Source: Chromatiales bacterium
Lineage (GTDB): Bacteria; Pseudomonadota; Gammaproteobacteria; Chromatiales; Chromatiaceae
Length of the DNA: 36,413 bases
NCBI GenBank assembly: GCA_030145425.1
Contig: JAQYVO010000289.1
Coordinates: forward strand, 1-36,413
Direction: 5' to 3'
Below are positions 1-36,413 of the stretch, piece after piece (positions within the stretch are counted from its first letter, which is position 1; each line of letters begins with the position of its first letter). The notes beneath the pieces are model-generated. The model had not been told where the DNA came from. It searched no databases and saw only the letters and a program-made list of their open reading frames with translations. A program made the translations under genes and the position numbers.

Positions 1-734
1 GCATCGAATGCACGCCCCGTTGTGCCGATGCTGTTGCTGCCCATGAGCCACAGGTAGATGGGTGCCAGCTCCTCGGGTGTTTTCAGGGTTCTCGGGTCCT
101 CTCCCGGATACGCCAGGCTGCGCAGATGGGTCCGGGTGGGACCCGGGTCGATGCTGTTAACCCGAATTGCGCTGCTCTCTCGGGTCTCGTCGGCCAGTAC
201 CTGCATCAGGCCCTCGGTACCGAACTTGGAAACCGCGTAGGCCCCCCAGTAGGCTTTTGCGGTGCGGCCAACCCGGTCCGAGGTGAAGACCACGGAGGCG
301 TCTTCCGCCTTGCGCAGCAGCGGCATGCAGGCCTGGGTGAGCATGAAGGGAGCATTGAGGTTGACCTGCATGACCTTGTACCAGGTCTCTATGTCATAGT
401 CATCTATCCGGCTCAATAGCTGCAGCTGCGCGGCATTATGCAGTATTCCTTCCAGCGAGCCGAACTCTGTCAGGAGCGTTTGGGCAAGCTCGGTGTAGTC
501 GTGATCCCTGGCTCCCTCCAGATTCATCGGATAGATAGCCGGGGCGGTGCCGCCGGCTTCCTCGATGGCATCGTAGACGGCTTCCAGTTTCCCCAGCGTC
601 CGTCCCAGCAGAACCACGGTTGCCCCATGGGCAGCATAGGCCAAGGCGGCTGCGCGCCCAATACCGTCGCCTGCCCCTGTGACCAGCACGGTGCGTCCTG
701 TCAGGAGGTTATTTGATGGGGAGTAGTCGTCCAT
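1..734 (-). CDS. yciK: YciK-type short-chain dehydrogenase/reductase (3' end cut off)
   Basis: NAD(P)-dependent oxidoreductase of the classical SDR fold, physiological substrate unknown. The reverse-strand reading begins at an ATG at 734 and stays open to the window edge, so the last few residues are missing. The glycine-rich nucleotide-binding motif GAGDGIG is at residues 20-26, followed by an HNAAQL motif and the catalytic Tyr/Lys in AYAVSK, with a serine in VVFTSD. The late sequence up to GRAFDA fits the YciK subgroup rather than fatty-acid FabG enzymes. It follows mupP and ubiG on the same strand, an order known from Pseudomonas, so the three are probably one transcript. The subgroup call is firm, the biochemical role is not. 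Confidence 0.9.
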   Translation of the reverse strand, partial: MDDYSPSNNLLTGRTVLVTGAGDGIGRAAALAYAAHGATVVLLGRTLGKLEAVYDAIEEAGGTAPAIYPMNLEGARDHDYTELAQTLLTEFGSLEGILHNAAQLQLLSRIDDYDIETWYKVMQVNLNAPFMLTQACMPLLRKAEDASVVFTSDRVGRTAKAYWGAYAVSKFGTEGLMQVLADETRESSAIRVNSIDPGPTRTHLRSLAYPGEDPRTLKTPEELAPIYLWLMGSNSIGTTGRAFD

Positions 735-798
735 GTCTTGCGATTTTACGTTATTTTAAACCAATTCCGGGACATTGTTGAAGGCGCATCTGCATGGG

Positions 799-1488
799 TC
801 AGAAGTCCCGATCAGTCCAGTTCAACACCTGTAGGGGATGATCGATAGCGCCATCGGCGCCCCATTCTTCCGGATTGTCTTCATTCCCTATATAGCCGAA
901 CAATGCGGTGAGCGTCCTGTTGCCCGCGCTGTTGCCGGCCTCGATATCCCTTCTGGCGTCACCGATATAGAGTGTCTCGGCGGGGTCGCGCCGGGCTAAC
1001 CCGCAGGCATGAATAATTGGCATGGGGTGGGGTTTGCGATAGTCGGTTGTGTCTCCGCTGACAATGGCCGCGGCTCTGTCCGAGAGACCCAGCTGCCGCA
1101 TCAAGGGCTCGGTCAACCAGCCCGGTTTGTTGGTTACGATGCCCCAGGGAATGTCCCGCTGCTCCAGTTGCTCGAGCAGTTCCTCCATGCCGGGAAACAG
1201 GGTCGTCTCCCTGGCCAGGTGATTCTTATAGATATCAAGCAGCTGCTCGCGGTAGGTGTCGAACCGAGGGTGGTCGGGTTCGATGCCGAAACCCAGTGTG
1301 ATCAGGGCAACAGCCCCATGAGAAACCTGCAGCCGGATAGATTCCAGTGGGAGTTGCGGCCGGCCGTTTGCGACCAGTGTCCGGTTCAGCGCGAAGGCCA
1401 GGTCTGGCGCCGTATCCGCAAAGGTCCCGTCGAGGTCAAACAGCACCAGACGAATTGGCCTGAGGTGGGAGGTATCAGTCGTCTCCAT
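799..1488 (-). CDS. mupP: HAD-family phosphatase, probably N-acetylmuramic acid 6-phosphate phosphatase MupP
   Basis: HAD hydrolase of about 229 residues. Visible motifs are the nucleophile loop DLDGT (18-22), TNKP (119-122), the KP lysine (152) and GD...D (176-181). Automatic pipelines usually call such genes phosphoglycolate phosphatase. The position between ubiG and yciK and the C-terminal stretch [16 protein letters not shown] followed by DHPL match what I remember of Pseudomonas MupP, which dephosphorylates MurNAc-6-P in the AnmK-MupP-AmgK-MurU cell-wall recycling route. I chose the ATG at 1488, which overlaps the end of ubiG by 14 bases and puts DLDGT near the N-terminus. An in-frame ATG at 1518 would add 10 residues; neither has a clear Shine-Dalgarno sequence. 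The function is inferred and Gph remains possible. Confidence 0.85.
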
Positions 1489-2194
1489 GTCGGTGGCAGC
1501 TGACCATATAGTTGACATCCACGTCCCGGGGCTCCAGGCGGTACTTGCGCGTCAAGGGATTGTATACCAGGCCCGTGATATCGTCGGTGGTCAGACCGGC
1601 CTGCCGGATCCAGAGATTCAATTCCGATGGCCGGATGAAATTGCTGAAGTCATGGGTGCCTTTGGGCAGAAGGTTGAGAACATACTCGGCACCAATGATG
1701 GCAAACAGATAGGATTTCGGGTTTCGATTAAGGGTGGAGAAGAACAGGTGGCCGCCCGGCCTGGCCAGCCTGGCGCAGGCCGCCACGACCGAACCTGGAT
1801 CAGGGACATGTTCCAGCATCTCCATACAGGTCACGATATCGAATGTGCCGGGTATCTCATCGGCGAGCTGTTCCACGGGAATGCGCTCGTAGTTGACCTT
1901 CAACCCGGATTCCAGCAGGTGCAGACGTGCCACCTCCAGCGGCGCCTCGCCCATATCGATGCCTGTCACCTCGGCACCCTGACGGGCCATGCTTTCCGCC
2001 AGGATGCCCCCGCCGCAACCCACATCCAGGACCTTCCTTGACGCTAGACCGGCAATACGGTCGATATAGTCCAACCGCAGTGGATTGATTTCATGCAGGG
2101 GCTTGAACTCGCTGTTGGTGTCCCACCAGCGGGATGCGAGCGCTTCGAATTTACTGATTTCAGCGTGATCGACATTGAGAATCTGTTCTGTCAT
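1475..2194 (-). CDS. ubiG: Ubiquinone biosynthesis O-methyltransferase UbiG
   Basis: SAM-dependent methyltransferase that carries out both O-methylations in ubiquinone synthesis (on 2-polyprenyl-6-hydroxyphenol and on demethylubiquinol). The protein has 239 residues, the usual length. The N-terminus has the UbiG signature [20 protein letters not shown], and SAM motif [10 protein letters not shown], is at 55-63. Later come EMLEHVPDP and the UbiG-type HDFSNFI motif. It leads a minus-strand operon with mupP and yciK, whose coding regions overlap or lie close. A TATAAT box lies about 27 bases upstream of the ATG. Confidence 0.97.
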
Positions 2195-2610
2195 TGCTAG
2201 GCCCTTGAAGAATTCGCTGAATTATACCCAAATTACAATGACATGGCCGCGTCGTTTGAATTCTTGCGGCCGGAAGTCCAAATAGTCGTTTAATTATTGG
2301 TAAAACTACATTAATATCCCGGCGTTATCGATAATGCTGACCCATGTTTTGGGCTCATGATGCATGGAAAATCACTATGGTCTACAAAAAAAATTTCTGT
2401 AACGGGTACTGCCTCAAAGAAGCCTGTACTGGATTGATAGACAATGCCGAAATCCAAAAGCCGCACGGTGGCCGAAACAACGTCGTGAGAGAGCATCACC
2501 GATTTTATGTACTGCGTCTTTTGGGTTTGTCAGTTCCACCCTTTGTATGTAACTGATTAGAGCGCTGACGGTCTGGATCAGCGAGTCGCTTCCAAAACAA
2601 GAGGAACACA
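2195..2610. other. Intergenic region between divergent ubiG and the CHAD gene
   Basis: About 416 bases, more A+T-rich than the flanking genes. Beyond the candidate ubiG -10 box and the Shine-Dalgarno AAGAGGAA before the CHAD start, I find no RNA gene, clear repeat or recognisable protein. Short open frames here resemble no family I know. The CHAD promoter must lie here or nearby; TAATAT at 2312-2317 is a weak -10 candidate. Confidence 0.5.
2221..2226 (-). promoter_or_regulatory. Candidate -10 box for ubiG-mupP-yciK
   Basis: On the reverse strand these bases read TATAAT, a perfect sigma-70 -10 hexamer, about 27 bases before the ubiG start codon. No convincing -35 hexamer sits 16-18 bases upstream, so the promoter is plausible but unproven. 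Confidence 0.35.
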
Positions 2611-4194
2611 ATGTCTACTAATGCTCCCGAATTTCGCCTTTCCGGTGCGCATGCCTTGGCCGGCATAGAATCCGCGCTGAAATCAGAGTTTCGCCTGGAA
2701 GAGGAATCGGAAACAAGATTCGACCACGTCTACTACGATAGCTTCGACTGGCGGTTATACCAGGCGGGTGCCTATCTCCGGCGGGAATTCGAAAAGGACA
2801 GGCGGCACCTGATCATGTCGGGGCTGGGTGATGACAGTCCGAAAGAAAGTGTGGCCTTTACCGGGGATATGCCGCGATTTTATTGGGATTTTCCAGAGAG
2901 TGTCTTGAAAGAAAATATTTCGGACATATTGGATATTAGGGCTTTGCTGCCGTTATTCGAACTCCGGGGTGTGAGCAGGAGTTTCAGGATGCTGGACGAT
3001 GCGCGGAAGACGGTATTGCGAGTCCAGCTGAAGCAGGGTAGTACCTATGATGCCCAGGGTCGAATGGGGACTCACGTCGACGGGATTGTTCGCCTGGTTC
3101 CCGTCAGGGGGTACGAAAAATTCCTCAGAAAGGTATCGCGGTTTCTCACCGCCGAGATGGAACTGGTTGCCGTCACTGGCAGCCTTTTCGACGAGTTGCT
3201 GGCATCCATCGGTAAAGTTCCCAGCGACTACAGTTCGAAGCTCGATTTCTGGTTCACGCCGGACATGTATTCAGAGGCCGTGGCACGCCATATTCATCTG
3301 CATCTTCTCGACACGATTGAGAGCAATATTCCGGGAACCCGCGATGACCTGGATTCCGAATTTCTGCATGACCTGCGGGTCGCTGTGCGACGCACCCGGT
3401 CTGCACTCACCCAGATCAAGGGTGTCTTCCCGGAGGATGTGGTGGAGCGTTTCAAACCGCGCCTTGGCTGGCTCGGTCAGATAACCGGTCCAACCCGTGA
3501 CATGCATGTCTATCTGCTGGCATTCGAGGAGTACCGGGACAGCCTGCCCGAGCGCTATCGCAGGGATCTGGATCCCCTGCATCGCTTTTTGCTGGTTCAT
3601 CAGCGGACTGAACACGAGAAGATGGTGAAGCAGATGGAATCCGAAGAGTTCCTGCAGACACTGGCTGATTGGCGTTCCTATCTGGTAAGTCCGGATCCTG
3701 GGGCATCGGCTCTGCCGAACACCAGGAGTGCCGTTTCGGAGACGGCGGGCAAGCGCATCTACAAAATCTATAGCAGGGTGCTGGATGAGGGGTTGGCCAT
3801 CACGGATGAATCGCCGCCGGAGTCACTGCATGAACTCAGGAAGAATTGTAAAAAGCTGAGATATCTTATCGAGTTTTATAGGAGTATTTATCCAGAAAAA
3901 GACGTCAAACCAGCGATTCGGGCCTTGAAGATCCTGCTGGACAATCTGGGCCTGTTCCAGGACCTTGAAGTACAGGCCCTGAAACTCCAGGAGTTTGCGC
4001 ACCAGATGGGCAAGGAGGGTGAAGTCCCTCCGGATACTCTGTTGGCCATGGGTATGTTGGTGGATGGCCTTATGAAACGGCAGCATCAGGCACGCCACCG
4101 GTTTGGGCAGCGATTTGCCCTGTTCGCAGATAAAGAGAATCGAGACCATTTCAAACGTATGTTCAGCCAGGGCAAGGTGAAACAAGCCGCATGA
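2611..4194 (+). CDS. CYTH-like/CHAD domain protein (probable polyphosphate-associated protein)
   Basis: A protein of 527 residues. The first 230 or so resemble a divergent CYTH (triphosphate tunnel) domain: HVYYDSFDWRLYQAGAYLR is typical, but the EXEXK catalytic motif is not evident, so enzymatic activity is doubtful. From about 235 to 515 there is a CHAD domain with its two histidine/arginine helices, LHDLRVAVRRTRS (from 252) and LHELRKNCKKLRY (from 406). CHAD domains bind polyphosphate and can localise to polyphosphate or PHB granules; that is family knowledge. The start is supported by AGAGGA seven bases before the ATG. The stop overlaps the ParA-type gene by ATGA, so the two are translationally coupled. 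I infer a role in polyphosphate binding or granule handling. Confidence 0.9.
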   Translation: MSTNAPEFRLSGAHALAGIESALKSEFRLEEESETRFDHVYYDSFDWRLYQAGAYLRREFEKDRRHLIMSGLGDDSPKESVAFTGDMPRFYWDFPESVLKENISDILDIRALLPLFELRGVSRSFRMLDDARKTVLRVQLKQGSTYDAQGRMGTHVDGIVRLVPVRGYEKFLRKVSRFLTAEMELVAVTGSLFDELLASIGKVPSDYSSKLDFWFTPDMYSEAVARHIHLHLLDTIESNIPGTRDDLDSEFLHDLRVAVRRTRSALTQIKGVFPEDVVERFKPRLGWLGQITGPTRDMHVYLLAFEEYRDSLPERYRRDLDPLHRFLLVHQRTEHEKMVKQMESEEFLQTLADWRSYLVSPDPGASALPNTRSAVSETAGKRIYKIYSRVLDEGLAITDESPPESLHELRKNCKKLRYLIEFYRSIYPEKDVKPAIRALKILLDNLGLFQDLEVQALKLQEFAHQMGKEGEVPPDTLLAMGMLVDGLMKRQHQARHRFGQRFALFADKENRDHFKRMFSQGKVKQAA

Positions 4195-4934
4195 GAATTA
4201 TCGGTGTATACAATATAAAAGGCGGTGTCGGCAAGACGGCAACGGCGGTGAATCTGGCTTTTCTGTCGGCTCAGGAAGGCCACAGGACGCTCATCTGGGA
4301 TCTGGATCCACAGGCGGCTGCAACTTTCTATCTCCGGGTTAAACCCAAGATCAAGGGTGGCAGTCGTAAAATGTTCCGGGGTAAGCGGGAACTGGACGGA
4401 TTAATCAAGGGTACGGATTTCGAGAATCTGGATCTTCTGCCGGCGGAGTTTTCCTACCGAAACATGGATTTGATGCTCAGCGAACGGAAAAAGCCGGCTA
4501 GACAGTTGCTGAGACTGCTGCGGCCGTTGTCGGAACAGTTCGATAATGTCATTCTCGACTGCCCGCCGAATATCTCCCTGGTTTCGGAGAATATTTTCAG
4601 GGCCGCAGATGCACTGCTGATCCCGACCATCCCCGGCACCTTGTCCATCAGAGCCTATCACCAACTGCTGGATTATCTTCGGGAAAACAAGGTCAGAGGT
4701 GTTGACCTGATGCCTTTCTTTTCCATGGTGGATCGAGACAAACACCTCCAGGCGGAGGTCATGCAGGATATGACGGCTTCAAATCCCGAGATGCTCTCTG
4801 CACGCATTCCTTATGACGGCGACGTGGAAAAAATGGGCATTCATCGCGCACCGGTGGGTGAGTTCGCGCCTCAGACCAATGCCTGGGAGGCCTACCGGGC
4901 ATTGTGGGCTGAGGTTGTGCAGCGCCTTAAATAG
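4191..4934 (+). CDS. Orphan ParA/MinD-type ATPase coupled to the CHAD gene
   Basis: A deviant Walker-A ATPase of 247 residues. KGGVGKT is at 10-16 with both the signature and the catalytic lysine, the Walker A' motif WDLDPQ is at 36-41, and the Walker B stretch VILDCPP is at 120-126. Such ATPases form ATP-dependent dimers that bind DNA or membrane and position plasmids, chromosomes, carboxysomes or chemoreceptor arrays. There is no ParB gene and no parS-like repeat nearby, so this is an orphan ParA. It overlaps the CHAD gene by four bases and ends five bases from the convergent RND gene. The natural inference is that its cargo or adaptor is the CHAD protein. Confidence 0.92.
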   Translation: MRIIGVYNIKGGVGKTATAVNLAFLSAQEGHRTLIWDLDPQAAATFYLRVKPKIKGGSRKMFRGKRELDGLIKGTDFENLDLLPAEFSYRNMDLMLSERKKPARQLLRLLRPLSEQFDNVILDCPPNISLVSENIFRAADALLIPTIPGTLSIRAYHQLLDYLRENKVRGVDLMPFFSMVDRDKHLQAEVMQDMTASNPEMLSARIPYDGDVEKMGIHRAPVGEFAPQTNAWEAYRALWAEVVQRLK

Positions 4935-4939
4935 CAGAC

Positions 4940-7900
4940 TCAATTCTTGGTCGCGATGAGGCGATAGACCGAAGGTACCAGCAGCAGGGTCACCAGGGTC
5001 GAAAACAGCAGGCCGGAGACGATGGTGACGGCCAGGGGCTGCAGCATCTCGGAGCCCTCGCCCAAGGCAAGGGCAAGGGGCAGCATACCCACGACCGTGG
5101 TCAATGTGGTCATCAGGATGGGACGCAAGCGCAGCCGGGCCGCTTCGATCACCGCATCCAGTGGGGGAAGGCCGCGGGAGCGCGAGATCTCGATATACTC
5201 CACCAGCACGATAGCATTGTTCACCACAATGCCCGCCAGCATGATGAGCCCCAGCCATACCGGCATTGAGAGTGGCAGGCCCGTTGCGTGCAGCCCTATG
5301 GCTACACCGATAACGGAGAAGGGGACGCTGAACATGATAACCAGGGGATTGCGAAGAGATTCGTACTGGACAGCCATAACCACGAACACCAGAAAGAGTG
5401 CCATTGCCAGCAGCTGATAACTGAGATTCCGGCCTTCCTTGAGTGTCTCCAGGTTACCCGCCTCGTAGATGCTGTAGCCCTTGGGGATCTCGAGGTTCTT
5501 CACTTGGTCCTCTGCTGCCGCGATGACCGTGACAAGGTTGACGTCACCTGTCAGGGATGCGGTCACCTCCACGAAGCGCTGCTGTCTGTCACGCATGATG
5601 GCCGAGGGGATGGGAACGATCTCGACCCTGGCGATGTCCGACAGCCGAACCGGCGTTCGGGGCTGGGAGTTGCTGAAGAGTATGATCTCCTCCACGTCCC
5701 CCGGCGTGGTCATCTGAGCCTGGTCGAGGCGCAGCAGTACATCGATGGCCCGGTCTTCGGAGATGAAATCCGTCACTTGCTGTCCCTGCAGGGCAAAGCG
5801 GACCGCTTTACCCACGTCATCCACCGTCAATCCGTAACCGGTGGCCCTTGAGCGATCGACCCGTATGGACAACTCCTGGTTTTTGTTTTCCGCCGAGTGC
5901 TCGGGATTGCGCAGCCCCTGCACCCCTTTTAGATTTTCGACCACCTTGTCTGCGATATCTTCCAGCACATCGAGATCCGGACCCTTGACCCGCAGGGCGA
6001 AATCGTCGTCGCTGCGATTGAACCGGATACCACGCACGCCGATGCTGTACATGCGCACTCTCACCCCGGCCATGCGGGCTGCGGCGATCTCTTTTTGAAC
6101 CCTGGCGATCCAGTCGCGGCTGCTTATGCTCCCGCGTTCCAGGAGCGGCTGCAGCTGCACCCGGATACTGGAACGGTTCGGCGATTCATGCTGGGAGCGG
6201 CCAAAAATATGGCCTCCCACGGTGGTGAATATGGTCTCGACCTCATCCTGACGGGCGAGGATCTCCTCGATTTGTGCAGTGGTCCGGTTCATCTCCGGGA
6301 TGTTGATGCCACGGTCTGCGGTGATACTGACCTGGATCTGCCCCTCGTCAAGGGTTGGGAGGAATATCTGTTTGACGTCTGCTATTCCCGGTATGGTCGC
6401 GAGCAAACCGCCGATAAACAGGGCCAGAATCAGCCAGGGCAGCCGAAGGGTCCAACCCAGTACCCGGGCGTAGGCATTCTGTACGACCTCCAGCACTTTG
6501 TTGGCGCCCCGCCGCAACCGCCCTTCCTCAACGGCGGGCACTCGTCCGGCAAGGGCGGGTACCAGCGTGAGTGCCACCAGCATGGACGCCAGTATGGCAG
6601 CGGAGATGGTAAAGATCAGTTCCCGGAACAGGAGTCCGACCAGGCCGGTGATGAACAGGAATGGCAGCACGGCCGCCAAGTTGGTGGAGGTCGATGCGAT
6701 GATGGCGCTGTTGACCTCGGACGCGGCACGCGTCGGGGCTTCGTCCACGCCTTCCCCGAGCCGCTGGTGCCGGTATATGTTTTCAAGCATGACGACCGTG
6801 CTGTCGACCAGCATGCCAATACCGAGGGCCAATCCACCCAGGGTCATGATGTTGAGTGTCAGTCCGGCGCTGGCCATCAGAATGAAGGTGACCAGTATGG
6901 CTATGGGAATGGCACTGCCGATAATCAGGGTGCGGCGCAGGCTCCCGAGAAACATGAACACTACCAGCATAGCCAGGGTGGCACCGCTGGCAGCCGCCGT
7001 GACGGCATTGTTGAGGGAGCGCCGCACGTAGCGCGCCTGATCGTCGACCCGGTGAATCTCCACATCCTGGGGTATCAGTCCATCCTGATCCAGTTTCTCC
7101 AATCGGGCATTGACCGCATCCACCACGCTGACGGTATTGGCCTGGGGCTGCTTCTGCACCGACAGTTTGATTCCAGGCAGCCCGTTCAGGCGTACCCGCA
7201 GGCGTTCGTCCTCCGAGCCGTCGATCACCTGCGCCACTTCACCCAGATGCAGCAGACGTGGTGCGCCATCGTCTGTTTCCATCCTTAGGGGCAGATCGAT
7301 GATCTCCTGGACAGTGCGGAAACGTCCGGCGGTGCGGCCGCTGATCTCACCGCGGTCCATCAGCAGCCGGCCCGCCGGGGTATCGGTATTGCCGGTTTCC
7401 AGGGCCTCCGACAGGTCAAGTATGTCCAACTGCAGACCGGCAAGGCGCTCCTGGTCCGCCACCACCTGGATTTCCCGGATCAAGCCACCCCCGATCTCTG
7501 CCGCAGCCACTCCGGGTATGTTGACCAGCCACTTGCCCAGGCTGTAATCCACCCAGCTTCTGAGCTCAACCGGACTGCGCAGCACGGAACTGACGACGTA
7601 CTCGGCGACCGGCCGTTGGGAGGGGTCTCTCTTATAGATGATCGGCGGGTCGATGGAGTCGGGTAGGAAGCGCTTGGCCCTGTCCAGCCTGGTGCTGGCA
7701 TCCCTCAGGGCCACATCGATGTCCTTTCCATACTCGAATGAGAGTGAAACACCGCTGCGGCCTTCACTGGTCTGGGATTCCACGTAAATGGCGTCTTCGG
7801 TAATCGCCAGCTGTTCCTCCAGTTGACGCGTGACCTCGTCCTCCATGATGGTTGCGGGCACGCCGGGATCGAGGACGCGAACCCTTATATCCGGATAGAT

Positions 7901-8047
7901 GATGTGGGGCAGCAGATCGATGTTAAGTCTCTGCAGGGCAAACAGCCCCAACACCATGACCGCGAGGGTGATCATCACCACACCGATGGGATGCCGGATG
8001 GACCAGGCAGCCAGCCCGCCGCTGATTGTCCCGGGAGATTTTCTCAT
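4940..8047 (-). CDS. RND-family efflux pump inner-membrane transporter (AcrB/HAE1-like)
   Basis: A proton-driven tripartite efflux transporter of 1035 residues, the normal AcrB length, with two copies of a TM1 + periplasmic loop + TM2-6 unit. The N-terminus WSIRHPIGVVMITLAVMVLG is TM1. TM4 contains GMLVDSTVVMLENI with Asp415 followed by Ser416, where AcrB has two aspartates. TM10 has GIVVNNAIVLVEYI with Asn943 where AcrB has Lys940. Substrate is not predictable; the motifs do not look like a heavy-metal CzcA/CusA. It overlaps the adaptor gene by ATGA. No outer-membrane channel gene is present, so a TolC-like partner elsewhere is expected. Confidence 0.95.
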   Translation of the reverse strand: MRKSPGTISGGLAAWSIRHPIGVVMITLAVMVLGLFALQRLNIDLLPHIIYPDIRVRVLDPGVPATIMEDEVTRQLEEQLAITEDAIYVESQTSEGRSGVSLSFEYGKDIDVALRDASTRLDRAKRFLPDSIDPPIIYKRDPSQRPVAEYVVSSVLRSPVELRSWVDYSLGKWLVNIPGVAAAEIGGGLIREIQVVADQERLAGLQLDILDLSEALETGNTDTPAGRLLMDRGEISGRTAGRFRTVQEIIDLPLRMETDDGAPRLLHLGEVAQVIDGSEDERLRVRLNGLPGIKLSVQKQPQANTVSVVDAVNARLEKLDQDGLIPQDVEIHRVDDQARYVRRSLNNAVTAAASGATLAMLVVFMFLGSLRRTLIIGSAIPIAILVTFILMASAGLTLNIMTLGGLALGIGMLVDSTVVMLENIYRHQRLGEGVDEAPTRAASEVNSAIIASTSTNLAAVLPFLFITGLVGLLFRELIFTISAAILASMLVALTLVPALAGRVPAVEEGRLRRGANKVLEVVQNAYARVLGWTLRLPWLILALFIGGLLATIPGIADVKQIFLPTLDEGQIQVSITADRGINIPEMNRTTAQIEEILARQDEVETIFTTVGGHIFGRSQHESPNRSSIRVQLQPLLERGSISSRDWIARVQKEIAAARMAGVRVRMYSIGVRGIRFNRSDDDFALRVKGPDLDVLEDIADKVVENLKGVQGLRNPEHSAENKNQELSIRVDRSRATGYGLTVDDVGKAVRFALQGQQVTDFISEDRAIDVLLRLDQAQMTTPGDVEEIILFSNSQPRTPVRLSDIARVEIVPIPSAIMRDRQQRFVEVTASLTGDVNLVTVIAAAEDQVKNLEIPKGYSIYEAGNLETLKEGRNLSYQLLAMALFLVFVVMAVQYESLRNPLVIMFSVPFSVIGVAIGLHATGLPLSMPVWLGLIMLAGIVVNNAIVLVEYIEISRSRGLPPLDAVIEAARLRLRPILMTTLTTVVGMLPLALALGEGSEMLQPLAVTIVSGLLFSTLVTLLLVPSVYRLIATKN

Positions 8048-9117
8048 TCGTTGTTTAGGGTTTCATTCACCGGACTGACAGTCTTGCCTTCCGTCAATCC
8101 AAGAAAACCCCGTCTTACGATATGCTGATCGGTTTCGAGTCCCTGCAGTATCTCGATACCGTCTCCGACCCGGATGCCGCTGCGCACCGGCACGCGAATG
8201 GCCTTGTGACCATCGTCCAGCAGGTAAACGAACTCCCCCTGGCGGTCTCTTCTGACTGCCTCGAACGGCACCACGATGCGTTCGACACGTGCCGTATCAA
8301 AGGTCACCCGGGCAAACTGTCCCGCGCGGGCACCTGCGGGTACCGGATCGAGGGCAACCTCGACGACGCCCTGTCGGGTTAAGGGGTCGAGTTCGGGATG
8401 GATCCGTTGTATTACCCCGGAAAATACACGGTCCCCCAGGGCATCGATACGGACGGACACCGGGTCGCCCTGTTTGAGATAGGGAAGCAGCAGTTCCGAA
8501 ATATGGATTTCGGTCATCAGGGTGCTGGGGTCCGCGATAGTGAGCAGGTGGCTGTGTTTTTCCACAACGTCACCCGGCTCGGCATTGCGTTCGGTGACGA
8601 TGCCGCCGAAGGGCGCTTTGATACGCGTGTATTCGAAGCGTGCCTGCAGCAGCCTTTGTTCAGCCACCGCAACATCAAGGGCCGTCTGTGTGCGGGCCCT
8701 TTCATCCTCGGAAGCGGCCCTTTTCTTGAGCAGGTCCTCGATTCGGTCCAGGTTCACCCGCGCCAGTTTGGTGGTGGCACGCGCCTTGTCCAGTTGAGCC
8801 CCGAGCAGACTGTCATCGAGGCGTACCAGCAATTCTCCGGATTCGACGGCATCGCCTTCGTAGAAGGGCAGGGCATCGATTCGCCCCTCCTCCTGAGTGT
8901 GGATGCGCACCCAGCGTCGTGTCCGCAGACTGCCCGAGCGTTCATGGGCCGTACTGACGCTCCTGCGCCGGACTTTCTCCACTTCCACCAGATGCTCACG
9001 GGCCCCCTGCGGCTTCTTCTTTCCGGCACCCGGTGATGGGGATTCGGTACATCCCTGTATCACGAGTAATGTCAGGAGAGCTGCGATCAGAGAGGCGATA
9101 CGGCTGCGGTACGACAT
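8044..9117 (-). CDS. RND efflux periplasmic adaptor lipoprotein (membrane fusion protein)
   Basis: AcrA/HlyD-type adaptor of 357 residues linking the RND pump to an outer-membrane channel. The signal peptide ends in a lipobox, LLVIQGC, giving a lipidated Cys23. A barrel-sandwich (lipoyl) half follows (GRIDALPFYEGDAVESGELL), then a short alpha-hairpin (about 100-145), the second lipoyl half (FEYTRIKAPFGGIVTERNAE), a beta-barrel domain and the membrane-proximal domain. It is followed by the pump gene with a 4-base overlap and preceded 14 bases upstream by the S24-like gene, so all three are probably co-transcribed. Confidence 0.94.
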   Translation of the reverse strand: MSYRSRIASLIAALLTLLVIQGCTESPSPGAGKKKPQGAREHLVEVEKVRRRSVSTAHERSGSLRTRRWVRIHTQEEGRIDALPFYEGDAVESGELLVRLDDSLLGAQLDKARATTKLARVNLDRIEDLLKKRAASEDERARTQTALDVAVAEQRLLQARFEYTRIKAPFGGIVTERNAEPGDVVEKHSHLLTIADPSTLMTEIHISELLLPYLKQGDPVSVRIDALGDRVFSGVIQRIHPELDPLTRQGVVEVALDPVPAGARAGQFARVTFDTARVERIVVPFEAVRRDRQGEFVYLLDDGHKAIRVPVRSGIRVGDGIEILQGLETDQHIVRRGFLGLTEGKTVSPVNETLNNE

Positions 9118-9131
9118 TGCGTTAACAGGCC

Positions 9132-9476
9132 CTATGACAGGGCGACGCCCCTGCTGGGTTCGTAGGGGTTGTAGTGTTTTATCTTGCGTCTGACGTTCCT
9201 TTGGACGATAACCCCTTCGATCTTGAATTCGCAGCCCTGCAACGGAATTTCCGGGTAAGCGGGATTGTCGGCGGTCAGCTTTTCCCGGCCATGCTCATCC
9301 CGTTCGAAGCGCCTGAACCACCGTTCGTCATCCACCACGGCGATAACGTAGGCACCCGGGCTGCAGACCTCGGATGGCTCTATGACGATGATGCAGTCCT
9401 TAGGGAATTCGGGCTCCATACTGTCGTCCAGTGCCTGCAGGGCATGGAGTTCGTTGTAACTGCAATCCTGGGTCAT
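9132..9476 (-). CDS. Stand-alone S24/LexA-like domain protein lacking a DNA-binding domain
   Basis: A protein of 114 residues that is almost entirely an S24 peptidase fold. The serine motif is DDSMEPEF with Ser19, and the C-terminal part has the typical LTADNPAYPEI. The helix-turn-helix found in LexA and CI repressors is absent. Where LexA has its catalytic lysine (TVKRL), this protein reads WFRRF with Arg55, so the Ser-Lys dyad seems broken. The start at 9476 is set by GGAGAAATGAT directly before the ATG; the frame is open further upstream without such a site. It heads the RND operon, 14 bases before the adaptor gene, and is divergent from the ABC exporter. A regulatory or sensing role is inferred. 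Confidence 0.82.
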   Translation of the reverse strand: MTQDCSYNELHALQALDDSMEPEFPKDCIIVIEPSEVCSPGAYVIAVVDDERWFRRFERDEHGREKLTADNPAYPEIPLQGCEFKIEGVIVQRNVRRKIKHYNPYEPSRGVALS

Positions 9477-9604
9477 ATCATTTCTCCACCACATCCTACA
9501 TCCGATTTGCGTGCACTTATGTTTCCGTCCGGAATTCCTATAGAATCCAGCGGTCCCCATTTGGTTCCCATCGGCGACGGATACATTAGAGATAGTACAC
9601 CAGC

Positions 9605-11407
9605 ATGCCCCATCACACACAGGCCGATGCGCGACCCCACAGCGACAGGAGGGACTGGCATAACCTGCGCGGGATGCTCCCCTTTATCTGGGAATATCGG
9701 GGCAGGGCGCTGTTTGCGCTGGTTTGCCTCGTGGTGGCCAAACTGGCAAATGTGGGCATTCCCCTGATACTGAAGGGCATCGTGGATGCCATGGACCGGG
9801 CCGGTAGCGTGATGCTGGTAATGCCGGTCTCCCTGCTGATGGCCTATGGCGTCCTGCGGTTGAGCAGTTCAATGTTCAACGAACTGCGGGACGCGGTGTT
9901 CGCGCGGGTCCGCTACCATGCGATGAGACGTCTGTCGACCCGGGTACTTTCCCACCTTCACCAACTGTCGCTTCGCTTTCACCTGGAACGTCGCACCGGG
10001 GCCATCAGCCGGGACCTGGAGCGCGGAACCCGAAGCGTCAGTTCCATTCTGAACTATATGGTTTTCAGCATCCTGCCGATGTTGGCGGAATTCTCTCTCG
10101 TGGCGCTGGTGCTGTTGACGCGATACGAACCGGTGTTCGCCCTGGTTACATTTGCCTCCGTGGTTGTTTACGTTCTCTTTACGCTCGCCGTTACCGAGTG
10201 GCGCATGGAGTACCGACACATGATGAACCGGCTGGAGTCGGAATCCAGCGCCCAGGCCTTTGACAGCCTCATCAACTATGAGACGGTCAAATATTTCGGT
10301 AACGAAAGACTTGAACTCGATCGGTTCGACGGTACGCTGGCGGAGTGGGAGGGGGCCGCGGTCAAGAGTCAGACTTCCATGTCCCTGCTCAATTTTGGCC
10401 AGGGCGGTATCATAGCGATCGCTGTAACCATCATCATGTTCTATGCCACCGAGGGGGTGGTTGAAGGCAACATGACAGTGGGTGACCTGGTTCTGGTCAA
10501 TGCCTTTCTTCTGCAGCTGTTCATACCGCTTAATTTTCTGGGTGTTGTCTATCGCCAGATCAAGTATTCACTGGCGGACATGGACCTGATTTTCAAGCTG
10601 TTGGAACAAAGGCCGGAAATCCAAGATCCTGTGGATGCCCCCGCGCTACAATTGAGAGGCGGTGGTTTCCACTTTGAAAAGGTGGATTTCTCGTACCAGG
10701 AGGATCGCCAGATACTTTATCAGGTCGATTTCCTTGTCGAACCCGGGGAAAAGGTGGCGGTGGTTGGCCACAGCGGGGCAGGCAAATCCACCCTCTCCCG
10801 GTTGTTGTTCAGATTTTACGATGTGACCGGTGGCCGGGTTCTGATAGATGGGCAGGATGTCAGGGAGGTCGACCAGGAAAGCCTGCGGCAGGTCATGGGT
10901 ATCGTGCCGCAGGATTCAGTACTTTTCAATGACAGTATCCGTTACAACCTCTCTTATGGCCGGCCGGAAGCCACGCAACATGAAATCGAAGAGGCAGCCG
11001 GAATGGCCCACATCCGGGATTTCATCGAGTCTCTCCCCCAGGGTTATGAAACGGTGGTCGGTGAGCGGGGGCTCAAATTGTCGGGCGGGGAAAAACAGCG
11101 CATCGCCCTCGCCCGGGCCATACTTAAGAAACCACGCATACTGGTTTTCGACGAGGCAACCTCATCCCTCGACAGCCACACGGAACAGGCTATCCAGGAG
11201 ACGCTACGGGAAGTCGCGGAGAATCACACCACGCTGGTTATTGCACATCGGCTTTCCACCGTCGTGGACGCCGACCGCATCCTGGTGATGTCCGAGGGTC
11301 GCATCGTGGAGCAGGGCACCCACAGGCAGCTGTTGGATAAAAACGGCGTCTACAGCGGCATGTGGCTGCTCCAGCAGCAGCAGAGGCAAACCTCTACGCT
11401 GGAGTGA
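9605..11407 (+). CDS. Atm1/HMT1-type ABC exporter (fused permease-ATPase)
   Basis: A half-transporter of 600 residues that would act as a homodimer. Six membrane helices occupy about 30-320. The ATPase domain follows with Walker A GHSGAGKST (from 388), signature LSGGEKQR and Walker B ILVFDEATSSLD. SLRFHLERRTGAISRDLERG in the first third is the hallmark of the Atm1/ABCB6/ABCB7 group, whose bacterial member from Novosphingobium exports glutathione conjugates and protects against heavy metals. No glutathione or iron-sulfur gene lies next to it. The gene starts 128 bases from the divergent S24 gene. The start codon lacks a strong Shine-Dalgarno sequence, and the ATG at 9605 is simply the first plausible one. 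Confidence 0.94.
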   Translation: MPHHTQADARPHSDRRDWHNLRGMLPFIWEYRGRALFALVCLVVAKLANVGIPLILKGIVDAMDRAGSVMLVMPVSLLMAYGVLRLSSSMFNELRDAVFARVRYHAMRRLSTRVLSHLHQLSLRFHLERRTGAISRDLERGTRSVSSILNYMVFSILPMLAEFSLVALVLLTRYEPVFALVTFASVVVYVLFTLAVTEWRMEYRHMMNRLESESSAQAFDSLINYETVKYFGNERLELDRFDGTLAEWEGAAVKSQTSMSLLNFGQGGIIAIAVTIIMFYATEGVVEGNMTVGDLVLVNAFLLQLFIPLNFLGVVYRQIKYSLADMDLIFKLLEQRPEIQDPVDAPALQLRGGGFHFEKVDFSYQEDRQILYQVDFLVEPGEKVAVVGHSGAGKSTLSRLLFRFYDVTGGRVLIDGQDVREVDQESLRQVMGIVPQDSVLFNDSIRYNLSYGRPEATQHEIEEAAGMAHIRDFIESLPQGYETVVGERGLKLSGGEKQRIALARAILKKPRILVFDEATSSLDSHTEQAIQETLREVAENHTTLVIAHRLSTVVDADRILVMSEGRIVEQGTHRQLLDKNGVYSGMWLLQQQQRQTSTLE

Positions 11408-11525
11408 TTCAGTCACAGCAGACTCACGGCATCTCTGTCGCCGCTATTGAATTCCCCTATAATGCCGCATGACCAGCGTTAACGACGAAAGAACGCAAAG
11501 AGGCAGATATAGCGGGGAGGTCATT

Positions 11526-13148
11526 ATGAGTGACCTTCTCAAACGCTCCCCTATTCTGCGTCTGCTGGTGGTGGGGAGGCTGCTGGGCCCTCTCGGAATT
11601 CTCGTAGCGACACTGATCCTCAACCTGCTGCTTGCCCTGGCTGTATATATCGATGTCGCCGCCGAACAGCAGGTAGCCGCGCTTTTCATTCTGTTCGGAG
11701 TCATCTCACTTACGGCGGCATTCGTGGGTGCGGCCCGACTGCGCAACCAGCTGCTCAAACCTCTGGTGGAATTGGAACAGGCGGTAGCAGACGTCTGCGA
11801 AGGGGAGCCATGGTCGAATCTTCCTCTCAAGACAGTGGGCGTATTGGGCCCGGTGACAAGGGATCTGGACAGCCTGAGCGGTGAACTGATCGATTTGTAT
11901 GAGGATATGGACAACCGGGTGGCCCGCCAGACCCGGCGGCTGGCCCAACAGACTTCTTCGCTGAAGATACTGTACGACGTCGCAGCCAGCATCACCCGGG
12001 TGAGTGACATGGATGAGTTGCTGGTTCGGGTGTTGCGCGTGGTCAAGGAGATGCTGAACGGAAAATCAGCGACCATACAGTTGGAATCCACCAGTGGACA
12101 GATGCGGCTGGTGGGCAGCATCGATCCCCATGGACGGCTGCTCAGGGAAAATGAGCAGTTACCGGTAATACTCTGTCGATGCGGGAAGGCCCTGTCGAGC
12201 GGAGATATCCTCTGTGAACATGACGCCAAGGTATGCTCGCGCCGGATCGGGCGCCGCATGTACAGCGGCGAGGAGATCGAGACCGTGTCGGTCCCTTTTT
12301 CATTCCACGGTGCCACACTCGGGATATTCCGTATTTATGTGCCCCGAACCGGGCAGGGTGTAAGACAGGATATCAAAGATCTTCTGCACACCATCGGCAA
12401 CCATCTGGCGATGGCCATGGCAAAACAGCGTTCTGATGAGGAGGCCCGGCGTCTTTCAATCATCGAGGAGCGAACCACCTTTGCAAACGAGCTGCACGAT
12501 TCCCTGGCTCAAACACTGGCGAGCCTGAGATATCAGGTGCGCATGCTCGAAGAGACCCTGGAGAAGGAACCGGTCAACCCGCGGGCACGGAGTGAGCTGA
12601 ACCGCATCAGGAACGGTCTGGACGAAGCCCATATCGAACTGCGGGAGCTCCTGAACAGTTTCAGGGCACCCCTCGATCAAAGGGGGCTGGTGCCGGCTCT
12701 GGTGAAACTCACCCAACGCTTTCAGCAGGAGACGGGCATACATATTTTTTTTCAACGGGAATGCCGTCAGGTTACGTTCGACTCCGGCGAGGAGATGCAG
12801 CTGCTGCGCATTGTTCAGGAATGTCTCGCGAATATCCGAAAACATGCTCAGGCGAATAACGTCAGAGTTCTGCTCAATTGCTCCCCTGATGGGGAATGTA
12901 TGCTGCTGGTTGAGGATGACGGTATCGGGTTCGAGTTCGAGACGGTGATGCCGGCGGGAAAACCCGGTGAGCATATCGGGTTGTCCATTATGGAGGAGCG
13001 GGCCCGCAGACTTGGTGCCTCTATTCGGGTCGAAAGTGAGCCGGGCGAGGGTACCAGAGTCGAATTGATGTACAGACCGGGGGCAGGAAATATGTCACCG
13101 GAGGAGGACTCGGCCAACCGTTCTGCCAATCAGGTGGCGGTAGATTGA
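11526..13148 (+). CDS. NarX-like sensor histidine kinase with cytoplasmic cysteine cluster
   Basis: A membrane kinase of 540 residues. Two N-terminal helices are separated by only about ten residues (VYIDVAAEQQ), so there is no periplasmic nitrate-binding domain as in NarX. A HAMP-like linker follows, then a GAF-like region (about 150-300) with four close cysteines, Cys217, Cys219, Cys230 and Cys237. A HisKA_3 phosphoacceptor helix has His324 in ELHDSLAQTLASL, and an HATPase domain has VEDDGIGFE and GLSIMEERA. GGGGAGGT lies six bases before the ATG at 11526, making it a better start than the in-frame ATG at 11469. HisKA_3 kinases usually pair with a NarL/LuxR-type regulator; none is adjacent here. 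The cysteines could bind a metal or Fe-S cluster, or sense redox state; that is inference. Confidence 0.9.
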   Translation: MSDLLKRSPILRLLVVGRLLGPLGILVATLILNLLLALAVYIDVAAEQQVAALFILFGVISLTAAFVGAARLRNQLLKPLVELEQAVADVCEGEPWSNLPLKTVGVLGPVTRDLDSLSGELIDLYEDMDNRVARQTRRLAQQTSSLKILYDVAASITRVSDMDELLVRVLRVVKEMLNGKSATIQLESTSGQMRLVGSIDPHGRLLRENEQLPVILCRCGKALSSGDILCEHDAKVCSRRIGRRMYSGEEIETVSVPFSFHGATLGIFRIYVPRTGQGVRQDIKDLLHTIGNHLAMAMAKQRSDEEARRLSIIEERTTFANELHDSLAQTLASLRYQVRMLEETLEKEPVNPRARSELNRIRNGLDEAHIELRELLNSFRAPLDQRGLVPALVKLTQRFQQETGIHIFFQRECRQVTFDSGEEMQLLRIVQECLANIRKHAQANNVRVLLNCSPDGECMLLVEDDGIGFEFETVMPAGKPGEHIGLSIMEERARRLGASIRVESEPGEGTRVELMYRPGAGNMSPEEDSANRSANQVAVD

Positions 13149-13172
13149 CATCGAGTCCTATCGGCGTATAAA
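13145..13172 (+). promoter_or_regulatory. Strong sigma-70 promoter for fba
   Basis: TTGACA (13145-13150), a 16-base spacer and TATAAA (13167-13172). The -35 box is perfect and the -10 box is one base from consensus. The -35 overlaps the stop codon of the upstream histidine kinase gene. The expected transcript would have a leader of about 50 bases before fba. Confidence 0.72.
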
Positions 13173-13228
13173 CGGGTGTAGAGTCACAGTTCGGATCAAC
13201 TTGAAAATCCAGTATAAGGAGCATGGGC

Positions 13229-14299
13229 ATGACGGGTGTGTTAGACGTAGTAAAACCGGGTGTAGTCACGGGTGATGACGTACAGAAGCTTTTGCAGTTT
13301 GCCAAGGACAACAGCTTCGCAATGCCAGCCGTAAATGTAGTGAGTACCAATTCGGTTAATGCGGTGCTGGAAGCTGCCGCATCGGTCAATTCCCCGGTTA
13401 TGATCCAGTTCTCCAGCGGTGGTGCGGGCTTTTATGCAGGCAAGGGGTGCCCATCGGAAAAGGCACTGGTCATGGGCGCGGTTTCGGGTGCCCATCATGT
13501 CAGAACCATGGCTGAGCTGTACGGTGTTCCGGTGATACTGCACACTGATCATGCCGCCCGCAAGTTGCTGCCCTGGGTGGACGGCATGCTGGATGCCGGT
13601 GAGAGGCTTTATGAGCAGACCGGAAAGCCCCTGTTCAGCTCCCATATGCTGGATCTTTCCGCTGAACCCCTGGAGCAGAATATAGCGACCTGCGAAGAAT
13701 ACCTTAAACGGATGAGCAGCATCGGTATGACCTTAGAGATCGAACTGGGCGTGACCGGTGGCGAGGAGGACGGGGTCGACAATACCGGGATCGATAATTC
13801 TGCACTCTATACTCAGCCGGAAGAGGTCGCGCTCGCCTATGAGCGGCTCAACGGTATCAGCGAGAAGTTCACGGTGGCCGCATCATTCGGCAATGTCCAC
13901 GGTGTTTACAAGCCGGGGAACGTGATGTTGACTCCCAAGATCCTGGCTAATTCCCAGCAATTTATCCAGGAGAAGTATCAAACCGGTGAGCGGCCGGTGT
14001 TCTTCGTATTCCACGGTGGCTCCGGTTCCAGCCGCGAGGATATCCGTGAAGCGATTTCCTACGGTGTGATAAAGATGAATATCGACACCGATACCCAATG
14101 GGCCGCTTGGGATGGCGTGCGTGTCTACGAGGAAAAGAACCATGATTATCTTCAGGGACAGATTGGAAACCCTGACGGCGAAGACAAGCCCAACAAGAAA
14201 TTTTATGACCCGAGAGCATGGCTGCGTGCCGGGGAGCAGTCCATGGTTGAGCGCCTCAAGGTGGCGTTCGAGGATTTGAACTGCATGGACCGTAACTGA
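13229..14299 (+). CDS. fbaA: Class II fructose-bisphosphate aldolase
   Basis: Zinc-dependent aldolase that interconverts fructose 1,6-bisphosphate with DHAP and glyceraldehyde 3-phosphate in glycolysis, gluconeogenesis and (if present) the Calvin cycle. It has 356 residues and aligns along its whole length with E. coli FbaA as I remember it (VVKPGVVTGDDVQK, GEEDGVDN, WLRAGEQSM). Zinc and active-site residues are visible: HTDH at 105-108 with Asp107, Glu172, NVHG with His224 and FHGGSG with His262. AAGGAG ends seven bases before the ATG at 13229, so this start is preferred over the ATG at 13223, which is only one base from it. It appears to be transcribed alone from its own promoter. Confidence 0.97.
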   Translation: MTGVLDVVKPGVVTGDDVQKLLQFAKDNSFAMPAVNVVSTNSVNAVLEAAASVNSPVMIQFSSGGAGFYAGKGCPSEKALVMGAVSGAHHVRTMAELYGVPVILHTDHAARKLLPWVDGMLDAGERLYEQTGKPLFSSHMLDLSAEPLEQNIATCEEYLKRMSSIGMTLEIELGVTGGEEDGVDNTGIDNSALYTQPEEVALAYERLNGISEKFTVAASFGNVHGVYKPGNVMLTPKILANSQQFIQEKYQTGERPVFFVFHGGSGSSREDIREAISYGVIKMNIDTDTQWAAWDGVRVYEEKNHDYLQGQIGNPDGEDKPNKKFYDPRAWLRAGEQSMVERLKVAFEDLNCMDRN

Positions 14300-14496
14300 A
14301 CGAAGACTGCAGGCAGGATATGGTGAACAAAGTGAACCGCATCGGTCATAACGCCAGGATCAAGAATAAAAATCCCCGGCCGATGCACTTACAGGGCTGA
14401 TGTATTATCGTGTCGGGGTGCGCAGGCATCTGAACGACCGGTAGCGGGGTTCATTTAGGGCCTCAGACAGTCCGAGTTGTTGAGGAATCTGGATTC

Positions 14497-17400
14497 ATGG
14501 GGTGGGCATTCCAGCACCGTTCGTTCCTTTTCGTATTGCCATTGACAATACTGGGGCTTTATACCCTCGCGATGCTGCCCTGGATTGCGGTGATATACGA
14601 TCAGCACCGGATTGAGGTGATGGCGCAGGGTCGGGCTGAACTGGTCGCGGAGGGGTACAGACTCGAACAGCTGTTGCAGCATCAGCCTGATGTAAAAAAC
14701 ACCAATCTGGAGCAACAGCTCAAACTGCATCCCGCAGACCCCAGACCGATCTCTTCTGCGATCATAGACGGGGACGGCCTGATTCTGGCTTCCAATCGTC
14801 CGGCATGGTCCGGCAGGATGATCACCGCGCTTGAGGGGATTGAAGGCGGGCAAGTTCTGGAGCGGATAGCCGCTCGGAGAATGAGCACCTGGACGAGTCA
14901 GGAGCAGCATCGTCTTCATGGCATTTTTCCCCACGGGCAAACAACAAGTTCCCGGGACAATCAACAGTCGCTCTCCGGTTCCATCTATCTCGAGCTTGAT
15001 CTTTCTGCGCAACATGACAACATCATTCGGGATCTGATCCGGGATGTGGGGTTGCTTTGGCTGCTCCTGTTGCTGGCCACGTTCACCGGTGGATTTCTTG
15101 TGCACAAGAAAACCAGGGGTCAACTCTCGGCCAGCCAGCGGCAATATGAAGCGCTGACCGAGTTGGCACCGGTAGGCATATTTCGTACCGATGATGAGGG
15201 TAACTGTGTTTTCGTCAATGCCCGCTGCAGCGAAATGGCGGGTCTGGCTGAGGAGCAGCTAAAGGGAGATGGCTGGCTGGGTGCCTTCTATCCCGATGAC
15301 CGGGAAAGGGTAGAGGAAGAGTGGAACAAGGCGCGGGAAAATGATGGGGTGTTCGAATGCGAGACCCGGCTGAATGGTTCCGAAGACCCGGCGGTTTGGG
15401 TAATTGTGCGGGCTGTTCCGGAGAAGGATGCCAAAGGCCACACCACCGGATACGTCGGCACGGTCACCGATATAGGAAGCAGTGAAGAAGTGGAGGCGGC
15501 ACTGCAGAAGACCGAGCATCAGCTCAAGGAGGCGCAGGATCATGCGCGCCTGGGCTACTGGGACCTCGATGCACAAACCGGCGAGGCCCATTGGTCGGAA
15601 CAGCTTTACAGGATCACCGGGCTGGATATGTCCGTCAGCGTGGGTACCGAGATTCTCTCGGGTATTATCGATTCCCGGGACCGTGAGCCGGTTTTGGCGT
15701 CCATAAAAAGGGCAATACAAGAAGGTGCTCATCATCACATGAAGTACCGGATTCTCAGGGCGGATACCGGGGAGCGGCGCTGGGTTGAATGCAGTGCGAA
15801 GCCCGTTTTCGATGAAAAGGGTCGTGTGATCCGGCTGCAGGGTATTGCACAGGACGTGACCGAGCACAAGCAGGCGGAGCTGAAACTCGAGCAGGCCCTG
15901 CTCCGCGCCGATCAGTATCTGGATGTGGTCGGCGTGATGCTGCTGGGTCTGGACAGGAACGGATCCATAACCCTGCTGAATCGCAGAGGCAGCGAAATTC
16001 TCGGTTGCCCCCAGGAGCAGGCCCTGGGGCTCGACTGGATTCAGGAGTTCATACCGGAGGCTGACCGTGAAGAGACGCGGCGCATGCTGCTTGCTTTCGA
16101 ATCTGCCGAGCCGGCGTTGATCAAGCATGCCGAGAACACCATCATTACGAGGCAGGGTGAACGGCGGCGAATCGCCTGGCACAACGTGTTGCTAAAAGAG
16201 CCCGGCGGAAAAATCAGCGGCATACTCTCTTCGGGTGAGGATGTGACAAGTCAGCGGCAGACCGAAGAATCCTTAAGGCTCGCCGCAGGGGTTTTCGACA
16301 ATACACACGATGGTGTGATCATCACCGACGTAGATGGCAGCATCCTCAATGTCAACGAGGCATTCAGCAGAATGACCGGTTACCGGCGGGATCAGGTGCT
16401 GGGAAAGAATCCAAGTATCTTCAAGTCCGGCAAACATGACGGGGAGTTTTACCGGGGGATGTGGCAATCGATCGAGGAAAACGGTTTCTGGGAAGGGGAG
16501 ATCACCAATCGCCGGATGGACGGTGAGCCCATTTACGAAAACCTCGCCATTAGTGCAGTGCGCGACAATTTGGGCAATTTAACCCAGTATGTCGGCGTAT
16601 TCTCCGATATCAGTCACTTTAAAGCACATCAGGAACGCCTGGCATGGCAGGCGCAGCACGATATCCTGACAGGACTGCCAAACAGACTGCTCCTGTCCGA
16701 GAGAATGGAATCAGCGTTCAAACTTGCCAAACGCCAGAAACAGATGGTAGCCAACTGTATTCTGGATCTGGACAAGTTCAAGCCCATAAATGATGAGTAC
16801 GGACACGAAACCGGCGATCAACTGCTGATCGAGATCGCCAAACGCCTGACCCTGGCAGTCAGATCTGTCGATACCGTGGCCCGGCTGGGTGGCGATGAGT
16901 TCGTGCTCGTACTGGCCGGTTGCAACAGTGTTACCGAGGTTGAGGAGGTCCTGACCCGTGTTCAGTCTCAACTGAGGCTGCCTGTGCAGATTGGCGAGCA
17001 CAGTCTGCACGTCTCTTCCAGTATCGGCATTGCCCTTTACCCGGTAAACGGAGAAGAGGCAGATAAATTGCTGCGTCGGGCGGACAAAGCGATGTACGTG
17101 GTGAAACAATCGGGAAAAGATACCTTCCGGTTTTTTGACCAGCTCGAGGAACAACAGGCCAAAGCCCATCGCCAGTTCATGAATGAGATGCGCGCTGCGT
17201 TGAAAGGCGGCGAACTCAGACTGGTGTATCACCCCACGATAGATGTTCACCGGGGCGAGGTTTCGGGTGTAAAGGCCCTTGTGCGCTGGGAGCATCCCCG
17301 GGATGGGCTGCTGCTTCCGGAACGGTTTCTGCCTCAAATCGAATCCACCCGACTCGCCGTCGAACTCGATCAATGGGTGATCGGCGAAGCGGTGCGTCAG

Positions 17401-18327
17401 ATGCAGGCCTGGGGCTCCGGAGCGTTGGATCTTTCTGTCAGCCTGAATGTCGGTGCCCACACCCTGCTCGATCCCAATTCTCTGATTTGGCTGCGAGACG
17501 TCCTGGCCGGTGCCCCGGATTTAGACCCCTCGCGAATTGAACTGGAGATACTGGAGAGCACCGCCCTGTCCGATCTGCAGCTGGTCACTGAAACCATCAA
17601 CGCCTATCGGGAACTCGGTGTGAGCTTTGCCCTCGGAGACTTTGGCACAGGCTACTCTTCCCTGACCTTTCTCAAGAAACTACCGGTACAGGTCATCAAG
17701 ATGGATCATACTTTCGTCCGGGGCATGCTGCAGGATCCGGACGATCTCGCCATTGTCGAGGGTATGATGGGACTGGCCCAGGCATTCAACCGCACGGTTG
17801 TTGCCGAGGGTGTTGAGACCGCCGAACACGGCAGGCTGCTGCTGAGTATGGGCTGCCAGAAGCTTCAGGGTTACGGGATAGCCAAGCCAATGCCTCCCGA
17901 TGAACTGGGAGACTGGATTCGGGGTTTCGAGATCAACGATTCCTGGCAGCAGGCCGAGTCGGAATTTATCACCTGGGATCTTTCGCTGCTTTCGGCAGAT
18001 CTGTTCCACCGTCAGTGGGTCCGGCGGATTTTGGAACGGTCAGGTGACGCACATGATCTGGGTGAAGATCTCCTGCTGGATGGGAACGAATGCCGATTCG
18101 GGCATTGGCTGAATGGTCCGGGATCCGCAGCATGGGGCCACCTGGAGGCGTTCAGGGATATCGTGTCCATTCACAGCAAGCTTCATGAGGTCGCTCAAAG
18201 ACTGCTGATTGACGCGGTTGGTGACGATGCCTCCGCCTTGGCGGAGGAGAAGGAACAGCTGCTGGTTCTGCAGGAGAAGTTGTCCGATAAATTCAAACAG
18301 CTGCAGAGGGCTCTGGTTCCTGACTAG
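14497..18327 (+). CDS. Membrane PAS-GGDEF-EAL protein with degenerate EAL and C-terminal CZB-like zinc domain
   Basis: A c-di-GMP signalling protein of 1276 residues. It has TM1 at about 9-30, a periplasmic segment of about 150 residues, and TM2 at about 183-205. Four PAS domains follow to about 715. The GGDEF domain is intact (GGDEF at 798-802) with a product-inhibition site RSVD at 789-792. The EAL domain (about 890-1145) is degenerate: the EAL glutamate is Lys926 (KALVRW) and the first aspartate of DDFGTG is Gly1047, so two metal ligands are lost. The last 110 residues have the CZB pattern: His1171/Trp1174 (HRQW), Cys1199-Gly1202-Trp1204 (CRFGHW), and His1226/His1230 (HSKLH). Predicted: a diguanylate cyclase without phosphodiesterase activity, tuned by PAS inputs and zinc. 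Confidence 0.92.
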   Translation: MGWAFQHRSFLFVLPLTILGLYTLAMLPWIAVIYDQHRIEVMAQGRAELVAEGYRLEQLLQHQPDVKNTNLEQQLKLHPADPRPISSAIIDGDGLILASNRPAWSGRMITALEGIEGGQVLERIAARRMSTWTSQEQHRLHGIFPHGQTTSSRDNQQSLSGSIYLELDLSAQHDNIIRDLIRDVGLLWLLLLLATFTGGFLVHKKTRGQLSASQRQYEALTELAPVGIFRTDDEGNCVFVNARCSEMAGLAEEQLKGDGWLGAFYPDDRERVEEEWNKARENDGVFECETRLNGSEDPAVWVIVRAVPEKDAKGHTTGYVGTVTDIGSSEEVEAALQKTEHQLKEAQDHARLGYWDLDAQTGEAHWSEQLYRITGLDMSVSVGTEILSGIIDSRDREPVLASIKRAIQEGAHHHMKYRILRADTGERRWVECSAKPVFDEKGRVIRLQGIAQDVTEHKQAELKLEQALLRADQYLDVVGVMLLGLDRNGSITLLNRRGSEILGCPQEQALGLDWIQEFIPEADREETRRMLLAFESAEPALIKHAENTIITRQGERRRIAWHNVLLKEPGGKISGILSSGEDVTSQRQTEESLRLAAGVFDNTHDGVIITDVDGSILNVNEAFSRMTGYRRDQVLGKNPSIFKSGKHDGEFYRGMWQSIEENGFWEGEITNRRMDGEPIYENLAISAVRDNLGNLTQYVGVFSDISHFKAHQERLAWQAQHDILTGLPNRLLLSERMESAFKLAKRQKQMVANCILDLDKFKPINDEYGHETGDQLLIEIAKRLTLAVRSVDTVARLGGDEFVLVLAGCNSVTEVEEVLTRVQSQLRLPVQIGEHSLHVSSSIGIALYPVNGEEADKLLRRADKAMYVVKQSGKDTFRFFDQLEEQQAKAHRQFMNEMRAALKGGELRLVYHPTIDVHRGEVSGVKALVRWEHPRDGLLLPERFLPQIESTRLAVELDQWVIGEAVRQMQAWGSGALDLSVSLNVGAHTLLDPNSLIWLRDVLAGAPDLDPSRIELEILESTALSDLQLVTETINAYRELGVSFALGDFGTGYSSLTFLKKLPVQVIKMDHTFVRGMLQDPDDLAIVEGMMGLAQAFNRTVVAEGVETAEHGRLLLSMGCQKLQGYGIAKPMPPDELGDWIRGFEINDSWQQAESEFITWDLSLLSADLFHRQWVRRILERSGDAHDLGEDLLLDGNECRFGHWLNGPGSAAWGHLEAFRDIVSIHSKLHEVAQRLLIDAVGDDASALAEEKEQLLVLQEKLSDKFKQLQRALVPD

Positions 18328-18366
18328 TGCACTGGCGGCCGAGGCGATCTCAGAATTTTACCGTGT

Positions 18367-18387
18367 TAAGTCCGACAGCCTCCTAGG
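18367..18387 (-). repeat. 21-bp sequence shared with the mobile-element end at 36245
   Basis: Read on the minus strand, this is identical over 21 bases to 36245-36265. It starts CCTAGGAGGCTG and ends CGGACTTA. The TAG inside it is the stop codon of the cytochrome c gene. Flanking bases differ at both ends, so only the terminal piece of the element seems to be here. Confidence 0.75.
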
Positions 18388-18667
18388 GTTGAAACTTGTA
18401 GAACTGCTGGTTGAGATAGCCTGCTACGTCATCCACGTCCTCATCGAACCATTTGAGCCCCAGGGACAGTTCGCAGCGCTGGACCTGGGAGGTGAGGCCA
18501 CTGCGTGTCTTCACCATTCTGTCTTTCCGTGTGTAGGCTTCACCCCCATGGCAGGAGTAGCAGTTCTCATCCGCCAGTTCTTTTCCCGCAGCCGGATCGA
18601 AGGCGCTTGCCGGTGAGGCCAGAATCAGCAGGGAAACGAACAAGGGGAGTGACGATTTATGTTTCAT
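18383..18667 (-). CDS. Small periplasmic c-type cytochrome
   Basis: A monohaem cytochrome of 94 residues. A cleavable signal peptide ends near ASPASA (about residue 22). The haem-binding motif CYSCH is in the first half, with DRMVKT further on offering a possible methionine ligand. A second cysteine (VQRCELSLGL) and an acidic C-terminus (WFDEDVDDVAGYLNQQFYKF) follow. The size and fold suggest a small electron carrier in the periplasm; no partner oxidase or dehydrogenase is adjacent. The gene is convergent with the GGDEF protein and divergent from orn, so it is a single-gene unit. Its stop codon lies inside a repeated 21-bp sequence. Confidence 0.9.
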   Translation of the reverse strand: MKHKSSLPLFVSLLILASPASAFDPAAGKELADENCYSCHGGEAYTRKDRMVKTRSGLTSQVQRCELSLGLKWFDEDVDDVAGYLNQQFYKFQP

Positions 18668-18789
18668 AGGTACTCTTTCCTCGGTGGCGATATATCCAGG
18701 TCACAATCGGATTGCCCGGGTTATTTAATTGACCACATCCCGCATCATAGGTTCAGCCTCGATGCCTGGTCTCAACATGATACAGCAAG

Positions 18790-18813
18790 CCGGTTAAAAT
18801 ACCGGTTAAGATA
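18790..18813 (+). repeat. Two tandem 12-bp units upstream of orn
   Basis: CCGGTTAAAATA (18790-18801) is followed directly by CCGGTTAAGATA (18802-18813), one mismatch apart. They lie between the divergent cytochrome c and orn genes, where an operator or promoter element could be. No protein can be named for the site. Confidence 0.4.
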
Positions 18814-18848
18814 CAGGCAGAATAGCTGATGAAAAAAGGGGAATTTGA

Positions 18849-19406
18849 ATGACACAGGACTCGCAGAATCTCATCTGGATCGACCTGGAAATGACCGGTC
18901 TCGACCCGGGCAGTGACAGAATCATCGAGGTTGCCACCGTCGTTACGGATTCGGCCCTGAATATTGTTGCGGAAGGCCCCGTGATTGCCATCCATCAGCC
19001 GGCGGAGGTATTGGCCGGCATGGATGAATGGAACCAGACTCACCACGGACAGTCGGGTCTGATCGACCGGGTAAAGGACAGCGATGTCGATGAAGCAAGG
19101 GCGGAGCGGTCGACACTGGCATTTCTAGAGACCTACGTGCCGAGGGGCGTTTCACCCATCTGTGGCAACAGCATCTGCCAGGACCGGCGTTTCCTCGCAC
19201 GTTATATGCCCGAGCTGGAAGGTTTTTTCCACTACCGTAATCTCGACGTCAGCAGCCTCAAGGAGCTGGCCAGGCGGTGGGCGCCGGAAGTGGCAGATGG
19301 CGTGATAAAACAGGGCAGGCACCTGGCACTGGAAGACATATACGACTCCATCAACGAACTGCGTCATTACCGGACGCATTTTCTGCGACTGCCTGAGACC
19401 GGGTAG
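18849..19406 (+). CDS. orn: Oligoribonuclease
   Basis: 3'-to-5' exonuclease of the DEDDh family that degrades very short RNAs, especially dinucleotides, including the pGpG made from c-di-GMP. The 185-residue length is normal. The first catalytic motif is [11 protein letters not shown] (Asp and Glu), the next acidic residue lies in [16 protein letters not shown], and the last motif is [24 protein letters not shown] lies before the ATG. It is divergent from queG, as in other gammaproteobacteria, but here a repeat region and an extra gene separate the two. Confidence 0.97.
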
Positions 19407-19488
19407 CCTGTATATTTCACCAGTCGAACCGCGAAATTGTGGATTGGTTATTTGGCTCATCCCCTGATCAAGTGGGTAGATTACCGTC

Positions 19489-19560
19489 GTAGGGCCGAAT
19501 TCATTCGGCCAGCAGCGGGTTGATTCAAATCGAGCATTGGTCGAATGAATTCGACCCTAC
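19489..19560. repeat. REP/MITE-like inverted repeat, first copy
   Basis: Two 21-base arms (19489-19509 and 19540-19560) are inverted copies with two differences. Both outer ends read GTAGGG and the arms carry the core CGAATTCATTCG. The central 30 bases code for nothing I recognise. This is the form of a small palindromic intergenic repeat of the kind dispersed in gammaproteobacterial genomes. Confidence 0.75.
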
Positions 19561-19629
19561 AGTTCCGCTGACAGGTGAAATATTGGGGCTGACTTCACCC
19601 CCCTTTATCTCGCAGTAACCCTAGTAAAT

Positions 19630-19717
19630 GTAGCCCGGATGAAGCGTCAGCGTAATCCGGGAATTGCATGGCCAGGAGGGTTTTTTCCTGGATTTCACTT
19701 CGTTTCATCCAGGCTAC
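19630..19717. repeat. REP/MITE-like inverted repeat, second type
   Basis: The left arm begins GTAGCCCGGATGAAGC (19630 on) and the right arm ends TTTCATCCAGGCTAC (19717); the two are imperfect inverted copies over about 30 bases around a loop of about 25. It is unrelated in sequence to the repeat 70 bases to its left. The GTAGCCCGGATGAAGCG motif is a widespread type of intergenic palindrome in gammaproteobacteria. Confidence 0.75.
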
Positions 19718-19749
19718 ACGTCTGTCGCGTCGTCAGCAGAGAGCAGGCG

Positions 19750-20265
19750 TCATCGGCGACGGTTACCCCTGCTCTGGATACGCATTCTATTGAGTTGATT
19801 CTGTTGTTGCTGCCGTGATCGCTGAAGCTGTGCGCGGGATTTGCGGGTGCCTGTGGCGGTATCGTTTCGGGTGCGGTTGCGCTGTCGAAGGATGGCCTGT
19901 TCCCGGGAATGCTTGTTCTGGAGTTGTTTCTGGTCTAATTGCTGGGTCTGGTTGAGGTTGAATGCATCTTTGCCCGTATGCTCCAGCGTCGATTTCTGAT
20001 GGATTTGCGTCGGCTGAATGGGGTTTTGCTGCTGGGGTTCACGGCTTAAAATGGGTGAAGAAGGGCTCTCGGTGTTCAATTGCCGCTGCTGCTGTTTCAG
20101 CTTGTACTGGTTCTCCGTATTGAGTTTGCGCAGTTGCAGCCAGTTGTAAGGCTCCTCCGCTGCCAAGCCTGGTTGACCGGCCATCATCAGGGTAAAAAAT
20201 ACGGGAAGCCAGTATCCGGGGCTGCAAAATGTGGGACGCGTCTTTCGCCTGGTTGAGACATTCAT
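19750..20265 (-). CDS. Secreted glutamine/arginine-rich low-complexity protein
   Basis: A protein of 171 residues that I do not recognise. The N-terminus has a basic start and a hydrophobic stretch (WLPVFFTLMMAG) ending GLAAEEP, consistent with a signal peptide. The rest is almost free of hydrophobic clusters and very rich in Gln, Asn and Arg (KQQQRQL, RSRQQQQNQLNRMR), so it is probably extended or disordered. It ends in a basic tail, RGNRRR. It overlaps the end of queG by four bases (ATGA), so it is translated with it. The basic tail could bind nucleic acid or the cell surface; that is only a guess. Confidence 0.7.
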   Translation of the reverse strand: MNVSTRRKTRPTFCSPGYWLPVFFTLMMAGQPGLAAEEPYNWLQLRKLNTENQYKLKQQQRQLNTESPSSPILSREPQQQNPIQPTQIHQKSTLEHTGKDAFNLNQTQQLDQKQLQNKHSREQAILRQRNRTRNDTATGTRKSRAQLQRSRQQQQNQLNRMRIQSRGNRRR

Positions 20266-21380
20266 GCCAAGGGGGCTCCAGAGCAGGAGCGCGGTGACAC
20301 GGCGGCACCGGCGTTTCCGGATTGCTGTCTTTCCAGGGCCCAGGCGACATGCTCCCTGACGATGCCTGACGGGTGGTTCAAACGCTGCTTCAACGCCTCG
20401 ATAATCTGGCCGTCAAACGGGGCATTCCCCAGTGCTACGGCGATATTGCGCAGCCAGCGATCATGGCCTATGCGCCGGATCGGCGATCCCTCAAGCCTTG
20501 ACAGGAATTCGTTTTCAGTCCAACAGAACAGGTCTGTCAGCGCAGGTGCATCCAGCCCGTTGCGCGGCAGGAAGTCCTTCTCCCGGCCCCCGCCGGCAAA
20601 CCGGTTCCAGGGACAGGCCATGAGGCAGTCGTCGCAGCCGTAAATCCTGTTGCCCATCAGGGGGCGCAGGTCCATCGGAATCTCCCCTTGAAGCTCAATG
20701 GTGAGGTAGGAGATGCAAAGTCTGGCGTCAACGACATAAGGGGCCACGATGGCCCTGGTGGGACAGATTTCGATACAGTCGGTGCAACTTCCGCAATGAT
20801 CGGTTTCCGGCTCATCCACCGGCAACGGCAGGTCGGTGTAGAGTTCTCCGAGAAAAAACCAGCAACCTGCCCGGCGACTGACCAGGTTGGAATGTTTGCC
20901 GACCCAGCCCAGGCCTGCTATCTGGGCGATGGGTTTTTCCAGAACCGGTGCGGAATCCACAAAGGCCCGGTAGCCGAACTGCCCCACCTCCCGCTCTATG
21001 CGTGAGGCCAGCTTCTGTAGGCGGTTGCGCATCAGTTTGTGGTAATCCCGGCCCAGGGCATAGCGGGATACATAGGCAAGCTCCGAATTATCCAGCACCT
21101 GCTGTGCCGACTCACCGGCAGCCGGATAGTCCATCCTTGCCGACAGAATGCGACGTGTCCCCGGCACCAGCTCTTCCGGCCGGCTGCGTTTTCGGCCATG
21201 CCGGGACATGAATCCCATCTCTCCGTGAAAATCCCCCGCGAGCCACACTTCCAGCCGTTTTTCAGCCAGGTTCAGGTTGGTGCCGGAAATGCCCAATTGC
21301 TGAAAGCCCAGTTCTTTGCCCCAGCGCTTGATATCACGACTCAACTTCGAGTAGTCGGTGTGGGGTATCTTTTGGTTCAT
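20262..21380 (-). CDS. queG: Epoxyqueuosine reductase
   Basis: Cobalamin- and Fe-S-dependent enzyme that reduces epoxyqueuosine to queuosine in tRNA anticodons, the last step of the pathway. It has 372 residues. The catalytic aspartate is in FVDSAPVLEK (Asp142). The two [4Fe-4S] clusters are given by Cys196, Cys199, Cys202 and Cys206 plus Cys222, Cys249, Cys252 and Cys256. The last 80 residues look like the HEAT-like tRNA-binding tail (RRIGHDRWLRNIAVALGN). The gene is divergent from nnr with a 168-base gap. Its stop overlaps a Q-rich secreted protein gene. Confidence 0.96.
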   Translation of the reverse strand: MNQKIPHTDYSKLSRDIKRWGKELGFQQLGISGTNLNLAEKRLEVWLAGDFHGEMGFMSRHGRKRSRPEELVPGTRRILSARMDYPAAGESAQQVLDNSELAYVSRYALGRDYHKLMRNRLQKLASRIEREVGQFGYRAFVDSAPVLEKPIAQIAGLGWVGKHSNLVSRRAGCWFFLGELYTDLPLPVDEPETDHCGSCTDCIEICPTRAIVAPYVVDARLCISYLTIELQGEIPMDLRPLMGNRIYGCDDCLMACPWNRFAGGGREKDFLPRNGLDAPALTDLFCWTENEFLSRLEGSPIRRIGHDRWLRNIAVALGNAPFDGQIIEALKQRLNHPSGIVREHVAWALERQQSGNAGAAVSPRSCSGAPLA

Positions 21381-21548
21381 AGGGATAAGTGCCGACAGCG
21401 TTGCCGGATGGCGGGCTCTTTACAGACAACGTCTGACTGGTTATTACAACGGATATACTCCAAACCGGAGACGCTGTCTGAATATCGCGACAGGAAGGTC
21501 ATTTTGACCCTACAATAACTGTGATATTGACATCTGAGAGCTGTAAAC

Positions 21549-23054
21549 ATGATTCAGACTATGCCTGCTGCGGACCAACTGCCCCATGCCCTTTACCGAG
21601 CCGAACAGGTGCGCAATCTCGACCGTGCGGCAATCGAAGGTCAGGGTATACCCGGTCTGACCCTGATGGAAAGGGCGGGTTCCGCCGCATTCGAACTGAT
21701 GGGCAGACTTTGGCCTTCCGCAAACGATATCACGCTGTTATGCGGGATAGGTAACAATGGAGGTGACGGCTATGTGGTGGCGCGTCTGGCATTGGAGGGA
21801 GGGCTCAAGGCGAGGGTGCTCGTGGTCGGCGACCCTGCGCGTCTGAAGGGGGATGCGCTGGCCAGTGCGGATGCTTACCAGGCGGCCGGGGGGGAACTAT
21901 ACCGGTTCGAGGGATTGCCGCGTCGAACTGATCTCATCATCGACGGGGTCTTCGGGACCGGACTTGAGCGCGAGGTGGCAGGCAGGTGGCGGGAGGCGCT
22001 GAAGGCGGTCAATGGTCATACGGCGCCGGTGCTGGCTCTGGATATTCCCTCCGGACTGCACTCGGACACCGGCCGCATTATGGGAGAGGCGGTAAAGGCT
22101 GAGGCAACGATCAGCTTTATCGGGCTCAAACAGGGCATGTTTACGGGAGACGGGCCGACCTGTTGCGGACATGTTCATTTCGATGCCCTGGCCGTGCCCG
22201 CTGTCGTCTACTCAGGAGAGATACCCTCGGCCAGGCGGCTCGACTGGGCGCAACAGTCAACGACTTTGTCTCCGCGGCCGCGTGCGGCTCACAAAGGAGA
22301 CTTCGGTCATCTGCTGGTAGTCGGCGGCTCCAGGGGCTTTTCGGGTGCTGTCCGCCTGGCCGGAGAGGCTGGGGCGCGAAGCGGCGCCGGGCTGGTCAGC
22401 ATTGCCACCCACGCCGACCATGGGTTGCTGCTGGATGTGGCCTGCCCTGAACTGATGTGCCGGGGCGTGGCTTCGGCAAATGATCTCGGGCCTCTGCTGG
22501 AGCGGGCGGATGTGATTGCCGTGGGTCCCGGGCTGGCTCAAACCGACTGGTCCAAGACCCTGCTCGACGAAGTTATGGAGGCGGGGAAACCCCTTGTAGT
22601 GGATGCGGATGCCCTAAATCTGCTCGCGGGTTCGTCCGGATATCGGGAAGACTGGGTGCTGACCCCGCATCCCGGCGAGGCGGCGCGAATGCTGGGGTGC
22701 GGTACCCAGGACATCATGTCGGACCGCTTCAATGCGGTCGCCAGGCTGCGGGAAAAATACGGCGGTGTCATTGTGCTGAAAGGGGCGGGCACCCTGGTGC
22801 AGGAGGGCACTTCCAAGCCGCCGGGCGTGTGCAGCGACGGCAACCCCGGGATGGCCAGTGGCGGCATGGGTGACACCCTGACAGGGATCATAGGCGGTCT
22901 GATGGTTCAGGGCTTTTCACCTGTTTCAGCCGCGGAAATGGGTGTCTGTCTGCATGCCGCCGCCGCGGATGCGGCAGCCCGAAACGGTGAGAGAGGGCTC
23001 ATGGCAGGGGATCTGCTGCCCGAGATCCACAGACTCATCAATCCGGTGCGCTAG
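21549..23054 (+). CDS. nnr: Bifunctional NAD(P)HX epimerase / ADP-dependent NAD(P)HX dehydratase
   Basis: Metabolite-repair enzyme of 501 residues. The N-terminal YjeF_N domain (about 10-220) epimerises damaged hydrated NAD(P)H; motifs are LMERAG, GIGNNGGDGYVVAR and LDIPSGL. The C-terminal ribokinase-like domain (about 235-500) dehydrates it; motifs are GGSRGFSGAVRLAGEA, TPHPGEAARML, KGAGTLV and GNPGMASGGMGDTLTG. It begins the long plus-strand housekeeping run. Its TAG stop is followed with no gap, and in the same reading frame, by tsaE. Confidence 0.96.
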   Translation: MIQTMPAADQLPHALYRAEQVRNLDRAAIEGQGIPGLTLMERAGSAAFELMGRLWPSANDITLLCGIGNNGGDGYVVARLALEGGLKARVLVVGDPARLKGDALASADAYQAAGGELYRFEGLPRRTDLIIDGVFGTGLEREVAGRWREALKAVNGHTAPVLALDIPSGLHSDTGRIMGEAVKAEATISFIGLKQGMFTGDGPTCCGHVHFDALAVPAVVYSGEIPSARRLDWAQQSTTLSPRPRAAHKGDFGHLLVVGGSRGFSGAVRLAGEAGARSGAGLVSIATHADHGLLLDVACPELMCRGVASANDLGPLLERADVIAVGPGLAQTDWSKTLLDEVMEAGKPLVVDADALNLLAGSSGYREDWVLTPHPGEAARMLGCGTQDIMSDRFNAVARLREKYGGVIVLKGAGTLVQEGTSKPPGVCSDGNPGMASGGMGDTLTGIIGGLMVQGFSPVSAAEMGVCLHAAAADAAARNGERGLMAGDLLPEIHRLINPVR

Positions 23055-23534
23055 TTGTTTACCATTGAGATACCGGATGCCCGGCAGCAGGAAGTGCTGG
23101 GGGGGATGATATCGGCGGATGCGCCGTCGTCGTTCATTGTCTATCTGGAGGGGGATCTGGGGGCCGGCAAGACGACCCTCGTCCGGGGGTTTCTCCGGGG
23201 ACTGGGATATCGCGGCAACGTCAAGAGCCCGACCTTTACGCTTCTCGAACCCTATGATCTGGGTGACAGAGCCGTCTATCATCTGGATCTCTATAGACTC
23301 GCAGATCCCGGGGAGATTGAATATCTGGGCTTGCGGGACCTGCTGGCGACAGATGCCACACTGTTGATTGAATGGCCGGAGCAGGGCAGGGGTATGCTGC
23401 CGAATGCGGATATCATTGTGGATATCGGTTACAGGGACGAAGGCCGGACCCTGGAATTTCGGTCTTGCAGCGCCGAAGGAGAACGGCTCCTGGGCTCATT
23501 AAGTGCCAGGTTGCGGGACAAAGTTAACAAATAA
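23055..23534 (+). CDS. tsaE: tRNA threonylcarbamoyladenosine biosynthesis ATPase TsaE
   Basis: P-loop ATPase that works with TsaB and TsaD in making t6A at position 37 of ANN-decoding tRNAs. Walker A is GDLGAGKTTLVRGFL (from about 34), with the family motif SPTFTLLEPY and the later HLDLYRL and IEWPEQG. It has 159 residues. The only start that gives a full N-terminus is the TTG at 23055, directly after the TAG of nnr and in the same frame. The next ATG (23106) would remove the first strand. No Shine-Dalgarno sequence is visible, so translation probably depends on ribosomes finishing nnr. Confidence 0.93.
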   Translation: MFTIEIPDARQQEVLGGMISADAPSSFIVYLEGDLGAGKTTLVRGFLRGLGYRGNVKSPTFTLLEPYDLGDRAVYHLDLYRLADPGEIEYLGLRDLLATDATLLIEWPEQGRGMLPNADIIVDIGYRDEGRTLEFRSCSAEGERLLGSLSARLRDKVNK

Positions 23535-23641
23535 TCACAATAAGCGGAGCTATCTTGAGGAATTTTCTGGTATTTATGGAATGTCCATGCTATTTTTACT
23601 GCCAGAATTGTTGAAAAATCAGCTACGACGGTCCGTCAAAA

Positions 23642-24943
23642 ATGAGAAAGATCGCCGCAATTCTGTTGATGCTGTGCAGCCTTCCGCTCGTGGCACAGCC
23701 GATAAACATCAAGAATCTCAGGGTCTGGGCTCCCCCAGACCATGTACGCCTGGTTTTTGACACCAGCGACCCGGTCAGCCACACGCTTTTCAGCCTCAAG
23801 AGTCCCCACAGGCTGGTAATCGACATTGAAAAGGCCAAATGGAAGGGTGTCCTCCCCTCGATTCCCGAAAATAATCCGTTGATCAAGAGTGTACGCAGCG
23901 CGTACCGCAAGGACGGGAATCTTCGGGTTGTTCTGGATCTGAAACTCCCGGTGAAGCCGAAAAGTTTCGTGCTCACGCCAAACCGGCAATATGGCCATCG
24001 TCTGGTCGTTGACCTATACGACGAGCAGCAATCCGCAAAATTGAAAAAGCCCAAGACCGTGAAGGCTGTCACCAGGGGGAGGCTGCGGGATGTCGTGGTC
24101 GCCATCGATGCGGGTCATGGGGGGGAGGATCCGGGTGCCAAGGGGAAGCGCGGGACCTACGAAAAGACTGTGGTTCTCGCCATAGCCCGTCGGCTGGCTG
24201 ATCTTGTTGCCAGGGAAAAGGGCATGAGAACGGTAATGATCAGGAAGGGCGATTATTACCTGGGGCTCAGGAAACGCATGGAACTGGCCCGTGATCAGCG
24301 GGCTGATCTGTTCGTATCCATTCATGCAGATGCCTTTCGCGACCCCAGGGTGCGGGGGTCTTCCGTCTATATCCTGTCCCAGCGCGGGGCCTCCAGTGAA
24401 GCGGCACGCTGGCTGGCCGAGCGGGAAAACAGCGCCGATCTGGTTGGCGGGGTGACACTTGAGGACAAGGACGACATGCTTGCCTCGGTGCTTCTGGATC
24501 TTTCCCAGGCCGGTACACTGCAGGCGAGCCACGAGATAGCCGGGGAGGTGTTGGGTCGGCTCAAAAAGGTGGGCAAGACACATAAGCGTTCGGTGCAGCA
24601 GGCCGGTTTCATGGTGTTGAAATCTCCCGATGTCCCTTCAATTCTGGTGGAGACCGCGTTCATTTCCAATCCTTCGGAGGAACGCAACCTCCGGAACTGG
24701 AAGCACCAGCAGAAACTGGCCAAGGCGATCATGGGCGGCATTCGTGAATATTTCAGGGACAACTCGCCCCCTGGCACGCTGCTCGCAGACAAGGCACCTC
24801 GCCGCCACGTCACGAAACGGGGTGACACGTTGGGGCATATCGCCAGGCACTACCAGGTGAGTCTGGCCAGTCTTCGCAATGTGAACCAACTCCCCAGCGA
24901 CCGCATTCGTATCGGTCAGGTATTGCAGATTCCCGGAACCTGA
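23642..24943 (+). CDS. amiB: N-acetylmuramoyl-L-alanine amidase with AMIN and LysM domains
   Basis: Periplasmic zinc amidase that cleaves septal peptidoglycan during daughter-cell separation. It has 433 residues: a signal peptide ending near LPLVAQP, an AMIN domain (about 21-128) that targets the septum, an Amidase_3 catalytic domain (about 150-370) and a C-terminal LysM domain (about 388-431, RRHVTKRGDTLGHIARHY). Zinc ligands are His159 (AIDAGHGG), Glu174 and His228 (VSIHAD), with the late glutamate in ILVETAFISNP. An in-frame stop at 23612 rules out a longer N-terminus. It lies 107 bases after tsaE and before mutL, as in other gammaproteobacteria; no strong Shine-Dalgarno sequence is visible. 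Confidence 0.95.
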   Translation: MRKIAAILLMLCSLPLVAQPINIKNLRVWAPPDHVRLVFDTSDPVSHTLFSLKSPHRLVIDIEKAKWKGVLPSIPENNPLIKSVRSAYRKDGNLRVVLDLKLPVKPKSFVLTPNRQYGHRLVVDLYDEQQSAKLKKPKTVKAVTRGRLRDVVVAIDAGHGGEDPGAKGKRGTYEKTVVLAIARRLADLVAREKGMRTVMIRKGDYYLGLRKRMELARDQRADLFVSIHADAFRDPRVRGSSVYILSQRGASSEAARWLAERENSADLVGGVTLEDKDDMLASVLLDLSQAGTLQASHEIAGEVLGRLKKVGKTHKRSVQQAGFMVLKSPDVPSILVETAFISNPSEERNLRNWKHQQKLAKAIMGGIREYFRDNSPPGTLLADKAPRRHVTKRGDTLGHIARHYQVSLASLRNVNQLPSDRIRIGQVLQIPGT

Positions 24944-25024
24944 ACGGGAATTATCCGGAATAAACGGGTAATATTGGGCGGCGAAAGTTCGTCACCAACA
25001 CGTTTTTCTGCAGATCCCCGAAAT

Positions 25025-26818
25025 ATGCGTATCCACGCACTGCCCCCGCAACTCATCAATCAAATCGCCGCCGGCGAGGTGGTTGAGCGCCCTGCATCGG
25101 TAATCAAAGAGCTGGTGGAAAACAGCCTGGATGCCGGTGCCTCCCGGATCGACGTGGAGATCGAGCAGGGCGGCATCAAGCTGATGCGTGTAAAGGATGA
25201 CGGTCTGGGTATTCACAGGGAGGACCTGGCGCTGGCGCTGGCGCGCCACGCCACGAGCAAGATTACGGATCTCAAGGATCTGGAGCGGGTGACGAGTATG
25301 GGGTTTCGCGGCGAGGCGCTGCCGAGCATCGCTTCCGTATCCCGGCTTGGTATCAGTTCCCGGGCGGCGGATGCGGAATCCGGCTGGTGTGTCTCGTCGG
25401 ATGGAACCGCGGATGTTGAGCAGCCATCCCCTGCGGCGCACCCGGGGGGGACCAGCATCGAAGTGCGCGATCTTTTCTACAACACGCCCGCCAGACGGAA
25501 GTTCCTGAAGACCGAGAAAACAGAATTCGGGCATATCGAGAACCTGGTCAGGCAACTCGCGCTGGGGCATTTCAACGTCGCCTTCTCCCTCCGGCATAAC
25601 CGCCGGGAGACCCTGATGCTGCCGGTCGCCGAACAGCGGGTGGATCAGGAACGTCGATTGGCCGAAGTTTTGGGTCCGGCGTTTCTGGAACAGGCCATCT
25701 TTCTGGAGCAGGTCCATGCAGGGCTGCGACTGACAGGATGGGTGGCCCACCCCACGTTTTCCCGAAGCCAGGGTGACATGCAGTATTTCTATGTCAACGG
25801 CCGAGCGATCCGGGACAAACTGGTAACCCATGCGGTTCGCCAGGCCTATCGGGACGTGCTGTATCATGGCCGCCACCCCGCGTACGTGCTGTATCTTTCC
25901 ATTGACCCGGTAATGGTGGATGTCAATGTCCATCCCACGAAACACGAGGTGAGATTCAGGGACGGCAGGACGGTGCACGATTTTCTCTTCCGTACCCTTC
26001 ACCACGCGTTGTCCGATACCTCGCCGGGACAGGCGGTGGACCCGGACACCGGCGAGATTCTTCCCGTGGCCGCGCCGGCAGATGATCAGTCCCCGAGAGA
26101 GACCTTCGGTACCGATGCGCAGCAGCCATTTCGTTTCAAGATCCGCGAGCGCAGTTCAGGCTATCAACCCAGTTTCAACATCCAGCATCCCGGAGAGCCC
26201 GGGCCTGCAGGTCTGGATGGCCCGGAAAGTTTGGTACCACCGCTTGGATATGCGCTTGCCCAGCTGAAAGGCGTCTACATCCTGGCAGAGAACGAGGAAG
26301 GGCTGGTACTGGTGGACATGCACGCCGCTCACGAAAGAATAACCTATGAGCGCTTCAAGAAAGACCGAAGCAGCAGCGGGATCCGCAGTCAGCCGCTGCT
26401 GGTTCCGGTGAGCGTCGCGGTGAGCAGGCGTGAAGCGGATCTGGCCGAATCCCAGCAAGAGATGTTTCATGGGCTGGGCATGGAGGTAGACCGGCTGGGC
26501 GCGGAGACCCTGGTGATACGGGCTATCCCCATTCTGCTGCAGGGAACGGACCCGGAGAAGTTATTGCGCGACCTGCTTTCCGATCTTGTGGTTTTCGGCA
26601 ACAGCAAGCGGGTGGAAACGGAAATCGACCAGGTACTGGCAACCATGGCCTGCCATGGCTCGGTGCGGGCAAATCGGCGCCTGACCCTGGAGGAGATGAA
26701 TGCCCTGCTGCGGGACATGGAAGCGACTGAGCGCAGCGACCAGTGCAACCACGGCCGGCCTACCTGGACACGGCTGGAAATGAAAGATCTGGACCGGCTG
26801 TTTCTGCGTGGTCGTTGA
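25025..26818 (+). CDS. mutL: DNA mismatch repair protein MutL, endonuclease type
   Basis: A GHKL ATPase of 597 residues that couples MutS mismatch recognition to strand removal. The ATPase domain starts at once: [23 protein letters not shown] and [13 protein letters not shown]. The C-terminal domain carries an endonuclease metal motif, [12 protein letters not shown], at 431-442. This fits DQHA(X)2E(X)4E with Met for Gln, and it is supported by ACHGSVRA and CNHGRP near the end. Nicking MutLs of this kind, as in Pseudomonas, do not need MutH. I chose ATG 25025 because [19 protein letters not shown] is the usual N-terminus; a TTG at 24974 would add 17 unlikely residues. It overlaps miaA by 11 bases. 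Confidence 0.97.
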
Positions 26819-27770
26819 GCCTGCGACAACACTGCCCACTGCGATCTTCCTGATGGGTCCAACGGCCTCCGGAAAGACATCACTCGCCGTGGAGCTGGTT
26901 CGGCGGTTGCCCTGTGATATCGTCAGCGTGGACTCTGCTTTGGTTTACCGGGGCCTGGACATCGGCACCGCAAAGCCGGATCCGGAACTGCTCGCGCAGG
27001 CACCGCACAGACTTATCGATATCTGCGATCCCACAGAGGTCTACTCCGCGGCACGCTTTCGGAGCGATGCCCTGGCGGAGATGACGGCGATCACCAGCGC
27101 CGGACGAATTCCACTGCTTGTAGGCGGGACGATGCTCTACTTCAGGGCGCTGCAGTATGGCCTTTCCGAACTCCCCGAGGCGGATCCGGCCGTCCGCAGC
27201 AGATTGGCCCTGGATGCGCAGATCCATGGTTGGGAGGAAATGCACGCAAGGCTGAAATCAGTGGACCCGCGAGCTGCCGCCCGCATTCACCCCAATGATC
27301 CCCAGCGCATTCAAAGGGCGCTTGAAGTCTTCGAAATAACCGGCCGGCCCCTGAGCCGGCTGCAGAACCGTGACGGTCGCCAGGTGCTGAACTACCGGAT
27401 TCTTAAGCTGGTTCTCGCGCCTACAGATCGGACGGTCCTGCACCGACGTATAGAGGCCCGCTTTCTGCAGATGCTGGATATGGGTCTGGAGGCAGAGGTG
27501 AGAGGCTTGCTGGAGACCTACGAATTGACGCCGGATACGCCTTCAATGCGTCTGGTTGGGTATCGTCAGATGCTTGAGTATCTGCTTGGCGGCAGCGACC
27601 GCAAGACCATGATCAATAGGGGGATAGTGGCCACCCGGCAGCTCGCAAAGCGGCAGTTGACCTGGATCCGGTCCGAGAATGGTGCCCGCCGGCTGGACGA
27701 GGAGCAGGGTGATTTCGCGGATCAGGTCTTGAAAATTCTCGACTCCAACACCATAACAGTCGAGAGTTGA
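26808..27770 (+). CDS. miaA: tRNA dimethylallyltransferase
   Basis: Adds the isopentenyl group from DMAPP to A37 of tRNAs reading UNN codons, the first step of ms2i6A. It has 320 residues. The P-loop is GPTASGKT (17-24), followed by [19 protein letters not shown], the [12 protein letters not shown] segment, [13 protein letters not shown] and the late [13 protein letters not shown] and [18 protein letters not shown] start at 26808 lies inside the last codons of mutL, so the two are probably coupled. It is followed by hfq after 137 bases, as in E. coli. Confidence 0.96.
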
Positions 27771-27907
27771 ATATTTTTTGTGATTGGTTGAGCAGAAAGT
27801 GTCCTCCCTGTGTGTGCTAAACTAGCCATTGGCGGGACGGGAGCCGGGAACGGTTTGGGCGAAGTGATTGTCCCACCAGGTGCCACCAATACAATAAGGA
27901 GAACCCA

Positions 27908-28180
27908 ATGTCTAAAGGGCAGAGCCTGCAGGACCCCTTCCTCAACGCGTTGCGCAAAGAGCGTGTACCCGTGTCGATATTCCTTGTGAACGGAATCAAG
28001 TTGCAAGGGCAGATAGAGTCTTTTGACCAGTTTGTGGTGCTTCTGAAGAACACCGTGAGCCAAATGGTCTACAAACACGCAATATCCACGGTTGTACCCG
28101 CACGCAATATCCGCTTTTCCACCGAACAAAAGGAAAGTGGCCCGGAACCAGGGGAACCAGGGGAACCAGGCAACTTTTGA
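27908..28180 (+). CDS. hfq: RNA chaperone Hfq with Glu-Pro-Gly repeat tail
   Basis: Hexameric Sm-like protein that pairs small RNAs with mRNAs. It has 90 residues. The Sm core is complete: [27 protein letters not shown] (Sm1), with the Sm2 motif YKHAIST at about 57-63. The C-terminal tail after residue 70 is [16 protein letters not shown], encoded by a 9-base tandem repeat, and is shorter than the E. coli tail. AAGGAG lies eight bases before the ATG. An extended -10 sequence (TGCTAAACT, ending 27823) lies upstream and could be its own promoter, though no -35 is evident. Confidence 0.97.
28144..28170 (+). repeat. Three perfect 9-bp tandem units in the hfq tail
   Basis: GGAACCAGG is repeated three times without gaps at 28144, 28153 and 28162, encoding Glu-Pro-Gly units of the Hfq C-terminus. 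A repeat of three codons can gain or lose units without shifting the frame. Confidence 0.85.
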
Positions 28181-28217
28181 AACCCACTGCTGAACGCATC
28201 CGTACCGAGAATGGCTG

Positions 28218-29501
28218 ATGTTTGACCGCCCCAGTACAGGGGAGAAAGCCGTTCTGGTTCATGTGGACGTCGGAGTAGGGCCGGACCCGGAAGAACTTTC
28301 GGAGTTCAAGGAACTCGCGATGTCCGCAGGCGCCCGCTCCGTGGCCCTGATTTCAGGGAGCAGAAAAACCCCAGATCCCCGGCTTTACATCGGTCGGGGT
28401 AAGGCAGATGAGGTGAAATCGGTCGTGGCCGAAGAGCAGGCCGAACTGGTCATTTTCAATCACGCCCTCTCTCCCAGTCAGGAACGTAATCTTGAAAAGG
28501 AGTTTCAGTGCCGGGTCGTGGATCGCACCGGTCTGATTCTGGATATCTTTGCTCAGCGGGCGAGATCCTTCGAGGGCAAGCTTCAGGTCGAGCTGGCGCA
28601 GCTCAGACATATTTCCACACGACTTGTGAGGGGTTGGACGCACCTTGAGCGGCAGAAAGGCGGTATCGGTCTGCGAGGTCCCGGTGAAACCCAGCTCGAA
28701 ACCGACAGGCGGTTGCTCAATGGACGCATTGCCCGAATTCGCAGGCGTCTGCTCAAGGTCGAGAGCCAGCGCGATCAGGGTCGAAGAGCCAGGGTCCGGG
28801 CCGAATTGCCTACGGTGTCCCTCGTCGGCTACACGAATGCGGGAAAATCCACACTCTTCAATCTGCTCACGGAGGCCGGGATTTATGCCGCCGATCAGCT
28901 GTTCGCAACCCTTGATCCGACCCTGAGACGGGTGGATCTGCCCGGCAATGAATCCCTCGTCCTGGCCGACACGGTAGGGTTCATCTCCCAGTTGCCCCAC
29001 GAACTGGTGGCTGCGTTCAGATCGACACTGCAGGAAACCACGGAGGCCGCCCTTTTGCTGCACGTGGTGGATGCGGCAAGTCTTCAGCGGGCGGTGTGTA
29101 CCACCGAAGTCAACGATGTATTGCGCCAGATCGGTGCCGATGAGAAGCCGCAAATCGAGATCTTCAACAAGATTGACCTCGTGGAGCAGGAGCAGCCCAG
29201 AATCGAAAGGGGTGAGGATGGCATGCCCCGCCGCATCTGGCTTTCGGCGAAGACGGGGGAGGGCGCAGAACTGCTGTCCCAGGCGCTGGGTGAATTTTTC
29301 CGGCAGGAGCAGGTCTTAAAGTTGATGAAACTCAAGCCCCAGGACGGTCGTCTCAGAGCGAGGTTGTTCCAGCTTGGCAAGGTGCAGTCCGAGCAGGTAA
29401 CCGCACAGGGCGGCTGGGAAATGCAGGTGGAATTGCCCCGGAAATCCTTTGAACGACTGATGCAGACCGAGTCGGATTTGGAGAAACGTATCGTAGCGTG
29501 A
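28218..29501 (+). CDS. hflX: GTPase HflX (ribosome-splitting/rescue factor)
   Basis: GTPase of the Obg-HflX superfamily that binds the large ribosomal subunit and splits stalled ribosomes under stress. It has 427 residues. An N-terminal nucleotide-binding half contains GRGKADEV and FNHALSPSQERNLE, followed by the glycine-rich linker GGIGLRGPGETQLETDRR. The G domain starts with GYTNAGKS (204-211), then DTVGFISQLP (G3) and FNKID (G4). A short C-terminal domain ends the protein. It starts 37 bases after hfq, in the conserved hfq-hflX-hflKC order. Confidence 0.96.
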   Translation: MFDRPSTGEKAVLVHVDVGVGPDPEELSEFKELAMSAGARSVALISGSRKTPDPRLYIGRGKADEVKSVVAEEQAELVIFNHALSPSQERNLEKEFQCRVVDRTGLILDIFAQRARSFEGKLQVELAQLRHISTRLVRGWTHLERQKGGIGLRGPGETQLETDRRLLNGRIARIRRRLLKVESQRDQGRRARVRAELPTVSLVGYTNAGKSTLFNLLTEAGIYAADQLFATLDPTLRRVDLPGNESLVLADTVGFISQLPHELVAAFRSTLQETTEAALLLHVVDAASLQRAVCTTEVNDVLRQIGADEKPQIEIFNKIDLVEQEQPRIERGEDGMPRRIWLSAKTGEGAELLSQALGEFFRQEQVLKLMKLKPQDGRLRARLFQLGKVQSEQVTAQGGWEMQVELPRKSFERLMQTESDLEKRIVA

Positions 29502-29551
29502 TGCTTTATAAGGCTTGCTCATAAGGTCTGACACCCATAAAATCGCTCTTT

Positions 29552-29566
29552 CCGCCAATTTGGCGG
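29552..29566. repeat. 15-base palindrome upstream of hflK
   Basis: CCGCCAATTTGGCGG is a perfect inverted repeat with 7-base arms and one central base. It lies between hflX and hflK, about 35 bases before the hflK start. It could be a short mRNA hairpin or an operator; there is no T tract of terminator length. Confidence 0.4.
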
Positions 29567-29600
29567 GAGGAAACTCAACCGTAGAACACTGGAGTATCCA

Positions 29601-30758
29601 ATGGCCTGGAATGAACCGGGGGGTGGAAATAAGGACCCCTGGAGTGGAAAAGGCGACAAACAGGGTCCACCGGACCTCGATGAAGTCGTAAAGAAAATGC
29701 AGGATAAGCTGGGCGGCCTCTTTGGAGGCAAGCGCGGCCCCTCTGGTGGTGGAGGCAACTCAGGAAGCTCCATTCCGGGGCCGGGATCCCCTGGATTCAA
29801 GGGTATGATTGCCATCGCCGGGGTACTTCTGGTGCTGTTTCTTGGTTACAAGAGCTTCTATACCGTAGCGCCCGCCGAACGAGGTGTCGTGCTGCAGTTC
29901 GGGGCCTACAAGGATATCACCCAACCCGGTCCTCACTTCATAATTCCGTTCGTGCAAGATGTGGTGAAGGTCAATGTGGACCAGATATCTTCGTTCAGGC
30001 ACGGTGCAACGATGCTGACCCGAGATGAGAACATCGTTGACATCGAACTGACGGTCCAGGCCCGCATACAGGATGCTGCAGATTACCTGTTCCAGGACCA
30101 GAATCCGGAAAAGACCCTGCGTGATGCCACAGAGACGGCAGTGCGCGAGACCATCGGCAAGAGCGACCTGGATTTTATTCTCACCGAAGGACGAAGCCGT
30201 ATCGGAGCACAGATCCGAGAGAGCATTCAGGAAACCATCAACCTCTATAAGACGGGGCTGGAAGTCACCAGTGTGAACACCCAGCCCGCCAAGCCGCCGG
30301 AAGCGGTCAAGGGTGCGTTTGACGACGCCATCAAGGCCCGGGAAGACAAGGAGAAACTCGAAAATCAGGCCGAGGCCTATGCAAATGAGATCGTGCCCAA
30401 AGCGCGAGGCGGTGCCGCAAGGAAGATGGAGGATGCTAAAGCCTACAAGTTCCAGGTGATTGCCCAGGCCGAGGGTGAAACCTCCCGCTTCCTGGCAGTG
30501 CTCAAAGAGTACGAAATAGCCCCTGAAGTGACCAGGAATCGCCTTTATATCGAGACGGTGCAAAATGTACTCGCCAACACCACCAAGGTGTTGATGGACG
30601 CCAAGGACAATAACAGCCTGATGTATCTTCCTCTGGACAAGCTGATCGAGAGTCGCCCCGGGGCTTCTGCCCGCGGCTACACCTCACAGCAGGAGACAGG
30701 CACCCAGGCACAGGCAACCCAGCTGCGGGAAGACACAAGAAGCAGGAGGACCCGCTGA
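29601..30758 (+). CDS. hflK: FtsH protease modulator HflK (SPFH family)
   Basis: Membrane protein of the stomatin/prohibitin/flotillin family that, with HflC, forms a large cage around FtsH and restrains its proteolysis. It has 385 residues. A glycine-rich, charged N-terminal tail in the cytoplasm (WNEPGGGNKDPW, DLDEVVKKMQDKLGGLFGG) precedes a single membrane helix at about 72-92. The SPFH domain follows (VAPAERGVVLQFGAYKDITQPGPHF) and then a long coiled-coil stretch rich in Ala, Glu and Lys. Its stop and the hflC start share one base (TGATG). Confidence 0.96.
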   Translation: MAWNEPGGGNKDPWSGKGDKQGPPDLDEVVKKMQDKLGGLFGGKRGPSGGGGNSGSSIPGPGSPGFKGMIAIAGVLLVLFLGYKSFYTVAPAERGVVLQFGAYKDITQPGPHFIIPFVQDVVKVNVDQISSFRHGATMLTRDENIVDIELTVQARIQDAADYLFQDQNPEKTLRDATETAVRETIGKSDLDFILTEGRSRIGAQIRESIQETINLYKTGLEVTSVNTQPAKPPEAVKGAFDDAIKAREDKEKLENQAEAYANEIVPKARGGAARKMEDAKAYKFQVIAQAEGETSRFLAVLKEYEIAPEVTRNRLYIETVQNVLANTTKVLMDAKDNNSLMYLPLDKLIESRPGASARGYTSQQETGTQAQATQLREDTRSRRTR

Positions 30759-31633
30759 TGAACCAGGGAAAATTAGGTTTTATTGGGGTAGCGATCATCC
30801 TTATAGGTGGGTTGATCTATTCCTCCGCGTTTGTCGTGAATCAGTGGGAGACGGCCCTAAAGCTGCGTCTTGGTGAGATTGTGGATTCAGACTACGAACC
30901 GGGTCTGCACTGGAGAATCCCTATACTCAATGATGTCAAGAAATTTGACCGTCGTATCCAGACTCTGGATGCGCGGCCTGAGCGGTTTCTTACCATCGAG
31001 AAAAAGGACGTGATCGTTGATTCCTTTGCCAAGTGGCGCATTTCCAACGTGGCTCAGTACTATAGATCCACGGGTGGTAACCCGGACAAGACCGCGCGCC
31101 TGCTGTCGGAGCGCATCATGACCAGTCTGCGTGACGAGTTTGGCAAGCGCACTATACAGGAGGTGGTTTCCGGGGAACGCGCCGAGATCATGCAACTGCT
31201 GACCAAGTCCTCCGATGAACAGGCCTCAGAACTCGGGGTAGAGATCATCGATGTCCGGGTCAAACAGATCGATCTCCCGCCGGAGGTGAGTGAGTCGGTC
31301 TATGCTCGTATGCGAGCTGAGCGCGAGCGCGTGGCCCGTGACTTGCGGGCCCAGGGTGCGGAGGCCGCAGAGCGCATTCAAGCCGACGCGGATCGTCAGC
31401 ATACGGTCATCCTTGCCGACGCTTTTCGCGAGGCTGAGAAGCTGCGGGGTGAGGGGGATGGCCGCTCGTCGGAGATCTACGCCAAGGCCTACAATCAAAA
31501 CCGAGAGTTCTACTCTTTCTACCGCAGCTTGATTGCATACCGGGATGTCTTCAATACCGAAGGCAACATGATGGTGCTTGGACCCGATTCAGAGTTCTTC
31601 CAGTACTTCAAAAGTCAGGGGGGTAAACCCTGA
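30758..31633 (+). CDS. hflC: FtsH protease modulator HflC (SPFH family)
   Basis: Partner of HflK in the membrane complex that regulates FtsH. It has 291 residues. One N-terminal helix (GFIGVAIILIGGLIYSSAFVV) precedes the SPFH domain (VNQWETALKLRLGEIVDSDYEPGLHW) and a helical region (ARMRAERERVARDLRAQGAEAAERI). A conserved end follows (YSFYRSLIAYRDVF and FFQYF). A long perfect palindrome and a rho-independent terminator lie just downstream, so part of the hfq-hflX-hflKC transcript probably ends here. Confidence 0.96.
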   Translation: MNQGKLGFIGVAIILIGGLIYSSAFVVNQWETALKLRLGEIVDSDYEPGLHWRIPILNDVKKFDRRIQTLDARPERFLTIEKKDVIVDSFAKWRISNVAQYYRSTGGNPDKTARLLSERIMTSLRDEFGKRTIQEVVSGERAEIMQLLTKSSDEQASELGVEIIDVRVKQIDLPPEVSESVYARMRAERERVARDLRAQGAEAAERIQADADRQHTVILADAFREAEKLRGEGDGRSSEIYAKAYNQNREFYSFYRSLIAYRDVFNTEGNMMVLGPDSEFFQYFKSQGGKP

Positions 31634-31650
31634 CGTGTGCCGTTCCTTAA

Positions 31651-31673
31651 GCCCTCTGCACTGTGCAGAGGGC
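31651..31673. repeat. Perfect 23-base palindrome after hflC
   Basis: Arms GCCCTCTGCAC and GTGCAGAGGGC flank a single T. The 11-base arms are perfect, 17 bases after the hflC stop and just before the terminator hairpin. It could form a mRNA hairpin or cruciform, or be a binding site. Confidence 0.6.
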
Positions 31674-31688
31674 AGTCAGCACCACAGC

Positions 31689-31716
31689 GCCGGGTGGGTA
31701 CCCCCCCGGCTTTTTT
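31689..31716 (+). terminator. Rho-independent terminator after hflC
   Basis: Stem arms GCCGGGTGGG (31689-31698) and CCCCCCCGGC (31701-31710) pair with one mismatch around a two-base gap, followed by six T (31711-31716). It lies 12 bases before the DUF2065 start, so the genes downstream either depend on read-through or have their own promoter. Confidence 0.8.
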
Positions 31717-31728
31717 CTGGATGGCAAG

Positions 31729-31914
31729 ATGTGGCATGAACTGCTGATAGCACTGGCGCTTGTGATGGTCATCGAGGGTGTTGTCCCGTTTCTGAGTCCC
31801 CGCATGATGCGACGGATGCTGCTGACGGCGGCCGAAATGGATGACCGCTCGCTGAGGATTGGCGGGTTGATCGCCATGGTGTTGGGCGTCCTGACGCTTT
31901 ATGTAGTTAACTAA
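31729..31914 (+). CDS. DUF2065 small membrane protein (YjeT-like)
   Basis: A protein of 61 residues with two predicted membrane helices (MWHELLIALALVMVIEGVVPF and LRIGGLIAMVLGVLTLYVVN) joined by a basic loop with LSPRMMRRML. This is the DUF2065/YjeT family often found between hflC and hisZ or purA; its function is unknown. The frame stays open further upstream, but that stretch overlaps the terminator hairpin, so the ATG at 31729 is the real start. It overlaps hisZ by one base (TAATG). Confidence 0.88.
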   Translation: MWHELLIALALVMVIEGVVPFLSPRMMRRMLLTAAEMDDRSLRIGGLIAMVLGVLTLYVVN

Positions 31915-33110
31915 TGAAAGATAATCACTGGTTATTGCCCGAGGGAATCGACGAGACCCTGCCACCCCAGGCACAGGATCTGGAGCAGCTGCGAAGGAAA
32001 CTGCTCGACCTTTACAGTACCTGGGGGTACGAACTGGTATTTCCCCCGATCATCGAGTATCTGGAATCCCTGCTCACCGGAACGGGTCGGGATCTCGATC
32101 TGCAGACGTTCAAACTCACCGACCAGATCACCGGTCGGACACTGGGGATACGCGCGGACATGACGCCCCAGGCAGCCCGCATAGATGCCCACCAGCTGCG
32201 CCGCGATTGCCCCACGAGGCTTTGTTATCTGGGCACCGTGCTCAACAGCCGTTTCGAGGGTCTTTCGGGGTCCCGTTCACCCGAGCAGGTCGGCGCCGAA
32301 CTCTACGGTTACTCCGGCGTGGAGGCCGATGTAGAGATTCTCGGACTGATGCTGGCGTCTCTGGAGGGTGCCGGCATCGAGGGTGTCCACCTGGATCTGG
32401 GGCATGTGGGGATTTTTAGGGGCCTTACGCAACAGGCGGGACTGGATGAGCGCCGGGAACTGGCACTGTTCGATGCGCTGCAGCGCAAGGCGGTACCGGA
32501 ACTGCAATCCCTTGTGAAAAGCTTTGAACTGGAGGAAGGGCCGGGCCGCATGCTGGTATCCCTGGCGGAGCTAAGCGGCGACAACGCCCTGGAGCGGGCC
32601 GAATCCAAGCTTTCGGAGGCGGACAGCGAGGTGCGGGAATCCTTGAGGGAGCTGTCATTGCTGGCTGATCGCCTGCGCGAGTCCTATCCCGGGGTGCCGG
32701 TCCACTACGATCTGGCCGAGTTGCGTGGTTACCATTATCATACGGGCGTCACCTTTGCGGCATTTGTTCCTCAGTTGGGGCAGGAGGTGGCGCGCGGTGG
32801 ACGCTACGACGATATCGGCAGGCTTTTTGGCCGGGCCAGACCCGCCTGCGGATTCAGCGCCGATCTCAAGGTACTGTTGAGGTTGGGTAAGGCCGCATCC
32901 GGAACATCCGATAGTATGATCTATGCCCCCTGCACCGGGGAGCCGCAGCTGAATCAGAAGATTGCGGATTTGCGGGCACAGGGCCAAAGGGTTGTCCAGG
33001 AGCTGCCTGGCCAGGTGGGAGATGCCATGGAGATGGGCTGTGGACAGCTGCTCGTCAAAAAGGGTGAATCCTGGGTGGTCGAGCCGGTTGCACAAAATGA
33101 AATCGTATAA
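31914..33110 (+). CDS. hisZ: ATP phosphoribosyltransferase regulatory subunit
   Basis: HisZ is a catalytically inactive relative of histidyl-tRNA synthetase that activates and controls the short form of HisG at the first step of histidine synthesis. It has 398 residues. Class II synthetase motifs remain (LPEGIDETLPPQAQDLEQLRR, RADMTPQAAR and the motif-3-like ARGGRYDDI), but the tRNA anticodon-binding domain of HisRS is absent. A hisG gene of the short type is expected elsewhere. It overlaps the DUF2065 stop by one base and precedes purA, the usual order. Confidence 0.95.
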   Translation: MKDNHWLLPEGIDETLPPQAQDLEQLRRKLLDLYSTWGYELVFPPIIEYLESLLTGTGRDLDLQTFKLTDQITGRTLGIRADMTPQAARIDAHQLRRDCPTRLCYLGTVLNSRFEGLSGSRSPEQVGAELYGYSGVEADVEILGLMLASLEGAGIEGVHLDLGHVGIFRGLTQQAGLDERRELALFDALQRKAVPELQSLVKSFELEEGPGRMLVSLAELSGDNALERAESKLSEADSEVRESLRELSLLADRLRESYPGVPVHYDLAELRGYHYHTGVTFAAFVPQLGQEVARGGRYDDIGRLFGRARPACGFSADLKVLLRLGKAASGTSDSMIYAPCTGEPQLNQKIADLRAQGQRVVQELPGQVGDAMEMGCGQLLVKKGESWVVEPVAQNEIV

Positions 33111-33155
33111 GCGTTTTCCAGAAGTGGGTCAGGCACTTTCCGGCCTATAACGTGA

Positions 33156-34493
<1,338 letters not shown>

Positions 34494-34497
34494 GCGG

Positions 34498-34552
34498 AGT
34501 GCTCACTAACAATAAAACTGCCGGGCTACGCTGGGGCTACGATGTGAGCACT
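34498..34552. repeat. Inverted repeat directly after purA
   Basis: AGTGCTCAC (34498-34506) and GTGAGCACT (34544-34552) are perfect 9-base inverted arms around 37 bases. There is no T tract, so it is not a standard terminator. It marks the edge between conserved purA and the A+T-rich gene. Confidence 0.45.
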
Positions 34553-34554
34553 TG

Positions 34555-35763
34555 GTGCCTAAGATTTACAGTGGACAACCGCAGCCTGAAAACGCTGGCC
34601 TTCACCCTCCCGATAAAGTAACAATCTCTTGGTTGAGGGATCACGTACCCGTAACGGCTTGGATTATTCTAGGTACAACAATAAGCACAGTAGTGGCGGG
34701 TGTGTTTTTTGCCGGGATTCAAGTTGCAGATACTGATTTTGTTCGACAGCTATCGGGTAAAGACCCAATATCAAGAAACGTAACCCAGCCAAAATCTGCT
34801 AAAAAAGTTACTCAACGCAAAGAGAACACACGCATTGCTTACCCCAGTGCAGTGGACGAGCAAAATGGGAATAAACTATCAAAGAAAAACCGTAGTACAG
34901 AACTTAAGTTCTCATCGACTTTTCCAGTACCCGTCCAATTCGAGAATTTCACGATTGGGACTAAGGTGTCCAAACTTGCTTCTGTATTTCCACCCCCAAG
35001 AGGAGATCTAGAACAAGGGTGGTACTGGATCCGGATTGATGAGGGACCTTTTGAAAAAGCCATCTACTATTTTGATTCAGATTCCCCAGATCCAGAGATT
35101 AGTTCGGTACTTTTTTGGCTATATGACAAAGAAATGTTTTCAGTAGTCGTTAATTCTGCGAAAGATCATTTTGGCATTGAGAACATGGTAGCTGGTGCGT
35201 TTGGAAAAAAATTGACCTGGCCAAACGCTTTTGGATATAGAGTTGTAATTGACGGATCTGGGCTTGGAATTCAACGGAGATGGGAGGCCGAGGAGCAATA
35301 TGGGGAAAAAGATCGCAGCACAAGTTTTCAGTTTTCATCAGTTTATCCAGTTCCTGTCCGGTTTGAAAAATTCACTATTGGAACCAAGATATCTATACCG
35401 ATCGAAATTCTCCAGATTCCAAAAGAAGAAATCAATGTAGGAACATTCTCTCTAGATATAGAGGATGGGCCTTTTGATAGGGTTGTTTACTACTTCGATG
35501 AAAGTTCACCAGATGCAGAGATCGATTTGATCATCTTTTGGCTATCCGAAGACAGAATGTTTGATGTTGTAACAAAATCTGCATTAGAACATTTCGGAAC
35601 CGACACCCTAAAAATCAGCTCCTACGGGAAGCTGTGGAGTTGGTTAGATGTCTATGGAGTAGAACTCGAAATCACCAGTGAGACCATGAAGATCCGTCCT
35701 CATTCGGACGACAAGCCAGTAAGTAATGCACCACTGACAGGGAGCGCTCCAAATACTAATTAG
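34555..35763 (+). CDS. Membrane-anchored protein with two tandem copies of an unknown domain
   Basis: About 402 residues, family not recognised. One N-terminal helix (VPVTAWIILGTTISTVVAGV, about 31-55) is followed by a charged linker and two copies of a domain of about 125 residues, starting near 113 and 254. Shared motifs are FSSTFPVPVQFENFTIGTKV versus FSSVYPVPVRFEKFTIGTKI, EGPFEKAIYYFDSDSPDPEI versus DGPFDRVVYYFDESSPDAEI, and a following FWL. The repeat unit is 141 codons long. The region is clearly more A+T-rich than purA, suggesting transfer. The start is uncertain: GTG 34555 follows a TTG, there is no Shine-Dalgarno sequence, and no ATG occurs near the N-terminus, so the 5' end may be damaged. 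The single anchor suggests the repeats lie outside the cytoplasm. Confidence 0.72.
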   Translation: MPKIYSGQPQPENAGLHPPDKVTISWLRDHVPVTAWIILGTTISTVVAGVFFAGIQVADTDFVRQLSGKDPISRNVTQPKSAKKVTQRKENTRIAYPSAVDEQNGNKLSKKNRSTELKFSSTFPVPVQFENFTIGTKVSKLASVFPPPRGDLEQGWYWIRIDEGPFEKAIYYFDSDSPDPEISSVLFWLYDKEMFSVVVNSAKDHFGIENMVAGAFGKKLTWPNAFGYRVVIDGSGLGIQRRWEAEEQYGEKDRSTSFQFSSVYPVPVRFEKFTIGTKISIPIEILQIPKEEINVGTFSLDIEDGPFDRVVYYFDESSPDAEIDLIIFWLSEDRMFDVVTKSALEHFGTDTLKISSYGKLWSWLDVYGVELEITSETMKIRPHSDDKPVSNAPLTGSAPNTN

Positions 35764-35784
35764 TCGTTGAAGAGGAGGTGGAAT

Positions 35785-36063
35785 TTATCCGAGCCTCCGT
35801 TGGTGATTGGAGAGCGCCCGGGCCACCTCGCGGCCGATCTGCGATTCAGAGCGGCGAAATGAGGCGGCATCCGTTGGGTTGTTGATATTCAGGGTGAGGT
35901 TGATCGCGCCGGCACCATTGCGTTGCTGCCCGGCGGTCAGGACCCGTTCACCTTCCTGGAGTATGGCTGGCACCTCGTTGGGCGCCAAGCCGGCGATGCC
36001 GCCCGCGTGATAGCGGTGGGCGTTGGCAAACACCATGGGGCTGATCATCCGGGGCGTGCCGCC
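35785..36063 (-). pseudogene. C-terminal remnant of a phage tail tape-measure protein
   Basis: The last 92 or so codons of a siphophage-type tape-measure protein. RMISPMVFANAHRYHAGGIAG, then LAPNEVPAILQEGERVLTAGQQ, and the tail NLTLNINNPTDAASFRRSESQIGREVARAL are characteristic of that family's end. The natural stop (TAA at 35787) is kept, but the N-terminal hundreds of residues are missing. Similarity ends at about 36063, where a different protein remnant begins on the other strand. No other tail gene is nearby, so this is a relic, not a working prophage. Confidence 0.78.
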
Positions 36064-36249
36064 GAGGATACAAGGCGGGCGCTGATCGAGGCGAGGCGGG
36101 AGGGGGTTCATCCCTATTGCATCACCATCGATGAAGAAGCCAGGGACTATCTGCCCCATCTCTACGGCCCGGCGGCGTTCACCCTGGTGAGCGAGGTTCG
36201 GGAATTACCCCTGAAAGTTTCAGATATCTATCGGCGCCTGACCACCTAG
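36064..36249 (+). pseudogene. C-terminal remnant of a NorD/CbbO-type von Willebrand protein
   Basis: About 61 codons reading EDTRRALIEARREGVHPYCI, then TIDEEARDYLPHLYGPAAF and ending LPLKVSDIYRRLTT. This is the C-terminal part of the VWA domain of NorD (nitric oxide reductase activation) or CbbO (Rubisco activation) proteins, complete to the natural end. Everything before it is missing and is replaced by antisense phage sequence. The TAG stop (36247-36249) lies inside the 21-bp repeat. The remnant cannot be functional alone. Confidence 0.72.
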
Positions 36250-36413
36250 GAGGCTGTCGGACTTATCCGTTTGAAGCGAAAATCACTGGGGGCGAATCAA
36301 ATCAGTTTATCGAACGAGGCGATTAAATGGGCAGGAAAGCCCATTTGACGGCAAGGCCGCCCGCAGGGGGCGAGGCAGGACGCCGAGCATCAATAGTGGA
36401 CCTATTTAACGAG
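36245..36413 (+). mobile_element. Probable end of a mobile repeat element (continues beyond the window)
   Basis: It begins with the 21-base sequence (CCTAGGAGGCTG...CGGACTTA, 36245-36265) that recurs inverted at 18367-18387. The following 150 bases contain no gene. They include a perfect hairpin, AAATGGGC (36325-36332) with GCCCATTT (36339-36346), and a G+C-rich purine stretch. This is consistent with the terminal part of an insertion sequence or MITE running off the window. The family is not named because no transposase is visible. Confidence 0.5.

Follow-up and report, generated by a model that had tools for sequence, protein, structure and literature searches.

A CHAD-ParA gene pair conserved across bacterial phyla and its possible role in positioning polyphosphate granules

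The window, a stretch of 36,413 nucleotides from a Chromatiales bacterium, corresponds to contig C98 of the host's 3.79-Mb draft genome, which is 91% complete. Two overlapping genes occupy positions 2611-4934 of its forward strand. The first encodes a protein in which a triphosphate tunnel (TTM)-like domain precedes a CHAD domain, and the second encodes a ParA-type ATPase. The features of this pair are the following.

2600..2605, + strand: Shine-Dalgarno-like AGAGGA ahead of the CHAD start, read from the sequence
2611..4194, + strand: TTM-like and CHAD protein, 527 aa, proposed cargo adaptor (ORF, Pfam, AlphaFold2)
2611..3270, + strand: N-terminal TTM/CYTH-fold domain, aa 1-220, without the catalytic ExExK (Foldseek, motif scan)
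3007..3009, + strand: K133, predicted ParA contact; lysine in 82/82 rows with ParA versus 3/18 without
3106..3114, + strand: R166-G167-Y168, second turn tracking ParA, predicted contact (column ranking, model strand order)
3271..4170, + strand: CHAD domain, long form with a central basic pore, aa 221-520 (Pfam CHAD; Foldseek to 6qva)
3367..3864, + strand: polyphosphate-contact residues H253, R256, R260, R296 and R417/Y418, aligned to CtCHAD
4191..4194, + strand: four-base ATGA overlap, with the ParA start inside the CHAD stop (sequence)
4191..4934, + strand: ParA-type ATPase, 247 aa (ORF, Pfam, alignment, tree, Foldseek)
4218..4238, + strand: deviant Walker A motif KGGVGKT, aa 10-16, invariant in 81/81 family members

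The earlier note on this DNA described a CHAD gene that overlaps a ParA gene by four bases, with an intact KGGVGKT and with neither ParB nor a parS-like repeat nearby, and each of these points is borne out. A Pfam scan of 14 window ORFs revealed no ParB domain, and the window contains no parS-like site at up to three mismatches, no notable repeats, and no Pho-box-like site near the pair. Carboxysome shell-protein domains are likewise absent from the scanned ORFs, as is an McdB-like protein, the partner here being the TTM-CHAD protein. On the upstream side, ubiG (1475-2194) and a gene for a MupP/Gph-type HAD phosphatase (799-1518) are transcribed away from the pair; downstream and convergent are an RND-type efflux pump gene and a membrane-fusion gene, their identity assigned from sequence. 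The RND pump was considered as a partner of the pair and rejected, as it adjoins the pair in just three near relatives, labelled Sedimenticola.

The AlphaFold2 model of the CHAD protein is of high confidence (pLDDT 92.4, pTM 0.89). Its C-terminal half is matched by Pfam CHAD (E=9.6e-54, aa 231-458) and superimposes on the CtCHAD-polyphosphate complex 6qva with a TMt of 0.90 at 32% identity (Foldseek). Mutations that weaken polyphosphate (polyP) binding by CtCHAD affect H253, R256, R260, R296 and R418/Y419 (PMC6537752), and the window protein retains all of the residues tested there (H253, R256, R260, R296, R417 and Y418). The pore is intact in 58/58 CHADs of a-type and other non-b pairs. An intact pore was also tried as a mark of ParA linkage and was rejected; CHADs without ParA conserve it equally, so that the pore indicates polyP binding and not linkage to ParA. 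Judged by these residues, the window protein should bind polyP, in agreement with what the note had supposed for its CHAD domain. By fold, the N-terminal half resembles triphosphate tunnel enzymes (SaTTM 7ns8, thiamine triphosphatases, 3bhd and 3tvl; Foldseek). The CYTH-like N-terminus proposed in the note thus holds as a fold assignment, but as a sequence match it is weak, with an E value of 0.0041 that lies below the cut-off. The catalytic ExExK motif is absent from the window protein and is found in 0/50 ParA-linked CHAD proteins. The CHAD fold and all tested polyP contacts are shared with the CHAD phosins and CtCHAD (6qva), and the order of TTM and CHAD is that of E. coli YgiF; unlike any of these, the window protein combines a TTM domain that lacks the catalytic motif with a surface patch that tracks ParA.

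The ATPase matches Pfam AAA_31 (E=7e-35) and reaches the curated cut-off of no NCBIfam equivalog. Beyond the invariant KGGVGKT, DLDPQ is present in 78/81 family members and Walker B is kept across the family. The closest folds are those of Soj/ParA (Foldseek E about 1e-16 to 1e-19), not FleN or BcsQ, and the chain stops at the canonical last helix, and so lacks a MinD-type C-terminal extension. These data support a Soj/ParA-like ATPase, in line with the ParA type named in the note, and not a ParA of phage or partition origin. Chromosomal ParA/Soj of ParABS systems provides the nearest solved fold and shares the motifs, but the window ParA is only about 30% identical to it, falls in a separate clade, is found without ParB or parS, and carries other basic residues in the DNA-binding region. 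Two arginines of ParA are conserved for DNA binding, R195 and R224 in CcParA (PMC7229837). By alignment-assigned positions, the R195 equivalent is basic (R) in most of the family and D183 in the window, and the arginine at the R224 equivalent is not kept, the residue there not being basic.

Among 55 relatives, ParA matches fall into two groups, one at 50-93% identity and one at about 30%. A CHAD ORF lies directly upstream of every examined ParA of at least 50% identity and of none in the group at about 30%. Across 146 genomes of the host family, 69/75 ParA copies are found directly behind a same-strand CHAD gene; as for the six exceptions, G011 has a CHAD gene upstream after all, G272 contributes one fragment of a broken ParA that lies behind CHAD, and one is a contig fragment. 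Among the best 80 relatives in a GTDB scan, about 53 have CHAD directly upstream, and the measured gaps include a 4-base overlap in 25 and a 1-base overlap in 11. A ParA tree separates the family from ordinary ParAs with full support and places CHAD-linked members in Gamma-, Beta- and Alphaproteobacteria, Myxococcota and Actinomycetota, although several tree members are metagenome bins, so that single placements may be wrong. Methylotuvimicrobium buryatense 5G is among the bacteria that carry the pair. Among the findings that would count against its proposal, the note had named a lack of conservation beyond close relatives; the adjacency survey instead finds the pair in several phyla. Coupling of CHAD and ParA in dozens of genera is more than chance would produce.

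This conservation bears on the reading of the locus as the remnant of a partition system, derived from a plasmid or phage, that happens to lie beside an unrelated CHAD gene. A ParA with KGGVGKT would fit such a remnant, and some homologues are plasmid-borne, but a pair kept across phyla, the missing parS-like site, viral contigs that hold no relative of the window ParA above 31% identity, and chromosomal housekeeping neighbours all contradict it, as do the linkage data, leaving it next to no probability.

CHAD and ParA also co-occur at the level of whole genomes. In the host family, CHAD is present in 65/66 genomes with ParA versus 41/80 without (Fisher p 6e-12, shared ancestry ignored), and in a sample of 199 Pseudomonadota genomes it is present in 42/49 versus 60/150 (p 2e-8, shared ancestry ignored), CHAD being undetected in 7/49 ParA genomes of this phylum sample. 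Where the locus around ParA lacks a CHAD neighbour, CHAD is found elsewhere in 17/18 such genomes. CHAD without ParA is thus common and ParA without CHAD rare, which fits a cargo adaptor and its positioner. One clade, of 21 ParAs, consists of solitary genes for which no conserved neighbour of another kind was found.

The host has a second CHAD-ParA pair, on contig C41 (11900-17500). The two types of pair, a and b, are paralogues whose ParAs are about 53% and whose CHADs are about 26% identical, and wherever a genome has two pairs (7/7), each ParA accompanies the CHAD of its own type, a with a and b with b. This cognate matching, together with linkage in 69/75 copies and co-occurrence in 65/66 genomes, makes it very probable that CHAD and ParA are functional partners, as the note had taken them to be. 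The b-type CHADs have lost the pore residues R256, R410 and R417, and have kept H253, R296 and mostly Y418; with the pore half-degenerate, their cargo is perhaps a different one. In the second pair of G272, the CHAD gene is intact, and the b-type ParA behind it is disrupted and split in two.

A candidate for the surface that joins the two proteins comes from ranking the columns of the CHAD alignment by their lowest conservation in any ParA-bearing genome group minus their conservation without ParA. The top three of the 527 columns are Y168, K133 and R166, and all three fall within the catalytically dead TTM-like domain. At position 133, lysine is present in 49/49 linked proteins, in 10/10 of b-type, in 5/5 deep-branching and in 18/18 non-adjacent ones, versus 3/18 without ParA. 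Three rows are to be discounted, as L196 duplicates L289, L105 has the same sequence as L296, and L200 proves to be a linked copy; about 79 ParA-associated rows remain, all with lysine at K133. Judged by strand order in the model, the K133 turn and the R166-G167-Y168 turn would lie at the same end of the barrel. Eight b-type CHADs with a degenerate pore, the host's among them, keep both K133 and [KR]G[YF]. In two genomes with a solitary ParA, the divergent CHAD proteins that were read do not carry the contact motif. These residues are a candidate ATPase contact, and as the set without ParA stems from just one to three independent losses, the correlation is a lead and not proof.

Taken together, these properties are consistent with a two-protein system of the ParA/MinD kind that positions polyP granules, which we regard as the best available mechanism, with a probability of roughly 0.5. 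Through its CHAD domain the adaptor would hold polyP and so sit on the granule, and its dead TTM-like domain would bind a ParA dimer via the patch around K133 and R166-G167-Y168, this contact triggering the ATPase. ATP-bound ParA would occupy the nucleoid and be released wherever CHAD-coated granules are, and the resulting ParA gradient would space the granules and share them between daughter cells. Physical contact, stimulation of the ATPase, nucleoid binding and the granule as cargo are the steps that we infer. Known partners of ParA/MinD ATPases usually touch the ATPase, as shown or suggested, through a basic disordered N-terminus (PMC10241942). Such an N-terminus is absent from the window CHAD protein, whose first 15 residues have a net charge of 0 and which is folded from residue 7 in the AlphaFold2 model. 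A basic C-terminal tail was considered as the ParA-activating peptide and rejected, its charge being the same whether or not a CHAD is linked to ParA (p=0.90). Granule positioning thus has to contend with this atypical N-terminus, the partial DNA-binding arginines, the solitary ParA clade, the ParA genomes (7/49) without CHAD, and the lack of PPK1 in the host.

The supply of polyP in the host is relevant to this last point. PPK1 is absent from the drafts of the host and two congeners, and five PPK2 genes are present in the host, with 4-5 per genome across host and congeners. PPK2 is found in 66/66 ParA genomes of the family; polyP synthesis is therefore possible in the host, though unproven. 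A positive co-occurrence of PPK1 and ParA was looked for and rejected, PPK1 being rarer with ParA (37/66 versus 60/80). Many further relatives within the family also lack PPK1 and possess PPK2. In other bacteria, genes of polyP metabolism adjoin the pair itself: ppk1 lies directly upstream of it at three loci and, at a fourth, 2.6 kb past ParA on the downstream side, and Paracoccus plasmids have the order CHAD-ParA-CYTH-NUDIX, their separate CYTH genes keeping ExExK.

A further reading keeps the positioning ATPase but gives it a different cargo, such as an enzyme cluster organised by CHAD or a store of another kind. A host without PPK1, a second type of pair that retains ParA yet has lost R256, R410 and R417, and several methanotroph ParAs that lack an adjacent CHAD and adjoin glycogen phosphorylase would be accommodated by such a cargo. 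It is nevertheless improbable for the window's own pair, since the polyP contacts are invariant in this pair type (58/58), the host has five PPK2 genes, and ppk1 adjoins the pair elsewhere.

By analogy with BcsQ or FleN, which act on enzymes or transcription factors, the ATPase might instead be a regulatory switch of polyP metabolism, in which ATP-bound ParA would bind the TTM-like domain and control access to polyP or a polyP kinase. The presence of ppk1, CYTH and NUDIX genes beside some pairs is consistent with a switch, as are the partly kept canonical DNA-binding arginines of ParA and a partner without a basic disordered N-terminus. We consider it somewhat unlikely, as ExExK is missing in 50/50 pairs, so that the pair holds no enzyme to be switched, and as Soj/ParA, not FleN or BcsQ, provide the nearest folds.

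The missing catalytic motif also weighs against the view, published for the ppk1-parA-CYTH-CHAD operon of Acidithiobacillus, that this is a cAMP signalling operon (PMC6416229). The CYTH-CHAD protein would there be a polyP-regulated class IV adenylate cyclase, and ParA a link to cell division. With ExExK absent from the window protein and from 50/50 linked CHADs, this can claim very little probability for the pair described here. The Acidithiobacillus adjacency of parA, CHAD and ppk1 has also been read as plasmid partition (PMC10892726). Compared by published gene order, the ppk1-parA-CYTH/CHAD operon (PMC6416229, PMC10892726) resembles the window in having parA beside CHAD, but its CYTH active site is reported intact, in contrast to the TTM domain of the window protein.

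Granule positioning on the nucleoid has a precedent in AlgP of Pseudomonas aeruginosa, for which the same role, the spacing of polyP granules, has been proposed. AlgP is, however, a histone H1-like DNA binder without an ATPase, and has no homology to the CHAD-ParA pair. By analogy, ParA and CHAD could form a static tether that fastens polyP to the nucleoid without ATP-driven movement, and AlgP does show that attachment of granules to the nucleoid matters (PMC9239181, PMC13052382). The family-wide retention of the ATPase-cycle residues (KGGVGKT, DLDPQ and Walker B), which a passive tether would not need, makes this very improbable. Another parallel to the proposed positioning system is McdA/McdB, which positions carboxysomes, likewise cytoplasmic bodies, and in which a ParA-type ATPase is also encoded with an unrelated adaptor and without ParB or parS. 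In the pair described here, by contrast, the TTM-CHAD adaptor is folded and has no basic disordered N-terminus, the proposed cargo is polyP, and the identity of the window ParA to McdA chains is only 22-24%.

The spacing and inheritance of polyP granules in bacteria is an open question, on which a 2025 review names AlgP as the sole spacing factor and leaves the use of energy to be seen (PMC13052382). The side-by-side pair in several phyla suggests active spacing or sharing of polyP granules in some bacteria, which has so far been shown for no bacterium, and it supplies an ATPase, an adaptor and three residues to mutate. A search that covered neither preprint servers nor most subscription papers found no published proposal of a ParA-CHAD positioning system. 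More tentatively, the pair could be the first ATP-driven system for positioning and partitioning polyP granules, spread over several phyla and using a dead triphosphate-tunnel domain as the ParA-activating adaptor, with two orthogonal versions in some bacteria, the second perhaps for a different cargo. If this is true, the known cargos of the ParA/MinD ATPases would come to include a storage polymer, and orphan ParAs of one family would gain a partner.

Several further gene neighborhoods were observed among the relatives. At two loci, a gene for an H+-translocating pyrophosphatase lies one gene upstream of the CHAD-ParA pair. In methanotrophs, seven loci with a family ParA that lacks an adjacent CHAD have glycogen phosphorylase following ParA, and at six methanotroph loci an MgtE-type Mg transporter gene is found downstream of ParA; Mg is a counter-ion of polyP. 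A more distant ParA (38% identity) on plasmid pMAQU02 of Marinobacter nauticus VT8 lies close to phbB and other carbon-metabolism genes.
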